From Capnocytophaga granulosa ATCC 51502 (GTDB taxonomy: Bacteria > Bacteroidota > Bacteroidia > Flavobacteriales > Flavobacteriaceae): a stretch of 64,000 nucleotides of DNA. Below are positions 1-64,000 of this stretch, piece after piece (the first letter of the stretch is position 1; each line of letters starts with the position of its first letter). The stretch spans positions 490,218 through 554,217 of the forward strand of contig NZ_KE150242.1 of the NCBI RefSeq assembly GCF_000411115.1, read 5' to 3'. The translations under genes were made by a program, and so were the position numbers. The notes beneath the pieces were generated by a model, which worked only from the letters and a program-made list of their open reading frames with translations, made no database searches and had not been told where the DNA came from.

Positions 1-2
1 AC

Positions 3-242
3 CACCGAGGTGCACTTTCCAAATATACTACCTATGATACCAATGGAGTAGAGCAGCAACGCCAGTATTTCCTATATACCCCCTATGATAAGCGCCTAGA
101 AGAGATTGTTTATAAGGGAGATAAGGAAGAGCAAAGAACCATCTACCAGTATGATACCAAAGGACAACTCACCCAAAAAGTTACCTATGTACAGGGTAAA
201 ATAAGATACCTAACCCAAGTGAAGTATTCCTATCATTTATGA
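3..242 (+). CDS. C-terminal part of a YD-rich hypothetical protein (5' end outside window)
   Basis: An open frame enters from the left edge and ends in TGA at 240-242, giving the last 79 residues of a protein. The fragment is rich in Tyr/Asp pairs (KYTTYDTNG, YTPYDKR, YQYDTKGQ), a spacing reminiscent of YD/RHS-like or YwqK-like wall and lipoprotein repeats. The stop overlaps the next gene's start as ATGA, so the two are probably co-translated. Because only the tail is visible, the family is a guess; no catalytic motif is present. Confidence 0.6.
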   Translation, partial: HRGALSKYTTYDTNGVEQQRQYFLYTPYDKRLEEIVYKGDKEEQRTIYQYDTKGQLTQKVTYVQGKIRYLTQVKYSYHL

Positions 243-910
243 AAATACTCATTATAGAAGACGAAAAAGACCTGCTCTCTACCTTGCAAACTTTCTTGGA
301 AAAAGAAAATTTCTTGGTAGAGACTGCCCATGATTATCCTTCTGGACTCAAGAAAATAGCCGATTATGATTATGATTGTATTCTTTTAGATATCATGCTG
401 CCCAAGGGGAGTGGTATGGAGCTATTGGACGAACTTCGGACACTGAAAAGGAATACCGCTGTGCTGATCCTCTCGGCTAAGGATTCAGTGGAGGATAAGG
501 TCTTAGGGCTAGAAAAGGGAGCTGATGATTATTTAGCCAAGCCTTTCCACTTGGCAGAACTACTGGCCAGAATCAAATCTATCATTCGCCGCAAGCACCA
601 GCAAGGGGAGGACTTTATCGCTTACAAAAATGTTACACTATACCCAGAAGATAGGCGCGTGGTAGTAGCAGGCAAACCTATGACTACCAATAGAAAGGAA
701 TATGAGATGCTCTATTACTTCATGATTCGTCCAGAGAAATTAGTGGAGCGTACCACTTTGGCCGAAGCCATTTGGGGTGATGATATAGACCAAGTAGATA
801 GCTTAGACTTTATCTACTCCCAAGTGAAAAACCTACGCAAAAAACTCAAATCTTTAGGGGCAGAAATTGACTTTCAAGCGGTCTATGGTATTGGGTACAA
901 ATTGGTTTAG
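239..910 (+). CDS. OmpR/PhoB-family response regulator
   Basis: A 223-residue two-component response regulator. The receiver domain (about 1-115) has the acidic pocket E7-D8-E9, phospho-acceptor D51 in LLDIMLP, S79 and K101 in AKPF. A winged-helix DNA-binding domain of the OmpR type follows (about 125-223), ending in the usual VYGIGYKLV hairpin. It overlaps the upstream YD-rich gene by 4 bp and is 3 bp from the esterase gene. No histidine kinase is adjacent on the downstream side, unlike most regulators of this class, and the upstream tail does not look like a kinase. Target genes cannot be inferred. Confidence 0.93.
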   Translation: MKILIIEDEKDLLSTLQTFLEKENFLVETAHDYPSGLKKIADYDYDCILLDIMLPKGSGMELLDELRTLKRNTAVLILSAKDSVEDKVLGLEKGADDYLAKPFHLAELLARIKSIIRRKHQQGEDFIAYKNVTLYPEDRRVVVAGKPMTTNRKEYEMLYYFMIRPEKLVERTTLAEAIWGDDIDQVDSLDFIYSQVKNLRKKLKSLGAEIDFQAVYGIGYKLV

Positions 911-913
911 ATT

Positions 914-1408
914 ATGAGAAAAATTCTATATTTGCATGGCTTAGACAGCCACTTGCACGCCGATAGGGAAGAGGTACTTGTCCGTTATGGGGAAATTTTT
1001 GCCCCTGTCTTTGATTACAAAAATAACCCTGAGCTATTCACTCACTTATGCGAGGAATACCAAAGTATTGATGTGATTATTGGCTCCAGTGCAGGGGGGC
1101 TTATCGGCTATTTCTTAGCACAAAAGCTACAAAAGCCCTGCGCTCTTTTCAATCCTGCGCTGAACTACCAGTACGAGCTGCCCTTTGCGCCCTTTTGGGA
1201 TAAGGAGTATAGCCAATATATGCTCCTTGTCATGGGTATGCAGGACGAGGTAATTCCTTATAAGGAAAGCCTACCCATAGCCTTAGCCGACAAAACTCCT
1301 AAACAACAGATAGATATACATCTTATACAAAATCTGGGACACCTCTATCCCATTGAGATTTTCTCAAGAGAATTGAAATTTTTCTTTGGCAAAATCAGTG
1401 GTCAGTAG
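914..1408 (+). CDS. YqiA-like alpha/beta-hydrolase esterase
   Basis: A 164-residue small alpha/beta hydrolase resembling the YqiA/UPF0227 esterases. It has the oxyanion region YLHGLDS near residues 6-12, the nucleophile elbow GSSAG (57-61, Ser59), a probable acid Asp111 in GMQDEV and the catalytic His143 in NLGH. The length matches the family. It sits 3 bp after the response regulator and is likely co-transcribed with it. The last residues (GKISGQ) and the TAG stop lie in an iterated TCAGTGGTCAGT motif that also occurs in intergenic repeats, so the tail may have been acquired from a repeat. The substrate is unknown. Confidence 0.8.
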   Translation: MRKILYLHGLDSHLHADREEVLVRYGEIFAPVFDYKNNPELFTHLCEEYQSIDVIIGSSAGGLIGYFLAQKLQKPCALFNPALNYQYELPFAPFWDKEYSQYMLLVMGMQDEVIPYKESLPIALADKTPKQQIDIHLIQNLGHLYPIEIFSRELKFFFGKISGQ

Positions 1409-1440
1409 GCAGCCTAAGCTGGCGCGAGCTTGTAGCTCTT
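1396..1440. repeat. Iterated TCAGTGGTCAGT motif plus GCTGGCGCGAGCT repeat
   Basis: The end of the esterase gene runs into TCAGTGGTCAGT followed by GCTGGCGCGAGCTTG and TAGCTC (1418-1438). The same GCTGGCGCGAGCTTG block recurs at 46778, also downstream of iterated CAGTGGTCAGT motifs. The element can fold around GAGC/GCTC. It is a short dispersed repeat placed between two genes. Confidence 0.7.
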
Positions 1441-1469
1441 TATTTATAAAAAGCTTAAACTCAAAAATA

Positions 1470-3092
1470 ATGAATAAAGAAACCATCATCCAAGAAATAC
1501 TATCAAGGGTAAGTGCTACCTTTGACCGATTAGACCTCCCTAAACAACCTTATGGTAGAAATAAACTTTGGGAAGGCATCACCAATTATTTCAAAATAAA
1601 ACAACGAAAAGACAAAATAACGTTTAATTCGGGTAATCCTTCTATTACCATTAAAGACTTTGAGCAGCTTCCTGATAATTTCATAGACAATGAGTTACTT
1701 CCTGCTTTGGAAGAACAATTTACTCAAATGTTCTTCAATCCTGAGTTTTATTATTGCTTTGAGTACAAACTTACCTTAGTACTTGATTTTCTTTCTGCCT
1801 CAGGGCATCATGCCCGTAAGCAACTGCGATTGGAACATCCTGAGCGCAAGGCAGAACTCAAAGAGCGCTTGGATACCTATGTGCAAAAGGTAATCTATGA
1901 GGCTACCGAGAAAATGAAAGAGAAGGAAGTGCATACTTTCTTTGATAAACTTTTCGATTTTGAACTCACTGGCTACAGCGAGGACAAGGTGGTTGAAATC
2001 CTCAGCAAAGGAATTACTCTCATAGATCCTAAGTGGAAAAAGACTTTAGAAGAGTATCAATGGTGCTTGCTTTACTATACTAGAGTATGGAAAGAAAAGG
2101 TTTTTATGAAACTATATTACAAAGTAGAAGGAAGTGATTGGTCAAAGAAATATACACTCAAGGAAGGTTTGCAAGCAAAAGATATAGATAATGCCAAACT
2201 AAACCTATTTGTAGCACAAGCCCTTTGGCGTATCCAATACAAAAAATATAGTTGGGATGTAAAGTTTGCTTGTGAGGATTTAGAGCGTGCAGCTAAGGAA
2301 TTAGGTTCTAAAAAAGCGGTTATGTACCTCAAAGAGGGAACTGGTATCTTGCCTAACGACCTTATTCATTACAAGGATAGCGAAGTGGAATGCGATGCCA
2401 ATGATGTTTTTGCTGAAATCAGTGTGAAAATCAAACAAGAATCGGCTACAGCTTACGACAAAGCGTTGAATTTTATCATCGCCCTGCTCAAGTCTGATTT
2501 TCCTGCCAGCTACCATATCAAGTTCAGTAGTAAAGCCCCTAAACAGTTTTTACCTATCAAAGGCATTGCCAAATCACCTACTCATCGCTTCTTTGCTAAA
2601 GCACTGCAATACGAAGATTTGCGTCCTAAATTGGTAGCTTATGCCGAGGTAGCTATGAAAGAATTTCAGTGGTATAGTGATGTAGAAGAAGGCGAGAAAA
2701 GCTGTATGCCGGGCAGTTATGCCGTTTTTGGCTTAGGACTGATAGGGGAGGAGTACTTTCCCTTGGTGAGCCAATACTTTGCGCTATTGGACGACGAACA
2801 CCAAATGGTACATAAGTATTTCGTTAGTGCCCTTATAGACCGTTACGGAGTGAATGAGAAATCCTTACCGCTTATCTGCCAAGGAATCACCTCAGCACAG
2901 TTTGATATGGTATTCAAGAATTTAGAAAAAGAAATGGAAAAGCCAGAGAACAAGGAGTTACTTGCAAAATTTCTCAAAGAAAAAGAAGCCTTTTTTACGG
3001 CTAACAAAGAGCAAGGCTTCTACAAATATTACGAAGAAGATATTTATTACGCCATCTACGGCAAGCAATGGAAGAAAAAGATAAAAAATTAA
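1470..3092 (+). CDS. Uncharacterised 540-residue protein, possibly DUF6138-like
   Basis: A long hypothetical protein starting at the ATG at 1470 (MNKETIIQEI). An in-frame upstream extension to 1386 runs through the esterase end and the repeat and is unlikely to be translated. The sequence looks alpha-helical and cytosolic, with no signal peptide, transmembrane segment or recognisable catalytic motif. Near residues 405-430 it carries GSYAVFGLGLIGEEYFPLV, and its C-terminus is lysine-rich. The layout recalls the DUF6138 family, but this is from memory and weak. The following peroxidase gene begins 33 bp later and could share its transcript. Confidence 0.7.
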   Translation: MNKETIIQEILSRVSATFDRLDLPKQPYGRNKLWEGITNYFKIKQRKDKITFNSGNPSITIKDFEQLPDNFIDNELLPALEEQFTQMFFNPEFYYCFEYKLTLVLDFLSASGHHARKQLRLEHPERKAELKERLDTYVQKVIYEATEKMKEKEVHTFFDKLFDFELTGYSEDKVVEILSKGITLIDPKWKKTLEEYQWCLLYYTRVWKEKVFMKLYYKVEGSDWSKKYTLKEGLQAKDIDNAKLNLFVAQALWRIQYKKYSWDVKFACEDLERAAKELGSKKAVMYLKEGTGILPNDLIHYKDSEVECDANDVFAEISVKIKQESATAYDKALNFIIALLKSDFPASYHIKFSSKAPKQFLPIKGIAKSPTHRFFAKALQYEDLRPKLVAYAEVAMKEFQWYSDVEEGEKSCMPGSYAVFGLGLIGEEYFPLVSQYFALLDDEHQMVHKYFVSALIDRYGVNEKSLPLICQGITSAQFDMVFKNLEKEMEKPENKELLAKFLKEKEAFFTANKEQGFYKYYEEDIYYAIYGKQWKKKIKN

Positions 3093-3125
3093 CTCTAACA
3101 ACCATTAATAAATTAATAATTAAAA

Positions 3126-3683
3126 ATGAAAGTAAGTAAATTAATCCTCCTTTTCCTCATAGGAATTATGATAGGAAAAGCACAAACCAAAAAACAAATG
3201 AACGACCAAACGATTTACCAATTTGAAGTAGAGGACATTACAGGGAAAGCATTTCCACTGTCAAGTCTACAAGGCAAGAAAGTGATGATTGTCAATACTG
3301 CCTCCAAGTGCGGACTGACCCCTCAGTATAAGGAGTTAGAGGCACTCTACCAGCAGTATAAGGACAAAGATTTTGTCATCATAGGCTTTCCCGCCAATAA
3401 TTTCCTCAAACAAGAACCAGGAACCAATGAAGAGATTGCCACATTCTGTCAGGTGAATTATGGGGTAAGTTTTCCTATGATGAGCAAAATCTCTGTCAAG
3501 GGTAAGGATATGCACCCTCTCTATCAGTTTCTTACCCAGAAATCCAAGAATGGCGTCATGGACTCCAAAGTAAGCTGGAACTTCCAAAAATATCTTATCG
3601 GAAAGGACGGACACTTAGAGAAAGTTATAGATCCGAAAACCCTTCCTAATGACCCAGAAGTTATTCAGTGGATCAGTGAGTAA
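3126..3683 (+). CDS. Glutathione peroxidase-family thiol peroxidase, exported
   Basis: A 185-residue peroxidase of the Gpx fold with an N-terminal signal sequence (about 1-19), so it probably acts in the periplasm. The catalytic tetrad is visible: Cys62 in NTASKCGLTPQY (Cys, not selenocysteine), Gln96 in KQEPGTNEE, and Trp151-Asn152 in SWNFQKYL. The usual resolving cysteine of FPCNQF-type proteins is replaced (FPANNF, Ala90); Cys108 in FCQVNYG remains. The reductant is presumably thioredoxin-like rather than glutathione, which is inference from bacterial relatives. Confidence 0.9.
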   Translation: MKVSKLILLFLIGIMIGKAQTKKQMNDQTIYQFEVEDITGKAFPLSSLQGKKVMIVNTASKCGLTPQYKELEALYQQYKDKDFVIIGFPANNFLKQEPGTNEEIATFCQVNYGVSFPMMSKISVKGKDMHPLYQFLTQKSKNGVMDSKVSWNFQKYLIGKDGHLEKVIDPKTLPNDPEVIQWISE

Positions 3684-3685
3684 TG

Positions 3686-3785
3686 ATTAATGTTCAGTGC
3701 CAATAATGATTGATAAGATTTCCTTAGTGTAGAGGTACAATTTATGTAGCCTTAATGAATCATTGATCATTATTGGCATTAATCA
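3686..3785. repeat. Imperfect inverted repeat of the TGCCAATAATGA motif
   Basis: Two arms carrying TGCCAATAATGATTGAT and its reverse complement (ATCATTATTGGCATTAA) face each other across about 40 bp. They could form a hairpin at the 3' end of the peroxidase transcript. The same TTAATGCCAATAATGA word occurs near 51922 beside MITE copy 2, so it belongs to the iterated-motif family of this genome. Confidence 0.6.
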
Positions 3786-3834
3786 CTATTATTCTATTTT
3801 ACATAATATAAATTATAGGAATTTCTGATATACT

Positions 3835-3880
3835 CAAAAAGAGAGGCTAATAGTCATTGCTGACCTTAGCCTCTCAACGC
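3835..3880 (-). terminator. Rho-independent terminator of sucD
   Basis: GAGAGGCTAA (3841-3850) pairs perfectly with TTAGCCTCTC (3866-3875). On the minus strand the stem is followed by a T run (A run at 3836-3840 on the plus strand), placing it about 30 bp after the sucD stop. Confidence 0.85.
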
Positions 3881-3905
3881 TTTAATTCTAAGTATTATGT
3901 GGAAA

Positions 3906-4778
3906 TTATTTCAATACTTCTTTTACTTTTTCACCTATTTTTGCAGGTGAATCTACCACATGGATACCACATTCGCGCATGATACGCTTTTTGGCTTCAG
4001 CGGTATCTTCGCTACCTCCTACAATAGCACCAGCATGCCCCATAGTACGTCCCTTAGGAGCTGTTTCCCCAGCAATAAAGCCTACTACAGGTTTCTTGTT
4101 GCCAGTCTCTTTGATCCAGCGAGCAGCTTCCACTTCCAACTGACCTCCGATTTCACCTATCATGACTATAATTTCTGTTTCAGGATCATTCATGAAGAGT
4201 TCCACAGCTTCCTTGGTGGTAGTACCTATGATAGGGTCTCCCCCGATACCTATAGCAGTGGAAATACCCAAGCCTTGGCGTACTACTTGGTCAGCAGCCT
4301 CATAAGTCAAAGTACCTGATTTAGAGACAATACCTACCTTTCCTTTCTTGAATACGAATCCTGGCATAATACCTACTTTCGCTTCTTCTGGAGTAATTAC
4401 CCCAGGACAGTTAGGTCCTATAAGGCGACAATCTTTGTCCTTGATATAGGCAGCAACCTTTACCATGTCAGCTACAGGAATCCCCTCTGTAATGGTGATT
4501 ATTACTTTAATCCCTGCTTCGGCAGCTTCCATAATGGCATCAGCCGCAAATGCAGGTGGTACAAAGATAATAGAAGTATCCGCCCCTACTTTCTCTACCG
4601 CCTCCTTTACAGAGTTGAAAACAGGCTTTCCTAAGTGTGTTTGTCCTCCTTTGTTAGGAGTTACCCCTCCCACTACATTGGTTCCATATTGAATCATTTG
4701 CTCCGCATGGAAAGTTCCTTCACTCCCTGTAAAACCTTGTACAAGGATTTTTGAATTCTTATTTACTAATACACTCAT
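3906..4778 (-). CDS. sucD: Succinate-CoA ligase, ADP-forming, subunit alpha
   Basis: A 290-residue alpha subunit of succinyl-CoA synthetase, which interconverts succinyl-CoA and succinate with substrate-level phosphorylation in the TCA cycle. It has the CoA-binding Rossmann N-terminus ([16 protein letters not shown]), the ligase motif IGPNCPGVI, and the phospho-histidine His248 in GHAGAIVGG. The length is standard. The beta subunit sucC is not next to it here, so the two subunits are encoded apart. It is a single-gene unit with its own -7 element at 4801-4808 and a strong terminator. Confidence 0.97.
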
Positions 4779-4800
4779 TGGTTTGAATTTTTTTAGAGCA

Positions 4801-4808
4801 CAAAGTTA
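4801..4808 (-). promoter_or_regulatory. Bacteroidota -7 promoter element for sucD
   Basis: Minus-strand TAACTTTG, matching TAnnTTTG, about 25 bp upstream of the sucD ATG. Confidence 0.7.
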
Positions 4809-4861
4809 CTCATTTTTTTTCAAATTTCCAAGAAAAAACGAAATAATGTTCAATGATTTGT

Positions 4862-4895
4862 GACATTAATCACTTGTCATTAGTCACTTGTCACT
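4862..4895. repeat. Iterated ATTAGTCACTTGTC motif at the dinB-like 3' end
   Basis: Four degenerate copies of a TCACTTGTCA / TCATTAGTCA word in tandem. The block ends inside the TAG stop codon (4894-4896) of the gene at 4894-5361. The same words recur at 16060 and 56794. Confidence 0.75.
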
Positions 4896-5361
4896 ATCGA
4901 AAGCTTTCTCTTCCCCAGAAGAAAGGTGGCTCTATCTGTAAGGCTCTCAGGTAAGTATAACCTTGTCCCCTATGATGACTTTCATTTTCAATAAAGTACA
5001 ATATCCATTGAGCAAAGCTAAAGGTCATTTGATAGATAGTCAGGGGTTGGGTAAAATCTCCTACTTCTTTCCATTCACGATCAAGAATTTCTGTGGCTCT
5101 ATCCCATAAAGCTAATACTTCAGCTTTGGTGGTAGGAAAATTTCCTTCTAAGAAAAGTGTATGTTTCTCTTGAAATCTTTCTTTAAAAAGATAGTCCATA
5201 ACTCTTAGAAACTCCTCTACCATCCCTGAAAAAGGACGTAGATTAGCGATGCTAAACTCAAAAAGGTCTTTCTCTGGAAAAGCCTCAATAACCTTGCGGG
5301 TCAAGGCACGTACATCTTTGAAATTGGTCAGTAGTGCCTCTGGTGTAAGTAATTCTTTCAT
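4894..5361 (-). CDS. DinB-like four-helix protein
   Basis: A 155-residue protein beginning at the ATG at 5361 (MKELLTPEAL). A longer reading would start on TTG inside the -7 promoter element, so the ATG is chosen. The sequence is all-helical, with NESHHRGQGYTYLRAL near residues 125-140, which matches the histidine-bearing last helix of the DinB/YfiT metal-dependent superfamily. Such proteins include putative thiol S-transferases; the actual substrate is unknown. It is a single-gene unit with its own promoter at 5386-5393. Confidence 0.82.
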   Translation of the reverse strand: MKELLTPEALLTNFKDVRALTRKVIEAFPEKDLFEFSIANLRPFSGMVEEFLRVMDYLFKERFQEKHTLFLEGNFPTTKAEVLALWDRATEILDREWKEVGDFTQPLTIYQMTFSFAQWILYFIENESHHRGQGYTYLRALQIEPPFFWGRESFR

Positions 5362-5385
5362 TGTTGTTATATTTAAAATTTGGTG

Positions 5386-5393
5386 CAAAGGTA
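5386..5393 (-). promoter_or_regulatory. -7 element for the DinB-like gene
   Basis: Minus-strand TACCTTTG, 25 bp before the ATG at 5361. It rules out the longer TTG-initiated reading frame. Confidence 0.75.
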
Positions 5394-5400
5394 GTATTTT

Positions 5401-6243
5401 CTATTCTTTTAGCAAGTGTACATTCTGATAAAGTTTTCTTATCTCGTCTCTTACTTCCATTAGGGCAAATCCCAACAAGTTCTTGCCACGCCACGAGGCG
5501 ATGTTATGTGCTTTCTCGTTGTCCTTGCTCAAGCCTATCCCCCAAATGGTATCCATCGGACTGGCTTCTACCAATATTTTATCATCTGTAGAGAGCAAGA
5601 AGTCCATCATTTCCTTATTCTGAGTGAATTTGTAGTAATTTCCATTCAGTACAATACTGTATTTGGCTTTGTCCCACACCTGAGGGTCAAAGTTGCGCAC
5701 TTTTCTTCCCAAGGCTTTCATCAGTTTAGGATCAGAAGTGTTCATGATTTCTTCCTCTACCTCTTCATCGCCAAACAAACGTGCTTTCTCAGCCATCATA
5801 TACTGCTCAGCACAATAATACTCATCAGCATCTACAGAAAAAGGTGAGGGTTGCCATTGTGAAAAACAAGATTCATCTACTACCTCTGCATTGGGCTTCC
5901 AAAAGAAAACAAACTTGAGCTTCTTTGCCGAATGGATAAAGGTTGCTATAGAGTATTTATAAGCGCCTTTAGGTTGCCAAACAGGAATTCCTTCGTAGTA
6001 GTAATCGGTTTCGTCATCTATATCTTGCTCATCTTCTTCCCATCTGTTGTAATGCCAAAAACAAGGATATGGAAAAAGTGCTTGATATTCCTGTTGTTGC
6101 GCTGGGGTAAGGGTCTCATACCAGTCCCAAAACTCCCATTTATAACCTTCGCCAGCGCCCATACGCCAGCCTATAGTAAATTCAGTATAAGCTGGAAATT
6201 TAATCCAAGGAGGTGTCATAAGTTCAAATGTTGGTTTCATCAT
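5401..6243 (-). CDS. NADAR (RibX/YbiA-like) domain protein
   Basis: A 280-residue protein whose second half (about 105-275) is a NADAR domain. It shows FFWKP, FSQWQPSPF, AEQYMMAEKA, RLFGD, LGRKVRNFD, VLNGNYYKFTQN, LVEASPMDTIWGIGL and WRGKNLLGFALMEVR in the canonical order. NADAR proteins are N-glycosidases or ADP-ribose-related enzymes; YbiA/RibX acts on riboflavin-pathway intermediates, and some members reverse ADP-ribosylation. The first 100 residues are Trp/Tyr/acid-rich and specific to this subfamily. Its ATG overlaps the stop of the AraC gene (ATGA), so the two are translationally coupled. Confidence 0.9.
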   Translation of the reverse strand: MMKPTFELMTPPWIKFPAYTEFTIGWRMGAGEGYKWEFWDWYETLTPAQQQEYQALFPYPCFWHYNRWEEDEQDIDDETDYYYEGIPVWQPKGAYKYSIATFIHSAKKLKFVFFWKPNAEVVDESCFSQWQPSPFSVDADEYYCAEQYMMAEKARLFGDEEVEEEIMNTSDPKLMKALGRKVRNFDPQVWDKAKYSIVLNGNYYKFTQNKEMMDFLLSTDDKILVEASPMDTIWGIGLSKDNEKAHNIASWRGKNLLGFALMEVRDEIRKLYQNVHLLKE

Positions 6244-7130
6244 AAAGTATTTTTTGTAAGTATATATTTCTTAGGGGTAGTGCCAAATTTCTTTTTAAAA
6301 GCGGCTATAAAGTGGCTAGGCATACTATAGCCGAGCTTGAGGGAGAGTTCATTGACATTGTACTGCTCGGTGGTGAGCCACTTGCGCGCTAGCTCCATTT
6401 TGTAATCAAAAAGAAAGCTATAGACGGACTCCCCATAGATTTGCTTAAAGCCACTTTTGAGCTTTTTTAAGGGAAGTCCTACCTCTTCGGCAAGCTCCTG
6501 CAACGAAGGTGGCGAAGTCATACGCTTTAGAATTATTTCTTTGGCCTTACGGATCTTCTGTACATTGTCTTCATTGGAAAGAAACGGACAAGCCTCACTC
6601 TCATTCTCCTGTCCCTTGTTAAAATACAGGCTCAATAGCTCATACACTTTTGCTTTAAGGTATAATGGATATACACTCGTATGTAGATGCATAGTGCGAA
6701 GCTGGTGCAAGATGACTGATAACTGAGGAGAAATAGCCCCAATAGTATAATATTTCTCATGCTGGCCAGAAGGAGAAAGAAAATCAATTACTCCTGATTC
6801 TTCCAAGAACAGTGAATGAAACTTTCCTATAGCAATAAAAAGCGAAAAAAGGGCTGACCCTGGTGATAATTGTACTTGTAAAGGTAATATTTCCTTAGGA
6901 TTGTACAACAAGAGACTCTCCATCTCCTTCAGAGGGAAGGTGTAATTTCCATCATGGAAAACAAAAGTAACCGCTCCCCTATCACAGAAATGAAATTGAA
7001 TGAAATTTTGTTTGATATCTTGCCTAACATCCTCATAATCATCACTTTCATTTTCTTTTTGGAAAACAAAAATTCCTTCTTCTACTTCCTGAAAAAGAGA
7101 GGTACTTTGGGCGCTATTTTTTGAGTACAT
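6240..7130 (-). CDS. AraC-family transcriptional regulator
   Basis: A 296-residue regulator. The C-terminal third (about 195-292) is a two-HTH AraC domain, with RMTSPPSLQELAEEVGL and the second helix-turn-helix LSLKLGYSMPSHFIAAFKKKFGTTPKKY. The N-terminal part is a poorly conserved sensor region. It is the first gene of a two-gene unit with the NADAR protein and is divergent from hemA. The promoter at 7231-7238 is separate from the hemA promoter. The ligand is unknown. Confidence 0.92.
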   Translation of the reverse strand: MYSKNSAQSTSLFQEVEEGIFVFQKENESDDYEDVRQDIKQNFIQFHFCDRGAVTFVFHDGNYTFPLKEMESLLLYNPKEILPLQVQLSPGSALFSLFIAIGKFHSLFLEESGVIDFLSPSGQHEKYYTIGAISPQLSVILHQLRTMHLHTSVYPLYLKAKVYELLSLYFNKGQENESEACPFLSNEDNVQKIRKAKEIILKRMTSPPSLQELAEEVGLPLKKLKSGFKQIYGESVYSFLFDYKMELARKWLTTEQYNVNELSLKLGYSMPSHFIAAFKKKFGTTPKKYILTKNTL

Positions 7131-7230
7131 AATAGAGTGTTTTTTACATTTTCTTATTTAGACTTTTTCTATATTTTAGTGGGTGATTAGTAGTAAAATA
7201 CTGATTTACAATTAGTCATAAATCAAGGTG

Positions 7231-7238
7231 CAAAGATA
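7231..7238 (-). promoter_or_regulatory. -7 element for the araC-NADAR unit
   Basis: Minus-strand TATCTTTG, implying a leader of about 90 nt before the AraC start. Confidence 0.65.
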
Positions 7239-7295
7239 GTACTTTTAGAGTAAAAAAAAGAACTTTTAGCGCTATTTTTTTTCAGAATATAACCT

Positions 7296-7303
7296 TATTT
7301 TTG
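7296..7303 (+). promoter_or_regulatory. -7 element for hemA
   Basis: TATTTTTG, 25 bp before the hemA ATG at 7328. An alternative hemA start on TTG at 7301 would lie inside this element and is therefore rejected. Confidence 0.7.
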
Positions 7304-7327
7304 CATTCGTTTTTATGGATAGATCTA

Positions 7328-8566
7328 ATGACTCAAAATACAACTCAAAAGGAAACTCATTTTTATACCATTGGAATTAGCTATAAGAAGGCAGATGCAG
7401 ATATGCGTGGGCTTTTTAGCCTTGATCAAGAACACCAAGAACGTATTCTATCACTAGCCCAAGAGGAAGGCATGGAGGGACTCGCTATCATCTCTACTTG
7501 TAACCGGACAGAACTCTATGGCTTTGCTCAACACCCTTTCCAACTTATCCAAAAACTATGTGCCCACTCCAAAGCTACCCTTGAGGATTTTGAAAAGGTA
7601 GGATACATCTACAAAAATAAGGAGGCCATCAATCACCTATTCAGTGTAGGAACAGGATTAGATAGCCAAATTTTGGGCGATTTCGAAGTGATTAGCCAAC
7701 TGAAAAAGTCCTTCGCTTTGGCTAAAAAATTCAACCTTATCAATGCTTTTATGGAACGTTTGCTCAATTGTGTAATCCAAGCCAGCAAGCGTATCAAAAA
7801 CGAAACCGAACTCTCCAGCGGTGCCACTTCCGTTTCTTTTGCTTCTGTACAGTATATCATGCAAAATGTAGCGGATATTTCCAAGAAAAATATACTACTT
7901 TTTGGTACTGGAAAGATTGGTCGCAATACTTGTGAAAACCTGATTAAGCATACCCAAAACGAACATATTACACTAATCAACCGCACCAAGGAAAAAGCGG
8001 AAGAAATTGCCGGTAAGTTTCATGTTTTAGTCAAAGATTTTAATACTTTAGTGCGTGAACTCTATCAAACAGATGTATTGGTAGTGGCCACAGGTAGCAA
8101 AACTCCTACCATTACCAAGGAGATGCTTCCTCAAGATAGAGAAATGCTCGTACTTGACCTTTCTATTCCTAAGAATGTTGCCCCTGATGTACAAGAATTG
8201 GACAAGGTAACCCTCATTCATATGGATTACCTCTCTCAAATGACTGATGATACACTGGAGCGTAGAAAGACTTTCGTACCTCAGGCACAGCAAATCATAG
8301 AGGAAATTAAGACGGAGTTTGACCAATGGCTACAAAACCGCCGCTTTGCCCCTACTATCCAAGCGCTAAAACAATCTTTGGAGGCACTCAAAGAGGGAGA
8401 AATAGACTTCCAACGTAAGAAAATAGCTGATTTTAATCAGGCGCAAGCCGATATCATTGGTGAGCGAATTATCCAAAAAATCACCACTCGCTTTATCAAT
8501 CATCTAAAAGAAACTTCTACTCCTGAAGAAAGCCTGACCTTTATGAAAGAGGTATTTGAGTTATAA
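7328..8566 (+). CDS. hemA: Glutamyl-tRNA reductase
   Basis: A 412-residue enzyme that reduces Glu-tRNA to glutamate-1-semialdehyde, the first step of C5 haem biosynthesis. The catalytic Cys58 lies in IISTCNRTELYG. An NADPH-binding Rossmann region follows (LLFGTGKIGRNTCENL, about 200-215). The C-terminal helical dimerisation domain ends in SLTFMKEVFEL. The start is placed at ATG 7328 because of the promoter position. It is monocistronic and followed by an inverted-repeat hairpin. No other haem genes are adjacent. Confidence 0.96.
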   Translation: MTQNTTQKETHFYTIGISYKKADADMRGLFSLDQEHQERILSLAQEEGMEGLAIISTCNRTELYGFAQHPFQLIQKLCAHSKATLEDFEKVGYIYKNKEAINHLFSVGTGLDSQILGDFEVISQLKKSFALAKKFNLINAFMERLLNCVIQASKRIKNETELSSGATSVSFASVQYIMQNVADISKKNILLFGTGKIGRNTCENLIKHTQNEHITLINRTKEKAEEIAGKFHVLVKDFNTLVRELYQTDVLVVATGSKTPTITKEMLPQDREMLVLDLSIPKNVAPDVQELDKVTLIHMDYLSQMTDDTLERRKTFVPQAQQIIEEIKTEFDQWLQNRRFAPTIQALKQSLEALKEGEIDFQRKKIADFNQAQADIIGERIIQKITTRFINHLKETSTPEESLTFMKEVFEL

Positions 8567-8622
8567 TTGATTAGTGGTTAGTAATTAGTCTTAGGGACTA
8601 ACTACTAACCACTAACTGCTAA
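8567..8622. repeat. Inverted iterated TTAGTGGTTAGT motif between convergent genes
   Basis: TTAGTGGTTAGTAATTAGTC faces ACTAACTACTAACCACTAAC across a short loop (about 8571-8618), giving a long hairpin. It lies between hemA and the convergent 46-residue gene and probably serves as a two-way transcript end, although no T tract follows. Confidence 0.65.
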
Positions 8623-8759
8623 CGACCTTTTCTCTTTTGGTTCTTACTGATAATAGAAACTACTATGTAAGTAAGCATAAGGCATACCAAGGCAAAGAGA
8701 AGAATCATCATAGTCCCTCCTGTATAGCTGTACAAGGGGAGAAAGGATAAAATATTCAT
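8619..8759 (-). CDS. Small single-pass membrane protein (46 residues)
   Basis: A short frame from ATG 8759 to TAG 8619 encodes MNILSFLPLYSYTGG, then one hydrophobic helix (TMMILLFALVCLMLTYIVVSI) and a basic tail (SKNQKRKGR). The shape (short periplasmic N-terminus with a TGGT turn, one helix, positive C-terminus) suggests a real membrane peptide. It starts 13 bp after the stop of the Lrp/AsnC gene on the same strand and is probably co-transcribed with it. Its function is unknown. Confidence 0.65.
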   Translation of the reverse strand: MNILSFLPLYSYTGGTMMILLFALVCLMLTYIVVSIISKNQKRKGR

Positions 8760-8772
8760 AATCAATTATTTT

Positions 8773-9255
8773 TTATAATTCTTTAAAAACGGTATGTAAC
8801 AAGCGTTTTTTATCGCTGATACTCTCTTCCATAGAGATCATACTTTCGGTTCTGTATACCCCTTGTATGTCATCTATCATAAAGATAATTTCTTTCGCAT
8901 GCTTGGTATCACGAGCGCGAATCTTACACAATATATTGTACTTTCCACTGATGATGCTCGCTTGTGTGATATAAGGAATCTCTGTGAGTCGCTCTATCAC
9001 AAACTGGGTTTGATGGTTTTTCTCTAAGAAAATACCCACATATGCCACAAAGGTATACCCTATTTTATCGTAATCTACTGTCAGGGTAGAACTCTTGATA
9101 ATACCTGATTCTTCCATTTTCCTTACACGAATATGTACCGTACCTGCCGATACCTCCAAGGCCTTGGCAATATCCGTAAAAGGCATACGTGTATTCTCAA
9201 TAAGCATATCAAGAATCTTGTGGTCAATCTCGTCTAACTTAAATCGTGCTGCCAT
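8773..9255 (-). CDS. Lrp/AsnC-family transcriptional regulator
   Basis: A 160-residue regulator with an N-terminal HTH (about 5-60; LDEIDHKILDMLIENTRMPFTDIAKALEVSAGTVHIRVRKMEESGII) and a C-terminal RAM/ACT-like effector domain. Members respond to amino acids or small metabolites and act as octamers or dimers. The only neighbouring partner is the 46-residue membrane protein downstream. The promoter at 9273-9280 leaves a short leader. The effector is not inferable. Confidence 0.95.
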   Translation of the reverse strand: MAARFKLDEIDHKILDMLIENTRMPFTDIAKALEVSAGTVHIRVRKMEESGIIKSSTLTVDYDKIGYTFVAYVGIFLEKNHQTQFVIERLTEIPYITQASIISGKYNILCKIRARDTKHAKEIIFMIDDIQGVYRTESMISMEESISDKKRLLHTVFKEL

Positions 9256-9272
9256 ACTTTTTAATTTTTGCG

Positions 9273-9280
9273 CAAAGGTA
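9273..9280 (-). promoter_or_regulatory. -7 element for the Lrp/AsnC gene
   Basis: Minus-strand TACCTTTG, 18-25 bp upstream of the ATG at 9255. Confidence 0.7.
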
Positions 9281-9320
9281 GGAATTTTTTTGATATAACC
9301 ACAAGGAAAACGTAAAAAAA

Positions 9321-10400
9321 TTATATATTCTCTACTTCTTTTCGGATATAGTCCAAGATATAAGGGATTTTGCTGTGAATATCACAATGTTCCAAAGGAC
9401 AAATCTCTGATAACAGATAGGTCTTATGTGCCTGAAAATCTTTTCCTTCGCTATCGGGAACGAGCTTAGGGACAAAGACAATCCGATCGCCTTCTAAAAC
9501 CTCTTCTAATTGTACGAAAATTTTTTCTTGAGGATTTCTATCATCTATGATACAATAGTCGCGAAAACACTTCTTATTTTCAGGAATTTTCAAATAGCGC
9601 TCCCATGCTCCTGCATCTACTTCATGTTTATCGATATAAGCAAGCCCTGCCCAAAGCGCTTGTGCTACATAATTGCGGGTCTGTTCTCTCTGATAATCTC
9701 CTGGATAAAAACCCGACTCTACAAGTATCGTCGGAGTACCTAAAAGAGAATACTGATCACCTGTACAATTGGGATTAAAACTGTCGTCAAACCGACCTAT
9801 AAATTTAGGAATTGACATTTGTAAACAGTTGTTCATTTCTACAATCACACGAGCAGCACGCGCTCTTACCGCTGTTATATTTCTTTCTTCATCTATTGCG
9901 GGAGCTAAGAATGATACTGTAGCAGGTTTGTCTCCTACTCCAAAGATGGTACGTTGATCATGTAGATTAAAACAGAAATCAGGCTTTACACGTTCATAAG
10001 TACTTCTAAGAAACTGGCTTTCTTTCTGTGAAAGAACTATTGCATCTCGGTTCAGGTCTACCCCATTGCCGTTTACACGTGTATACAGGGTAGCTCCATC
10101 TGGATTGAGCATTGGAATTATATATAATTTACAATTGTAAAAGCAATAACCCTCTCTATCAAATAGCTTAAACAAGTCCAACAAGGCACGTGTAGTAGTG
10201 CTCTCATTGCCATGCATCTGTGACCATAACAGTATGTGTTTCTCTCCCTCTCCTATACAATATAGGGGAATAGGCAGGCCTTTTTCGGAGGTACCCTCTG
10301 CTATTTTCCACTGTTCATAATCCTGAAGTACAGTTTTCAAACGCATATAAGGAACATACTTGCCTATGATACGTTCTTCTTTGTGATAACAAAACTCCAT
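9321..10400 (-). CDS. M14-family zinc carboxypeptidase
   Basis: A 359-residue metallocarboxypeptidase. Zinc ligands are His63 and Glu66 in QMHGNEST and His147 in NLHDQR. Substrate-binding residues sit in NGVDLNRDA (Arg118), and a probable general-base Glu lies in TILVESGFYPGD. There is no signal peptide, so a cytosolic role is likely. It is divergent from the XRE regulator gene, and both promoters contain the same TTAC(A/T)4GTAA-type palindrome, suggesting co-regulation. Confidence 0.92.
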   Translation of the reverse strand: MEFCYHKEERIIGKYVPYMRLKTVLQDYEQWKIAEGTSEKGLPIPLYCIGEGEKHILLWSQMHGNESTTTRALLDLFKLFDREGYCFYNCKLYIIPMLNPDGATLYTRVNGNGVDLNRDAIVLSQKESQFLRSTYERVKPDFCFNLHDQRTIFGVGDKPATVSFLAPAIDEERNITAVRARAARVIVEMNNCLQMSIPKFIGRFDDSFNPNCTGDQYSLLGTPTILVESGFYPGDYQREQTRNYVAQALWAGLAYIDKHEVDAGAWERYLKIPENKKCFRDYCIIDDRNPQEKIFVQLEEVLEGDRIVFVPKLVPDSEGKDFQAHKTYLLSEICPLEHCDIHSKIPYILDYIRKEVENI

Positions 10401-10409
10401 AATATTTTT

Positions 10410-10510
10410 TTACAAAAGTAAAAATAATAATATTTACTATTGTGAAATGCACATATTTTATTCTTGTGAAATAATTTTGCTTTTTGAAAAATAATATATT
10501 ACTTTTGTAA
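10410..10510. promoter_or_regulatory. Divergent promoter/operator region with symmetric repeats
   Basis: TTACAAAAGTAA (10410-10421) and TTACTTTTGTAA (10499-10510) are reverse complements placed symmetrically. Each contains the -7 element of one divergent gene (10413-10420 minus for the M14 gene; 10500-10507 plus for the XRE gene). Between them lie two direct copies of TTGTGAAAT (10440-10448 and 10464-10472). The arrangement suits binding of the adjacent XRE regulator, which is an inference. Confidence 0.6.
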
Positions 10511-10532
10511 CCTGATTCTAAAGCCTTATATT

Positions 10533-10946
10533 ATGTTCTCTCAACAAGACTTTATCGCTCGTTTACAGCGAATTATGGATTATTATGACCTCAATGCTTC
10601 AGCCTTAGCCGATAGCCTTGGGGTGTTGCGCTCTAGTATTTCACATCTATTATCCGAAAGAAATAAGCCTAGTCTAGATTTTGTACTCAAAATAATTGAC
10701 AAATATCCCGAAGTAGACCTCTATTGGTTGCTTTACGGGAAGGGTTCTTTTCCAAAGGAAGAAAAAAAGCCTGCCCCTACCCCACTGCCAACCGAAATTC
10801 TTTTCCCAGAAGATAATGTTTTGGAAGACAGTGAAAAAGAAAGAAAAGTAGTGCCTGAAATTCCTGTAAAAAAACAGAAAAGGCAAATCCAAAAAATTAT
10901 TTTCTTTTATGAGGATAATTCTTTTGAAATATTTGAAAATTTGTAG
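10533..10946 (+). CDS. XRE-family (HTH_3) transcriptional regulator
   Basis: A 137-residue protein with an N-terminal lambda-repressor-like HTH (about 5-65: FIARLQRIMDYYDLNASALADSLGVLRSSISHLLSERNKPSLDFVLKII). A proline- and charge-rich linker and a basic C-terminus (KKQKRQIQKIIFFYEDNSFEIFENL) follow. This type is common in Bacteroidota and usually autoregulates. It is divergent from the M14 peptidase and directly upstream of terC. Confidence 0.9.
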   Translation: MFSQQDFIARLQRIMDYYDLNASALADSLGVLRSSISHLLSERNKPSLDFVLKIIDKYPEVDLYWLLYGKGSFPKEEKKPAPTPLPTEILFPEDNVLEDSEKERKVVPEIPVKKQKRQIQKIIFFYEDNSFEIFENL

Positions 10947-10954
10947 TATATTTG
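10947..10954 (+). promoter_or_regulatory. -7 element for terC
   Basis: TATATTTG begins immediately after the XRE stop codon and 47 bp before the terC start. Confidence 0.6.
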
Positions 10955-11000
10955 CTTTATCTAAAAATACAATAATTCACATTTGTAAAAACTGTTTTCT

Positions 11001-11786
11001 ATGATGATAGAACATCTTTTTTCTGCCGATGCCCTCATCGCTCTCTTGACCCTTACTTTCTTGGAGATTGTTTTAGGGATTGACAATGTTATCTTTATCT
11101 CTATCGTGACGGGCAAGCTCCCTGATGATCAGCGTAAGCGTGCTACTCGCTTGGGACTCTTCTTAGCTATGTTCATACGTATAGGGCTGCTCTTCTGTAT
11201 CTCTTGGCTAGTACAGCTCAAAGAACCTTGGTTTAGCTTTGACTATGGTTGGTGCAAGGCTGATTTCAACGGACAGGCGCTCATACTACTGGTAGGGGGA
11301 ATCTTCCTCTTGTACAAATCCACTCATGAGATTCACTCCAAGGTGAACCATATAGAACATATCACCGATTCCGCAGAAGCTGAAAAATCACAAAAGAGCT
11401 CTTTCTGGCCTACAATCGTTCAGATTCTCATGATTGATGTTATTTTCTCCTTGGATAGTATTCTTACAGCTGTGGGAATGACTAGTGGATTGGAAGGAGC
11501 CTTATTGGTTATGATTATTGCGGTAATTCTTTCCGTAGGTATCATGATGCTCTTTGCTGTTCCTGTAGGAAACTTTGTCAATCGTAACCCTTCTATCCAG
11601 ATATTGGCTCTCTCTTTCCTTATATTGATTGGGTTCATGCTACTGACCGAAAGCATGCACCTCTCCCATGCCGTTGTCTTCGGTAAGGAAGTCGGGGCTA
11701 TTCCTAAGGGGTATCTATATTTTGCTATCGCTTTTTCTTTGGGAATAGAGTTCCTCAATATGCGTATGCGAAAAAAATCATCTTAA
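11001..11786 (+). CDS. TerC-family integral membrane protein
   Basis: A 261-residue polytopic membrane protein with about seven helices. It shows the TerC signatures LTFLEIVLGIDNVIFISIV (near 12-32) and IDVIFSLDSILTAVGM (near 143-160), where acidic residues in helices are thought to handle metal ions. TerC proteins are linked to manganese efflux, tellurite resistance and metalation of exported enzymes. No other ter genes are nearby, so a manganese-homeostasis role is more likely than tellurite resistance. The start may be the first or second of two adjacent ATGs. Confidence 0.93.
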   Translation: MMIEHLFSADALIALLTLTFLEIVLGIDNVIFISIVTGKLPDDQRKRATRLGLFLAMFIRIGLLFCISWLVQLKEPWFSFDYGWCKADFNGQALILLVGGIFLLYKSTHEIHSKVNHIEHITDSAEAEKSQKSSFWPTIVQILMIDVIFSLDSILTAVGMTSGLEGALLVMIIAVILSVGIMMLFAVPVGNFVNRNPSIQILALSFLILIGFMLLTESMHLSHAVVFGKEVGAIPKGYLYFAIAFSLGIEFLNMRMRKKSS

Positions 11787-11814
11787 ACTTTAGAAACTTA
11801 AAACCTATTATAAT

Positions 11815-13443
11815 ATGGATTCCATGTATGCTTATACCCATGGTGCTTCCTCTGTGGCACTATTGGGTGAAACCATTGATGAAAATTTGAAAAAAACGGT
11901 TGCCAAATATGCTGACCAAGAAGCGCTTATTTGTAGCCATCAGAACTATAGGGCTACCTATAAGGAGTTTTACGACCAAGTCGTAGAAGTAGCTAAAGGG
12001 CTTATCGCCTTGGGCGTAAAGCGTGGCGAACGTGTAGGGGTGTGGTCACCTAACTGCTACCAATGGACACTCTTACAATATGCTACGGCTAAAATAGGAG
12101 TTATTTTGGTCAATATCAACCCTGCCTATCGTACCAGTGAATTGATCTACGTGATCAACCAATCAGGCTTATCGGTGATGTTTTCCGCTCTCCAGTTCAA
12201 GAGTAGTAACTATAAGAAGATGATGGACGATGCTCGTGAGTTCACCGATACCATCCGTAAGGCAATCTTTTGGGACGAAAGTTGGGAACATTTCCTCAAA
12301 GAGGGCAAGCAGATCTCCGATGAGACCTTGCGCAAATATGAGGAAAAAGTACAGTTCGACGACCCTGTCAATATCCAATATACCTCTGGTACCACAGGAA
12401 ACCCCAAGGGAGTCACGCTCTCACACCATAATATATTGAACAATGCCTACTTCATTGGTCTGAGAATGAACTATACCCACTTGGATAGGGTATGTATACC
12501 AGTACCTTTCTACCACTGTTTTGGTATGGTCATCGGTAACTTGGCTTGTACTGTTCATGGGGCTACTATGGTAGTGCCTAACGATAGCTTTGACCCTGTC
12601 AAGACCTTGGAGACTATAGAGAAGGAACGCTGTACATCTCTCTATGGGGTGCCTACCATGTTTATTGCAGAATTGCACGAGATGGAACAAAAGACCTACG
12701 ACCTCTCCTCTTTGCGTACAGGCGTTATGGCTGGTTCTTTGTGTCCGCCTGAAATCATGAAGAAGGTCAAAGAACAGATGAACATGCACGAGATTACCAT
12801 CTGCTATGGTATGACCGAGACTTCGCCTGTTTCTACCCAGACAAGAATAGGTGTTCCTTTCGAAAAGCAAATCTACTCAGTAGGTACCATACATGATCAC
12901 TTGGAAATCAAGATTATAGATCCTAAAACCCAAGCCATTCTCAAGCGTGGCGAAAGTGGAGAGCTTTGCACCCGTGGCTATTCGGTAATGCTTAAGTATT
13001 GGAATAGCCCTGAGGCTACCCGCCAAGTGATTGATGAGCAACGTTGGATGCACTCTGGCGACTTGGCCATGATGGATGAAGATGGTTATTTGCACATCTC
13101 TGGCCGTATCAAAGACCTCATCATCCGCGGAGGAGAAAATATCTCTCCTAAGGAAATTGAGGACTTCCTCTATACCTATAAGGGAGTAATGGATGCTCAA
13201 GTAATAGGGGTGCCCAGTGAGAAATATGGCGAGGAAATCATGGCGTGGATCAAGCCCAATGAAGGTGTTACCCTCACCGAAGAAGAACTTCGTGACTTCT
13301 GTAAGGAAAGAATTGCTCATTATAAAATACCTAAATACTGGAAATTTGTCAGCGAGTTCCCTATGACTATCTCCGGAAAAATCCGCAAAGTGGAAATGCG
13401 TGAGATTGCCGCTCGTGAATTAGGACTGGCAACTGAAGATTAA
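11815..13443 (+). CDS. AMP-binding acyl-CoA synthetase
   Basis: A 542-residue ANL-superfamily ligase that activates a carboxylic acid via an acyl-adenylate to its CoA thioester. The ATP-binding motif [18 protein letters not shown] is near 190-207, [10 protein letters not shown] near 328, and [33 protein letters not shown] (hinge and A8 motif) near 410-445. The catalytic lysine is in ISGKIRK at the C-terminus. It resembles medium/long-chain fatty acyl-CoA synthetases (ACSF2-like). It follows terC by 28 bp and precedes cysS by 11 bp, so a shared transcript is plausible. Confidence 0.93.
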
Positions 13444-13454
13444 AAAATACAATC

Positions 13455-14933
13455 ATGACACATCAACTAAAAATATTTAATTCTCTCACAGGAGAAAAAG
13501 AACTATTCACTCCCCTACATGATAATAATGTAGGTATGTATGTATGTGGCCCTACAGTGTATAGCAATGTACACTTGGGCAATGTACGTACCTTTATGTC
13601 ATTTGACTTTATCTATCGTTCCCTCAAGTTCCTAGGGTACAAGGTACGCTACGTGCGCAACATCACCGATGCGGGGCACCTTACCGACGATGGCGACGTG
13701 AATAACGACCGCTTCGTAAAGCAATCCCGTCTTGAAAAACTCGAACCTATGGAGATTGTACAGAAATACACCGTGGATTTCCATAAGGTATTGGAGCTAT
13801 TTAACCTCCTCCCCCCCACTATTGAGCCTACCGCTACAGGACATATCTTGGAACAAATACAACTGACCGAAAAGCTCCTAAAGGATGGTTTTGCCTATGA
13901 GAGCAACGGTTCGGTGTACTTTGATGTCATAGAGTATAACAAGCGCGGACTCAACTATGGCGAGCTCTCTCGAAGAAACATAGAAGAGCTTTTTGCCAAT
14001 ACCCGTGATTTGGACGGACAAGGGGAAAAGCGTAACCCTCAGGACTTTGCCCTATGGAAAAAGGCCTCCCCTGCACATATCATGCGCTGGGCTTCCCCAT
14101 GGGGGGATGGCTTCCCTGGCTGGCACTTGGAGTGTACCGTGATGAGCACCAAGTATCTTGGCAATCAGTTTGATATACACGGAGGGGGTATGGATCTGAA
14201 GTTTCCACACCATGAGTGTGAAATTGCCCAAGGCAAGGCAGGACATGGAGAAAGTCCTGTACGCTACTGGATGCATGCCAATATGCTCACCATGAACGGA
14301 CAGCGTATGAGCAAATCCACAGGCAATTACATTCTGCCTATGCAACTGGTCTCTGGCGATAATACTTTCTTTGAGAAGCCTTTCGCTCCTGCAGTGATTC
14401 GTTTCTGTTTTATGCAAGCGCACTATCGTAGCGTATTGGACATCTCCAATGAGGCGATGCTCGCTGCCGAAAAGGGCTTTGCCCGACTTATGGAAGCAGT
14501 AAAGACAGTCAATGAGCTTACCACTGACCTTGAACAGCCCACTTCCCTACCTATAGCTGAGTGGAAACAAAAGTGTTATGATGCCCTTTTGGACGATTTC
14601 AACTCCCCTATCCTCATTGCTCACCTCTTTGAGGCAGTCAAGTGGATCTTCCAAGTGAAAAGCGGGGAAGAAAAAATCGCTATCAGCGAACTCAAAGAGC
14701 TACAAACCCTCATGAATGCTTTTGTTTTTGATGTACTGGGGCTAAGAAGTGAAGAGCAATCTGCAGGAAATAACGACAAGCTCGATGGAGTGCTCCAGCT
14801 GCTGATCAATATGCGTATGGAAGCCCGTGCCAATAAGGACTTCGCGCTCTCTGACAAGATTCGAGATGAACTCTTAGCACTCGGTATCCAGCTCAAGGAT
14901 GGCAAAGAAGGAACTACCTACAGTGTAATTTAG
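13455..14933 (+). CDS. cysS: Cysteinyl-tRNA synthetase
   Basis: A 492-residue class I aminoacyl-tRNA synthetase. Zinc/substrate Cys31 is in YVCGPTVY, the HIGH-like motif is HLGN (40-43), further zinc residues lie in [10 protein letters not shown] and [11 protein letters not shown], and the KMSKS-like loop is [10 protein letters not shown]. The anticodon-binding helical domain at the C-terminus is complete. It is 11 bp downstream of the acyl-CoA synthetase gene. Confidence 0.98.
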
Positions 14934-14989
14934 ATAAAAATATAAGGAACTAATTATTAAGGACTAGGTTTATAAAATATGGACACATA

Positions 14990-15626
14990 ATGAATTTATA
15001 TTATAAACAAGTACAGATATTAGTTTTTTGTCTGATTACTTTTATATCTAATATTGCATTATCACAAAATATAAAAGTAACCTATGCTTATGGGAGTAAG
15101 GATAAAGAAATTCAAGAATTAATGGATTTCGAAAACATCTACTCTGAACAGTTAATTTTTGAAGGAACTCCTCTTGAAGGAAAACATTATGAAATTAATA
15201 TACAGGAGTTTACCCATGGAGAAAAGACAAATACAAAGCTCCTTTTTGATTCCTCAGAGATGGAATTTTTCAGGAATAATTCAAAAGAATTATCCTTAAA
15301 GTTCTTTTTTTAAAATCTCTGAGGGAAAACTAAAATCTGTTGTGAAAGGAACGCATTTTAGCAGTGCTAAAGTATATAATGAATTGAAAGACAATGCTGA
15401 TTGGTATGTGTTAAAAGATTTTTTTGGATCAGAAAAAGAATGGTTTATTTCAGGTAATTTAGATAGAGATATACCCATTTTGGCTATTATTACCCCAAGC
15501 ATGAATGCAGATGGGACAAAATCTTATTGTAAAGTAGTTCAATCAGAAATAATTCCTGAGGAATTCGGATTGCATTTCAAAATTCCACATTATTTTTTAA
15601 TAACTATCAAATTTAAAGAAAAATGA
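14990..15626 (+). pseudogene. Exported hypothetical protein, frameshifted at a T7 run
   Basis: The first frame starts at ATG 14990 with a signal peptide (LVFCLITFISNIALSQ) and stops at 15311-15313. The second half (FKISEGKLKSVV to IKFKEK, ending 15626) continues in the +1 frame. The switch falls in a seven-T run (15305-15311); removing one T restores a 211-residue protein reading LKFFFKISEGK. This could be a true disruption, slippage-based phase variation or a sequencing error. The family is not recognised. The downstream gene starts inside its stop (ATGA). Confidence 0.7.
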
Positions 15627-15930
15627 AATTCTTTGTTGTCCTACTTTTACTCATAAGTGATATGGTACTGATGGTAAAATGCCAACTACAGAATATAGAA
15701 GTATTGAGGTAAACATTCACGGAAAACGAGTGTCCCTACCTAAAGATGCTTATAGCGATTTGTATGAACCTACTTTCCTTACAGACCATAATTCCGTCTA
15801 TTATGACAAGGAAAGCGATATTCTCTATATAGTAGCAAATAATAATTATGCGGAGCGCCCTTATAAGGTTTGTTGGCAGATTGAAAAAGGGGTCTATAAA
15901 GGTAGAAAAGTAAGCGAACTTGTCTACTAA
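15623..15930 (+). pseudogene. Small secreted hypothetical protein, frameshifted after the signal peptide
   Basis: ATG 15623 overlaps the previous stop and opens with MKFFVVLLLLIS, a signal peptide, but this frame ends at 15712. The conserved-looking remainder (YGTDGKMPTTEYRSIEV to GRKVSELVY, ending at 15930) is in another frame from about 15661. Adding one G at about 15659 would give LLLISGYGTDGKMPT, so a single-base loss explains the break. An alternative is that a shorter gene starts at ATG 15679. The family is not recognised; KESDILYIVANNNYAERPYKVCWQIEKG is its most distinctive stretch. Confidence 0.55.
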
Positions 15931-16059
15931 TCTATCATTATCAATACAACAAAACAAAGAAAAGAATATTTTACAGGAATTTTATTTATAAAATATTTGT
16001 AAATTTAGAATTTAAAAATATATTAAACAAAGTGAGAATGACTTATATATTATAAAGAT

Positions 16060-16088
16060 TAGTCACTTGTCACTTGTCATTTGTCATT
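16060..16088. repeat. Iterated TCACTTGTCA motif in the mutS2 leader
   Basis: Tandem TTAGTCACTTGTCACTTGTC followed by ATTTGTCATT ends at the base before the mutS2 ATG at 16089. The ribosome-binding region is therefore made of repeat sequence. Related blocks lie at 4862 and 56794. Confidence 0.75.
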
Positions 16089-18263
16089 ATGAAAAAGACT
16101 CTGGAGGACTTAGAATTTCCTGCCCTTTTAGCTTTAGTTGCTGCGCACACCCTCACTCCCAAAGGAAAAGAAAGGGTGCTTGCGCTAAAGCCTTTGATTA
16201 ATAGGGAAGTAATCACTACACTCCTACACCAAACCAATGAGTACCTAACCTCCTTGGAGACACAAAACTATATTCCTTCTCATAACTTTGAGGAGATTGA
16301 CCATGAAATTCGCTTCTTAGGAATAGAAAACAGTTTGTTAGAACCTCATTCGTTTGCCAAAATACGTGCGTTGAGCCTGACGGTCAATGCACATTTGTTG
16401 TTTTTCAAGAAGTTCTTGGACTACTACCCTACTTTGGCTACACTTTCTAAAGATATTCCCTATACGGAAGAGATCATCGGGGCTATTGATAGTGTCTTGG
16501 ATAAGTTTGCCGAAATCAAGTCCGATGCCTCTGAAAAGCTCTACCAAGTACGTGCCGAGATAGGAACGCTCAAGGGGAAAATCAACCAAAGTTTCTCCCG
16601 TGCCCTCTCCGAGTACAATGCCTTGGACTACTTGGACGATATCCGTGAGACGGTAGTGGAAAATAGGCGTGTGCTGGCTGTCAAAGCGGCCTATAAGCGC
16701 AAGGTACGCGGTACTGTTCTGGGAAGTTCCAAGACAGGAAGCATCATCTATATAGAGCCTTTGGTTACCGAACAGTATTCGCGCGAACTCTCTCACCTGC
16801 TGCATGAGGAAAGGGAGGAGATAAGGCGTATCTTGCTGAGACTTACCAATACTTTACGCCCTTTTGCCGAGTTACTCTCCCAGGAGCAGGATTACTTAGT
16901 CGGGATAGATGTGATTGCGGCCAAGGCTTACTTTGCCAAAGAGACCCATTCTCTCTTGCCTGAACTAACCCAAGAGCGAGTGCTGGAGCTTCGGGAGGCT
17001 TATCATCCTTTACTTTTGCTAAGCAATGCTAAGAAAGGCAAACAAACTTTCCCGCAAACCATTCGCTTAGATGACCAGCAACGTATTATTGTTATTTCAG
17101 GCCCTAATGCAGGCGGAAAGAGTATTACGCTCAAGACCATTGGGCTGCTACAACTAATGTTCCAAACAGGCTTACTCCTACCTGTCCACCGCTTGAGCAA
17201 ATTGCCTATTTTCTCCCATATCTTAACCGATATTGGGGATAACCAATCTATTGAAAATCACCTAAGTACCTACAGTTATCGGCTCAAAAATATGAATTAT
17301 TTCTTGAGGAAATGCAATGAGACCACCCTTTTCCTTATTGATGAGTTTGGAACAGGAAGTGACCCAGAACTAGGAGGGGCTTTGGCGGAAATATTCTTGG
17401 AAGAGTTCTACCACCGAAAGGCTTTCGGGGTGATTACAACCCATTATGCCAATCTGAAAATATTGGCCAACGAACTCCCTTACGCTACCAATGCCAATAT
17501 GCTTTTCAATGATAAGACCCTAGAGCCTATCTACAAACTTATTGTGGGGGAAGCAGGTAGTTCCTTTACCTTTGAGGTAGCTCAGAAAAACGGCATTCCT
17601 TATAGCCTGATTAATAGGGCTAAAAAGCGTATAGAAAAAGGCAAAGTCCGATTCGATGCTACTATCGCCAAGCTACAAAAGGAGCGTTCGCAAATGGAAA
17701 AAACAACTTCTTCTCTTAAGGAAGAGGAGGTCAGAACTCGCGAGGAAGCCAAGCGCTTGGAGACGCTTAATAACAAGATACAAAGCAAACTCTCTTCCTA
17801 TCAGGAACTCTACGACCAAAATCAGAAGTTTATCTATCTCGGCAGCAAGATCAATGAAATTGCCGAACGCTATTTTGAGGATAAGAAGCGCCGCCCTCTT
17901 ATCTCCGAATTTCTCAAGATTGTAGAGACGGAAAACAGCAAGCGAAAAGCCAAGAGCAAAAAGGAAAAAGAAGCCGAAGAAGCTCAAAAGAAACTTGCCC
18001 AAGAGCAGTTACACAAGGAAATAGAAGCCGTTCGCCAACAGAAGAAAATAGAGAAGAAAGCACGCGAACACTCTCAAAAACAGGAAAAAATAGCTCAATT
18101 ACAGGCCTTAAAAGAGGGCGATCGCGTACGTATTAAAGATAGCAAATCCGTTGGGGTGATTGATAAGATTGAGAAAGACAAAGCACTGATTAATTATGGA
18201 ATCTTTACGACCCTCACTGCCCTCTCTCAGTTGGAATTGGTAGAAAAAGTAAAGAAAAAATAA
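16089..18263 (+). CDS. mutS2: MutS2-like ATPase lacking a Smr domain
   Basis: A 724-residue MutS2-family protein. The Walker A motif ISGPNAGGKSITLKTIG is near 333-350, Walker B is FLIDEFGTGSDPELGGAL near 413-430, and ITTHYANLK follows. A long Lys/Glu coiled coil spans about 515-680, then a short KOW-like segment (EGDRVRIKDSKSVGVIDKI). The C-terminal Smr nuclease domain of Firmicutes MutS2 is absent, as is usual for Bacteroidota versions. The start is ATG 16089; a TTG 15 bp earlier lies in the repeat. Roles proposed for the family are recombination control or ribosome rescue. Confidence 0.93.
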   Translation: MKKTLEDLEFPALLALVAAHTLTPKGKERVLALKPLINREVITTLLHQTNEYLTSLETQNYIPSHNFEEIDHEIRFLGIENSLLEPHSFAKIRALSLTVNAHLLFFKKFLDYYPTLATLSKDIPYTEEIIGAIDSVLDKFAEIKSDASEKLYQVRAEIGTLKGKINQSFSRALSEYNALDYLDDIRETVVENRRVLAVKAAYKRKVRGTVLGSSKTGSIIYIEPLVTEQYSRELSHLLHEEREEIRRILLRLTNTLRPFAELLSQEQDYLVGIDVIAAKAYFAKETHSLLPELTQERVLELREAYHPLLLLSNAKKGKQTFPQTIRLDDQQRIIVISGPNAGGKSITLKTIGLLQLMFQTGLLLPVHRLSKLPIFSHILTDIGDNQSIENHLSTYSYRLKNMNYFLRKCNETTLFLIDEFGTGSDPELGGALAEIFLEEFYHRKAFGVITTHYANLKILANELPYATNANMLFNDKTLEPIYKLIVGEAGSSFTFEVAQKNGIPYSLINRAKKRIEKGKVRFDATIAKLQKERSQMEKTTSSLKEEEVRTREEAKRLETLNNKIQSKLSSYQELYDQNQKFIYLGSKINEIAERYFEDKKRRPLISEFLKIVETENSKRKAKSKKEKEAEEAQKKLAQEQLHKEIEAVRQQKKIEKKAREHSQKQEKIAQLQALKEGDRVRIKDSKSVGVIDKIEKDKALINYGIFTTLTALSQLELVEKVKKK

Positions 18264-18268
18264 CACCT

Positions 18269-18889
18269 ATGAATCGGTTTATCATTATCTTAGCTACCCT
18301 ATTACTCTTAGGGTGTCAGAAAAAACAAATGCAACTTCCACAGGTACAGGATACTAAGATTACCTCTGTGGAGGATTACTCTCAGGTGTATATCTCCTAT
18401 GAGGAATCAACAGGAGAGGCTAAGCTCAATGCCAATGGCCTGATTAGCTCCACCAACTGGGTGCTTCATATTGACAAACGGAATAAGCTCCATAAGGTAG
18501 CTCCGCTTTTTATCAAGCTCCAAGAGAAGCGAACAAACCCTCGCAACCCTCATAGCAACCCCGATGCACATCTTTATATTTCTTTAGCCGATATACCTCA
18601 TAAGTGTTTAGGCTTTATGGACGTAACCAACCTTACACTCCTTCCCTACGATCCTCAGAAAATGTCTGAATATGGAAATACACCCATATTTGTATATCCT
18701 GACGGCTTTCGTCTGAAAGAAAACAAAGGAGAAAAAACACCATGGAATGAGTTTGGCGTGTATAAGAATGTTTTTTATATTTGGATTTTCAGTGGTGATA
18801 TGACCTTCCAGCAGTTTGTAGATATTTATTATACAATGTTGCATCAACAAACCGATGGCCCTATCACAAGAATAATGATCAATGACTAG
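18269..18889 (+). CDS. Hypothetical lipoprotein
   Basis: A 206-residue protein with a lipobox-like signal (IILATLLLLGC, Cys16) starting 5 bp after mutS2, probably in the same transcript. The mature part contains no recognised domain. It has a GLISSTNWVLHIDKR stretch, a YISLADIPHKCLGFMD segment and a C-terminal MLHQQTDGPITRIMIND. It is predicted to be membrane-anchored. Function unknown. Confidence 0.75.
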   Translation: MNRFIIILATLLLLGCQKKQMQLPQVQDTKITSVEDYSQVYISYEESTGEAKLNANGLISSTNWVLHIDKRNKLHKVAPLFIKLQEKRTNPRNPHSNPDAHLYISLADIPHKCLGFMDVTNLTLLPYDPQKMSEYGNTPIFVYPDGFRLKENKGEKTPWNEFGVYKNVFYIWIFSGDMTFQQFVDIYYTMLHQQTDGPITRIMIND

Positions 18890-18909
18890 TGACTAAAGGT
18901 CGGTGACCA

Positions 18910-19183
18910 ATGCCTTACTTAAGTTTCGCAAGCTCTGTAATCAACTGATTCTCAAAATATCCCCCCTACCCCCCCTCAAGGGGGGAGTTAGTAAGTAGTA
19001 GAGGTTCAATAAGTTATAAAAGGGAAATTTTCTAATTTAATAAACAAATTAGACCATTTCAACGCTCTTAAAGCTCCCCCTTTGGAGGGGGGTTGGGGGG
19101 AGGTTTTTACAAATAATTGTTTATCAGTTACTTACAATTTCAATAGCAACCTAAAAACGACTTGCGAAACTTAAATACCTTAC
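18910..19183. mobile_element. MITE copy 1 (256 bp) with 9-bp target duplication
   Basis: The element spans 18919-19174 and has perfect 14-bp terminal inverted repeats TTAAGTTTCGCAAG / CTTGCGAAACTTAA. Flanking ATGCCTTAC (18910-18918) and ATACCTTAC (19175-19183) match at 8 of 9 positions, a slightly decayed target site duplication. Subterminal C-rich and G-rich blocks (about 18961-18989 and 19073-19103) are imperfect inverted repeats, so the whole element can fold. There is no coding frame. A near-identical copy is at 51976-52230. The region 18890-19214 contains nothing else except an iterated motif at 19184. Confidence 0.88.
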
Positions 19184-19210
19184 AATTGACAATTAACAAT
19201 TAACAATTAT
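19184..19210. repeat. Iterated AATTGACAATTAAC motif in the cdaA leader
   Basis: Tandem AATTGACAATTAACAATTAAC words abut the MITE target duplication and end 5 bp before the GTG start of cdaA. The same words precede panB at 27609. Confidence 0.7.
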
Positions 19211-19214
19211 AAAA

Positions 19215-20000
19215 GTGTTTGACTTTCTAAACTTCAAATTCGTAGATTTCTTGGACATCGTCTTAGTAGGCTTGATATTGTACTACATCTATCGCCTGCT
19301 CAAGGGTACGGTAGCCATTAGTATCTTTTTGGGTATTGTGATCATCTTTGTCATTTGGAAACTCACCGTGATTGTCAAGATGGAGCTGGTCAGCAGTATC
19401 TTAGGCCAGTTTATCAATGTAGGCTTCTTTGCCCTGATTGTTGTCTTTCAACAGGAGATTCGCAAGTTCCTCTTGGTACTCGGCTCTACCAATGTACTCA
19501 ACAGCAAAAACCTCCTCAAGAAGCTTTCTCTAAAGAAAACTTCAGAGGATACGGTCATAGCTCACATGTGCGAGACGCTTGTTTCTGCCTGTCGCAAGAT
19601 GGGAGACGAACGTACAGGAGCACTCATTATCTTGGAGCGCAACCAGTCTTTAGAGTTTGTTCGTGCCACGGGCGACAAGATGAATATTGAGCTAAACCAA
19701 CCTATTTTAGAGAGTATTTTCTATAAAAACAGTCCCTTGCATGATGGGGCTATTGTGGTACAAAACGGCTTTATCGTGGCTACTCGTGTGATTCTACCTG
19801 TGGTAGGACAGAGTGTGATTCCTAAGGAATATGGCCTCAGACACCGTGCGGCAGTCTCTATCACCGAAAAAACCGATGCCCTAGCCTTGGTAGTTTCCGA
19901 AGAGACAGGAAAAATATCTTATATCAACAATAGTGAGTTTGTTCCCTATAGCTCCGATAGTGAGCTGGTTGCTATCCTAACCGAAGCCCTTTCCAAATGA
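19215..20000 (+). CDS. cdaA: Diadenylate cyclase (c-di-AMP synthase), CdaA type
   Basis: A 261-residue membrane enzyme that joins two ATP to c-di-AMP. Three N-terminal helices span about 10-80, followed by a DAC domain (about 105-245) with the DGA motif at 177-179 (SPLHDGAIVV) and RHR at 209-211 (GLRHRAAVS). Translation starts on GTG at 19215; no upstream ATG exists in frame. The MITE and an iterated motif occupy the leader, so native regulation may be altered. Its stop overlaps the ATG of the DUF2851 gene. Confidence 0.95.
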   Translation: MFDFLNFKFVDFLDIVLVGLILYYIYRLLKGTVAISIFLGIVIIFVIWKLTVIVKMELVSSILGQFINVGFFALIVVFQQEIRKFLLVLGSTNVLNSKNLLKKLSLKKTSEDTVIAHMCETLVSACRKMGDERTGALIILERNQSLEFVRATGDKMNIELNQPILESIFYKNSPLHDGAIVVQNGFIVATRVILPVVGQSVIPKEYGLRHRAAVSITEKTDALALVVSEETGKISYINNSEFVPYSSDSELVAILTEALSK

Positions 20001-21274
20001 TACGTGAGGATTTCCTACAATACCTTTGGGGCCAGCACCTGCTGCCTACCGCTCCCCTCTCTCTTTCCAATGGGGAACGGCTGGATATTCTCTCCTATGG
20101 AGAGACCAACCCCTATGGAGGTCCTGACTTTTTCAATGCACGCCTGCGTATCGGTACGCTCCAGTGGGCGGGCAATGTGGAACTACATACGGCTTCTTCT
20201 CAGTGGTACGCCCATCACCACGAACAGGATCCTGCCTATGGCAATGTAATTCTCCATGTGGTCTGGGAGCACGATATAGAAGTGTTTGATTTTCAGCAAA
20301 ATATAATTCCTACTTTAGAACTCAAAACGATTATCTCCCCCGATTTGGTAGAGAAATATACACACTTACAACAGTCGCAAGCCTCCTTTATCCCTTGCGA
20401 AAAACAAATAAATACGTTATCTAATCATCTTATTACCAATTGGTTAGATCGCCTCTATACAGAACGACTCAAGGAGAAAGCCTCTCCTATTTTAGAACTC
20501 TTACAGCAGACACAGCAGGATTGGGAAGCGGTCTTTTTCCTACGGCTACTCAGTAGCTTCGGGGGCAATATCAACGGAGAGGCCTTTTGGGAAGCGGGCA
20601 AGCAACTCCCCTTTTCGGTGATTCGCAAGCAGATGCATGACCTCCCCCAGCTGGAAGCGCTCCTTATGGGGCAGTTACGCCTTTTGGAAGCAACTGACAT
20701 CGGTTGCCCTTACTACCGCTCCTTGCAACAGGAATACCAGTATTTAGTGCATAAGTATACATTGCCTCCTGCCTTGTTCAAGGTACAGTTTGCCAAACTA
20801 CGGCCACCCAACTTCCCTACCATTCGCCTAGCTCAGATAGCCGCTCTATATCATGAAGAATTTTCTCTCTTTGACCGATGTATGTCGTTGGATTCCTATG
20901 AACAAGCCCTTGACCTGTTTGCCAAGATTACCCCTTCCTCCTATTGGAAAAATCATTTTTCTTTTGGCAAAGAGAGTAAGGAAAGCAGCAAGCGCATCAC
21001 CCCCGCACAGATAGCCAACTTGTGGATCAACACCATCGTGCCTATACAATATGCTTTTGCTCGCTCCCACAGCAAAGACACCTTAGCCGACTGCAAAGCC
21101 AAGATGCGTGCCACGCCCCCTGAACACAATAGCATATTGGAGCGTTGGGAAAAGCTCCTTTTGCCCAACACCAATGCCTTGGAAAGCCAAGCCATTCTCC
21201 AGCTATATAAGAAATATTGCAACAAACACGCTTGTATGGCCTGTCAAGTAGGCCAAGCCCTCCTAAAAAAGTAA
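19997..21274 (+). CDS. DUF2851 family protein
   Basis: A 425-residue protein typical of Bacteroidota, with the family hallmarks LWGQHLLPTAPLSLSNGERLDILSYGETNPYGGPDFFNARLRIG at the N-terminus and WAGNVELHTASSQWYAHHHEQDPAYGNVILHVVWEHD soon after. The C-terminus carries a cysteine-rich LYKKYCNKHACMACQVGQALLKK. The His/Asp-rich N-terminal half suggests a nuclease-like or metal-binding fold, but function is unproven. It overlaps cdaA by 4 bp (ATGA). Confidence 0.9.
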   Translation: MIREDFLQYLWGQHLLPTAPLSLSNGERLDILSYGETNPYGGPDFFNARLRIGTLQWAGNVELHTASSQWYAHHHEQDPAYGNVILHVVWEHDIEVFDFQQNIIPTLELKTIISPDLVEKYTHLQQSQASFIPCEKQINTLSNHLITNWLDRLYTERLKEKASPILELLQQTQQDWEAVFFLRLLSSFGGNINGEAFWEAGKQLPFSVIRKQMHDLPQLEALLMGQLRLLEATDIGCPYYRSLQQEYQYLVHKYTLPPALFKVQFAKLRPPNFPTIRLAQIAALYHEEFSLFDRCMSLDSYEQALDLFAKITPSSYWKNHFSFGKESKESSKRITPAQIANLWINTIVPIQYAFARSHSKDTLADCKAKMRATPPEHNSILERWEKLLLPNTNALESQAILQLYKKYCNKHACMACQVGQALLKK

Positions 21275-21277
21275 CCT

Positions 21278-21505
21278 ATGAACACAACCTTTACCTCTAT
21301 ACGCATCTTCTTCGAACGCAATGGTTTCAATGTCTCCACCCGCTTGGCCGAACGCTTAGGGTTACGGGTCAAGTATGTGCGCTTGTTCTTTATCTATATC
21401 AGTTTTATCTTTGGAGCAGGCTTTGGGCTTTACTTCGCCTTCGCTTTTGCCCTCAAGATCAAAGACCTGATCAGAAGAAAGCGTAGCTCCGTATTTGATT
21501 TGTAA
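21278..21505 (+). CDS. PspC-domain small membrane protein
   Basis: A 75-residue protein with an N-terminal soluble part (RIFFERNGFNVSTRLAERLGLRVKYVRLFF) and a hydrophobic helix (IYISFIFGAGFGLYFAFAFALKI) followed by basic residues. This is the layout of short PspC-domain proteins. It follows DUF2851 by 3 bp and closes the cdaA unit. A role in membrane stress is assumed from the family only. Confidence 0.8.
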   Translation: MNTTFTSIRIFFERNGFNVSTRLAERLGLRVKYVRLFFIYISFIFGAGFGLYFAFAFALKIKDLIRRKRSSVFDL

Positions 21506-21595
21506 CTTTTTAGGGAGAATTCAAAAATGGATACTTTATTTTTAGGCACTAATAAAATGCCCTCCTATATAGTTAAAATATTTTTGCTAACTTTC

Positions 21596-21689
21596 TAAGA
21601 AGCAATAAATTGCGTCTCTACACAAGCGCTGGCCAAGACAACTCCTGATGAGTATAGTCATCCGTAGAGACGCAATTTATTGCGTCTTA
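21596..21689. repeat. 94-bp palindromic element, copy 1
   Basis: The ends are TAAGAAGCAATAAATTGCG and its near reverse complement CGCAATTTATTGCGTCTTA, extending to 26-bp inverted repeats that include GTCTCTAC / GTAGAGAC with one mismatch. The interior is non-coding. An inverted, partly diverged copy is at 46887-46980, with the core AAGACAACTCCTGATGAG conserved. In the 21506-21827 gap the only other feature is the terminator at 21758. Confidence 0.85.
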
Positions 21690-21755
21690 AAGAATTATAT
21701 TATACAGATATTTTTAACAATTGATTCGCATTATAAGCTATACTCTTAACTAAAA

Positions 21756-21790
21756 AAAACAGGAAGCAATCCCTCCTGTTTTTTCTTTTA
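21756..21790. terminator. Bidirectional rho-independent terminator
   Basis: AACAGGA (21758-21764) pairs with TCCTGTT (21774-21780), with an A run before and a T run after, so it can act on both strands. It separates the cdaA unit from the convergent endonuclease/phosphatase gene. Confidence 0.8.
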
Positions 21791-21827
21791 TAACAACTTA
21801 GTTATCAGAATATTTATAATTCTTATC

Positions 21828-22589
21828 TCACATTTCAAAACTGACAAAGACTCCATTATGATCGGACATATACTTACCTTGTTCAGTGAAGTGATCCCAA
21901 GCACCTACCTGATATCCTTTTACCTTCCTTATAAAAGTATTGGAAATGCAAATATGTTCAATATTGTTTCTTACCTTATGTTTGATAGGGTCAATATGTA
22001 AGAAAGAAGAAAGATCACACTCTGTTATACAAGTCAAATCCAATTGGCTAAGGTAGTCAGAAAGTATCTGTCTTACTTTTTCAGTACCATATCCTTGATT
22101 ATTATATCTACTTTGATTGAAATCTCCCATTACAAGTATAGGCAAGCCCTCTTGCTCAAGAATACGCCCCCATTCTTTAGCTTGTTGATGCAAATCTTTT
22201 TCATGATATTCCCATTGTTTGTAGCCCAAGCACCCATATCTTACCCCCGATACTCCTGCTTGATGATAGGGAATAATAGTTCCAAATACTATTACTTTTC
22301 CAAAAGGAGTTTCTACAACAGCACATGCTGTCCGAAAATTATCAAAAGTTTCTATTTGTTTCGTAATTTTCCATTTAGAAAAAATAGAAACCCAGAGTTC
22401 TTCTGGAGTCCTTTCATAGGCTAATGAATGTACAGAAAAAGGATATAGTTCAGCCAATGACATACTAACAGCACTTTCAGTAAGAACTAAAATATCTGCA
22501 TTAATCTCTTCGATTTTCTCCATAACAAGAGCTGTTTTCTCAGTTCCTTTTTTAGGGCGTTCTACATTCCAAGTAGCTATTTTATACAT
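21828..22589 (-). CDS. Endonuclease/exonuclease/phosphatase family protein
   Basis: A 253-residue EEP-fold protein. Motifs run in order: ATWNVERP (Asn8 near the N-terminus), DILVLTESA, LPILVMGDFNQSRYNN (catalytic Asp/Asn) and the C-terminal SDHNGVFVSFEM (catalytic Asp-His). No signal peptide is visible, so a cytosolic nuclease or phosphodiesterase is likely. The exact substrate is unknown. It is monocistronic with a promoter at 22617-22624. Confidence 0.88.
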   Translation of the reverse strand: MYKIATWNVERPKKGTEKTALVMEKIEEINADILVLTESAVSMSLAELYPFSVHSLAYERTPEELWVSIFSKWKITKQIETFDNFRTACAVVETPFGKVIVFGTIIPYHQAGVSGVRYGCLGYKQWEYHEKDLHQQAKEWGRILEQEGLPILVMGDFNQSRYNNQGYGTEKVRQILSDYLSQLDLTCITECDLSSFLHIDPIKHKVRNNIEHICISNTFIRKVKGYQVGAWDHFTEQGKYMSDHNGVFVSFEM

Positions 22590-22616
22590 AACAAAAAGAA
22601 TTGTTCTTATTAGCTA

Positions 22617-22624
22617 CAAATATA
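22617..22624 (-). promoter_or_regulatory. -7 element for the EEP-family gene
   Basis: Minus-strand TATATTTG, about 28 bp upstream of the ATG at 22589. Confidence 0.6.
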
Positions 22625-22722
22625 CAAAATTAATTGTTATTCTTCCAAACTGATATTAGTAGTAAATGTAAGTTCAATTACTAAGTTATTATTCTTCACT
22701 TTAAAAATTTGTCAGTAATCAC

Positions 22723-22754
22723 TTGACTTTTGTCAGTAAAAAGTTGTATCTTTG
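22723..22754 (+). promoter_or_regulatory. Strong Bacteroidota promoter (TTGAC ... GTTGTATCTTTG)
   Basis: TTGAC at 22723-22727 and TATCTTTG at 22747-22754 are separated by the canonical distance. The ATG at 22774 follows the -7 element by 19 bp. Confidence 0.8.
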
Positions 22755-22773
22755 CCCTCAATTATTGTTTCTT

Positions 22774-22989
22774 ATGAAAAAAGAAAATACCAAAGAAACT
22801 TTTAAGGTAGGAGACATTGTGGAAGTGTCACCTGAACTTACTTTATTAAAAGAATGGATTTCAGGAATAGTAATTAAAATCTTTAAAAACCCATTTATCG
22901 GAGATGAAATAGCTATCAAAGATGACCAAGGTCGCATTTTCTTTGGAATCAAAGACTATTTTAGAATTAATAGAACTATTATTTCTTAA
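22774..22989 (+). CDS. Small hypothetical protein, KOW/SH3-like
   Basis: A 71-residue protein starting at ATG 22774 (MKKENTKETF). An upstream in-frame extension passes through the promoter and is rejected. The sequence FKVGDIVEVSPELTLLKEWISGIVIKIFKNPFIGDEIAIKDDQGRIFFG reads like a small beta-barrel of the KOW/SH3 type. It has a strong promoter of its own. No family was recognised. Confidence 0.7.
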   Translation: MKKENTKETFKVGDIVEVSPELTLLKEWISGIVIKIFKNPFIGDEIAIKDDQGRIFFGIKDYFRINRTIIS

Positions 22990-23003
22990 TAAAACTATTT
23001 TTT

Positions 23004-23290
23004 CCCACAGATTTCACGGATTTTCACGGAGAGAATGATAATAGAGAATTAAGGATAATTATTTTAATTTACACGGATCATTATAAGGCCTTTGGCCTTA
23101 TTTATCTGTGTAAGTCACAAAAAACTATTACACAACTATAGAAAGAATCTGTGTCATCCGTAAAATCCGTGGGAGAAAATCTAATAAGACCGAGGTCTTA
23201 TAATCCGTGTAAATCACAAAAAACTATTACACAGCTATAGAAAAAATCTGTGTCATCCGTAAAATCTGTAAGAGATTTTTATATAATTTA
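23004..23290. repeat. CCGTG-rich repeat block upstream of the GxxExxY gene
   Basis: The block contains repeated ATCCGTGTAAATCACAAAA, ACTATTACACA(A/G)CTATAG and TCTGTGTCATCCGTAAAATC words, with two hairpins: ATAAGGCC-ttt-GGCCTTAT (23083-23101) and ATAAGACC-ga-GGTCTTAT (23184-23201). Two full repeat units are discernible (about 23101-23172 and 23203-23275). The same words recur downstream of the gene at 23765-23925. No coding frame is present in 22990-23324. Confidence 0.85.
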
Positions 23291-23324
23291 GAAGGATGTC
23301 TAATCAAACATAATATTTAGGAAA

Positions 23325-23702
23325 ATGATAGAGGAAGACCTTTCTTATAAGATTAGAGGAGCTATTTACGAAGTCTATAACTATTTAGGCATTGGCTTAT
23401 TAGAGAGTGTATATACCAATGCTTTGAAGTATGAGCTTGAGAGGAGAGGTTTGAAAGTTTGCAAAGAGGTAGCTCTTCCTGTTCTTTATAAAGAAATAAC
23501 CTTAGATGTTGCTTTTAGACTTGATTTATTGGTTGAAGATAAAGCTATTATAGAGGTGAAATCTGTAGAAGAACTAAAACCTATTCATCATAAACAACTT
23601 TTGAATTATCTAAAGATAACCCAATTAAAATTAGGTATATTAGTAAATTTTAACGAAGAAAATATAAATAACGGAATATTTAGAAAGATTAATTTAACAT
23701 GA
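23325..23702 (+). CDS. GxxExxY protein (PD-(D/E)xK nuclease-like)
   Basis: A 125-residue protein of the GxxExxY family, with the name motif GLLESVY at residues 24-30. A nuclease-like core has Asp67 in AFRLDLLV and the E-V-K of AIIEVKSVEELKPIHHKQLLNYL (Glu77, Lys79), followed by GILVNFNEENINNGIFRKI. The family is widespread and repeat-associated, but its biochemical role is not established. The gene is bracketed on both sides by the same CCGTG-rich hairpin repeats, and no clear -7 element precedes it. Confidence 0.9.
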   Translation: MIEEDLSYKIRGAIYEVYNYLGIGLLESVYTNALKYELERRGLKVCKEVALPVLYKEITLDVAFRLDLLVEDKAIIEVKSVEELKPIHHKQLLNYLKITQLKLGILVNFNEENINNGIFRKINLT

Positions 23703-23764
23703 ATTTGATATAACGTGAGTTTAATATAAATAAGTTATAGTTTTTCTATCTTTATTCCTTCTAT

Positions 23765-23925
23765 AAAATCCGTGGGAGAAAAATCCTAATAAGGTCTTGA
23801 CCTTATATAATCCGTGAAAATCACAACGAACTATATTACACAACTATAAGAAAAATCCGTGTTATCCGTAAAATCCGTGGGAGAAAAATCCTAATAAGGT
23901 CTTGACCTTATATAGTCTGTTAAAA
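23765..23925. repeat. CCGTG-rich repeat block downstream of the GxxExxY gene
   Basis: Two near-identical units share AAAATCCGTGGGAGAAAAATC followed by the hairpin ATAAGGTC-tt-GACCTTAT (23789-23806 and 23894-23911). They correspond to the upstream block, but the hairpin core differs by paired changes. The block runs to within about 40 bp of thrA. Nothing else is seen in 23703-23966. Confidence 0.85.
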
Positions 23926-23966
23926 TTTTAAAGCAACAAATCAATAAAAAATTTACACAATATAAT

Positions 23967-26402
23967 ATGTTACTAATTAAGTTTGGAGGCTCCTCAGTGG
24001 GCTCAGTAGAGAATTTGCAACGTGTGGTGCAGATTGTAAAAAAGCAAACAGAACCCTTTATCATGGTCGTCTCTGCCTTTTCTGGAGTTACCAATACCCT
24101 ACAATCCTTAGGGGAAAATGCCTTAAAAAATACACACCAACCTATCCTTGAAGCACTTAAGGAAAGGCATATCTCTATGGCTAAATCTCTCTTGCATATC
24201 AACAAACAAACCAACGCATTAGTACATATTGGAAAAACGGTGCTCGGACTTGAAAATCTGTGTAATAGCATCTGTACCTTAGGAGAACTCTCCGAGCGTA
24301 CCAAGGCGCGTATTATGGCTCAGGGCGAACTACTCTCTGCTTTTATTATCTGCGAATACCTCAACCAAGAGGGCGTACATGTTGGCTACTTGCCTTCAGA
24401 AAAATATATTGTAGCCGATGGTGACCCTCTCAATGCAGTAGTGGATTTCGCTCAAACAGAGCAGCGTATGCGTGAGATTGATACTACTGCCTCTTATATC
24501 GCCCCTGGCTATATCGCTGCTAACCCTACGGGGGAATTGGTGGTACTCGGTCGGGGTGGTTCGGACTATACAGCCTCTATCTATGGCTATTGCTTAGGGG
24601 CTAAGCAGGTGGAACTATGGAGCGATGTCAATGGTATGCAAAATGCTAACCCTAAGTTGGTTAAGAATACCAAAGTGATCTCCCAAATGAGCTACGAAGA
24701 GGCTTTTGAGATGGCCTATTTCGGAGCCAAGGTGATCTACCCTCCTGCTATTCGTCCTGCTATGGAAAAGAAGATTCCTGTGCTTTTGCTCAATACTTTA
24801 GCTCCCGAAGAAAAGGGTACTCGTATCCATGTGGCTACCCAAGGACATACCGATAAAGTGTTAGGCGTTTCTACCCTGAGTGACATCAGTATGATTACCA
24901 TTTCAGGAATCGGGCTAGCAGGTACCAAGGGAAGTGCCCGCCGTGTCTTCCAAGCCCTCGAACAGGCCGATGTGAATGTGATTCTCATCACCCAGAGTTG
25001 CTCCGAACAGAGTATCTGTTTCGGAATCAAAACCAGTGACGCCAAGAGTGCCAAAGAGGCCTTGGAGCATGAATTTGCCCAAGAAATAGGCTCCCTCATC
25101 AATCCTATAGAACGTACTGATAACCACGTAATCTTAGCCCTTATCGGGGACAATATGAATCACCAAACAGGCCTTAGTGGTAAGGTATTCAGTGCCTTGG
25201 GTGCCAATGGGGTTAATATTCAGGCTATTGCTCAGGGGGCTTCCGAACGCAATATCTCTGTAGTGATTGATGCCCGTGACGAACACAAGGCGGTCAATGT
25301 GGTACACGAGCGCCTCTTCCAAGAGGTGATTAAGCGAGTACACCTCTTTATTATTGGGGCAGGCAATGTAGGCGGTCAGTTTATTGATATTGTCTATAAG
25401 CAACAGGAATATTTCCGCAAGCACCAAAAAGTGGATCTTCGCGTGGTGATGGTCGCCAACTCGCGCCAATATGTATTTTCCGACGAGGGATTACCCCAAG
25501 AAGCATTGGGGGCACTTTCCGCTGGAAAAGCTATCTCCTATGACACGCCTACCGCTCTGGCCGAACTGATTATCGCAACCAATAGGCGTAACAGTATTGT
25601 GGTAGATAATACCGCTTCGGCTGAGGTAGCAGCTCTTTACCCCCAACTCATTCGTAAGTCTATCTCAGTGGTTACCTGCAACAAAATTGCAGGAAGTGCT
25701 CCCTTGGAACAATACACAGCCCTTATGGAATTGGTCAAGAACCAAAACTGTGATTTCCAATACGAAACCTCTGTTGGGGCAGCCTTGCCTATCATCAAGA
25801 CCTTACAGAATCTCTTGCTTAGTGGGGACACCGTTCGCCGTATCGATGCCGTAGTCTCTGGAAGTCTGAACTTTATCTTCAATCACTACAATGCCACTAC
25901 GCCTTTTGTGGAGATTGTAAAGCAGGCACAAAGAGAAGGTTATACCGAACCTGATCCTCGTATAGACCTCAGTGGTTTGGACGTGATCCGAAAGATTCTA
26001 ATCCTCTCCCGCGAGGCGGGTTATCGCAAGGAAATGAGCGAAGTGGTCTTCGAGAGCTTCCTCCCTGAAAAATCCTTGGAAACCCCTTCTGTAGAAGCTT
26101 TCTATGAGGTATTGGAAAAGAATGAGGCTTTCTTCCAAGACCTATACCACAGCGCACAAAGCAAAGGAGCTAAGCTCAATGTAGTGGCACAACTCTTAGA
26201 GGGGGATATCAAAGTCTCCCTACAACAGATCCCCGCTACTTCTCCTTTCTACCAATTGGACGGAAAGGATAATATCGTAGCCTTTTATACCGATATGTAC
26301 CCAACTGAACCCCTTGTTATTAAGGGGGCTGGAGCAGGGGCTAAGGTAACGGCCAGTGGCGTCCTCTCCGATGTAATGTATGTGGCTAACAAACAAAAAT
26401 AA
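23967..26402 (+). CDS. thrA: Bifunctional aspartokinase / homoserine dehydrogenase
   Basis: An 811-residue fusion enzyme catalysing the first and third steps from aspartate toward threonine and methionine. The N-terminal kinase has LIKFGGSSVGSVENL (5-18) and GRGGSDYTAS. Tandem ACT regulatory modules lie at about 300-450, and the dehydrogenase Rossmann motif FIIGAGNVGGQFI is near 462. The C-terminus has the HSD motifs VVSGSLNFIFNHY and GYTEPDPRIDLSGLDVIRKILILSRE. The thrB start is 11 bp downstream. The leader is a GxxExxY-type repeat, and no attenuator peptide was found. Confidence 0.97.
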   Translation: MLLIKFGGSSVGSVENLQRVVQIVKKQTEPFIMVVSAFSGVTNTLQSLGENALKNTHQPILEALKERHISMAKSLLHINKQTNALVHIGKTVLGLENLCNSICTLGELSERTKARIMAQGELLSAFIICEYLNQEGVHVGYLPSEKYIVADGDPLNAVVDFAQTEQRMREIDTTASYIAPGYIAANPTGELVVLGRGGSDYTASIYGYCLGAKQVELWSDVNGMQNANPKLVKNTKVISQMSYEEAFEMAYFGAKVIYPPAIRPAMEKKIPVLLLNTLAPEEKGTRIHVATQGHTDKVLGVSTLSDISMITISGIGLAGTKGSARRVFQALEQADVNVILITQSCSEQSICFGIKTSDAKSAKEALEHEFAQEIGSLINPIERTDNHVILALIGDNMNHQTGLSGKVFSALGANGVNIQAIAQGASERNISVVIDARDEHKAVNVVHERLFQEVIKRVHLFIIGAGNVGGQFIDIVYKQQEYFRKHQKVDLRVVMVANSRQYVFSDEGLPQEALGALSAGKAISYDTPTALAELIIATNRRNSIVVDNTASAEVAALYPQLIRKSISVVTCNKIAGSAPLEQYTALMELVKNQNCDFQYETSVGAALPIIKTLQNLLLSGDTVRRIDAVVSGSLNFIFNHYNATTPFVEIVKQAQREGYTEPDPRIDLSGLDVIRKILILSREAGYRKEMSEVVFESFLPEKSLETPSVEAFYEVLEKNEAFFQDLYHSAQSKGAKLNVVAQLLEGDIKVSLQQIPATSPFYQLDGKDNIVAFYTDMYPTEPLVIKGAGAGAKVTASGVLSDVMYVANKQK

Positions 26403-26413
26403 TTCAAATTAAT

Positions 26414-27376
26414 ATGAATCAGTCGCTTAGAAAAGCAAACCCTATACAAGAAACCGTTTGTGGTTTCGCCCCTGCAACCATTGCCAATGTCAATGTAGGC
26501 TTTGATGTTTTAGGTATCTCCCTCTCCACAGTTGGAGACAGGGTTGAGGTTACTCCCAATGGCACCCAGCAGAACAAAATCACCTTTATTGAAAGTGCTA
26601 CTCCCCTGCCCTATGCTGTGGAGAAGAATTCTTGTACTGTGGTCATTGCGGCCATGCAAGCACAATTGGAAAACCCTTTATATGTAGATGTTCGTATCCG
26701 CAAAGGTTTTGCCTCTGGTAGTGGCTTGGGTTCTAGTAGTGCCAGCAGTGCAGCAGCTGCTTTCGCTTACAATACCCTTATGGGCAATCCTTTTTCTTTG
26801 GAGGAACTCTTGCCCTTTGCTGCTGAAGGCGAACGCGCAGCTTGTGGGTCAGCTCATTATGACAATGTCTCTCCTGCTATTCTTGGAGGTATTGTGCTCT
26901 TGTATCAAAACAAACCCATACGCTTGCCGCTACCTAAGGGGCTGCATGCCGTATCCTTCTTTCCTAATATAGAGGTCAATACCGCTTCGGCTCGTAGCAT
27001 CGTCTCCCGACATGTATCCTTGGATATTGTTTCCAAGCAGGTATCTGCCATGGGTGCTTTTGTAAGTGGTTTATACCAAGAGAATTACGACCTGCTTAGA
27101 AAAGCTACCAAAGACTTCTTGGTAGAACCTTCCCGCAAAATACTCATTCCTTATTTTGACGAGATGAAAGAGGCCACTCTTGCTGCAGGCGGGATTACTT
27201 TTGGTATTTCAGGGTCTGGTCCATCTGTCTTTGCACTTGCTGAGTCTCACACTGTAGCCGAGCATATTCTCGCTGAATTGCATAAGATATATGCAGGACA
27301 AGGCATTGAAACCCTTTCCTTTATAGAAGACTTAGCCAATGGTAAAGGATGTAGAATAGCACAATTTGATGAATAA
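26414..27376 (+). CDS. thrB: Homoserine kinase
   Basis: A 320-residue GHMP-family kinase that phosphorylates homoserine to O-phosphohomoserine. The GHMP ATP-binding motif is KGFASGSGLGSSSASSAAAAFAY (about 96-118), and a C-terminal glycine loop GGITFGISGSGPSVFAL follows. It follows thrA by 11 bp. Threonine synthase (thrC), commonly next in this operon, is absent; the next gene is tRNA-Thr. Confidence 0.96.
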   Translation: MNQSLRKANPIQETVCGFAPATIANVNVGFDVLGISLSTVGDRVEVTPNGTQQNKITFIESATPLPYAVEKNSCTVVIAAMQAQLENPLYVDVRIRKGFASGSGLGSSSASSAAAAFAYNTLMGNPFSLEELLPFAAEGERAACGSAHYDNVSPAILGGIVLLYQNKPIRLPLPKGLHAVSFFPNIEVNTASARSIVSRHVSLDIVSKQVSAMGAFVSGLYQENYDLLRKATKDFLVEPSRKILIPYFDEMKEATLAAGGITFGISGSGPSVFALAESHTVAEHILAELHKIYAGQGIETLSFIEDLANGKGCRIAQFDE

Positions 27377-27413
27377 AAACAAAAAATCCTTTTGTTGGTT
27401 CAGAAAAAAGTTG

Positions 27414-27421
27414 TAACTTTG
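27414..27421 (+). promoter_or_regulatory. -7 element for tRNA-Thr
   Basis: TAACTTTG inside the extended GTTGTAACTTTGC, 13 bp before the tRNA 5' end. A TTG-rich -33 region sits around 27393-27397. Confidence 0.75.
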
Positions 27422-27434
27422 CACCCGCAAAATC

Positions 27435-27508
27435 GCCGGTATAGCTCAGTTGGCCAGAGCACGTGATTTGTAATCTCGGGGTCGTGGGTTCGAATCCCTC
27501 TACCGGCT
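27435..27508 (+). tRNA. tRNA-Thr (anticodon UGU)
   Basis: The acceptor stem GCCGGTA pairs with TACCGGC, the D-arm contains AGCTCAGTTGGC, the anticodon loop TTTGTAA exposes TGT, and the T-arm has GGTTCGAATCC. The discriminator is T and no CCA is encoded. The anticodon stem has one T-T mismatch. It lies 58 bp after thrB and is followed by a terminator. Confidence 0.95.
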
Positions 27509-27510
27509 CT

Positions 27511-27539
27511 AAAGCTGTCAATAATTGACAGCTTTTTTT
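27511..27539 (+). terminator. Rho-independent terminator of tRNA-Thr
   Basis: AAGCTGTCAA pairs with TTGACAGCTT across TAA, followed by a T run. It starts two bases after the tRNA. Confidence 0.9.
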
Positions 27540-27560
27540 GCTTTTATGGCTAAGATATCG

Positions 27561-27568
27561 TATCTTTG
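27561..27568 (+). promoter_or_regulatory. -7 element for panB
   Basis: TATCTTTG followed by GCA, about 78 bp upstream of the panB ATG. The leader contains an iterated motif. Confidence 0.65.
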
Positions 27569-27608
27569 CACACCGCTAAAGAATGAAAAATGAGCAGCGG
27601 CATAAGAA

Positions 27609-27641
27609 TTAATAATTGACAATTGACAATTAACAATTAAA
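27609..27641. repeat. Iterated AATTGACAATTAAC motif in the panB leader
   Basis: TTAATAATTGACAATTGAC followed by AATTAACAATTAA ends a few bases before the panB ATG at 27646. It is the same word set as in the cdaA leader. Confidence 0.7.
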
Positions 27642-27645
27642 AATA

Positions 27646-28464
27646 ATGTCTGTTTCAAAAAAAGAAACCAAGCGTGTAACTGTACAAACACTACATGCTA
27701 TGAAAGCCAAAGGTGAAAAAATCACCATGCTTACCGCCTATGATTATACCATGGCCAAGATTATTGACGGAGCTGGAATTGATATCATCTTAGTAGGTGA
27801 TTCTGCGGCCAATGTAATGGCAGGGTACGAGACTACCCTTCCTATGACGCTGGATGCTATGATCTACCACGCTTCAGCAGTGGTACGTGCTTGCGCTCGT
27901 GCCTTGGTAGTGGCCGATTTACCTTTTGGTACCTACCAGTCCGACCCACAGCGTGCTTTGGACTCTGCCATCCGTATGATGAAAGAAAGTGGTGCACAAG
28001 CCGTAAAATTGGAGGGCGGACGAGAAATTGGTGAAGGTATTCGCCGTATCTTGGATGCTGGTATCCCTGTGATAGGTCACTTAGGACTTACACCTCAGTC
28101 TATAAATAAGTTTGGAGGGTATGGACTCCGTGCTAAAGAACAGGCAGAAGCTCAAAAACTCAAGGAAGATGCCCATTACCTACAAGAATTGGGCTGCTCT
28201 GCCATCGTCTTGGAAAAAATCCCTGCTGCTTTAGCTAAAGAGGTTACCCAAAGCCTTTCAGTGCCTACTATCGGAATTGGAGCAGGCCATGAGGTAGATG
28301 GGCAAGTGCTTGTATCTCAAGACTTTTTCGGTATGTTTGTGGATTACAAGCCTAAGTTTGTACGCCAATACCTCAACCTACATGAGCTAATGACAGGAGC
28401 GGTAAGCCAATATATTACCGATGTAAAGGCACAAATGTTCCCTAACGAGAGCGAACAGTACTAA
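27646..28464 (+). CDS. panB: 3-methyl-2-oxobutanoate hydroxymethyltransferase
   Basis: A 272-residue enzyme adding a hydroxymethyl group from 5,10-methylene-THF to ketoisovalerate, the committed step to pantothenate and CoA. Family motifs are MLTAYDYTMAKIIDGAGIDIILVGDSAANVMAGYETT, VVADLPFGTYQ, AVKLEGG and GHLGLTPQSINKFGGY, and GIGAGHEVDGQVLV. It is followed after 4 bp by a pseudouridine synthase gene, so the two are co-transcribed. Confidence 0.97.
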   Translation: MSVSKKETKRVTVQTLHAMKAKGEKITMLTAYDYTMAKIIDGAGIDIILVGDSAANVMAGYETTLPMTLDAMIYHASAVVRACARALVVADLPFGTYQSDPQRALDSAIRMMKESGAQAVKLEGGREIGEGIRRILDAGIPVIGHLGLTPQSINKFGGYGLRAKEQAEAQKLKEDAHYLQELGCSAIVLEKIPAALAKEVTQSLSVPTIGIGAGHEVDGQVLVSQDFFGMFVDYKPKFVRQYLNLHELMTGAVSQYITDVKAQMFPNESEQY

Positions 28465-28468
28465 GGGA

Positions 28469-29176
28469 ATGAAGACAACCACCCAGAACCTACAAGTGCT
28501 TTACGAAGATAACCACTTGATAGCCATTAACAAAAGAGCAGGGGATATCGTCCAAGGAGATAAAACGGGCGATATCCCCTTAAGTGAGATTGTCAAGGCT
28601 TATCTAGTGGAGAAATACCACAAAGCAGGAGAGGCTTATCTTGGCGTCGTTCATCGATTGGACAGACCTACCACTGGCCTAGTGCTATTTGCCAAGACCT
28701 CCAAAGCGCTTCCTCGTCTCAATGCGGCTTTCGCTACCAAAGAGGAAGTTTGCAAGCAGTATTGGGCTTTGATAGAGAAAAAGCCTATCCCTGCCGAGGG
28801 TACTCTTATGCACTTTTTGGTGCGCAATACCTCTCAGAATAAGTCCTATGCTTATCAAACAGAAAAGCCACAGTCCCAGAAAGCGGTGCTTACTTATAAG
28901 ATTTTAGCTACTCTTACCCATTATCTGTTAGTGGAAATTAATCTGCTTACAGGTCGTCATCACCAGATACGCGCCCAGTTTGCCGCTTTAGGCTGTCCTC
29001 TCAAAGGGGATCTCAAGTATGGAGCAAAGCGAAGTAATCCTGATGGAAGTATCAGCCTACATGCACGTGCTCTTACACTACTTCACCCAGTGAAAAAAGA
29101 GCCTCTTAGCCTTACAGCTCCCCTACCTGAAGCCTTTGCCAAACTTATAGAAAATATTCCCTTAATAAGCTCCTAA
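28469..29176 (+). CDS. RluA-family pseudouridine synthase
   Basis: A 235-residue RNA pseudouridine synthase with the catalytic Asp65 in GVVHRLDRPTTGLVLF, followed by INLLTGRHHQIRAQFAALGCPLKGDLKYG. There is no S4 domain, and the enzyme is short, as in RluC/TruC-like single-domain members. The RNA target is not inferable. It is the second gene after panB, and a terminator follows at 29168. Confidence 0.93.
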   Translation: MKTTTQNLQVLYEDNHLIAINKRAGDIVQGDKTGDIPLSEIVKAYLVEKYHKAGEAYLGVVHRLDRPTTGLVLFAKTSKALPRLNAAFATKEEVCKQYWALIEKKPIPAEGTLMHFLVRNTSQNKSYAYQTEKPQSQKAVLTYKILATLTHYLLVEINLLTGRHHQIRAQFAALGCPLKGDLKYGAKRSNPDGSISLHARALTLLHPVKKEPLSLTAPLPEAFAKLIENIPLISS

Positions 29177-29196
29177 TAAAAAAAGGAGTTTTTTAT
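29168..29196 (+). terminator. Rho-independent terminator after the RluA-family gene
   Basis: CTCCT (29170-29174) pairs with AGGAG (29184-29188) and is followed by a T run. The stem is short but well placed at the gene's stop. Confidence 0.6.
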
Positions 29197-29218
29197 TGTC
29201 AGTTCCATTTTTTTTTCC

Positions 29219-29226
29219 TATCTTTG
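29219..29226 (+). promoter_or_regulatory. -7 element for odhB
   Basis: TATCTTTG, about 80 bp upstream of the odhB ATG at 29308. The leader contains TCATTAGTCATT-type words. Confidence 0.6.
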
Positions 29227-29307
29227 TGCATGTGTTTCAGTGGTCATTAGTCATTGAGTATCAATCATTAAGTTTAAACATTGATTTTGGATTAAAATAA
29301 AAAATTT

Positions 29308-30552
29308 ATGGTTTTAGAAATGAAAGTCCCTTCTCCAGGGGAATCAATTACCGAAGTAGAAATCGCCACTTGGCTTGTGAAGGATGGCGATTATGTAAAA
29401 AAAGACCAAGCCATCGCTGAAGTGGATTCTGATAAAGCCACCCTTGAACTACCTGCTGAAGTCAGTGGGGTGATTACGCTCAAGGCTCAAGAGGGTGACT
29501 CTGTAGCAGTGGGACAAGTAGTATGCCTTATCGATACCGATGCTCCCGCACCTTCAGAAACAGCAGCAACTCCTGCTGCTAAGGCTGAAACTCCAGCACC
29601 TGCGCCCGTAGCAGCACCGGCTTCTGCTCCAGCACCTAAAGTAGAAGCTCCAGCACCTACAAGCTATGCCTCTGGCACACCTTCTCCTGCGGCTAAGAAG
29701 ATTTTAGAGGAAAAACAAATCCCTGCAAGTCAAGTAAGTGGTACAGGTAAGGGCGGACGCATCACTAAGGATGATGCCCTTAAAGCACAGCCTGCTCGCC
29801 ATAGCATGGGTACTCCTACCTCTGGAAGAAGAAGTGAAAAACGCACTAAACTCTCTATGCTACGCCGCAAGGTAGCCGAACGTTTGGTATCGGCTAAGAA
29901 TGAAACAGCTATGCTTACCACTTTCAACGAAGTGGATATGTCGGCTATATACGAAATCCGTAACGAATACAAAGATGCCTTCAAGGAACGTCATAATGTA
30001 AGTTTAGGATTTATGTCTTTCTTCACCTTAGCTGTAGTACGTGCCCTTAAGCTCTTCCCCGATGTCAACTCCATGATTGATGATAAGGAGAAAATCACTT
30101 ATGACTATTGCGATATCTCCATTGCTGTTTCAGGGCCTAAGGGACTTATGGTGCCTGTGATCCGCAATGCAGAAAACCTTTCTTTCCGCGGCGTAGAAGC
30201 CGAAGTAAAACGCCTTGCTATCCGTGCTCGTGAAGGACAAATCACTGTAGATGAGATGACTGGCGGTACATTCACTATTACCAACGGAGGTGTATTCGGA
30301 AGTATGCTCTCCACTCCTATCATTAACCCTCCTCAATCTGCTATCTTGGGTATGCACAATGTAGTGGATCGTGCCATTGTTCGCAATGGGCAAATCGTGG
30401 TAGCTCCTGTGATGTATATTGCCCTCTCTTACGACCATCGTCTCATCGACGGACGTGAGTCTGTAGGCTTCCTCGTAGAGGTGAAAAAAGCCCTTGAAAA
30501 CCCAGTAGAACTCTTAATGAACAATGACCTAAAGAACGCTCTGGAACTTTAA
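29308..30552 (+). CDS. odhB: 2-oxoglutarate dehydrogenase E2 (dihydrolipoyllysine succinyltransferase)
   Basis: A 414-residue acyltransferase of the 2-oxoglutarate dehydrogenase complex. The lipoyl domain (1-75) has Lys43 in EVDSDKATLELPA, followed by an Ala/Pro-rich swinging linker (about 75-122), an E1/E3-binding domain (about 123-160; GTPSPAAKKILEEKQI) and the catalytic domain with SYDHRLIDGRESVGFL near the C-terminus. The E1 partner gene is not adjacent; upstream is an unrelated terminated unit. The N-terminal succinyltransferase signature favours OGDH over PDH. Confidence 0.95.
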   Translation: MVLEMKVPSPGESITEVEIATWLVKDGDYVKKDQAIAEVDSDKATLELPAEVSGVITLKAQEGDSVAVGQVVCLIDTDAPAPSETAATPAAKAETPAPAPVAAPASAPAPKVEAPAPTSYASGTPSPAAKKILEEKQIPASQVSGTGKGGRITKDDALKAQPARHSMGTPTSGRRSEKRTKLSMLRRKVAERLVSAKNETAMLTTFNEVDMSAIYEIRNEYKDAFKERHNVSLGFMSFFTLAVVRALKLFPDVNSMIDDKEKITYDYCDISIAVSGPKGLMVPVIRNAENLSFRGVEAEVKRLAIRAREGQITVDEMTGGTFTITNGGVFGSMLSTPIINPPQSAILGMHNVVDRAIVRNGQIVVAPVMYIALSYDHRLIDGRESVGFLVEVKKALENPVELLMNNDLKNALEL

Positions 30553-30572
30553 TAATTGTTTTCTACATCATA

Positions 30573-30606
30573 GCAAGAGGCTGTCCTATTGGGGCAGCCT
30601 CTTTAC
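30573..30606. terminator. Rho-independent terminator between odhB and the NlpE-like gene
   Basis: AAGAGGCTG (30575-30583) pairs with CAGCCTCTT (30595-30603). A T-rich stretch follows on the plus strand, serving odhB. The convergent gene starts its stop region just beyond. Confidence 0.8.
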
Positions 30607-30634
30607 TTTTCTTATGACAAAACGCTCTATTATC

Positions 30635-30994
30635 CTATTTCTTCTTGAGAATGTAGTAAGAAGCAAGTTCTCCTGTGATTTCCTTACCTTCATCTAGAAA
30701 AGCAATAGAACCATCTTCTTTTACTTGGTACTGCTGTATTTTTCCATTTTCTTTCTCACTGGTAAGAGTAAGTACCTTATTTTGAGCATCATAGCTCACC
30801 TTTCCATTATCTTCTTCTTTGCGATCCTCCATAACTTCCTCAGAAGTATAAGTATCTTTACCTATGGAAAGGCTTACATTGATCCCACTACAATCTGCAC
30901 AAGGGAATGTTCCTTCATAAGTGCCTTCATAAGCAGTCTTGCCGCCACATGAAGCCAACACTATAGCTACACTGGCTAATAAAATTTTTTTCAT
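30635..30994 (-). CDS. NlpE-like copper-resistance/stress lipoprotein
   Basis: A 119-residue lipoprotein with lipobox LASC (Cys16), then an NlpE N-terminal domain. It shows YEGTYEGTFPCADCSGINVSLSIGKDTY with the redox or metal CxxC pair Cys32/Cys35, and ends GELASYYILKKK. NlpE in enterobacteria senses envelope stress and copper; the short single-domain form lacks the C-terminal OB domain. It has its own promoter at 31041-31048. Confidence 0.85.
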   Translation of the reverse strand: MKKILLASVAIVLASCGGKTAYEGTYEGTFPCADCSGINVSLSIGKDTYTSEEVMEDRKEEDNGKVSYDAQNKVLTLTSEKENGKIQQYQVKEDGSIAFLDEGKEITGELASYYILKKK

Positions 30995-31040
30995 TGTATA
31001 ATGTATTTCTATATGAGATGAAGCACAACAATTTTCATGC

Positions 31041-31048
31041 CAAAACTA
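31041..31048 (-). promoter_or_regulatory. -7 element for the NlpE-like gene
   Basis: Minus-strand TAGTTTTG, about 47 bp upstream of the ATG at 30994. Confidence 0.5.
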
Positions 31049-31133
31049 TTGGGACCTTTGAAAATTTATAAATCTAATTGCTCTTTTCTTACTTAGCTTT
31101 ATTTTTATAGTTAAATTCTTTTTAAAAAGACAA

Positions 31134-31160
31134 TTGTTTTACGAAAATAGACTACCTTTG
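31134..31160 (+). promoter_or_regulatory. Promoter of the small lipoprotein gene
   Basis: TTG at 31134-31136 and TACCTTTG at 31153-31160, about 23 bp before the ATG at 31184. Confidence 0.7.
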
Positions 31161-31183
31161 CCCCAATAATTAAAATTACTGAT

Positions 31184-31576
31184 ATGAAAAAAATCTTTTT
31201 ATTCCTTGTAGCCCTTGTAGGTATTGTGGCTTGTAGCAAAGGTGATAGTGGTTCTTCTGAGAATGGAGGAAACTCAAGTATTGCGGGATATAATCCTCCC
31301 TCTTGGATTATTGGTACTTGGATGGATGAAAGCAATAGTACAGGATTTAAATTTACTTCAAATAATTTTTGTCAAATAGCAGGAGGAGCTTCTAATTGCT
31401 TTTTAGAGGGGCCTTATGTAACTGTCACAGAGAGTAAAGCAACTAATAAAAGTTTCTCTTTTACTTTTAAAATAGCTTCCACTGAATTTTCTTATGTATT
31501 TGAACAATTAGAGGGAGGAAAAGTGAAAACTACCAATAGAGGTATTCTAAATGATGTCTATATCAAACAAAAATAA
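31184..31576 (+). CDS. Small lipoprotein of unknown function
   Basis: A 130-residue lipoprotein with lipobox IVAC (Cys17), followed by a Ser/Gly/Asn-rich spacer (SKGDSGSSENGGNSS). A compact beta-rich domain contains PPSWIIGTWMDESNSTGFKFTSNNFCQIAGG and two further cysteines. The WIIGTW opening recalls lipocalin-like lipoproteins of Bacteroidota, but the family is uncertain. It is flanked by its own promoter and a strong terminator. Confidence 0.75.
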   Translation: MKKIFLFLVALVGIVACSKGDSGSSENGGNSSIAGYNPPSWIIGTWMDESNSTGFKFTSNNFCQIAGGASNCFLEGPYVTVTESKATNKSFSFTFKIASTEFSYVFEQLEGGKVKTTNRGILNDVYIKQK

Positions 31577-31585
31577 CCTCCTTAA

Positions 31586-31617
31586 AGAACTGCTCCTTAC
31601 CGAGCAGTTTTTTTTTA
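31586..31617 (+). terminator. Strong rho-independent terminator
   Basis: AACTGCTC (31588-31595) pairs with GAGCAGTT (31602-31609), followed by nine T. Confidence 0.9.
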
Positions 31618-31650
31618 TTGTATTTTTATTACTTCTCTCTTTTATTTTTC

Positions 31651-31681
31651 TTGACTTTCCTCTTCAAATGTTGTATCTTTG
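31651..31681 (+). promoter_or_regulatory. Promoter of mgtE
   Basis: TTGACT at 31651 and extended GTTGTATCTTTG ending at 31681. It resembles the orphan promoter at 46647-46678, with TTGACTT, AAATGTTGTA and TTTTGC-type sharing. Confidence 0.75.
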
Positions 31682-31690
31682 CGCGCCCAA

Positions 31691-31754
31691 TAAGTGAATA
31701 ACGAAAAGTGTAGAGTAAAAAAGTTCTTCACTATTCACTATTCACTATTCACTA
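31691..31754. repeat. Iterated TTCACTATTCAC motif in the mgtE leader
   Basis: AAGTGAATA and AAAGTGTAGAG words are followed by four tandem ATTCACT copies (31730-31754), giving an inverted arrangement. It lies between promoter and ATG 31763, so it is transcribed into the 5' leader. Confidence 0.7.
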
Positions 31755-31762
31755 AAAAAGAG

Positions 31763-33118
31763 ATGCAAGTATTCAAACTCACCGAAGAGATTATTGAACA
31801 TATTCGTGAACTGATAGCCTCCGATCAGAAACAGCAACTCAAGGATTACCTTGAATCGCTCCACTTTGCCGATATTGCGGAGATTACCAGTGAACTGGAA
31901 TTGGAGGAAGCCGCTTACTTGGTGAGTATCCTCAACCGCGAAAAAGCCTCTGAAACCCTCACTGAGGTAGATGAAGAGGTCTTGGAACACATCTTGGAAA
32001 ACCTCTCCAATGAGGAAATTGCCCGAGACTTGCAGGAGCTGGACACCGATGATGCTGCTTACCTCATCGCTGATCTACCCGAAGAGCGGCAAACGCAAAT
32101 TCTCTCTCACATAGAGGACAAGGAACATGCACAGGACATTGTAGACCTACTCCGCTATGATGATGATACTGCAGGGGGACTCATGGCCAAGGAGCTTATC
32201 AAAGTCAATGAAAACTGGGATGTGGATACTTGCATGAAAGAAATACGCAATCAAGGCCAACATGTAACTCGTGTACACTCTATCTATGTAGTAGATGATA
32301 ACGAGGTACTCAAGGGGCGTCTCTCGCTAAAGGACTTAATTGCCTCGCCCCAAGGGGCTCATATTAGGGATATTTACATTCCTAAGGTAGATTTTGTCTT
32401 TGTACATGATACTCCCGAGGAGGTTGCCCGTGTGATGCAAAAATATAACTTGGAAGCCATTCCTGTAGTGGATAAAATGCATCGCCTCGTGGGACGTATC
32501 ACCATTGACGATATCGTAGATGTCATCAAGGAAGAAGCCGAACATGATTACCAAATGGCGGCGGGGATTACCGAGGATGTGGAAGCCGACGATACTATCT
32601 GGAAGCTCACCCGTGCGCGTCTGCCTTGGCTACTAATAGGAATGGCTGGCGGGATAGGAGCAGCCAGTATTATCAATGGGTTTCAGGATGGACTAACGTC
32701 CTTCCCTACTCTTTTGCTCTTTATCCCTCTGATACAATCCACGGCGGGGAATGTAGGGGTACAATCTTCCGCTATCGTGGTACAAGGCTTGGCCAATAAT
32801 AGTATCGATGGGGCGCTTTTAGGACGATTGTTCAAGGAGTTCCTCTTGGGTCTTATCAACGGACTAGCACTGGCTACCTTAGTACTTATGATGAGCCATT
32901 TTGTCTTTGGTAGCTCTTACTTGGAATCGGCTACCGTATGTGCCGCCCTAGTAACAGTAATTATCAATGCTGCCGTTATAGGTACTTTTATCCCCATTTT
33001 CCTACATAGCCGTGGAATAGACCCAGCAGTGGCCACAGGCCCCTTTATTACCACGAGCAACGATATCTTGGGGATTCTTATCTATTTTATGATTGCTAAA
33101 ATTATCTTAGGTTTCTAA
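31763..33118 (+). CDS. mgtE: MgtE-family magnesium transporter
   Basis: A 451-residue Mg2+ channel/transporter. The N domain (about 1-125; superhelix of LESLHFADIAEITSELELEE repeats) is followed by two CBS domains (about 130-255; GGLMAKELIKV, IPVVDKMHRLVGRITIDDIVDVI) and five C-terminal helices with the pore motif PLIQSTAGNVGVQSSAIVVQGLA. The start is placed at ATG 31763; an upstream in-frame ATG at 31694 would translate the repeat leader. The next gene starts 17 bp downstream. Confidence 0.95.
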   Translation: MQVFKLTEEIIEHIRELIASDQKQQLKDYLESLHFADIAEITSELELEEAAYLVSILNREKASETLTEVDEEVLEHILENLSNEEIARDLQELDTDDAAYLIADLPEERQTQILSHIEDKEHAQDIVDLLRYDDDTAGGLMAKELIKVNENWDVDTCMKEIRNQGQHVTRVHSIYVVDDNEVLKGRLSLKDLIASPQGAHIRDIYIPKVDFVFVHDTPEEVARVMQKYNLEAIPVVDKMHRLVGRITIDDIVDVIKEEAEHDYQMAAGITEDVEADDTIWKLTRARLPWLLIGMAGGIGAASIINGFQDGLTSFPTLLLFIPLIQSTAGNVGVQSSAIVVQGLANNSIDGALLGRLFKEFLLGLINGLALATLVLMMSHFVFGSSYLESATVCAALVTVIINAAVIGTFIPIFLHSRGIDPAVATGPFITTSNDILGILIYFMIAKIILGF

Positions 33119-33135
33119 ACTAAACAATATTACCC

Positions 33136-34803
33136 ATGCAAACACAACGAAGCCGCGCACAGGAGTCTACCGATGCCATTGAAAAGCTCTACACAACCAT
33201 GCGCCACCTATTCAACCGAGGATTCTATAAGCCTATGGGGGTCTCTGGCGAAAGCCTCCGAGAGTCTCTTTTGCTCCTCAGACCTGAGATATACGGAAGC
33301 ATTGCCCAGCGACAAACAGAACTCAATGGCCTGCTTTACGTCTTGGATCGCCTGCCTATCGGTATAGAACAATGCCGATTTATCAATATGATTTCTGATG
33401 AGGGGTATCGTCAGTCTCATTTTGACCCTATTATCCCCCCCAAGCGTCGTAGAAATTGCTATCGTATCGACGATGAACAGATGAATATCGAGATTACTCG
33501 TGGCCGTTCCGATATCTATGACATACTCACGCACCTGACTTTCCTTTTTATAGAATCTCATAAGATAGCGCATAGTGTCTTGGATGAGGAAAGCGACAAG
33601 ATCAGCCGCGATTGGGAAAAGATAGAACTCCTTGCCCAAAAGAAAAAACTCTCCCAAACCGAACGTGAATTAGCGCTGATTCATATAGGTAAGGTATTGG
33701 GACGTACCTTTGAGGAAATTCTCCCTGCCTACCACCAACTATCCTCTGAGAAAAATCCTGAGCGCTTTATACAGGTAATTTACTGGTTGGGCAAAATCGC
33801 TTTGGAAGAAATCCTCACCGACAACAAGCGGGTGATTACCTTCTCCCCTATCCTAAGGGAACGCTTGGGACATCATATCTACGGGGAGATTTGGGCAAAC
33901 ACACTCAAAGAAACCCTAAGCCAATATAACCTGCTACAGCGTCCCTTACATATCATCAGTGCCAATATGCACAGTGTGATGAATGCTTTGTTTGCTTCTA
34001 AGGCTTTGAATATCAAAAGAAAGGAAGATACACCATGGGATACTTATATTGCCCTAAGTGAGGAGAAAAACCACGCTCTCCGCGAGCAGGTTACCCAATA
34101 TGCCCTTGCTCATGGTATGCTCTTTATCAAGGACAAATCAGGCACCAATATAGACGTGCAAATCGTAGATACGGCACTCATTCCTGAGAATGAATTTTTC
34201 AAGAAATCCACTACCGGAGAGGCTCCTGTACTCTTGGTGATGGACTATGCTTTCGGAGAGCAGGCTTATGAAACCATAGATGAGCTTCTCAAGCCTTACA
34301 AAACAGAGAAAAAAAGTACCTTCCTCAACGTGGTATCCGTTTCTATCATGGGCAAGGCAGGGATTTTAGAAGGTGAAAAGGGAGATATTATGATTCCCAA
34401 TGCGCATATTTTTGAGGGAACTGCGGACAACTATCCTTTTGAGAATGAGCTATCTACTTCTGATTTTGAGGGCAACGGGCTCAGAGTCTTTGAAGGGACT
34501 ATGGTAACCGTATTGGGTACCTCCCTGCAGAACAAGGACGTACTAACCTACTTCCACAAATCCACTTGGAATGTCATAGGCTTGGAAATGGAGGGTGCCC
34601 ACTATCAGAAAGCCATACAATCAGCCTCTAAGATTCGCAAGAGTATCCGCCGTGATGTCAAAGTACGCTACGCCTACTACGCCTCCGACAATCCTTTGGA
34701 GACAGGCAGCACCTTAGCCTCAGGAGGCTTAGGCCTTATCGGAGTCAAGCCTACTTATTTGATTACTCATAGAATATTAGAGCAAATAGGAAAAGAAGAA
34801 TAA
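33136..34803 (+). CDS. DUF6909-like conserved Bacteroidota protein
   Basis: A 555-residue protein without signal peptide. The N-terminal 250 residues are helical (GVSGESLRESLLLLRPEIYGSI; SHFDPIIPPKRRRNCYRIDDEQMNIEITRGRSD). The C-terminal 300 carry features of a nucleoside-phosphorylase-like fold, with VSVSIMGKAGILEGEKGDIMIPNAH, TWNVIGLEMEGAHYQKAI (EMEG) and YYASDNPLETGSTLASGGLG. I associate this with DUF6909 from memory. It lies 17 bp after mgtE, so they are probably co-transcribed. Enzymatic activity is not established. Confidence 0.75.
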   Translation: MQTQRSRAQESTDAIEKLYTTMRHLFNRGFYKPMGVSGESLRESLLLLRPEIYGSIAQRQTELNGLLYVLDRLPIGIEQCRFINMISDEGYRQSHFDPIIPPKRRRNCYRIDDEQMNIEITRGRSDIYDILTHLTFLFIESHKIAHSVLDEESDKISRDWEKIELLAQKKKLSQTERELALIHIGKVLGRTFEEILPAYHQLSSEKNPERFIQVIYWLGKIALEEILTDNKRVITFSPILRERLGHHIYGEIWANTLKETLSQYNLLQRPLHIISANMHSVMNALFASKALNIKRKEDTPWDTYIALSEEKNHALREQVTQYALAHGMLFIKDKSGTNIDVQIVDTALIPENEFFKKSTTGEAPVLLVMDYAFGEQAYETIDELLKPYKTEKKSTFLNVVSVSIMGKAGILEGEKGDIMIPNAHIFEGTADNYPFENELSTSDFEGNGLRVFEGTMVTVLGTSLQNKDVLTYFHKSTWNVIGLEMEGAHYQKAIQSASKIRKSIRRDVKVRYAYYASDNPLETGSTLASGGLGLIGVKPTYLITHRILEQIGKEE

Positions 34804-34812
34804 GTTGTAAGG

Positions 34813-35580
34813 TTATTGCTTTATTTTGATGATATGTGATGATGTCCCTTCTGGAACTACTTGGAAATAATCCGATAATGATTCAAACATCTTCAGAAAA
34901 TTAGTATAACCATAGTCATTAGGAGTAAATGCAGGATCCATACGTTTTATTTCTTGAGCTACCCTTGCCAATATAGGTGTCTTATTAGAATTTAAAATAT
35001 TAGTTATGATTTGTTTAATTTTTTTTATCTTAGTAATAATTTTCTGATTAGGATACTCTGTAAGTTTAATTTCTCCCGTTTTTAAAGGTGTTTCAACAAC
35101 TGTTTTTTGAGGTTCCGCCACAACTGAAGATTGTTCAGGAATTAGATAGGCAAAATCGTCTATGTATTTGAATACATGGCAAGCATTGACAAAGGGCGTA
35201 GGCGTTTGTTTTCTACCTATTCCCATGACAAACTTGTTGCTCTCTATAAGTTTCATAGCCAATTGCATAAAATCACTATCACTGGAGACGATACAAAAAC
35301 CTGTAATATGGGGTTGGGTATAGAGTAGCTCCATTGCACTGATAACCAAGGATATATCTGTTGTATTCTTACCTTTCACATGAGTAGGGCTTTGTATAAG
35401 CCTAAAGGTAAGATTGGACAAGGGGATATTCCATGAGCTGAATTGTGAGTTTGTCCAGTTGCCAAAAGCCCATTTGATAATCGGATTTCCATATTGCTTT
35501 ACTTCCTCTATGATATAAGGAAGGTACTCCAATTGCGTATTATCCGTATCCAACAGAATCGCAATATTTTTTGTTTCCAT
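34813..35580 (-). CDS. NYN-domain protein with C-terminal LOTUS/OST-HTH domain
   Basis: A 255-residue protein. The N-terminal NYN (PIN-like) ribonuclease domain, about 1-140, has conserved acids in IAILLDTDN (Asp11, Asp13), TDISLVISAMELL and FCIVSSDSDFMQLA. The C-terminal OST-HTH/LOTUS domain spans about 185-252 (TPILARVAQEIKRMDPAFTPNDYGYTNFLKMFESLSDYFQV). Relatives are RNA-processing nucleases (YacP/LabA-type). It is the last gene of a five-gene, tightly packed minus-strand operon. Confidence 0.88.
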   Translation of the reverse strand: METKNIAILLDTDNTQLEYLPYIIEEVKQYGNPIIKWAFGNWTNSQFSSWNIPLSNLTFRLIQSPTHVKGKNTTDISLVISAMELLYTQPHITGFCIVSSDSDFMQLAMKLIESNKFVMGIGRKQTPTPFVNACHVFKYIDDFAYLIPEQSSVVAEPQKTVVETPLKTGEIKLTEYPNQKIITKIKKIKQIITNILNSNKTPILARVAQEIKRMDPAFTPNDYGYTNFLKMFESLSDYFQVVPEGTSSHIIKIKQ

Positions 35581-35582
35581 AA

Positions 35583-36713
35583 CTATATAGATTTTTCTTG
35601 TTTGTTAAGTATCTCTTGAACAAAGTTCAATACAAACTCACTGTTTTTCAGTTCATAACTCAAAGATATAGGAGAGATAGCTTTAATGAGTAACTTGCCT
35701 TCTTTGTCTCGAGTATAGCGTTTGTCAGTAGAGGTAAGGGTTATTTTACCTTTTTGCATACTGATAGCTCCTAACTCATAAAGTTGCCACTCTGTACGAT
35801 GGTCGGCAAAGAATACTTTTTCCTCAATAATCTTGGTATCGGCAATCACGTATTTGCCTTGTAGTTCGCCATTTTCATTGATTCCCATTGGGAAAACATC
35901 AAAACCGCCGTTTTCTTGGAAAATATCAATCACCTCTCCACTTTCATCGTATTGTATGGGGCGCAGTTCTTTAAGCTGCCCCTCTTCTATATGTAAGGTG
36001 ATGATACGAGACCAAGGCTTTTTATATTCACCTAATAGCACACGCTGGGTATGAAGATCGTATACTGTTTTGAACCATAGCTTATCTTGTGGATATTGGG
36101 CAATTAGCTGAATATGCTGGTATCTTCCCTCTAAAAGAACTTCAAAAGAGAGCTGGGTCTCATCAGTATTGATTTGCAAATTATAGATAGGAATGAGGTA
36201 AGGGTCGCCGTAAGGGTTTTCATCTAAGAAGAACTGATATGCGTGAGGGTCATATTCCAAAGATACAAAAGTTGGTTCTTCTTTTTCTTCAGCTCCCAAA
36301 ATTACTGAGAAACAATCGTACTCCCCTACTTTCAAAGTACAATTATGGAGTGCAATTACCTTAGCAGCAGGTACTTCCAACCCATATGCCAAGGCTGTTT
36401 CACGGATAAAGTTAGATAGCTCTACCGTATAACCATTGTAGAGAAAACCCCAAAGGAACTCAGGCATTTCTTCCTCTTCAGGGTTGTTGAAGGTAGAGAG
36501 TTGCTCACAGAGAGTCTGTATAGCTGCTGCGAGATAGGCTTGCTTATCAAGGGCTTGGTCTGCTTTTTCCAATTGTGCCAAGAAAGCCTCCAAATGTGCG
36601 TTACAGTCGGTAATATTTGCTTCTGTATAATAACGGTCAGTTACTTTAGTTTTGGAGAGTTCTGCACGCATTTGCGCGATGATTTGGTCTTTTTGAATAA
36701 CAAATGGGGTCAT
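35583..36713 (-). CDS. Hypothetical protein (376 residues)
   Basis: A soluble protein with no recognised family. An N-terminal helical part (TPFVIQKDQIIAQMRAELSKTKV; LEAFLAQLEKADQALDKQAYL) is followed by an acidic beta-rich body with FFLDENPYGDPYLIPIYNLQIN and TEWQLYELGAISMQKGKITLTSTDKRY. It ends 2 bp before the NYN gene and starts 5 bp after the previous gene, so co-translation is likely. No catalytic motif was seen. Confidence 0.7.
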   Translation of the reverse strand: MTPFVIQKDQIIAQMRAELSKTKVTDRYYTEANITDCNAHLEAFLAQLEKADQALDKQAYLAAAIQTLCEQLSTFNNPEEEEMPEFLWGFLYNGYTVELSNFIRETALAYGLEVPAAKVIALHNCTLKVGEYDCFSVILGAEEKEEPTFVSLEYDPHAYQFFLDENPYGDPYLIPIYNLQINTDETQLSFEVLLEGRYQHIQLIAQYPQDKLWFKTVYDLHTQRVLLGEYKKPWSRIITLHIEEGQLKELRPIQYDESGEVIDIFQENGGFDVFPMGINENGELQGKYVIADTKIIEEKVFFADHRTEWQLYELGAISMQKGKITLTSTDKRYTRDKEGKLLIKAISPISLSYELKNSEFVLNFVQEILNKQEKSI

Positions 36714-36718
36714 GTTTC

Positions 36719-37243
36719 TTATTTTACAATGGTTTGAAATAATTGGTAGCCTATATATTTCTTAAAATTGGGGTTTGTATTTCTATAGAAAAGATCCCAA
36801 TAACTGGCAATACGGCTCTCTATACGCTTTTGGTAGAGAGAATTTGCACGAAAGAAGTATCTTAATTTATCACGAGTATCATTAGGAAGTTCGCTCTGGA
36901 GTACCTTTACTATTTCTATGACATAATCACCCAAAAGTTTGGCGATAAAGAGCAATGTAAAATCCTCTTTTACAATCAACAATTCCCTTAGATAATGTTC
37001 TCTTAAGTGACCATTGCAATTACACAAATACAAGCAATTAAGCATTTGCTCCTGAACTAAAGTCAGACTTTGGGTATTGTATTCCCCAAAATAGGCTCTC
37101 TGAGGCAACTCCAAAGCTTCCCCATTGAGGCTAACATCCTCTCTCCCTACAGTCCTAAAGTCCTTAGGGTCATTTTGCTGTAGAAAATCTGCTATTTTAG
37201 TAGCATCTTTGTGCAAATGAGAGGGGAAAGCATTTTGTATCAT
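36719..37243 (-). CDS. Hypothetical protein (174 residues)
   Basis: A helical soluble protein with a distinctive LPQRAYFGEYN and a cysteine-bearing MLNCLYLCNCNGHLREHYLREL, followed by FIAKLLGDYVIEIVKVLQSEL. The latter looks like HEAT-type helices. Not recognised. Third gene of the operon; 2 bp after the preceding gene. Confidence 0.7.
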   Translation of the reverse strand: MIQNAFPSHLHKDATKIADFLQQNDPKDFRTVGREDVSLNGEALELPQRAYFGEYNTQSLTLVQEQMLNCLYLCNCNGHLREHYLRELLIVKEDFTLLFIAKLLGDYVIEIVKVLQSELPNDTRDKLRYFFRANSLYQKRIESRIASYWDLFYRNTNPNFKKYIGYQLFQTIVK

Positions 37244-37245
37244 TC

Positions 37246-37629
37246 TTATTTTTGCAAGGGAGTGATATCATATCCTAATGATTGTAGGAAAAGTAAGCCA
37301 TTTAAGGTAGCTATTTTTTGAGTACCTGTCCACCCTTTTATTTCTGCCCAATCTATAAGTTTGGGGATATATTTAGGTTCATTGAGGTTGATGAGATCCT
37401 CGGTCTGTGTCGTTTTATTAAGTAATTTGATATTCCCATTAAGAGGTTGCCCCATAAACTCATCTTCAATGGTGATAAAATCAACACACAAGGGCGTATT
37501 CTTCTCACCACTCAAGAAAATACGTACTGAAAGTAGCGAGTTACAATCCCCTTTCCTATTATAAGCGGTATCTACCCGATACAAATATTCCTTGTCTTTA
37601 TGTACTAACTTTCGGAGTTTCTGTTTCAT
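37246..37629 (-). CDS. Hypothetical protein (127 residues)
   Basis: A basic N-terminus (MKQKLRKLVHKDKEYLYRVDTAY) precedes a compact alpha/beta body with FITIEDEFMGQPL and PKYIPKLIDWAEIKGWTGTQKIATLNGLLFLQSLGYDI. No family recognised. It overlaps the preceding gene by 4 bp (ATGA), indicating translational coupling. Confidence 0.7.
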   Translation of the reverse strand: MKQKLRKLVHKDKEYLYRVDTAYNRKGDCNSLLSVRIFLSGEKNTPLCVDFITIEDEFMGQPLNGNIKLLNKTTQTEDLINLNEPKYIPKLIDWAEIKGWTGTQKIATLNGLLFLQSLGYDITPLQK

Positions 37630-37994
37630 AGTGAGAGGATTGTAATTGTTTTTATGATATGACTCAATAGTTGTAAAAAGACTTTCCTATCAAAATTATT
37701 GTTTAGAATAGTGCTACTCACTGTCTTGTTCCACCATTGTTCCTCAATAGCTGTTTGCATAGCTTTGAGTTGTATTATCACAGTTTCAGCAGAGAGTCCT
37801 ACAAGCGCCTTTTGGATATCTTCTGGCATAAACGAAAACGCCTCGATACCGCAACACTCCCTAACACATTCTACCTCCAACTTATCAAAAAAGGCATTTA
37901 GCGGTGCAATATAGGGGTAGAGATCTAACAGCTTCCCACTGCAATCTATTGAGAGCTCTTCGATAAATAGGTTATTGCCAATAAGGATGGGCAT
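37626..37994 (-). CDS. DUF6331-like hypothetical protein
   Basis: A 122-residue protein with CSGKLLDLYPYIAPLNAFFDKLEVECVRECCGIEAFSFMPEDIQKAL. The ECCGIxAF centre matches my recollection of DUF6331; the assignment is tentative. It heads the intact part of the operon and starts 9 bp downstream of a broken FRG-like reading frame. No -7 element is apparent directly upstream. Confidence 0.65.
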   Translation of the reverse strand: MPILIGNNLFIEELSIDCSGKLLDLYPYIAPLNAFFDKLEVECVRECCGIEAFSFMPEDIQKALVGLSAETVIIQLKAMQTAIEEQWWNKTVSSTILNNNFDRKVFLQLLSHIIKTITILSL

Positions 37995-38003
37995 AGAGGG
38001 TGT

Positions 38004-38153
38004 TTAATTTTTAGCAGTATACTTTTCTTTAATATAATCAGCTACTTTATCTATTTCTGGAAATAAAGTGCTTTCGTTTACTCCTAACTTTCTTAATTCC
38101 TTTTTAATATTTTCCTTATCTGAACTTTTAATTATTAATCTTTTTTTGATTTC
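38004..38153 (-). pseudogene. 3' remnant of an FRG-domain-like gene
   Basis: A 49-residue open frame without a start codon encodes IKKELRKLGVNESTLFPEIDKVADYIKEKY and ends at TAA 38004-38006. The KLGVNESTLFPEID segment resembles the C-terminus of FRG-domain proteins, by memory. It is preceded in frame by TAA at 38154-38156; a seven-A run here suggests a frameshift from the frame above (KNLFSKGKKSKK). It ends 9 bp before the operon at 37994-34813 and may be the former first gene. Nothing else is seen in 37995-38235. Confidence 0.45.
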
Positions 38154-38235
38154 TTACCTTTACTAAATAAATTTTTAAATAAATTTACAGCTTTTTGATA
38201 ATTATTGGTTTATTGGCAGATTCAAGCCATAAAGA

Positions 38236-39237
38236 TTACTTTCTTTCTCGTTCTAAAAGATATTTAGCGATTTCCTCTTTGAAGTTGGCTATTTTTATCA
38301 GAGTTGTAGAAAAAGCTAAATACATATCTTTCCCTTTAATAGATATAACATCTACATCAAAATCTACATCATTATACCCCAGTCCGCTTTTAGGAGTTTT
38401 CAATTCAATGTATTTTCCTGATAAGTAGTCTTCTAATTTGTTAGTTGTTGGGTTAAATTTCAAAATGCCTTGGTTATGAGCTACTACATAAATTACTCCA
38501 TCATCATCAATAGCTAAATCGTTTATGGTTTCAGGGTAGTTTTTGAGTAAAGTAGTAACTTTAAAAGATGTGCCTTCTGGTTCTATTTTACGAATGCTAT
38601 TTTTTCCATCAATAACATATATATCTTTTCCAAACACAGCCATTTGGAAAATACCTCGAAAGCTTGCGTTTATGCCAGTCCCATCAGAAATTTCATCTCT
38701 TCCTGACCCCATTACATCAACAATAGTTCCTAAATTATGAAAATATCTTTTGATTGTTTTTGAATAGAAATCAAAAAACATAAATTCATTGCTATTGTAA
38801 CGAGTTAGCGCAAGGATACCTTCACGTCCTCCAAAATATGAGGGAGTGTAATTTACTTCAATTTCTGTAGTTTGTTGAGTGCTTGGTGTGTATTTAAAAA
38901 TCTTATGAGGACCTAAACGACCTTTTGTATAATAAATATCTCCACTGTCAGAGAAAGCAACGCTTGAACCATCATCGTTAATATTAAAATTTTCAGATTT
39001 TGTAACTGTTACAGAAGAAGTATTTCCTTTTGAAACTATTTTTCCAATAAAAGGGTCTTGCCTTATGAAATAAAGGTCTTCATTATGCAGTGCTATATTC
39101 TTTACCCAACCCTTTGCTTCTTCTATATATGTAACTTTTAATTTACCTTTGTAAGGGTCTTCTAAGTAACTATCTTCTTTCTTTTGGCAAGAAAAAAATG
39201 TTCCAATCAATAAAAATAATAATCCTAATTTTTTCAT
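38236..39237 (-). CDS. NHL/beta-propeller lipoprotein
   Basis: A 333-residue lipoprotein with lipobox FFSC (Cys17). Repeated beta-propeller blades follow, e.g. DVMGSGRDEISDGTGINASFRGIFQMAVFGKDIYVIDGKNSIRKIEP and INDLAIDDDGVIYVVAHNQGILKFNP, typical of NHL/SMP-30-like propellers. It is likely surface- or periplasm-anchored with a binding role; the ligand is unknown. It is monocistronic. Its C-terminus is intact but abuts the degraded FRG-like region. Confidence 0.82.
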   Translation of the reverse strand: MKKLGLLFLLIGTFFSCQKKEDSYLEDPYKGKLKVTYIEEAKGWVKNIALHNEDLYFIRQDPFIGKIVSKGNTSSVTVTKSENFNINDDGSSVAFSDSGDIYYTKGRLGPHKIFKYTPSTQQTTEIEVNYTPSYFGGREGILALTRYNSNEFMFFDFYSKTIKRYFHNLGTIVDVMGSGRDEISDGTGINASFRGIFQMAVFGKDIYVIDGKNSIRKIEPEGTSFKVTTLLKNYPETINDLAIDDDGVIYVVAHNQGILKFNPTTNKLEDYLSGKYIELKTPKSGLGYNDVDFDVDVISIKGKDMYLAFSTTLIKIANFKEEIAKYLLERERK

Positions 39238-39307
39238 TTGTATATTGTATATATTAAAAATGTTATTTGCCTAAAGTACATAAAAAATGCCTACAGTATT
39301 GTGTTTT

Positions 39308-41104
39308 CTAATCATTCAGTTTGAGCACCGCCATAAACGCACTTTGTGGGATCTCTACATTCCCCACTTGACGCATACGTTTCTTACCAGCTTTTTGTTT
39401 CTCTAAGAGCTTGCGTTTACGGGAGATATCACCTCCGTAACACTTGGCCGTTACGTCCTTGCGGAGGGCTTTGATAGTCTCACGGGAGATGATTTTAGCG
39501 CCTATCGCGGCTTGGATAGGGATATCAAACTGCTGGCGTGGGATTAGCTCACGCAACTTCTCACACATCTTTTTGCCAATGTTGTAGGCATTATCGGCAT
39601 GGATAAGAGCCGAAAGTGCATCTACCGATTGGGAGTTGATAAGAATATCCACTTTCACAAGGTTAGAAGCGCGCATACCTATAGGTGAATAGTCAAAGGA
39701 GGCATACCCCTTGCTGACGGTCTTCAGGCGGTCGTAGAAGTCAAACACGATTTCGGCCAAGGGCATATCAAAGTTCAGCTCTACACGCTCTGGAGTAAGG
39801 TAGTGCTGATGGGTGATGATCCCTCGCTTTTCTATACAAAGGGACATGACCTGACCTATAAAATCCGACTTGGTGATGATACTCGCCTTGATATAAGGCT
39901 CTTCCACGCGGTCTAATTTGGAAGGCTCTGGAAGGTCGGAAGGGTTATTGACAATGATAGGCTTTTCAGGCTCTTTCTTGGTGAAGGCGTGGTAACTTAC
40001 GTTGGGCACCGTGGTAATTACAGTCATACCAAACTCACGCTCCAAACGCTCTTGTACAATTTCTAAGTGCAACATCCCTAAGAAACCACAGCGGAAACCA
40101 AAGCCCAAAGCAGCTGAACTTTCAGGGGTAAATACCAAGGAGGCATCATTAAGTTGGAGCTTTTCCATAGAGGCACGTAGCTCTTCGTAATCTTCGGTAT
40201 CTACAGGGTAGATACCGGCAAAGACCATCGGTTTTACGTTCTCAAAGCCGTCTATAGCTTCTGAACAACCATCTACAGCGGAGGTGATCGTATCCCCCAC
40301 TTTTACCTCGCGAGCGTCTTTGATACCAGTGATAAGGTATCCCACATCTCCGGTTGAGATGACAGGCTTAGGTACTTGGTTGAGCTTGAGGGTACCCACC
40401 TCATCGGCATCATAGGTCTTGCCATTGGACATGAACTTGATTTTCTGTCCCTTGCGTATCTCGCCATTCATCACACGGAAGTAGGTCTCCACCCCACGGA
40501 AAGAGTTGTATACAGAGTCAAAAATCAGCGCTTGTAGAGGCGCCTTAGGATCACCCGTCGGAGCTGGAATACGCTCAATAATAGCCTCTAAAATAGCCTC
40601 TACTCCCAAACCTGTCTTTCCACTGGCAGGGATAATATCATCAGGTGAGCAGCCCAATAGGTCTACTATGTCGTCCTTTACCTCTTCTGGGTTGGCACTC
40701 GGCAGGTCTATTTTGTTGAGAATAGGAATGATCTCAAGGTCATTTTCCAATGCCAAGTAGAGGTTGGAAATGGTCTGTGCCTGAATACTTTGGGCAGCAT
40801 CTACAATGAGGAGTGCTCCCTCACAGGCGGCAATAGAGCGGGATACCTCATAGGAGAAATCCACGTGGCCTGGGGTGTCAATAAGATTGAGGATATATTT
40901 CTCGCCTTTGTACACATATTCCATTTGGATGGCGTGGCTCTTGATGGTAATCCCACGCTCACGCTCCAAGTCCATGTTGTCAAGCAATTGGTCTTGCTTT
41001 TCACGTTCGGTTACCGTTTGGGTAAAGTCAAGCAGACGATCGGCCAAAGTACTCTTGCCGTGGTCAATATGTGCAATAATGCAGAAATTACGGATATTTT
41101 TCAT
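39308..41104 (-). CDS. lepA: Elongation factor 4
   Basis: A 598-residue translational GTPase that back-translocates or remodels stalled ribosomes. G1 is [14 protein letters not shown] (11-24), G3 is DTPGHVDF, and G4 is LNKIDL. The LepA-specific C-terminal domain is complete ([38 protein letters not shown]). The promoter at 41198-41205 leaves a leader of about 90 nt containing an inverted iterated TTAGTGATTAGTGG block. Confidence 0.98.
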
Positions 41105-41126
41105 TCGGTTTTCTTTAGTTTGTTCG

Positions 41127-41190
41127 TTATTAGTGATTGGTACTTAGCCTTCGATAACTAACCACTAATCACTAACAACTAATAACTGTT
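41127..41190. repeat. Iterated TTAGTGATTGGT motif in the lepA leader
   Basis: TTAGTGATTGGTACTTAG is followed by ACTAACCACTAATCACTAAC and AACTAATAACTG, so opposing copies form an inverted repeat inside the 5' leader of lepA. Confidence 0.65.
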
Positions 41191-41197
41191 CAAGGGG

Positions 41198-41205
41198 CAA
41201 AGATA
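41198..41205 (-). promoter_or_regulatory. -7 element for lepA
   Basis: Minus-strand TATCTTTG followed by GCC. Confidence 0.65.
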
Positions 41206-41227
41206 CATATTTTTTTGGACTTTCCTA

Positions 41228-43009
41228 TCAGATAACGCCCATTTTTTCCATAAGGAAGGTAGCGTTCTTGTTTTGGCAAATGCCTTCTTTCAGTGTATAG
41301 TCAAAATAGAGTTCTCCTGCAATAATCTGGGACTCAAAACACTTATTTTGCAATATATCAGGGTACTTATCACTAAGAGTACATACCTCCAAATCGTGAG
41401 TGGCAATAACTCCAATGGCCTTAAGAGCTACCATTTTTTCTATAATTCGGAAAGTACCTGATTGTTTGTCCTCGGAGTTTGTACCTCGGAGCAATTCGTC
41501 CAGAAGGACAAAGCAAGGGGCTTTTTCCAGCTGTTCCATGATAGTGCGTAAGCGATTAATCTCTGCGTAAAAGTAGGATTTTCCATCACTTAACGAGTCG
41601 GATAGGCGCATGGATACCAACAGTTTCATAGGGTGTACTGTGGCTTTTTGAGCACATACTGGAAGTCCCATTGTAGCCAATAGCATATTCACCCCAAGGG
41701 CTCTGAGGAAGGTACTCTTACCTGACATATTGGAACCTGTCAAGATGACAAAACGATGCGAAGCAAAGGAAATAGTATTGCATACACGCCCCTTGGCAGG
41801 AATAAGTGGGTGACCAAGAGATTCAAAGGAAATCAGTTGTTGGTCATTCAGCGTGGGATAAGCAAAGCTAGGATTGTTATAGCTGAAATTGGCAAAACTG
41901 TGTAATACTTCTACCTCTGCAATAACGGAGAGCCACAAGGCAATGTGCTTGGCATGTGCCTGCTTCCACTTTAGGAGCTTTCGGTAGGTGTGCAAGTGAT
42001 AGAAAGTGAGGATATTCAAAGGGATAGAGACCAATATATTTCCTACATTATCCAAGTCGTCCAACAGGCGAGAAAGCTGGGAAATACTTCTGCTGGCACT
42101 CTCATCTCCCTCATGCAGTTTTTCTCGTAAAAGCTCAAACCTAGCCGATTTAAATTGAGTGGCTTTCTCTATCAGGGTGATACTTCTCTTGAAGGTGTAT
42201 AACAGGTGATAGGTGTTTTCAAATCCAAGTTTGCTCTTTTGCATCTTTCCGATAAAGGTTAGAAATATGAACAAATTGATGGTTATCAATGTATTACACA
42301 CAACCTTAAATCTCTCATATCCCCATCCATACCCTGCAATCAGGCTAAGAATCACAAGCAGTGAAGCTCCCCAAAGAAAGAATCTTAGCAGACGAGGAAA
42401 GGCTTTTTCTTCTCTTGCTGCCCATTGCTCCATTTGCTCATAGAACTCTTGGGTATCTCCTATTAAGGCAGTAGTAGCCATAAACTCCTGGCGCCATCTA
42501 AGATGTTCTTCCGCTGAGAGTTCTTGGGTTACAGCTTGCAGGTGAGATATCTCATCTGCTTTAGGTGATAAGAAATGAGTGGCCAAACTCTTACGTCCTA
42601 GGAAAGTATGGGTTCGATTGATATATTGATACAGAGAATGTGCTCCAAAGATATCCAAATCATAAGAATACGGGTGTGTATCATCTTGAAATTCTTCTCC
42701 ATTGGCTGAAAAAAACTGATTTTTCTCCAAAAAGGCTATTTCTTTTTCATTGATAGCTATTTTCTCTTGAGCTATCTTGCGAAAAAGATTTGTTTTCTTA
42801 TGAATAACTACCAAATAGAAGAAGAGTATAAGCAAAAGGAGTATTATTGCAGCTACTAACCATGATTTTTCCCTAAAAGCAAAGTAAATAGATACCAAGA
42901 TGGCCAATGCTACTACAAGGCGCAAGGTGCCTATCACATGGGATTTTTGTGAGAGCTGCTTGAAAGAGAGCGTAGCTTCTTCTAAGAGCTGCTGATAAGT
43001 GGAAATCAT
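41228..43009 (-). CDS. Membrane-associated MutS-like ATPase
   Basis: A 593-residue MutS-family protein that differs from MutS and MutS2. Two hydrophobic pairs lie at about 25-70 (TLRLVVALAILVSIYFAF; AIILLLLILFFYLVVI) and 205-255, giving probable membrane anchoring. The ATPase has ILTGSNMSGKSTFLRALGVN (Walker A) and CFVLLDELLRGTNSEDKQSGTF (Walker B), plus GVIATHDLEVCTL. There is no mismatch-recognition domain. It is common in Bacteroidota, with unknown role. Confidence 0.88.
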   Translation of the reverse strand: MISTYQQLLEEATLSFKQLSQKSHVIGTLRLVVALAILVSIYFAFREKSWLVAAIILLLLILFFYLVVIHKKTNLFRKIAQEKIAINEKEIAFLEKNQFFSANGEEFQDDTHPYSYDLDIFGAHSLYQYINRTHTFLGRKSLATHFLSPKADEISHLQAVTQELSAEEHLRWRQEFMATTALIGDTQEFYEQMEQWAAREEKAFPRLLRFFLWGASLLVILSLIAGYGWGYERFKVVCNTLITINLFIFLTFIGKMQKSKLGFENTYHLLYTFKRSITLIEKATQFKSARFELLREKLHEGDESASRSISQLSRLLDDLDNVGNILVSIPLNILTFYHLHTYRKLLKWKQAHAKHIALWLSVIAEVEVLHSFANFSYNNPSFAYPTLNDQQLISFESLGHPLIPAKGRVCNTISFASHRFVILTGSNMSGKSTFLRALGVNMLLATMGLPVCAQKATVHPMKLLVSMRLSDSLSDGKSYFYAEINRLRTIMEQLEKAPCFVLLDELLRGTNSEDKQSGTFRIIEKMVALKAIGVIATHDLEVCTLSDKYPDILQNKCFESQIIAGELYFDYTLKEGICQNKNATFLMEKMGVI

Positions 43010-43091
43010 TTATATTGTATGAGTTATTATATTATTTATACGACAAAAGCTACCCCATAGGATAGCTCTTTGTCTCTTTGTAAAAATACGC

Positions 43092-43541
43092 TTAAGCGGC
43101 TTTTTTTGCAGCACAGCAAGATTTCTTGCCGTCTTTCTTGCAATCTTCTTTTTTGTCAGAAGCTACGCCGTTTTGGTCTTTTCCACAAGACTTACCATCT
43201 TTACCTTTGCCGTCTTTGCAGCAAGATTTTCCATCTTTGCCATCTTTGCAGCAAGCCTTACCATCTTTGCAGCAAGATTTTTCTTCTTTGCTGTCTTTGC
43301 AACAATTTTTACTGTCTTTGCAGCAATTTTTGTTGTTTTTATCGCAAGATGGTTTTTCATCTTTGTGACAAGCTACTTTCTCGCCTTTGCCGTCTTTGTC
43401 GCATGCAGCGCCATCTTTCTTGTCTTTGCTGCAGCAGGCCTTAGTTGTAGCTTTCTCTGGTTGTACCTGTTGGCTATTATCTTGAGCACTCATAGCAAGT
43501 GGTGCCATAGCCATTACGAATAACATAAACAAATGTTTCAT
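43092..43541 (-). CDS. Secreted Cys/Lys-rich repeat protein
   Basis: A 149-residue protein with a signal peptide (MKHLFMLFVMAMAPLAMSAQ). The mature region is extremely low in complexity, with 19 cysteines, mostly as CC pairs, in repeats such as NCCKD, SCCKDGK and ACCKDGK separated by Lys/Asp/Gly. There are almost no hydrophobic residues. The arrangement resembles a metallothionein-like metal-binding or cross-linked periplasmic protein; this is inference. It has its own TACCTTTG promoter at 43565-43572. The opposite strand also stays open through the repeat but is not supported. Confidence 0.8.
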   Translation of the reverse strand: MKHLFMLFVMAMAPLAMSAQDNSQQVQPEKATTKACCSKDKKDGAACDKDGKGEKVACHKDEKPSCDKNNKNCCKDSKNCCKDSKEEKSCCKDGKACCKDGKDGKSCCKDGKGKDGKSCGKDQNGVASDKKEDCKKDGKKSCCAAKKAA

Positions 43542-43564
43542 AGGATGTTATTTTAAATTCGCTG

Positions 43565-43572
43565 CAAAGGTA
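43565..43572 (-). promoter_or_regulatory. -7 element for the Cys-rich gene
   Basis: Minus-strand TACCTTTG followed by GCAGCG, about 25 bp before the ATG at 43541. Confidence 0.7.
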
Positions 43573-43616
43573 TAAAAAAAGAATGATATAAGAGTGTTTT
43601 TTTGGAAAATTTGTAC

Positions 43617-43624
43617 TATTTTTG
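43617..43624 (+). promoter_or_regulatory. -7 element for the DUF488 gene
   Basis: TATTTTTG, 23 bp before the ATG at 43647. Confidence 0.6.
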
Positions 43625-43646
43625 CTACTGAAAAATAGCTTATCTT

Positions 43647-44006
43647 ATGGAAATCAAGTTAAAACGTATTTATCAGGCTAAAGAGGATGCTGATGGCTTT
43701 CGTATTTTAGTAGATAAAATCTACCCTAGAGGTATTAAAAAAGAGAACTTAGATGTGGATCTATGGGACAAGGAGATCGCTCCCTCCGATGCTGTGCGCA
43801 AGGCTTTCCACACAAGTGATGATTTTGAGACCTTTAAGACTTCCTATAGGAAGGAACTCTCTGAGAATCCGCACATAACAGACTTCTTGCAACTCCTTCA
43901 AGGGAAAGCGGTCGTTACGCTACTTACGGCAAGTAAGGATGTTAATCATTGCCAACTTCCTATTCTTAAGGAGTTTATAGAGGATTCTAAGAAAGAAACC
44001 ATTTAA
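43647..44006 (+). CDS. DUF488 family protein
   Basis: A 119-residue DUF488 protein with the family core IKLKRIYQAKEDADGFRILVDKIYPRGIKKENLDVDLWDKEIAPSDAVRKAFHTSDDFETFKTSYRKEL and the C-terminal VVTLLTASKDVNHCQLPILKEFIE. These are small cytosolic proteins of unknown activity, sometimes linked to redox or nitrosative stress. It is monocistronic and convergent to pckA across a shared terminator. Confidence 0.93.
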   Translation: MEIKLKRIYQAKEDADGFRILVDKIYPRGIKKENLDVDLWDKEIAPSDAVRKAFHTSDDFETFKTSYRKELSENPHITDFLQLLQGKAVVTLLTASKDVNHCQLPILKEFIEDSKKETI

Positions 44007-44012
44007 TTTTAA

Positions 44013-44047
44013 GAAAGAGGCCTACTGGAATCCCAGCAGCCTCTTTC
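44013..44047. terminator. Bidirectional terminator between DUF488 and pckA
   Basis: GAAAGAGGC (44013-44021) pairs perfectly with GCCTCTTTC (44039-44047). It lies between the convergent stops. Confidence 0.8.
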
Positions 44048-44077
44048 TACTTTAATTATAAGAAATGATGACTGATT

Positions 44078-45652
44078 CTATAATTTAGGAGCACCTTTAA
44101 GTACTTCTGCATCAGCACCTGCTTCAAACTTCTTGAAGTTTTCTACAAAGGCTTCTGCCAATTCTCTAGATTTAGCAGCGAATTGTGCTTTATCATCCCA
44201 AGTATTTTCAGGGTTGAGGATATTTTGGTCAGATACTGTAGCGCAAGACTGAGGTACTTGGAATCCGAAGATAGGAAGTTCCTTAAATTCTACCTTGTTA
44301 AGTGCCCCTGTAAGAGCTGCTGTGATAAGAGCACGAGTATCTTTAAGGCTGCAACGTTTCATCTTTCCGTTGTATCCTGTATTGACAAGCCATACATTTA
44401 CACCTGATTCTTTGATCTTGGCAGCCAACATTTTTCCGTATTCGGCTGGGTGCAATGGCATGAAAGCAGCACCAAAACAAGCAGAGAAAGTCTTTTGTGG
44501 GGTAGTGATACCTACTTCAGTACCTGCTACCTTAGAGGTATATCCTGAGATGAATTGGTAAGCAGCTTGATTCGGTGTAAGTTTGGAGATAGGAGGCAAT
44601 ACTCCGTAGGCGTCGAAAGTAAGGAAGAAGATGTTTTTAGGATTGTGTCCTATAGAGCCTGGTTGGATATTGGCAATGTGATAGATAGGGTAAGAAACAC
44701 GGGTGTTTTCAGTGATATCGGTACGAGAGAAATCTACCACTCCCTTCTCATCCATAATCACGTTTTCGAGGATAGCTCCTTTTTTGATAGCTCCGAAGAT
44801 TTCAGGTTCTTTTTCAGCTGTAAGGTCAATTACCTTAGCGTAGCAACCTCCTTCAAAGTTGAATACGGTATTCTCTGGAGTCCAACCGTGTTCGTCATCA
44901 CCGATAAGATGGCGGTTAGGGTCAGCTGAAAGGGTTGTTTTACCTGTACCAGAAAGACCGAAGAAGATCGCTGTATCACCATCCTTACCTACGTTGGCAG
45001 AGCAGTGCATTGGCATAGTATTGCGGAATACAGGTAGTTCAAAATTCATGGCAGAGAAGATACCTTTTTTGATTTCTCCTGTGTATCCTGTTCCTCCAAT
45101 AAGAGCAATCTTACGAGTGAAGTTTAGGATTGCAAAGTTTCCTTGGCGTGTACCATCTACAGCAGGGTCAGCTAAGAAACTTGGTGCATTAATCACTAAC
45201 CAATCTTCTTTGAAACCAGCCAATTCGCTGTCGTCTATACGAAGAAACATGTTGTTGGCAAAGAGGTTACTCCAAGGAAGCTCAGTAATAGTACGTACAT
45301 TGGTACGATATTTAGGGTCTGCACATACATAACCATCATGTACATATACTTCCTTATTGGAGAGGAAAGCTACTACTTTTTCATACAAAGCATCGAACTT
45401 CTCAGGAGCGAATGGAATATTAATTTTTCCCCACCATACACGATCTTTGGTAATAGCATCTTCTACGATGAAACGGTCTTGAGGAGAACGCCCTGTGAAC
45501 TTTCCTGTATTTACAGCCAAAGCTCCAGAGGAAGCTTCTTTTCCTAATCCCTTTGCAAGGGTTTCTGCATGTAACTCATCTGCGGAGAGTTGGTAACGCA
45601 CATTAGCGCCTTTAATTCCATATTTGTCTATGGAAAGAGTTTTTGTACTCAT
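44078..45652 (-). CDS. pckA: Phosphoenolpyruvate carboxykinase (ATP)
   Basis: A 524-residue ATP-dependent PEPCK that interconverts oxaloacetate and PEP. The N-terminal GKFTGRSPQDRFIVED, metal and nucleotide site FFGLSGTGKTTLSADPNRHLIGDDEHGW (near 230-255), and VSYPIYHIANIQPGSIGHNPKNIFFLTFDAYGVLPP are all present. In Bacteroidota it can run in the CO2-fixing direction during anaerobic sugar use; that role is inference. It is monocistronic, with its promoter at 45719-45726. Confidence 0.97.
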   Translation of the reverse strand: MSTKTLSIDKYGIKGANVRYQLSADELHAETLAKGLGKEASSGALAVNTGKFTGRSPQDRFIVEDAITKDRVWWGKINIPFAPEKFDALYEKVVAFLSNKEVYVHDGYVCADPKYRTNVRTITELPWSNLFANNMFLRIDDSELAGFKEDWLVINAPSFLADPAVDGTRQGNFAILNFTRKIALIGGTGYTGEIKKGIFSAMNFELPVFRNTMPMHCSANVGKDGDTAIFFGLSGTGKTTLSADPNRHLIGDDEHGWTPENTVFNFEGGCYAKVIDLTAEKEPEIFGAIKKGAILENVIMDEKGVVDFSRTDITENTRVSYPIYHIANIQPGSIGHNPKNIFFLTFDAYGVLPPISKLTPNQAAYQFISGYTSKVAGTEVGITTPQKTFSACFGAAFMPLHPAEYGKMLAAKIKESGVNVWLVNTGYNGKMKRCSLKDTRALITAALTGALNKVEFKELPIFGFQVPQSCATVSDQNILNPENTWDDKAQFAAKSRELAEAFVENFKKFEAGADAEVLKGAPKL

Positions 45653-45718
45653 AGAAAAAATTTTTAATTATAAAATAATCAGTTAAAAAGTAATCCATTT
45701 GGAGGATTTTGTGTCCGA

Positions 45719-45726
45719 CAAAGGTA
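45719..45726 (-). promoter_or_regulatory. -7 element for pckA
   Basis: Minus-strand TACCTTTG, about 67 bp before the ATG, leaving a leader in which no riboswitch fold is recognised. Confidence 0.6.
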
Positions 45727-45788
45727 CAACTTTCTTTTGTAATATCCAACAAATTTCCTAAAAATTTTTCTCTTTTTACGTACCTCTT

Positions 45789-46439
45789 TTAGAACTTATA
45801 CCCTATCCCTGTCTGTAAGAAAAAGTTTCGCACCTCTCCCCTGGCGGAAAGATTGGATAGGCCTACATTAAAATTGGTATCCAAGAAAAAGCCCCTTGGG
45901 AAATGGTACTCTACGCCTGCTCCCAAGCCAAAATCAACCTCGCCATTGCGGTACTTGGGATGCACTTCAGTGGTTTTTCCGTCTCTCTTTTCTTTGACAG
46001 CGGCCAAATAACCGACATAAGCGCCCACTTTAGGGTGTAAGCCTGCTACGGCTCTGTATTTTATCCAAACAGGTAGGTTCAGCTGGGTGATGTATACTTT
46101 GTCTCTTCTGTAGTAGTTATCACTTTCATAGTCGTCATCTCTTCCCTTAAAAACCTTAACGTTTCCATATTCTGCGCCCAAGACAGTTAGGTTTACTCCT
46201 GGTTCTATATAGAATCTTTTAGGAAGTTTTATCTCCACAAAGCCTCCCACATGACCTGTATAGATAAGGTCTGTTACATACTCCATTCTGCGATTGCTAT
46301 TGAGCACATTGGCCGTATCAAAGCCTCGCCCGTCTATATATAAGTCTGCAACCGTAAAACCAATACGTACTCCAAATTTCGCTCCTTGACCATAAGACAC
46401 TGTAGCTAAGAGGAATAATAATAAAGTTAGTCTTTTCAT
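45789..46439 (-). CDS. Outer membrane beta-barrel protein (PorT/OmpW-like)
   Basis: A 216-residue protein with a signal peptide (MKRLTLLLFLLATVSYGQ) and alternating beta-strand pattern ending in aromatic FLQTGIGYKF, typical of an outer membrane barrel. FGVRIGFTVADLYIDGRG and WIKYRAVAGLHPKVGAYVGYL fit the PorT-like family of Bacteroidota. The function is likely structural or adhesive; no ligand can be named. Monocistronic; promoter at 46490-46497. Confidence 0.85.
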   Translation of the reverse strand: MKRLTLLLFLLATVSYGQGAKFGVRIGFTVADLYIDGRGFDTANVLNSNRRMEYVTDLIYTGHVGGFVEIKLPKRFYIEPGVNLTVLGAEYGNVKVFKGRDDDYESDNYYRRDKVYITQLNLPVWIKYRAVAGLHPKVGAYVGYLAAVKEKRDGKTTEVHPKYRNGEVDFGLGAGVEYHFPRGFFLDTNFNVGLSNLSARGEVRNFFLQTGIGYKF

Positions 46440-46489
46440 TTTCTATATTTTAGCTGTTAGTGAGTAGTTCTCACCACTGATCTGAACTG

Positions 46490-46497
46490 CAAAAATA
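46490..46497 (-). promoter_or_regulatory. -7 element for the outer membrane barrel gene
   Basis: Minus-strand TATTTTTG, about 50 bp upstream of the ATG. Confidence 0.6.
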
Positions 46498-46646
46498 CAA
46501 TATTCTCACAAAAAAATCAAGGAAAATTTTGAGTTTTTAATCTTAAGCTACCATAGACTGACTATAGTCTTCTGACCTCTACCTACTGTTAAATGCTTAA
46601 CATTATTTTTTATTGTATAAATTCTTACTTCTCACCAGCCATTTCC

Positions 46647-46678
46647 TTGACTTCCCCGTCCTAAATGTTGTAATTTTG
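46647..46678 (+). promoter_or_regulatory. Promoter-like element reading toward the terminase gene
   Basis: TTGAC at 46647-46651 and GTTGTAATTTTG ending at 46678 match the promoter type seen before mgtE. The next plus-strand ATG that opens a long frame is at 47046, so a leader of about 360 nt would include four repeat families. Confidence 0.6.
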
Positions 46679-46683
46679 CTGCG

Positions 46684-46830
46684 TTATTCAGAGATCAGTG
46701 GTCAGTGGTCAGTTTTCAGTCTATTGCGACTAATGGCTGATTACCGACGTCAGACTTCTGACCACTGCCCCCCCTTCGCTGGCGCGAGCTTGCAGCTCGT
46801 GCCTATATGATTAGAGCCTTTGGCTCTTTA
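46684..46830. repeat. Composite repeat region: CAGTGGTCAGT iterations, GCTGGCGCGAGCT palindrome, hairpin
   Basis: Iterated CAGTGGTCAGT words (46691-46720) face GTCAGACTTCTGACCACTG (46749-46767). Then comes a palindrome GGCGCGAGCTTGCAGCTCG with GTGCC (46778-46803), the same block as at 1418. AGAGCC-ttt-GGCTCT (46813-46827) is shaped like the hairpins near the GxxExxY gene. No coding frame is supported in 46440-47045. Confidence 0.75.
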
Positions 46831-46886
46831 TGAAGAAACTACAAATGCCAATCAATAGTAAAAAATAATTGTATAGTCCAATTCAT

Positions 46887-46980
46887 TAAGACGCAATAAA
46901 TTGCGTCTCTACGGATGACTACGCTCATCAGGAGTTGTCTTAGCCAGCGTTAGGGGAGAAACGCAATTTATTGCGTCTTA
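46887..46980. repeat. 94-bp palindromic element, copy 2 (inverted)
   Basis: Ends TAAGACGCAATAAATTGCG and CGCAATTTATTGCGTCTTA match copy 1 at 21596-21689, and the copy lies in the opposite orientation. The interior CATCAGGAGTTGTCTTAGCC is the reverse complement of the copy 1 core, with scattered substitutions. Confidence 0.85.
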
Positions 46981-46996
46981 TAAGGATTGCAAGTAG

Positions 46997-47039
46997 TTTA
47001 CTTTTTACCTTTTACCTTTTACCTTTTACTTTTTACCTT
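46997..47039. repeat. Iterated TTTTACCTTTTACC motif before the terminase ATG
   Basis: Five tandem copies of a TTTTACC / TTTTACT heptamer end 7 bp before the ATG at 47046. Confidence 0.75.
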
Positions 47040-47045
47040 GAAATT

Positions 47046-48911
47046 ATGGAAGAGGCTTTAGAAATTCTTTGGACATACGCTCGTCGTGAGCCTTTAGATA
47101 GCAATGGAGAGACCATAGTCCCTACCATCAACAATAGTATTGCCGCTATCCGTATCATTATGCGTTTAGAAGGATGGGCTATGGGAAGTGAAAAGCGAAA
47201 AGGAAATAGTGAAAAGCGGGCAACGCCTGCTTATGCAACGTCTGATAAGCCAGCGTCCCATCGTAGGGGCGAATGGCAATTCGCCCAACCCCAATATGCT
47301 CAATCACAAAATACCCAATACAACACGGATAATAACACGAACAATTATGAGGGCGAATTGCTCACATACTCCACTCTCGCGGACTTTGCCCCTACACCTG
47401 CCCAACCCCAATATCCCCAACCCAATACAGTCTACAACAATTACCCCTCCGAAGCCTGCACCTGCTTAGTAGCCCCCTCGCCTTCGGAGAGGAGGTTGGG
47501 GGAGAGGAACCTCCTCTCCTTCACCCGCCATACACTCCCTTCTTTTGCGCCTGCCCCTTTCCACATTGCCTATTACGAGGTGCTAACCCGCTTTGCCATG
47601 GGAGAAATCAAAAAGCTAATGATCACCATGCCGCCCCAACACGGCAAGAGCGAGGGTGCTACCCGTCGCTTGCCTGCTTTTGTCTTAGGACAAGACCCAG
47701 ACAAACGTATTGTTATTGTTTCCTACAACGCTATCAAAGCGCGTAAGTTCAACCGCGAACTCCAACGTATCATGGACGATGATCACTACTATGAGCTGTT
47801 TCCACAAACGCTCCTCGCAGGTCAGGCAAGCTACCAAGAACAAGGCCGACGCAGTCGCAACTACGCCCGCAATTCCGATGAGTGTGAGATTGTAGGCTAC
47901 CAAGGTAGTTTCAAGACGATTGGCGTAGGAGGTTCCCTAACTGGCGAACCTGTGGATATGCTGATTATGGACGACTTATACAAAGATGCATCGTCGGCTT
48001 GGTCGCCAGTAATTCGCCAAAATGTGGCCGACTGGTACGATACGGTAGCTTCCACACGTTTGCACAACGATAGCCAACAGCTGTTAGTCTTTACCCGCTG
48101 GCACATGGAAGATTTAGCAGGCAGACTCTTAGAACAAGAGGGCGTATATGACCCTATAGAAAACCCGCAAGGTTGGCTACTCGTCAGCTTTCCTGCTATA
48201 CAGAACAGGCCGCCAAGCGAACAAGACCCTATAGCAGAAGGAGAACCTCTATGGCCTGAACGACATAGTTTGGAAAAACTATTGGAGATAAAAGGTCGCT
48301 CCCCTACAGTCTTTGAGAGTTTGTACCAACAAAATCCACAGCCTTCCCAAGGATTGATGTACGAAGAGTTCAGCTGTTATACCGACTTGCCTTCTCGTTC
48401 CTACTCAGTAGCATATATTGACGCGGCCGATAGTGGGGCGGATTACCTATGTGCTTTGTTCTACAAAGAAGCAGAGGACGGCAATTACATTACCGATGTA
48501 CTCTACACCAAAGACCCTATGGAGGTTACCGAAACCACGCTGACTTATATGTTGCAGCAACACCAAGTAGAGCGCTGCCATATTGAGAGTAACAACGGCG
48601 GAAATTTGTTTGTCAGCAACCTGCAACAACGCTCATGGGATATGGGCAACCGACTGACGCGCTTTAATCCTTTTCATCAGAATCAGAACAAGACCGCAAG
48701 GATTTTTGCGGCCTCCGCCTCGGTGCAGAAGCTCATCAAGATGCCTTTGGATTGGAAAAAGCGCTTCCCGAAGTTTGCCCGTGACCTCACGGGTTACCTT
48801 CGTGTGGGCACCAACGCTCATGACGATGCGCCTGATGCCCTTACAGGCTCCATAGAGTGCCGCCAGCCCCCCAAGAGAGTCAGTGTGGCGGAGATGTTTG
48901 GAAGGATTTAA
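47046..48911 (+). CDS. Orphan phage terminase large subunit
   Basis: A 621-residue TerL. An N-terminal segment (MEEALEILWTYARREPLDSNGE) precedes a Gln/Asn/Pro-rich linker (about 45-175). The ATPase has MITMPPQHGKSEGATRRLPAF (Walker A-like), VDMLIMDDLYKDAS (Walker B) and LLVFTRWHMEDLAGRL. The nuclease domain shows VAYIDAADSGADYLCALF, CHIESNNGG and NAHDDAPDALTGSIE (catalytic acids). It is intact but no capsid, portal or small-terminase genes adjoin it. Start chosen at ATG 47046, because a TTG at 46971 lies inside the 94-bp element. The linker DNA contains dispersed repeats. Confidence 0.88.
   Translation: MEEALEILWTYARREPLDSNGETIVPTINNSIAAIRIIMRLEGWAMGSEKRKGNSEKRATPAYATSDKPASHRRGEWQFAQPQYAQSQNTQYNTDNNTNNYEGELLTYSTLADFAPTPAQPQYPQPNTVYNNYPSEACTCLVAPSPSERRLGERNLLSFTRHTLPSFAPAPFHIAYYEVLTRFAMGEIKKLMITMPPQHGKSEGATRRLPAFVLGQDPDKRIVIVSYNAIKARKFNRELQRIMDDDHYYELFPQTLLAGQASYQEQGRRSRNYARNSDECEIVGYQGSFKTIGVGGSLTGEPVDMLIMDDLYKDASSAWSPVIRQNVADWYDTVASTRLHNDSQQLLVFTRWHMEDLAGRLLEQEGVYDPIENPQGWLLVSFPAIQNRPPSEQDPIAEGEPLWPERHSLEKLLEIKGRSPTVFESLYQQNPQPSQGLMYEEFSCYTDLPSRSYSVAYIDAADSGADYLCALFYKEAEDGNYITDVLYTKDPMEVTETTLTYMLQQHQVERCHIESNNGGNLFVSNLQQRSWDMGNRLTRFNPFHQNQNKTARIFAASASVQKLIKMPLDWKKRFPKFARDLTGYLRVGTNAHDDAPDALTGSIECRQPPKRVSVAEMFGRI
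47186..47519. repeat. Repeat-derived linker inside the terminase gene
   Basis: Within the coding sequence lie GAAGTGAAAAGCGAAAAGG and AATAGTGAAAAGCGG iterations (47186-47219), the palindrome GGGCGAATGGCAATTCGCCC (about 47267-47286), and an AGCCCCCTCGCCTTCGGAG block (47472-47517). The last ends in a perfect 12-bp inverted repeat GGAGAGGAGGTT / AACCTCCTCTCC (47486-47497 and 47508-47519). All are read in frame. Confidence 0.75.
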
Positions 48912-48913
48912 GC

Positions 48914-48981
48914 GAATAGTGAAAAGTGAAAAACGCTATTCAGGCGCTCACTCTTCACTTTTCACTCTTCACTTTTCACTA
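48914..48981. repeat. Inverted iterated AGTGAAAAGTG motif between convergent genes
   Basis: AATAGTGAAAAGTGAAAA faces tandem TTCACTTTTCACT copies (48952-48980), giving a stable hairpin between the terminase stop and the TonB-receptor stop. It may terminate both transcripts. Confidence 0.7.
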
Positions 48982-50970
48982 AAATGTGATTCCTACGCTG
49001 GTAAAGATATTTCTCCCCATACGAGGGATATTTCCCCAATCGGCATAGGTGCTGTAATAGTTGTTGAGGATATTTTCCACGCCAACCTCCCACCTTAGGG
49101 TCTGCTTGCCTATAGGGAAACGATAGTTGGCCGAAAGATTATACACTATATAAGCAGGAGTACGGTCTTCTCCATATTGAGGTGAATAGGCAGTTTGTGT
49201 AAAGTCTCCATTGAATGAGAAAGTTGCCCCTAAGCTTCCTTGGTTATACTGCAAGGAAGACTGATAGCTAAGCGGACGAATAAAAGGAAGGTTTTCCCCC
49301 TCAAAGTCCGTACCCTTGGCATAGTTAAGTCCTCCTTTCCAGTGGAAGTGCTCTAAGAAATGGTAACTCAGGTTCAGCGAAGCATTGAAAATCTTGGCAT
49401 GTGCCAGTGCTTCGTACTTTTTCACCCCTACCGATGCCGCATTCATAGGAAAGGCTATACGCAAGATCTTACCCAATATATAGTTCTCTATATAGAAGTG
49501 ATTCACTTTAGCCTCCACTATAAGGGCTTGGTTTTCATAGCTAAGACTTCCATTGAGTTCGTAGGAAATTTCATTCTTAAGGTTGGGAGTACCTATATAG
49601 TCATAGCGGTCAAAGCTATTGTATATATAGTACCCATAGGCCTCCGAAACAGAAGGTGCCCTATGCCCATAGCCTGTTCCCATGGAAAGGGTGAAAGGGG
49701 CTAATTTCAGCTGATAAGTAGCATGTAAGCTGGGCAGAAAACGGGTCTTGTTCTCAGGAGAATCAGCCGTATTTTGATTGAATACACGAATAAAATCCAA
49801 GTATTCTATATGGTTATGATGTACCCCCAGCGTGCCGCCTAAGGTAAATTGTTCCCTATCGGTCAGCTCCCACTGATTGGAGAACGAAAGCCCTCCATAG
49901 TTGGTCGTGACTCCAGGCCAAGTAAAGGCAAAGCCATTGACCTTGCTCCTGTCCTTAGGGTACATAGTCATTTCTGCTAGCGAATAGTTAGAATAACCAT
50001 TAAGCTGAATATCAGCGGTATAGTTGTCTTTCTTAAGGAGGATTTTAGAAGTAAGCCCATAAGTAGTTGTCCAGCCTGGCATGTCCATATGTACAAGGTT
50101 TTCAGGGCGTGTGGTATCGTCCATATAGTGCTCTATGGCATTGAAATAGAACTTAGAGTCCCAAACCTTGAGCATACCTTCCTCAAAGAGTTGCTTAAAG
50201 GAAAGTGAAGATATCAAGGCGCGTGCCAGCCAAGTGTCCATAGGCAGGGCAGGATAACCCACATCCTTAGCCACATCAAAGATGGCATCGGCTTTCAGGG
50301 CAGAGAGCTCACTGGTTTTGTAGGCCAAACCCAGGGAGGTATTGTATTTCTCAAATTGGGAGTGCTTGACCTTATCTCCATGTCCGTCCTTGTAGCTCTC
50401 GGCCTTGCGATAAGCAGCAGTTCCGTCGGCTACAAATTTCTCAGAGGAATAATAGAGGTCTGCCATACCAAAGCGATGGGCATTGTTTTGTTGGAAACCC
50501 AGCTGAGCCGAGCCTCCATAGGTAGGCGCTTCAGAGAAAGCCACTCGCTTGCGCTTGAGGTCTATCCCCCCTGCGATAGTTGCCCCATGCATGCCGCCTT
50601 CCTGTCCCGAATGTACATCTATTTTAGAGAGGTTGTTCGTCTCCACATAGGAGGTTACAGGGTCCATCTTATCGGTACAAGCCCCAAAGATGTGCATGCC
50701 CTCTATGGTGATGGAGGAGCGCTCCGTATTCATATTGTTAAGCATAGGCTCCCAAGCGTAAGCCCCACGCTTGATAAAGCTAATGTTATCGGAAGTGGCC
50801 AAATATTCATCTACCGAACAAGAAAGTTTTACGTCCGACTGGATTTGTTTTTTACGAAATTTCTCAGCTACTACGACTTCCTTAAGGCGAATTATACTGT
50901 CTTTTTTGCTTATTTGTCCATAAGCAGACCCTATCACTAATAAAAAAAAATACGTTATATATATTTTCAT
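48979..50970 (-). CDS. TonB-dependent outer membrane receptor
   Basis: A 663-residue receptor starting at ATG 50970 with a signal peptide (MKIYITYFFLLVIGSAYGQ). The plug domain begins with IRLKEVVVAEKFRKKQIQSD and contains SSITIEGMHIFGACTDKMDPVTSYVETNNLSKIDVHSGQEGGMHGATIAGGI. The barrel ends MGRNIFTSVGITF, with the terminal aromatic. There is no carboxypeptidase-like prefix, unlike SusC. Starting 8 bp after the lipoprotein gene, it is its operon partner. A metal or siderophore substrate is likely; CTDKMDP and the neighbouring YtkA-like lipoprotein suggest copper, which is inference. Confidence 0.93.
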   Translation of the reverse strand: MKIYITYFFLLVIGSAYGQISKKDSIIRLKEVVVAEKFRKKQIQSDVKLSCSVDEYLATSDNISFIKRGAYAWEPMLNNMNTERSSITIEGMHIFGACTDKMDPVTSYVETNNLSKIDVHSGQEGGMHGATIAGGIDLKRKRVAFSEAPTYGGSAQLGFQQNNAHRFGMADLYYSSEKFVADGTAAYRKAESYKDGHGDKVKHSQFEKYNTSLGLAYKTSELSALKADAIFDVAKDVGYPALPMDTWLARALISSLSFKQLFEEGMLKVWDSKFYFNAIEHYMDDTTRPENLVHMDMPGWTTTYGLTSKILLKKDNYTADIQLNGYSNYSLAEMTMYPKDRSKVNGFAFTWPGVTTNYGGLSFSNQWELTDREQFTLGGTLGVHHNHIEYLDFIRVFNQNTADSPENKTRFLPSLHATYQLKLAPFTLSMGTGYGHRAPSVSEAYGYYIYNSFDRYDYIGTPNLKNEISYELNGSLSYENQALIVEAKVNHFYIENYILGKILRIAFPMNAASVGVKKYEALAHAKIFNASLNLSYHFLEHFHWKGGLNYAKGTDFEGENLPFIRPLSYQSSLQYNQGSLGATFSFNGDFTQTAYSPQYGEDRTPAYIVYNLSANYRFPIGKQTLRWEVGVENILNNYYSTYADWGNIPRMGRNIFTSVGITF

Positions 50971-50977
50971 GTGTTTC

Positions 50978-51886
50978 TTAGAATAAAATATCAATATGAA
51001 GTTCACTTTGCTCACCGAAGACGCCCATTTTCACTGTATTAGGTACTTCAGTGCCTTTGATGACTCTCTTTTGAGCATCTTTAAGAATAAAATTAAGTGT
51101 CCAATAACCTGTCATGGTATAGTTCACCTTCCCATGATAGAAGCCATCTGCCCCTTGAGTCAAGTTTTGGTTGTCTGGAGACGAATGGTTTCCCATATCC
51201 TCCCCTGGCATACGAGGATCCAGCTCCAAGAGGTAATGGTTCGCCACAGCATAAGTGCTATCGGGCTGTTGTACCCATATCCCCGCGGAAAGGTCATTGA
51301 GGGCTACCTTAGGAATTTCTGGTGCCGTGAGGGCAATCATGTATTTCTTGCCATCACGACCTTGAAACTGGGTCATATTAAGATTAGGGTTACGCGTGTC
51401 CCATACTGTAATCTCTTTTTCTGCCTGATACTCCCTACCTTCTATGACATAAGTAAGGTGCAGGTGCCAAGGCGTTTTGATACCTGTATGAGTGGCGTTA
51501 AGTACCGAATATTTTTTAGGAGTATCGAACACAGCAAATCCTTTGAAGATACGGCTATCTTCGCTGTTGTCAAGTACTTGGCTATAAGGGATATAGCTGG
51601 ACTTTCCACGCTCATTGGTACGAGTTATAGAAAGGGTTACTTTTTCCACATTGAGCTTCTCAAAGGTTTGTGCTGTAGTGATTTTCACTGCCAAGGCATT
51701 ATAACCACGCAAAAACTCTCCGCCAGAGGATTCAACAGAGATAAGGTGCTCATTCTCTTTTATTTGTGTTACTTCTTGCAGCTCACCACGAGAGGCAAAG
51801 TGAAGACGATTGCCAAAGGGTGTTTTCTCCACGGTACAAGAGGACAGCCCTATAGCAATAAGTATAAGGATATATATTTTTCTCAT
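50978..51886 (-). CDS. Lipoprotein with YtkA/FixH-like domain
   Basis: A 302-residue lipoprotein with lipobox LSSC (Cys17). Two beta-sandwich halves are suggested. The second (about 185-300) contains LELDPRMPGEDMGNHSSPDNQNLTQGADGFYHGKVNYTMTGYWTLNFILKDAQ, which resembles YtkA/FixH-like proteins with a Met/His-rich loop suited to copper. It is the first gene of the pair with the TonB receptor. MITE copy 2 lies upstream. Confidence 0.8.
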   Translation of the reverse strand: MRKIYILILIAIGLSSCTVEKTPFGNRLHFASRGELQEVTQIKENEHLISVESSGGEFLRGYNALAVKITTAQTFEKLNVEKVTLSITRTNERGKSSYIPYSQVLDNSEDSRIFKGFAVFDTPKKYSVLNATHTGIKTPWHLHLTYVIEGREYQAEKEITVWDTRNPNLNMTQFQGRDGKKYMIALTAPEIPKVALNDLSAGIWVQQPDSTYAVANHYLLELDPRMPGEDMGNHSSPDNQNLTQGADGFYHGKVNYTMTGYWTLNFILKDAQKRVIKGTEVPNTVKMGVFGEQSELHIDILF

Positions 51887-51918
51887 TTTTTTCTGATTTA
51901 TAAATAGTAGAAACGTAA

Positions 51919-51975
51919 ATAATGATTAATGCCAATAATGACTAATACCAAACTTATTAATCATTAATCATTAAC
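51919..51975. repeat. Iterated ATTAATGCCAATAATGA words upstream of the lipoprotein
   Basis: AATGATTAATGCCAATAATGA and further ATTAATCATTAATC words run into the left 9-bp target duplication of MITE copy 2. The MITE may have inserted into an existing repeat. In 51887-52234 nothing else is seen. Confidence 0.6.
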
Positions 51976-52239
51976 TTAAGTTTCGCAAGCTCTGTAATCA
52001 ACTGATTCTCAAAACATCCCCCCTACCCCCCTCAAGGGGAGAGTTAGTAAGTAATAGAGGTTCAATAAGTTATAAAAGGGAAATTTTCTAATTTAATAAA
52101 CAAATTAGACCATTTCAACGCCCTTAAAGCTCCCCCTTTGGAGGGGGGTTGGGGGGAGGTTTTTACAAATAATTGTTTATCAGTTACTTATAATTTCAAT
52201 AGCAACCTAAAAACAACTTGCGAAACTTAAATCATTAAC
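51967..52239. mobile_element. MITE copy 2 (255 bp) with perfect 9-bp target duplication
   Basis: The element 51976-52230 has the same 14-bp terminal inverted repeats as copy 1 (TTAAGTTTCGCAAG) and differs from copy 1 at few positions. It is flanked by perfect ATCATTAAC duplications (51967-51975 and 52231-52239). The right duplication includes the TAA stop (52235-52237) of the 133-residue gene on the minus strand, so insertion happened at the gene's very end without damaging it. Confidence 0.92.
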
Positions 52240-52636
52240 CATTAATGATTAAAAAAACGGGGGGTCTCAGTGTTTCCTTAACTATATTTTCCCAAGTAGA
52301 AAAATGATAATAAAAAAGAAGTGTTTGTTCTGTAGTGCAGAGGACAAGCGTTTCAAATGTAGGAATTTTTACACAAAAAACCTCTGTTTGGTGTTTTGTA
52401 AAATCAAATTTTACATCAGTCTGTTCCTGTGTGTTTTCAGAAGATACTTTGGCTAAAAAGCACTTACCATCGCAGTGTTTTTGTGTATTGGTTTTATTCT
52501 CACAGAAAAGAGTGATGAATTGTGTAGGATTGATTAGGTAATAAGAGAAAAAAAGCCCCCCACGTATGGCACTAAGCAGTACCATACAAGAGAGGATTAC
52601 AACGAAAAAGCGTACTCTTTTTCTCATTTTTATCAT
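52235..52636 (-). CDS. Small membrane-anchored protein with CDGKC motif
   Basis: A 133-residue protein (124-130 if a later ATG at 52627 is used). An N-terminal hydrophobic helix (FFVVILSCMVLLSAIRGGLFFSYY) precedes a short extracytoplasmic part with CENKTNTQKHCDGKCFLAKV, three cysteines in a Cx9CxxxC-like arrangement. This type is conserved near copper/TonB loci in flavobacteria from memory; metal binding is inference. It starts 2 bp after the ftsY stop. Its 3' end is bounded by MITE copy 2. Confidence 0.72.
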   Translation of the reverse strand: MIKMRKRVRFFVVILSCMVLLSAIRGGLFFSYYLINPTQFITLFCENKTNTQKHCDGKCFLAKVSSENTQEQTDVKFDFTKHQTEVFCVKIPTFETLVLCTTEQTLLFYYHFSTWENIVKETLRPPVFLIING

Positions 52637-52638
52637 AA

Positions 52639-53592
52639 CTATTTGAAGAAAGAATCTACAAATTCGTATTTGTTGAACACTTGCAAGTCCTCAATTCCTT
52701 CCCCTACACCTATATACTTGACGGGAATCTGGAACTGATCGGAGATACCTATAACTACCCCACCCTTGGCTGTACCATCAAGCTTAGTGATAGCCAAAGC
52801 ATTAACCTCCGTAGCCAAAGTGAATTGTTTGGCTTGTTCGAAGGCATTTTGACCTGTAGAGCCATCGAGTACCAAGAGTACCTCATCAGGGGCATAAGGC
52901 AAGAGCTTTTGCATCACGCGCTTTACCTTACTGAGTTCATTCATCAAATTAATTTTATTATGCAAACGTCCCGCTGTATCTATAATTACCACATCGGCCT
53001 CTTGAGAGAGTGCCGAAGAAAGCGTATCATAAGCCACCGAAGCAGGGTCACTGCCTGTCTGTTGCTTGACAAGGGGTACCCCTACCCTATCTGCCCATAC
53101 TTGCAGCTGGTCTATGGCCGCCGCACGGAAAGTATCCGCAGCCCCTAAGACTACCTTGAGGCCTTTCTTTTTGAACTGATAAGCGAGCTTACCTATGGTT
53201 GTGGTCTTCCCTGCCCCATTGACACCGACCACCATGATCACATAAGGTTTGCGCTCGGTAGGGACAAAGAAATCCACCGCTTCTCCTCTTTCTGTTTGTG
53301 AGAGCAGTCCTGCTATTTCTTCCCTAAGAATCTTATTCAGTTCGCTTGTGCCCAAGTATTTATCCTCGGCTACGCGCTTCTCTATACGCTCAATGATTTT
53401 CAGAGTGGTATTCACCCCCACATCACTGCTGACCAAAACGCCCTCCAGTTCGTCCAAAATAGTGTCATCTACCTTGGATTTGCCTGCAATAGCACGGGTG
53501 AGCTTATCAAAGAATGAGGTCTTTGATTTCTCTAAGCCTTTGTCCAAGGTTTCCTTTTTTTCGGAGGAGAATAATTTTTTAAAAAAATTCAT
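52639..53592 (-). CDS. ftsY: Signal recognition particle receptor FtsY
   Basis: A 317-residue SRP receptor GTPase that docks ribosome-SRP complexes at the membrane. The short A domain is basic (FFKKLFSSEKKETLDKGLEKSK), followed by the N helices and the G domain with VVGVNGAGKTTTIGKLA, GAADTFRAAAIDQLQ, DTAGRLHNK and TKLDGTAKGG. It lies in a minus-strand cluster with the AAA ATPase gene and trmD, and the next gene starts 2 bp after its stop. Confidence 0.97.
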   Translation of the reverse strand: MNFFKKLFSSEKKETLDKGLEKSKTSFFDKLTRAIAGKSKVDDTILDELEGVLVSSDVGVNTTLKIIERIEKRVAEDKYLGTSELNKILREEIAGLLSQTERGEAVDFFVPTERKPYVIMVVGVNGAGKTTTIGKLAYQFKKKGLKVVLGAADTFRAAAIDQLQVWADRVGVPLVKQQTGSDPASVAYDTLSSALSQEADVVIIDTAGRLHNKINLMNELSKVKRVMQKLLPYAPDEVLLVLDGSTGQNAFEQAKQFTLATEVNALAITKLDGTAKGGVVIGISDQFQIPVKYIGVGEGIEDLQVFNKYEFVDSFFK

Positions 53593-53600
53593 AGTTTTTT

Positions 53601-54740
53601 CTATTTGAAGCCTATTTTAGGAGTATCAGTATCCTCTTTTAGAGCTTTGGTTTCCATGTTGGTGAGTTCGGCTAAGGAACATGGCTTGGTGATGGTAGGC
53701 TCTTTTCCTATGGAACGTAGGTAATTATTGGCCTTCTCCACCGAAAGTTCCTTGAACTTATATTCAGCGATCAAGCGCCCTTTCCTCAAAAGCGCAGAAT
53801 CAATCTTAGATATATCCGAGTTAAAGGTACAGATAAGCTGACACTCAAGCACATCGGAAAGCATACCATCGGCTATGTTCAGTATGGAGGAGACCACATC
53901 GGTATTACTGTTAAGTGCAGTACGCTCAGCTATATAGTTCTCACAATCCTCCAAGACCAAAACCGAGTTCTTATGATCTATAAGCACTCCTATAAAGGAC
54001 GGATCCGTAAGAGAGGCGATCATAGAGGTAGGAACAAAGATAAATTTCTTGTTAGGTATCTGGCTAGTGAGCCACTTTATGTAGTTGGTCTTACCAGAAC
54101 CCGCAATCCCGTGAAAGAGTACAATGCCCTTGTTCTCATCGGTGATACTCTTCTTCACTCGGTTGTGTACTTCCAAGAAATCATCGTTGTACATTCTATC
54201 AAAATCAATACGGAAAGGCTTGATTGTATGTGTTTTTACATCAAAACCATTCTGAGATTTGAGCAAAATGGAAACTTTTGCCTTTTTAGGCTGATATTTC
54301 TCTAAGTATTCAGAGAATAATGCCTTTAGTCCCTCTACTGAAGCAGATTGATTGTTGTTATAATACACATAATTGACCTTATAGAGTCCCTCTTCGAACA
54401 TTTCGGAGTCATATTCGTTGGTCAGGTTGTGTGAAATAAGAATAAATACCTCCAACTTAGGGTGAAAATAACATTCCTCATCTTCGTAGAGTTTGTTGTT
54501 CTTAGAAGAATAGTCCAAGGTATAGAAATCTGTACATTTCACAAAATGTTGGAGCTTATCTCGCTGGATAATCAGGTCGTCATTCGAGAGATAGATGTCG
54601 CACATCAAGTCCGATAACAAATATCTGAAAGGGGCTTTGGAGGTAAGATAACGATTCTTGTCAAAGAGTTCGAGTTCGTCATCTCCGTTTACGCCCAGTA
54701 TTTTTATTTCCCTGTAATATTTTGATTCTAAAATTTTCAT
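53601..54740 (-). CDS. AAA+ ATPase of unknown function
   Basis: A 379-residue protein. The N-terminal 190 residues are unrecognised. The C-terminal AAA domain has VLFHGIAGSGKTNYIKWL (Walker A, near 207-225), SVLVLEDCENYIAE (Walker B) and ALLRKGRLIAEYKFKEL, a sensor-2-like LRKGRL. It sits between trmD and ftsY on the same strand; only 8 bp separate it from ftsY. The role is unknown. Confidence 0.82.
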   Translation of the reverse strand: MKILESKYYREIKILGVNGDDELELFDKNRYLTSKAPFRYLLSDLMCDIYLSNDDLIIQRDKLQHFVKCTDFYTLDYSSKNNKLYEDEECYFHPKLEVFILISHNLTNEYDSEMFEEGLYKVNYVYYNNNQSASVEGLKALFSEYLEKYQPKKAKVSILLKSQNGFDVKTHTIKPFRIDFDRMYNDDFLEVHNRVKKSITDENKGIVLFHGIAGSGKTNYIKWLTSQIPNKKFIFVPTSMIASLTDPSFIGVLIDHKNSVLVLEDCENYIAERTALNSNTDVVSSILNIADGMLSDVLECQLICTFNSDISKIDSALLRKGRLIAEYKFKELSVEKANNYLRSIGKEPTITKPCSLAELTNMETKALKEDTDTPKIGFK

Positions 54741-54758
54741 TAATGTTGGTTCCTTTTT

Positions 54759-55433
54759 TTAAGTTAATAAGTCAGGTCGTCGCTCCTCGGTGCGCTTATA
54801 GGCCTGTTCTTCGCGCCAAGCATCTATTTGGGGCGTATTGCCACTTAGGAGTATATCAGGCACCTTCCAGCCCTTATACTCAGCAGGCCGTGTATATACG
54901 GGCGGGGCCAAGAGGTTATCCTGAAAAGAGTCCGTCAGAGCAGAAGTCTCATCGGAGAGTACCCCAGGGATGAGGCGCACAATGGCATCAGCCAATACTG
55001 CTGCGGCCAGCTCGCCTCCTGAAAGCACATAGTCTCCTATAGATATTTCTTTGGTTACGAAGTGGTCTCTCACACGCTGATCTACCCCCTTGTAGTGGCC
55101 ACAGAGAATGATGATATTCTCCTTCAGAGAAAGCGCATTGGCCATAGGCTGATTGAGGGTATGTCCGTCGGGAGTAAGGTATATGACTTCGTCATAGTTG
55201 CGTTCTGCCTTGAGTGCCGAGATACAAGCGTCAATAGGCTCTATCATCAGCACCATGCCCGCTCCCCCACCGAAACTATAATCATCTATTTGCTTGTAGT
55301 TGCCCAGACCATATTGGCGTAAATCGTGGAAATAGACACTAGCCAATCCCTTTTCCACAGCTCGTTTAAAAATAGAGTGTTGAAAAGGGCTTTGGAGTAA
55401 CTCTGGAACAACCGCTATAATATCAATACGCAT
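54759..55433 (-). CDS. trmD: tRNA (guanine-N1)-methyltransferase
   Basis: A 224-residue SPOUT knotted methyltransferase making m1G37 in tRNAs. Signatures are [52 protein letters not shown] and the SAM knot [26 protein letters not shown]. It follows the coiled-coil gene with no gap. Confidence 0.97.
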
Positions 55434-56078
55434 TTAAGAACGATGTTTGTTAATCTCATCTTGCAATTGGCGGCGTACTTTCTGTTCGCGCTCAATGGCT
55501 TTGGTACGATATTCCTCGTATTCGTTTTGCAAATCTTCCAAATCCTTCAGTGCCCCACGAGTAATGCTGTTGGAACTGGTAAAGCGAGAAATAAATACCA
55601 CCAAAAGTATAACTAAAATCACGATAATCCCCCATACAATAATGGAATATACCCCTTTTTCTATGGTAATTCCTAGGAAATCTATGCTATCATTGCGATT
55701 TTTCTCTTTATCAAGCTCACTTTGGAGGTTTTGTATATTGAGATTTAGCTCTTTTATACGAGAGGATTGCGCACTGATAGTGTCCAATTTCTCACGAAGT
55801 AATGTTTTTTGTCCACTAAGACTATCAAGTAATGATTTTTTAAAGGTATATATACTTTCTTTCTTTACGAGCTTGAACTTTTCCCAGTTTCCTGACTTAT
55901 CCACCAGTTCATCAAACTGACCTTCTATGGTTGCAGGATATTGCTTTTCCTCTTGGGGTGCTTCCGCTGTTGTACGAGAGCGTGTTGGTGTAAGTTCTTG
56001 TTGTTGTTCTGTCTCACTCTGTGCTGTCGCTAGTAAAGAAGAGAGGGCAAAACCAATAATAAATAATTTTCGTGTCAT
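55434..56078 (-). CDS. Exported coiled-coil membrane protein
   Basis: A 214-residue protein with a signal peptide (LFIIGFALSSLLATAQ), a Gln/Glu/Thr-rich spacer, a predicted coiled coil (about 80-128: LREKLDTISAQSSRIKELNLNIQNLQSELDKEKN), one transmembrane helix (about 142-165; YSIIVWGIIVILVILLVVFI) and a second basic coiled coil to the end. Family unrecognised, but the position directly before trmD is typical in flavobacteria by memory. Its promoter at 56108-56115 may drive trmD and the following genes. Confidence 0.78.
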   Translation of the reverse strand: MTRKLFIIGFALSSLLATAQSETEQQQELTPTRSRTTAEAPQEEKQYPATIEGQFDELVDKSGNWEKFKLVKKESIYTFKKSLLDSLSGQKTLLREKLDTISAQSSRIKELNLNIQNLQSELDKEKNRNDSIDFLGITIEKGVYSIIVWGIIVILVILLVVFISRFTSSNSITRGALKDLEDLQNEYEEYRTKAIEREQKVRRQLQDEINKHRS

Positions 56079-56107
56079 TTTCAGATTTATATTTTTTATT
56101 TCTTGTG

Positions 56108-56115
56108 CAAAAATA
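56108..56115 (-). promoter_or_regulatory. -7 element for the coiled-coil/trmD unit
   Basis: Minus-strand TATTTTTG, 30 bp upstream of the ATG at 56078. Confidence 0.6.
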
Positions 56116-56187
56116 CTATTTTTTCTCTAATAAAATACCCTATCGTTTATTATTAACAAAAATTTGTTTACTATGAGCATTTACCAC

Positions 56188-56239
56188 AAAGAGGAGCAAG
56201 AAAAGCCCTCACTTGGAGCATATCCTTGTTCCTCTTTTT
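56188..56239. terminator. Long hairpin with plus-strand T run
   Basis: AAAGAGGAGCAAG (56188-56200) and CTTGTTCCTCTTT (56225-56237) pair with one mismatch and are followed by T residues on the plus strand. It lies downstream of the ModE-like gene on the minus strand. A 25-codon plus-strand frame in the loop is probably fortuitous. Confidence 0.5.
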
Positions 56240-56285
56240 ATTGTAGCTAACCTAAAAATTGTTACGTTTCTACGGATGAGGGGGG

Positions 56286-56639
56286 TTAGTTCTCTTTCCA
56301 GCCTGAGAAACAGCCATTTTCCCCCTTGCTATATTGCTTTAAGCTGTCATTTACATCTTTGAAAAGTTGGAGAATATCTCTGCCTTCCTCGGTAAGGATG
56401 CTATGACCTCCTGCTTTTCCTCCCGCTTCTTTGGCTACAATTTCAAAGGAGGAATTTCGGTTCATTTCTTGAATCATGCCCCATGCGCGACGATAAGGAA
56501 TATTTAACACTTTTGCAGCTTCTGAGATAGAACCCAAAACATCGATCTGCTCCAAAAGTAATGCCTTAACTGCATTAATTTCCAGCCCCGTATCGGTCTC
56601 TATCCAGATATTCCCTTTTATTTTTAGATTATTTTCCAT
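56286..56639 (-). CDS. ModE-like winged-helix regulator
   Basis: A 117-residue DNA-binding protein matching the N-terminal domain of ModE: AVKALLLEQIDVLGSISEAAKVLNIPYRRAWGMIQEMN and AGGKAGGHSILTEEGRDILQLF. The molybdate-binding C-terminal (TOBE) domains are absent, so it is a short ModE/LysR-type regulator whose ligand is not evident. No molybdate transport genes are nearby. Promoter TATATTTG at 56720-56727. Confidence 0.9.
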   Translation of the reverse strand: MENNLKIKGNIWIETDTGLEINAVKALLLEQIDVLGSISEAAKVLNIPYRRAWGMIQEMNRNSSFEIVAKEAGGKAGGHSILTEEGRDILQLFKDVNDSLKQYSKGENGCFSGWKEN

Positions 56640-56719
56640 GATGTTTCTCAGCTAAATTGGTACCTTACAGCGTATTTTAAGTTGATAATCAGAAAATTAC
56701 CTATTCTCAAATCGTAATG

Positions 56720-56727
56720 CAAATATA
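56720..56727 (-). promoter_or_regulatory. -7 element for the ModE-like gene
   Basis: Minus-strand TATATTTG, about 81 bp upstream of the ATG. Confidence 0.55.
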
Positions 56728-56793
56728 CACATTTATTTTGAAAAACACAATATTTTTTTCACTTTTGTCGCAACACTTTAATAATCAATAATT

Positions 56794-56843
56794 TGATTAG
56801 TCATTGGTCATTAGTCACTTGTCACTTGTCATTAGTCACTAAT
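56794..56843. repeat. Iterated GATTAGTCATTGGTC motif spanning a stop codon
   Basis: Five degenerate TTAGTCATTGGTC / TCACTTGTCATTAG words run through the TAG stop (56839-56841) of the amidophosphoribosyltransferase-like gene. Related to the blocks at 4862 and 16060. Confidence 0.7.
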
Positions 56844-58740
56844 ATGCGCGTTGTTTATTCCCTTCATAGAAGTTGATAAAGGCCTGATTGACTACTCTAT
56901 TACCTCCCACGGTAGGATAATCGCCTGTGAAATACCAGTCTCCCAAGTTCTTAGGACAAGCCTTGTGTAGGTTTTCCACACTTTGGAAGATAATATCTAA
57001 ATCGCACTGCATTGCCTCTGGTCGCAAAAGCTCAGTAATCTTTAGAGATATTTGCTCTGTGGTGAAAGGTGCATAAAGTTCTTTGACATAATTGATAATT
57101 TCCTCATCGGGCTTGTTTTTTTGAGCGAGACATTTCTTATAAATGGCCTCCACTACCCCGTAGGTATCTGCGTCCTTGTGTAGAGCAAGGGTTGCCTCAA
57201 AGGCTATAAGGTCTTCCAAGCGCGCCATATCTATCCCATAGCAGTCAGGGTAACGAATCTGAGGGGCTGAGGAAAGTACTGTTATTTTCTTGGGTTCTAA
57301 GCGGTTGAGGATATTGAGGATACTCTTCTTGAGCGTAGTACCTCGTACGATACTATCGTCAATAATCACCAAATTATCCTCATGTTTTCTTACCGAACCA
57401 TAGGTAATATCATACACATGGGCAACCATATCCTCCCTACCTGCATCTTCAGTGATAAAGGTACGTAGCTTTACGTCCTTAATGGCTACCTTCTCTATAC
57501 GAGGGCGTACTGAAAGGATTTCATTAAGGCATGCCTCATTCAGAGTGGCACCTTGCTGAAGGATTTGCTGCTTTTTCTTTTGGTTAAGATGTTCAGATAC
57601 AGCCTCTATCAGTCCATAAAAGGACGTTTCTGCCGTATTGGGGATATAGGAAAAGACGGTGTTCTTCAGATCATTATCAATAGAGCGAAGTACCTGTGGC
57701 AGAAGCAAAGCGCCTAATTTCTTTCGCTCTAAGTAGATTTCCTGATCACTACCGCGAGAGAAATAGATGCGCTCGAACGAACATGCCTTGCGCTCTGTGG
57801 GTTCCAAGATCTGTTCTATCTGTGAGGAGCCGTCTCGTTTGATAAGAATAGCGGCTCCTGCGGGTAGCTCTTCCACTTGCTCAAAAGGTGCATTAAAGGC
57901 TGTTTGTATGACGGCTCGTTCGGAAGCTACTACCACCACTTCGTCGTCCTTGTAATAATAAGCAGGGCGGATAGCGGCAGGATCTCTGATTACAAAGGAA
58001 ACCCCATGCCCTACAATACCTGCCATGGCATAACCTCCGTCCCAGCGTGTGGCAGCCCTCTTGAGTACTTTGACCATATCCAATTGCTCCATAATCAGCG
58101 GAGAAGCCTCTCGCTTACTGATACCCTCCTGCTTGAGTCGGCGATAACACTCCTCTACTTCGTTGTCCAAGAAGTGACCAATACGTTCCATAACAGTAAT
58201 TGTATCGGTCTTAGCAATTGGATGTTGGCCAAGCTCTACCAACTTGTTGAAGAGTTCATTAACATTGGTCAGGTTGAAGTTTCCAGCCAAGATAAGGTTG
58301 CGATAGATCCAGTTGTTCTCCCTAAGGAAAGGGTGTACATTCTCTATGCTATTTTTCCCAAAAGTACCATAGCGCACATGGCCTAAATACACCTCGCCCA
58401 AGTAGGGTATGAGCTTTTTAAGGGCTTGTACATCTGCCTTAGCCTCTGGATGGCTCTTGAGCAGTTCGTTGATATGAGAGTTGATTTGCTTGAAGATATC
58501 CTGAATAGGTTGGGAATCATTTGAGCGCACACGTCCTATATAGCGCTCGCCTGGTTGCATATCGAGCTTAATATTGGCGATTCCTGCCCCATCTTGCCCG
58601 CGATTGTGTTGTTTTTCCATCAGCAAGTACATCTTATGCAACCCATAGAAGGGGGTTCCGTACTTTTGCTGATAATATTCTAAAGGTTTAAGAAGGCGAA
58701 GTAGTGCAATTCCGCATTCGTGTTTGATAGCATCACTCAT
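56839..58740 (-). CDS. Amidophosphoribosyltransferase-like class II glutamine amidotransferase
   Basis: A 633-residue PurF-family protein. Glutamine amidotransferase N-terminus: Cys9 in KHECGIALLRLL, then EKQHNRGQDGAGIANI and YLGHVRYGT. The phosphoribosyltransferase domain has VIIDDSIVRGTTLKKSIL (PRPP loop) and SSAPQIRYPDCYGIDM. It is longer than housekeeping PurF (about 500), with an extended C-terminus. The nucleophile at residue 9 requires removal of eight residues, as in PurF propeptides. It follows the PfkB gene by 3 bp. Probably a Bacteroidota PurF paralogue. Confidence 0.9.
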   Translation of the reverse strand: MSDAIKHECGIALLRLLKPLEYYQQKYGTPFYGLHKMYLLMEKQHNRGQDGAGIANIKLDMQPGERYIGRVRSNDSQPIQDIFKQINSHINELLKSHPEAKADVQALKKLIPYLGEVYLGHVRYGTFGKNSIENVHPFLRENNWIYRNLILAGNFNLTNVNELFNKLVELGQHPIAKTDTITVMERIGHFLDNEVEECYRRLKQEGISKREASPLIMEQLDMVKVLKRAATRWDGGYAMAGIVGHGVSFVIRDPAAIRPAYYYKDDEVVVVASERAVIQTAFNAPFEQVEELPAGAAILIKRDGSSQIEQILEPTERKACSFERIYFSRGSDQEIYLERKKLGALLLPQVLRSIDNDLKNTVFSYIPNTAETSFYGLIEAVSEHLNQKKKQQILQQGATLNEACLNEILSVRPRIEKVAIKDVKLRTFITEDAGREDMVAHVYDITYGSVRKHEDNLVIIDDSIVRGTTLKKSILNILNRLEPKKITVLSSAPQIRYPDCYGIDMARLEDLIAFEATLALHKDADTYGVVEAIYKKCLAQKNKPDEEIINYVKELYAPFTTEQISLKITELLRPEAMQCDLDIIFQSVENLHKACPKNLGDWYFTGDYPTVGGNRVVNQAFINFYEGNKQRAY

Positions 58741-58743
58741 TTT

Positions 58744-59673
58744 TTAGACGACTTTTATTTCAAATTGGGTCAATTCTTTTAGGCAGAAAAGGCGTCGAAG
58801 CACTTCCTCCTTGGTTAGAGAAAGTAGTCTCTCTACTCCCATCTGTTCTACGCAGAAAGAGGCCAAGGTAGTGGCATATACCAAGGCATTTTTCATGTTT
58901 TCAAAGGAGACTTCTCCTGTTTGTGCCATATAGCCTATAAAACCTCCTGCAAAAGTATCTCCTGCTCCCGTAGGGTCATATACCTGTGTCAGGGGCAAGG
59001 CAGGCGTGAAGAATCTTTTTTCTTCGTGGAAAAGCATAGCGCCATGCTCTCCCCTTTTGATAATGATATAAGAAGCTCCTTTTTGTTGTAACTTCTCTAC
59101 AGCCCTAAGCAAAAGAGTCTCTCCTGTAAGGGCAAAGGCTTCCTCATCACTTACGGTAAGCACATCGGTTTTTCGGATAAGTTCTTCTAACAATTCAGGT
59201 GTATGATCTATCCAATAGTTCATGGTATCAGAAACCACAAGGCTTGGTCTTGAAGAGAGTTGCTCCAATACCTGAAGTTGTACTTTAGGGTGTAGGTTTC
59301 CCAGCAGTACAAAGGAGGCATCGGAGAACGCTGGATTTATTTTAGGCGTATAGCCACTAAGTACATTTTCCTGAGTCTCAAGCGTCTCCCTTTTGTTCAT
59401 ATTGGTAAAATAACGCCCACTCCAAAAGAAGCTGCGCCCTCCTTGTACTTTCTCTATTTGGGAAATATCTATCTCACGTTCTATAAGGTAGTCCAAAAAA
59501 GATTGTGGATAGTCCTCCCCTATGACCGATACGACGGCCTGTTCTACATCAAAGATAGCACTTGCCAAAGCACTATAATTGGCGGCTCCTCCCATGGTGC
59601 GCTCCACCCTGCTCAAAGGCGTCTCTATAGTATCAAAGGCTAAAGTTCCTACTGTAAGTAGTTTGTTGTTCAT
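58744..59673 (-). CDS. PfkB-family carbohydrate/nucleoside kinase
   Basis: A 309-residue ribokinase-type kinase. It starts with KLLTVGTLAFDTIETPLSRVERTMGGAANYSALASAIF and has the anion-hole/catalytic motif YDPTGAGDTFAGGFIGYM near 230-248. Members phosphorylate sugars or nucleosides. Coupling to the amidophosphoribosyltransferase-like gene suggests a ribose or nucleoside substrate feeding purine metabolism; this is inference. Promoter TACCTTTG at 59703-59710. Confidence 0.9.
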   Translation of the reverse strand: MNNKLLTVGTLAFDTIETPLSRVERTMGGAANYSALASAIFDVEQAVVSVIGEDYPQSFLDYLIEREIDISQIEKVQGGRSFFWSGRYFTNMNKRETLETQENVLSGYTPKINPAFSDASFVLLGNLHPKVQLQVLEQLSSRPSLVVSDTMNYWIDHTPELLEELIRKTDVLTVSDEEAFALTGETLLLRAVEKLQQKGASYIIIKRGEHGAMLFHEEKRFFTPALPLTQVYDPTGAGDTFAGGFIGYMAQTGEVSFENMKNALVYATTLASFCVEQMGVERLLSLTKEEVLRRLFCLKELTQFEIKVV

Positions 59674-59702
59674 CTCTATTGAAAATCTCTTTAATGAAAA
59701 CG

Positions 59703-59710
59703 CAAAGGTA
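59703..59710 (-). promoter_or_regulatory. -7 element for the PfkB unit
   Basis: Minus-strand TACCTTTG followed by GCG, 30 bp upstream of the ATG. Confidence 0.65.
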
Positions 59711-59750
59711 CTACTAATTTTTGGATTAGCAAATATTTTATAACTTGCGT

Positions 59751-60935
59751 TTATGCGCTTTTACCTTCCTCTATCTTATTGACTATCAAGGCTACAGCTC
59801 CATCGCCTGTTACATTACAAGCGGTACCAAAGCTATCCATAGCCACATAGAGAGCAATCATCAGTCCTTGTTGCTCCTCATTGAAGCCCAACATAGAACC
59901 TAAGATACCCAGTGCAGCCATAATTGCTCCCCCTGGTACCCCTGGGGCAGCTACCATAATGATGCCTAGCATCATGATAAAGCCTGAGAAGAGTTCCAAG
60001 TCAAAAGGCATACCTTCCAAAAGCATCAAAGCCATAGCACAAGCGGTGATTTTCATGGTGCTTCCCGAAAGATGTATAGTAGCACACAGTGGAATGACAA
60101 AACCTGCAATACGAGGCGATACCCCCATCTTTATGGCTTGTTGTAGGGTAATTGGAATGGTTGCTGCGGAGGATTGGGTACCCAAGGCTGTAGCATAAGC
60201 TGGCAACATGGTTATAAGTGATTTGAATGGATTCCTCCCTGCAATCCCTCCTGCTATTAGGTATTGTATAATCAAAAGGAGTATGTGCATGATAAAGAGT
60301 ACCACAATGAGCTTAAAGAACACCTCTATGACGGAAACTACTTTCCCTCCAAAGGTGATTTCAGCGAAGATAGCCATGATATAATAAGGCAATACAGGGA
60401 TAATGGCCTTGGCAATGAGCCAGCTAACGATCTCACCAAACTCCTCTATCACTCCAGAGAGTACTGATTTTTCCTTGAGAGAGAGACCGATCCCCATGAT
60501 AAAAGAAAGCACTAAGGCGGTCATCACATCAGCTATAGGGGGCATCTGGATAGAGAAGAAAGGTGTGAGTACCTGTTCATCTCCCATAGGTTTTATATGC
60601 TGATTTTCAAGTAACGAAGGGAATATCGCCTCTGAAGCAAAATAGGTAGAAAAGCCTGAAAATAAAGTGAATGAATAGGCAATTCCCACCGTAATGAGCA
60701 GCAAGCGTCCTGCACTCTTGCCTAATTTGCTAATGGAGGGCATCACAAGCCCCATAATAATCAGCGGTATTGCAAAGCCTAGAAAGCTACCAAAAAGCCC
60801 CTTGAAGGTCAGTAGTATTCTATAAATCCACTGAGGGAACCAGCCCTTGAGCGTGAGCCAGCCCAAAAGAATTCCCAAGAGTATTCCACAGAATACCTTG
60901 AATAATAGGTTTGTGTATATTTTTCTGAGTTTCAT
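59751..60935 (-). CDS. Dicarboxylate/amino acid:cation symporter (DAACS family)
   Basis: A 394-residue transporter of the sodium/proton:dicarboxylate family, with about eight helices and two re-entrant loops. The substrate region has TALGTQSSAATIPITLQQA, PLCATIHLSGSTMKITACAMAL and GAIMAALGILGSMLG, then MDSFGTACNVTGDGAVALIV. It likely imports aspartate, glutamate or C4-dicarboxylates. It follows the porin gene with a terminator-like hairpin between, downstream of the periplasmic asparaginase gene. Confidence 0.92.
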   Translation of the reverse strand: MKLRKIYTNLLFKVFCGILLGILLGWLTLKGWFPQWIYRILLTFKGLFGSFLGFAIPLIIMGLVMPSISKLGKSAGRLLLITVGIAYSFTLFSGFSTYFASEAIFPSLLENQHIKPMGDEQVLTPFFSIQMPPIADVMTALVLSFIMGIGLSLKEKSVLSGVIEEFGEIVSWLIAKAIIPVLPYYIMAIFAEITFGGKVVSVIEVFFKLIVVLFIMHILLLIIQYLIAGGIAGRNPFKSLITMLPAYATALGTQSSAATIPITLQQAIKMGVSPRIAGFVIPLCATIHLSGSTMKITACAMALMLLEGMPFDLELFSGFIMMLGIIMVAAPGVPGGAIMAALGILGSMLGFNEEQQGLMIALYVAMDSFGTACNVTGDGAVALIVNKIEEGKSA

Positions 60936-60991
60936 ATCTTATATGTTTAACGATTATTTCTAAAAATCTATATAATAAATAAAGTAAGCAC

Positions 60992-61024
60992 AAAACCTCC
61001 CCTCCTTGTGGGAGGGAAGTTTTA
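60992..61024 (-). terminator. Hairpin between porin and symporter genes
   Basis: AAAACCTCCCCTCC (60992-61005) pairs with GGAGGGAAGTTTT (61011-61023) with one internal mismatch. On the minus strand a short T-rich tail follows. It may attenuate rather than fully separate the two genes. Confidence 0.7.
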
Positions 61025-61045
61025 GTTATTTTACGTATGAGAGAC

Positions 61046-62203
61046 TTAGAAAGCCTTGATACGGTACATCATACCCAAGCTCACACGGTTGGTGCTTTTT
61101 GTTACACTCGATATTTCACGACTTCTGCCCACATAGGCTAAGAAGAAGCGCAAGTCTTGTGAAGGGAAAGGTAAGTACTCTACTCCTCCGTAATAACCTA
61201 AGCCAGTCATCTTATTGCCTGCTAAATCACTTTCCGCAGTTTCGTAGATTCCTTGGGCAAATAGGTTAAGCGAAGGTATAGGTTGGTATTCGCCCTTAAG
61301 TACAAAGGTGTTATACTTTGTATCTTTGAGAGGCTGTCCTTTTCCGTTGTTGCTCATTGGGGTATAGTTAAGTCGGTCCAATTGTTCATCAGCTCTCATG
61401 TAGTCCAAAAAAGCTTGGAACTTAGGTAAAGCTACACGAGTACCAAGCATTACCATAGTATTGTTATAACCGTCCGCTTCACTTTGTAGACCTACTCCCC
61501 AGCGAGTTTGTAGTACGCCATCAAAGAGAGAACCATTCCAGTTGAGTATATAGGTAAGCGGTACATTGCTTTGTTTTAACCCTGTACTATTTGCATAGAT
61601 ATTCGCAAAGCTATCATTACGCACATCGGTTACTTGTAAGTTGAACTCATGATTGGTATTAGGAGCATAGGTAATCATACCACCAAGCATAAAGTTGTCC
61701 ATATTATCTATAAAATCAGAATATTCATAGATATTCATTGGGTTCAAATCAAACTCATAGCCACCCCATGCTTGGCACATCTTACCCACAGTAAGTGCCC
61801 ACTTATCATCTATATGAAAACCAGCATAGAGCATGTCGGTAGCCGTTGCTAAGTTGTCCAACTTCACCGCAGCTGTAGGACGATTCAAGCGATGACGGAA
61901 ACGATAGAAGATACGATCGGTAATATTACCTCTTACTTCCAAACGCAACTGACGAGCTTTGAATTTGGCTGTCATATCTGCTCCTTCTGCTTTTTCAGCA
62001 TCAAGACTGGATTGGAAGTTAAAGTACATATTGAATCGCTTATCAATAGGGTTAATACCCTCTGGTGAGGTTACAGGCATGGATTGTGCTTGCTTGATCT
62101 GCTCCAATTCAGCCTTTAATTGATTGATTTGTCCTTGTAAATCTTCTTGTGCAAATGCTCCCATAACGGATAGGAACATAGCTGACATAAATAGTCTTTT
62201 CAT
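61046..62203 (-). CDS. Porin (phosphate-selective porin O/P-like)
   Basis: A 385-residue outer membrane porin beginning at ATG 62203 with a signal peptide (MKRLFMSAMFLSVMGAFAQ). A short coiled coil for trimerisation (DLQGQINQLKAELEQIKQAQ) precedes beta strands such as FYRFRHRLNRPTAAVK, WALTVGKMCQAWGGYEFD and NTNHEFNLQVTDVRND, ending RVSLGMMYRIKAF with terminal Phe. It resembles OprO/OprP-like porins of Bacteroidota. The longer reading at 62254 would lack a clean signal peptide. Confidence 0.9.
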   Translation of the reverse strand: MKRLFMSAMFLSVMGAFAQEDLQGQINQLKAELEQIKQAQSMPVTSPEGINPIDKRFNMYFNFQSSLDAEKAEGADMTAKFKARQLRLEVRGNITDRIFYRFRHRLNRPTAAVKLDNLATATDMLYAGFHIDDKWALTVGKMCQAWGGYEFDLNPMNIYEYSDFIDNMDNFMLGGMITYAPNTNHEFNLQVTDVRNDSFANIYANSTGLKQSNVPLTYILNWNGSLFDGVLQTRWGVGLQSEADGYNNTMVMLGTRVALPKFQAFLDYMRADEQLDRLNYTPMSNNGKGQPLKDTKYNTFVLKGEYQPIPSLNLFAQGIYETAESDLAGNKMTGLGYYGGVEYLPFPSQDLRFFLAYVGRSREISSVTKSTNRVSLGMMYRIKAF

Positions 62204-62293
62204 TTCTGTGTATTCTTTGTGTTTTTCTATAAGCATAAAAGGCAAAAAGTACAAAGAAATGTCTCTTTTTACTTTTTGCCTTACCTTTAAGTA

Positions 62294-63349
62294 TTAATAC
62301 TCATTAAAATATTGTTGGATCTGTTGCCAATCTTTAGTCTTAGTAAGCGCTAACATCAGTAGCACACGTGCCTTTTGAGGATTAAGGGCACCAGAGGCTA
62401 CAAAGTGATATTTGGCATCATCTACTTCAGCATCTAAAGTAGTGGCTCCTGTAGGTACACGAGAAGAACGCACAATCTGGATACCACTTTGTTGTGCTTT
62501 CACAGCTAAGTCAAAGATAGTATGGTAGAAATTACCATTTCCTACCCCCGCATGCACAATACCATCGAACTTCGCATCCATGAAAGCCTTCATAGGAAGT
62601 TCAGATACATTGGAGTAGCTATATACAATTCCTACTTTAGGAAGCTCTTTTAGGTTATCCACATTGAAAATAGATTGGGCAGTATGCTTATTGTCAGGAG
62701 TACGTCCAAAGAATACTTTTCCATTGTGAATATAAGCTAAAGAGCCATAATTAGCTCCTCTGAAAGTATCTACAGAGGTAGTATTGGTTTTGATAACGTC
62801 TTTGGCATCAAGAACAATATCATTCATACATACCATAACTCCACGACCTTGTGCATTTTTGTCAGCGGCCACAGCTACTGCATTGTACAAGTTCAAAGGA
62901 CCATCGGCACTCATTCCTGTAGCAGGTCGCATAGCCCCTACTAATACCACAGGTTTGTTACTATGTACTGTAAGGTTTAGAAAGTAAGCGGTTTCCTCCA
63001 TCGTATCGGTACCATGAGTGATTACCACTCCATCATACCCTTCCTTATTAAGGAGTTCATTGATACGCTTAGCGAGCTTTAGCCATACATCATCATTCAT
63101 ATCTTGGGAGCCAATTTTTACAATTTGCTCTCCAGAGACATCGGCTAAGTCTCTCACTTGGGGTACTGCTTGTAGGAGTTGGTTAATACCTAGTTCTCCG
63201 GCTTTGTAATTAGTTTCAGTAGCGGACTTGCTCACTCCTGCAATAGTACCACCTGTTGCAAGGATACGTACTTTCGGTTTCTGTGCGAAAGCTACCACGG
63301 ACACTATTAATAATAGTGTAAGGGCAATTTTTTTAATTGTTTTTTGCAT
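62294..63349 (-). CDS. ansB: Periplasmic L-asparaginase (type II)
   Basis: A 351-residue exported amidohydrolase (signal peptide KKIALTLLLIVSVVAFAQ) that releases aspartate and ammonia from asparagine. The catalytic Thr35 lies in LATGGTIAGVS, and Thr114-Asp115 in VITHGTDTMEETAYFL complete the second motif. The length and signal agree with type II enzymes. It heads a unit with porin and symporter downstream. Promoter TATATTTG at 63395-63402. The symbol is by homology to type II enzymes. Confidence 0.95.
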   Translation of the reverse strand: MQKTIKKIALTLLLIVSVVAFAQKPKVRILATGGTIAGVSKSATETNYKAGELGINQLLQAVPQVRDLADVSGEQIVKIGSQDMNDDVWLKLAKRINELLNKEGYDGVVITHGTDTMEETAYFLNLTVHSNKPVVLVGAMRPATGMSADGPLNLYNAVAVAADKNAQGRGVMVCMNDIVLDAKDVIKTNTTSVDTFRGANYGSLAYIHNGKVFFGRTPDNKHTAQSIFNVDNLKELPKVGIVYSYSNVSELPMKAFMDAKFDGIVHAGVGNGNFYHTIFDLAVKAQQSGIQIVRSSRVPTGATTLDAEVDDAKYHFVASGALNPQKARVLLMLALTKTKDWQQIQQYFNEY

Positions 63350-63394
63350 CTTGTATATTAATTTATTACTTTGCGATAGAAATTTTTACGAGCA

Positions 63395-63402
63395 CAAATA
63401 TA
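63395..63402 (-). promoter_or_regulatory. -7 element for the asparaginase unit
   Basis: Minus-strand TATATTTG, 46-53 bp upstream of the ATG at 63349; a TTG lies about 15 bp further upstream. Confidence 0.6.
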
Positions 63403-63455
63403 CGATTTTTGTTGCAAAATAACAAGAAAAAAATATATTTTTTTAATAAATTATA

Positions 63456-63887
63456 TCAGACAATTAGATAAGCTTCTCCTTTTCTGATTTTATCTGCAAA
63501 ATATTCTATATCATGCTTTTCCAATTCTCTAAGAAACTCTTCCTTGAATGGTTTTACGGCATAGTGCATAGGACAAGGTGTTTCCTCAGAGCAAGCTCTA
63601 ATTCCCAAGAAGCAAACGGAGAACTTATCCACCCCATCTATATGATGAACAATAGTAGCCAAAGGTGCTTTCATTTTCTCTTCTGTAAGATAAAAACCTC
63701 CTCCTGGCCCCTTAGCCGAACAGATAGCGTTTTTCTTAGCCAATATCTGTAAGAGTTTAGCCAAAAAAGCGGTAGGAATATGTAAGGCCTCGGATATTTC
63801 TTTCACTCCTTTTTTGTTTTCTATAGAGGAATGCAGTGCTAAATAGAGTACCGCATTGATTGCATATTTGCTTGAATTTGATAACAT
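63456..63887 (-). CDS. Rrf2-family regulator with putative Fe-S cysteines
   Basis: A 143-residue Rrf2 regulator. The winged HTH is SSKYAINAVLYLALH ... VKEISEALHIPTAFLAKLLQILAKKN with wing GPGGGFYLTEE. Cys92, Cys99 and Cys105 in VCFLGIRACSEETPCPMH form the cluster-ligand loop seen in NsrR/IscR-like members. It therefore probably senses NO, redox state or Fe-S status. It lies upstream of the asparaginase unit but has its own gap of about 105 bp. The target is unknown. Confidence 0.92.
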   Translation of the reverse strand: MLSNSSKYAINAVLYLALHSSIENKKGVKEISEALHIPTAFLAKLLQILAKKNAICSAKGPGGGFYLTEEKMKAPLATIVHHIDGVDKFSVCFLGIRACSEETPCPMHYAVKPFKEEFLRELEKHDIEYFADKIRKGEAYLIV

Positions 63888-63953
63888 TTCTCAGTGTTTA
63901 GATTAATCTTTTTAGTGGGCAAGCTCAAGTCTTACCTTATAGCCCTTTGTGGA

Positions 63954-64000
63954 CTAAGGCAATACCTTATAAGTGTCTCCACCATTGGAACCTTCTATTA
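63954..64000 (-). CDS. Possible 3' end of a gene entering from the right edge
   Basis: A minus-strand frame from the edge reads IEGSNGGDTYKVLP before TAG at 63954-63956. Too short to identify; the glycine-rich turn looks protein-like but could be fortuitous. Confidence 0.3.
   Translation of the reverse strand, partial: IEGSNGGDTYKVLP

Follow-up and report, generated by a model that had tools for sequence, protein, structure and literature searches.

Short non-coding elements that share their ends with an insertion sequence (IS) have been described in Bacteroidota. MITECca01 of the Bacteroidota endosymbiont Cardinium is reported as a non-coding element of ~240 bp whose ends are common with an IS; its partner is ISCca4 of the IS982 family, and subterminal IS sequence is kept in it (PMC9769881). 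Porphyromonas gingivalis carries BrickBuilt, MITE464, and relatives, MITEs with IS-like terminal inverted repeats (TIRs), which as described there resemble those of IS5-family ISPg elements (PMC4596501). Among autonomous elements, the ISPepr1 subgroup of the IS4 family was characterized by De Palmenaer et al. (2008) by a size of 1500 to 1600 bp, the end consensus YT-AA-YTT---A, duplications of 7 to 8 bp, and a preference for AT-rich targets (PMC2266710).

Here we describe two near-identical MITEs within a 64-kb stretch of DNA, the whole of which was analyzed and is referred to below as the window. They have the end consensus, the 7- to 8-bp duplications, and the AT-rich targets given for the ISPepr1 subgroup, but at 257 to 258 bp they are far below its published size range and lack a transposase (PMC2266710). 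They resemble MITECca01 in kind, whereas they share no subterminal sequence with the ISs that were compared, and the TIRs of BrickBuilt and MITE464 are unlike the core end AAGTTTCGCAAG.

RESULTS

Two copies of one element in unrelated intergenic gaps

The original prediction placed two near-identical elements at 18919-19174 and 51976-52230, in unrelated contexts, and took them for members of a non-autonomous MITE family moved by transposition. Reading both sites bore this out. The copies are 97% identical, each lies in its own intergenic gap, and the gaps are unrelated; pairwise alignment gives six substitutions and one single-base indel, and the interiors are 97.3% identical over 224 positions. 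Beyond the direct repeats, the flanks of the two copies are unlike, except for short AT-rich words in common. The 14-bp TIRs are perfect at all four ends (14/14), and TTAAGTTTCGCAAG has no perfect match in the window other than these four ends. When up to three mismatches were allowed, nine matches were found in the window versus 9.27 expected, so the five further matches are at chance level.

With each boundary moved one base outward, in line with the ISPepr1 end consensus, copy 1 occupies 18918..19175 (258 bp) and copy 2 occupies 51975..52231 (257 bp). The left TIR, CTTAAGTTTCGCAAG, lies on the plus strand at 18918..18932 in copy 1 and at 51975..51989 in copy 2; the right TIR, TTTAAGTTTCGCAAG on the minus strand, lies at 19161..19175 and 52217..52231, respectively. 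No ATG-started open reading frame (ORF) of at least 30 aa with its own stop was found inside either element. Both have the properties of a MITE: no transposase gene, a length of 257 to 258 bp, TIRs, a target duplication, and two copies at unrelated sites within the 64-kb window. Common ends and duplications support spread by transposition.

Copy 1 is flanked by ORF 18269-18889, which gave no Pfam or NCBIfam match at 1e-5, and by ORF 19215-20000, which has a diadenylate cyclase domain. Copy 2 lies between two minus-strand ORFs, 50978-51886 and 52235-52636, with ftsY next at 52639-53592; its right target duplication overlaps the stop codon of ORF 52235-52636.

The window holds other repeats. Short tandem words of the CACTTGT, AATTAAC, and TCATTAA types occur in many gaps (at 4865, 16058, 22707, 27597, 48950, and 56796, as well as at both MITE sites). 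A second dispersed repeat, at 21584-21732 and 46844-46992, consists of inverted copies of ~150 nt that are 85% alike; each has a GTAGAGACGCAATTTATTGCGTC-type palindrome pair, and a terminal repeat or duplication is not obvious. Between 23104 and 23926, a 73-nt intergenic repeat (ATCCGTGTAAATCAC...CCGTGGGAGA) is present three times, and a 58-nt block is duplicated in the gaps flanking the 125-aa ORF 23325-23702.

The TIR is 15 bp and the target duplication 7 bp

To the 14-bp TIRs the original prediction had added 9-bp target duplications. The flanking words are present as it described them, ATGCCTTAC/ATACCTTAC (8/9) at copy 1 and ATCATTAAC/ATCATTAAC (9/9) at copy 2, in DNA of short tandem words (TCATTAA, AATTAAC) that alone raises the odds of flanking direct repeats. 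We compared the boundary across 67 distinct elements taken from the fetched loci and the window, each with one end perfect in the 12-base core and the other carrying at most two changes. They span 63 to 383 bp by the original boundary, and two pairs, in L013 and L080, have one end in common. The base outside the T of the end is a pyrimidine in 65/67 on the left and a purine in 64/67 on the right. When this Y/R was counted as element, perfect duplications of 7, 8, and 9 bp were found in 12, 11, and 2 of the 67 elements, against shuffle means of 0.30, 0.15, and 0.04, and 42 had no perfect duplication. With the original boundary, four elements had a perfect 9-bp duplication, one had 10 bp, and 62 had none. 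Nine of the 67 came from a search with REP-like palindromes, so both the duplication test and the hairpin test described below were repeated without them; for duplications (n = 58) this gave 10, 8, and 2 (7, 8, and 9 bp) versus 3 with the original boundary.

Judged by these counts, the element is one base longer at either end (Y...R) and the TIR is YTNAAGTTTCGCAAG, 15 bp with the pyrimidine outermost. Because of the same counts over 67 elements, the duplications in the window are best read as 7 bp: TGCCTTA at 18911..18917 and TACCTTA at 19176..19182 for copy 1 (6/7, one change), and TCATTAA at both 51968..51974 and 52232..52238 for copy 2 (7/7), all on the plus strand. The apparent 9 bp is best explained by a terminal element base on either side that matches by chance the target base opposite, which lengthens a 7-bp duplication by two. 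A sister MITE on a plasmid of Segatella copri DSM 18205 has a 7-bp duplication, TAACTTA. Next to the element, the duplication has A at the left in 53/67 and T at the right in 51/67; this gives a symmetric T-N5-A target, the form to be expected of a complex with two-fold symmetry.

A 14-bp-TIR MITE with a genuine 9-bp duplication, moved by an IS10/IS50-type transposase of the IS4 family or by another enzyme that makes 9-bp duplications, would account for the perfect 9-bp repeat at copy 2 and for the 8/9 repeat at copy 1, but we regard it as improbable, since the sister elements often match at the inner 7 to 8 positions but not at the outer ones, and perfect duplications of 9 to 10 bp were obtained in 5/67 elements versus perfect ones of 7 to 9 bp in 25/67 with the Y counted as element. 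The published IS50 end, CW------Y---CA-A, has C at position 13, where window-type ends have A; the IS10 consensus given there specifies CT only and is too short to discriminate (PMC2266710). The 9-bp duplication was rejected on the 67-element boundary test, which favors 7 to 9 bp with Y in the element.

The ends match autonomous IS4-type elements

At both ends of both copies, the sequence Y T N A A G T T T C G C A A G agrees with YT-AA-YTT---A wherever that consensus specifies a base, and both copies have a 7-bp duplication, within the 7 to 8 bp of the ISPepr1 subgroup, with one base differing in copy 1. The original prediction that the TIR should identify the parental IS therefore holds at the level of the group, since the ends match IS4/ISPepr1. 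A DDE transposase with the YREK signature of that subgroup is absent from the MITE. Because it has no transposase, the window MITE is a dependent element and not a full ISPepr1 member.

Autonomous elements with the same core end, of the kind that the original prediction had proposed to search for, occur elsewhere in Bacteroidota. At a contig start in the Bacteroidales genome G088, locus L081 holds a 1594-bp unit with TTTAAGTTTCGCAAGT at both sides. In both window copies, the right end agrees with this L081 end over 16 bases (in copy 1, the right TIR plus the next T) and the left end over 14 bases. The 485-aa L081 transposase scores 395.9 bits against the NCBIfam model IS4_4 (cut-off, 250) and also matches Pfam DDE_5 and DDE_Tnp_1. 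Four more contig ends in G088 stop inside an L081-type unit, with the same element ends, which is usual for multicopy ISs in drafts. Multicopy ISs tend to be lost from draft assemblies.

A second autonomous IS lies on the Segatella hominis plasmid NZ_CP137560.1 (locus L138), at 759-2359 (1601 bp), with ends CTNAAGTTTCGCAAGTGAA at both sides; its transposase, WP_194257162.1, scores 374.3 bits against IS4_4. It has the window's core end, identical at both sides, and the same outer Y/T, but it is autonomous, its interior is unrelated, and its duplication is not clear, as is also the case for the IS copies at L126 and L129. On the Bacteroides salyersiae plasmid NZ_CP081900.1 (L139/L309), an element of ~1.56 kb runs across the record start with YTCAAGTTTCGCAAG at both ends and a duplication of 5/7; its transposase and the L081 transposase share 52.6% identity over a single match covering 84% of the query.

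Related ends were seen in ISBf8, in three copies in genome G325, and in one degraded copy from Segatella copri (genome G005). ISBf8, an IS4-like element (L140, L141), has the first ten end bases of the window MITE, CTNAAGTTTC, and its copy on a Bacteroides faecis plasmid has ends CTAAAGTTTCCCACCC and a 7-bp duplication, TACATAA, when C is counted as element; unlike the window MITE it is autonomous, and its end diverges after the ten bases (CCACCC). The ISBf8 transposase, like those of L081 and L138, fits IS4_4; its score is 458.7 bits. The duplications at two G325 copies (L127, L128) are 6 bp and not 7 to 8. The signature Y-x2-R-x3-E-x6-K is present in all four transposases tested (L081, L138, ISBf8, and G325). 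Three records labeled as plasmids, NZ_OY725798.1 (L140), OY726057.1, and NZ_OY725886.1, of 1664 to 1665 bp, match an IS4-type transposase; L140 is a single ISBf8 copy with its ends joined and no other sequence, either an excised IS circle or an assembly artifact.

Across the phylum, 89/395 genomes match IS4_4 at 1e-3 and two exceed the cut-off; one of these, G325, has a different end, CTCAACTTTCGCACTT. At 1e-10, the L081 transposase was matched in 2/19 genomes with the core end, in G088 itself and in one that carries two diverged pieces, of which one has an internal stop. The partner was not found in most drafts with the end, which assembly loss, divergence, absence, or extinction could explain. 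It is from the ends and the duplication that the window elements would be placed in the ISPepr1 group, and from these, too, that we infer the link between IS4_4 and ISPepr1.

Beyond the ends, comparison of the window MITE with 14 IS loci gave nothing longer than 12-base matches (E = 0.42), and comparison with 65 other elements gave no match at 1e-5. Since only ends and 12-base words match, the MITE is not a simple deletion derivative of the ISs and elements compared; origin by internal deletion of a known IS is not supported for the 14 loci.

Patchy distribution of the ends

When the genome_contigs collection was searched for AAGTTTCGCAAG pairs spaced as in a MITE, 21 loci were returned, 20 titled within Bacteroidia and one titled as a Selenomonadales MAG, all 21 with TNAAGTTTCGCAAG ends. 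In 16 of the source genomes, the 12-base core has 528 matches (244 of them in one genome) versus 8 for the reversed control, a comparison shaped by the choice of these genomes for a locus holding the end pair. No enrichment was found across the phylum, where YTNAAGTTTCGCAAG gave 40 matches in 34/395 genomes and the reversed control at least as many; the distribution of the family is therefore patchy. Within the G005 order, 81/198 genomes contain the 12-base core, mostly with one to three matches, the same as the control; a few genomes are clearly above control, e.g., G022 (40), G127 (12; control, 4), and G190, G005, and G088 (7, 7, and 6). Viral contigs gave no hits, either with the TIR-pair pattern or with a 22-base pattern of end plus subterminal sequence. 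The interior of the window MITE has no relative in plasmids or among 20 of the 21 genome_contigs loci, the remaining one, L006, being too near its contig start for comparison. The aspartokinase/homoserine dehydrogenase encoded in the window has at most 47% identity to those of the 69 out of 395 sampled genomes of the phylum with a match at 1e-200; among database entries that carry an organism name, MAGs labeled Capnocytophaga sp. come closest, at 69 to 70%, and entries lacking such a name reach 90 to 98%. The lineage of the window is thus probably Flavobacteriales-like, which would place these ends outside Bacteroidales.

Empty sites, which the original prediction had proposed to look for in sister strains, were sought twice, for two sister elements of Segatella, in relatives of the Segatella genome G005 (12/60 and 15/119 genomes matched, G005 included), and no orthologous one was found; among the matches inspected, flanks from different genomes were ~68 to 78% identical. 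In the open-access literature, judged by title, no paper on bacterial repeats contains the 12-base core, and a search for MITE with copri returned none that was bacterial. Nothing there joins MITE, Bacteroidales, inverted repeats, and target site duplication, and in the portions of text that mention both, ISPepr1 and MITEs are not linked.

Unrelated interiors, mostly hairpins, lie between the same ends

Copy 1 in its entirety is predicted to form a long imperfect hairpin, with a DNA z-score of -8.2 (0/200 shuffles as good) and an RNA z-score of -8.5. The core of the hairpin is an inverted pair of G+C-rich REP-like palindromes, the left one at 18961..18987 pairing with the right one at 19074..19103; the corresponding palindromes of copy 2 lie at 52018..52043 and 52130..52159. 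Palindrome 19074..19103 is terminator-like, with a T tail on the plus strand (two such sites were found in the region and 0.5 expected).

Single-linkage clustering of the 67 interiors, with ends removed (E 1e-5 over half of the shorter interior), gave 22 clusters, 12 of which hold a single element; the largest has 17 elements over several genomes, and the window pair forms a cluster alone. In the fold test, from which the palindrome-fetched elements were left out and in which elements of the same cluster are not independent, 43/57 interiors have z below -3 versus 8/76 equal-length flanks. One subfamily of MITEs of 260 to 261 bp (L002, L012, L015) has an interior made from a TGTCTGGAAGACAGT palindrome, unlike the other interiors.

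In four Segatella/Prevotella-type genomes, 24/30 fetched loci with a REP-like module have an end nearby (at most three changes), against 7 to 8 of 30 for reversed or scrambled control words, some of the 30 loci coming twice from one element; the other 6/30 have no recognizable end. In the order of G593, 10/248 genomes match the window interior, all over 25 to 42 bases, and among 12 of the 20 loci fetched, eight have REP-like palindromes and four do not (L147, L148, L150, L155). The window palindrome type is present in these genomes without the window's ends. Three loci of genome G710 (L151, L158, L163) hold ~250 bp with the REP-like palindrome pair of the window MITE and without its ends. At L147 (G809) and L150 (G655), 30- to 36-base matches to the AT-rich right arm of the MITE, near TAACTGATAAACAATT, lie outside the REP-like palindromes and are possibly another shared repeat.

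The hairpin interiors fall in many clusters and the palindromes also occur without ends, so the palindromes seem either to be repeats in their own right that the ends have enclosed or to have been selected for their shape. Inverted pairs of REP-like palindromes in the interiors, together with the 6/30 module loci without recognizable ends, could also be explained if the elements were REP/REPIN-type dispersed palindromes spread by the tyrosine transposase RAYT, with the TIRs as part of the unit. This is very improbable, as the same ends and duplications surround 22 interior clusters in 67 elements, and REPs are described as palindromes of 20 to 40 bp, distinguished from TIR-bearing MITEs (PMC3733652); short palindromes of that type have neither TIR nor target duplication, and the window elements have both. 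The richness of both sites in short tandem words might suggest segmental duplication, duplication through recombination, or gene conversion between tandem-word intergenic repeats in place of transposition, but this can hardly be credited when likeness falls to short AT-rich words at the TIRs and ends with duplications recur in many genomes.

Two further candidates were dropped. The flanking AAC/GTT, which we take to resemble integron attC sites, is accompanied by target duplications, and the attC reading was abandoned. For PINSR of Prevotella intermedia, the published account reports no TIRs (PMC4755523).

DISCUSSION

The window holds copies in unrelated places with common ends and duplications; sister elements give 7- to 8-bp duplication statistics, and Bacteroidota carry autonomous IS4 elements with the core end. 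We consider it highly probable that the two copies represent a single MITE subfamily and that an IS4-family DDE transposase of the ISPepr1 subgroup, supplied in trans, acts on their YTNAAGTTTCGCAAG ends. Going by end sequence and duplication length, an enzyme of the ISPepr1 group is the most likely one to have moved them.

A trans-acting ISPepr1-type transposase would bind both 15-bp ends, cut them, and excise the element; the 257- to 258-bp DNA would then enter AT-rich intergenic sequence at a cut staggered by 7 bp, in the preferred frame T-N5-A, giving rise to the 7-bp duplication. We infer the trans-acting step and the presence of the enzyme in the host, now or formerly, and the cut-and-paste chemistry is suggested by analogy with the IS4 family.

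As a MITE, the window element is of an ordinary kind. What goes beyond the ordinary is that one end is found on many otherwise unrelated, mostly hairpin-forming Bacteroidota elements. A more speculative idea, which we think unlikely, is that one 15-bp end has been placed repeatedly around differing REP-like DNA in Bacteroidota and that the fold itself matters for movement or survival. If so, a folded or cruciform element might bring the ends together, or an insulating hairpin might be selected in intergenic sites. With its end and duplication length corrected, an intergenic repeat is now tied to a defined transposase group, and the end provides a 15-base tag for recognizing mini-elements of Bacteroidota, the relatives in Prevotella and Segatella in particular. 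The excess of hairpins across clusters makes the question of why so many bacterial mini-transposons are palindromes a testable one.
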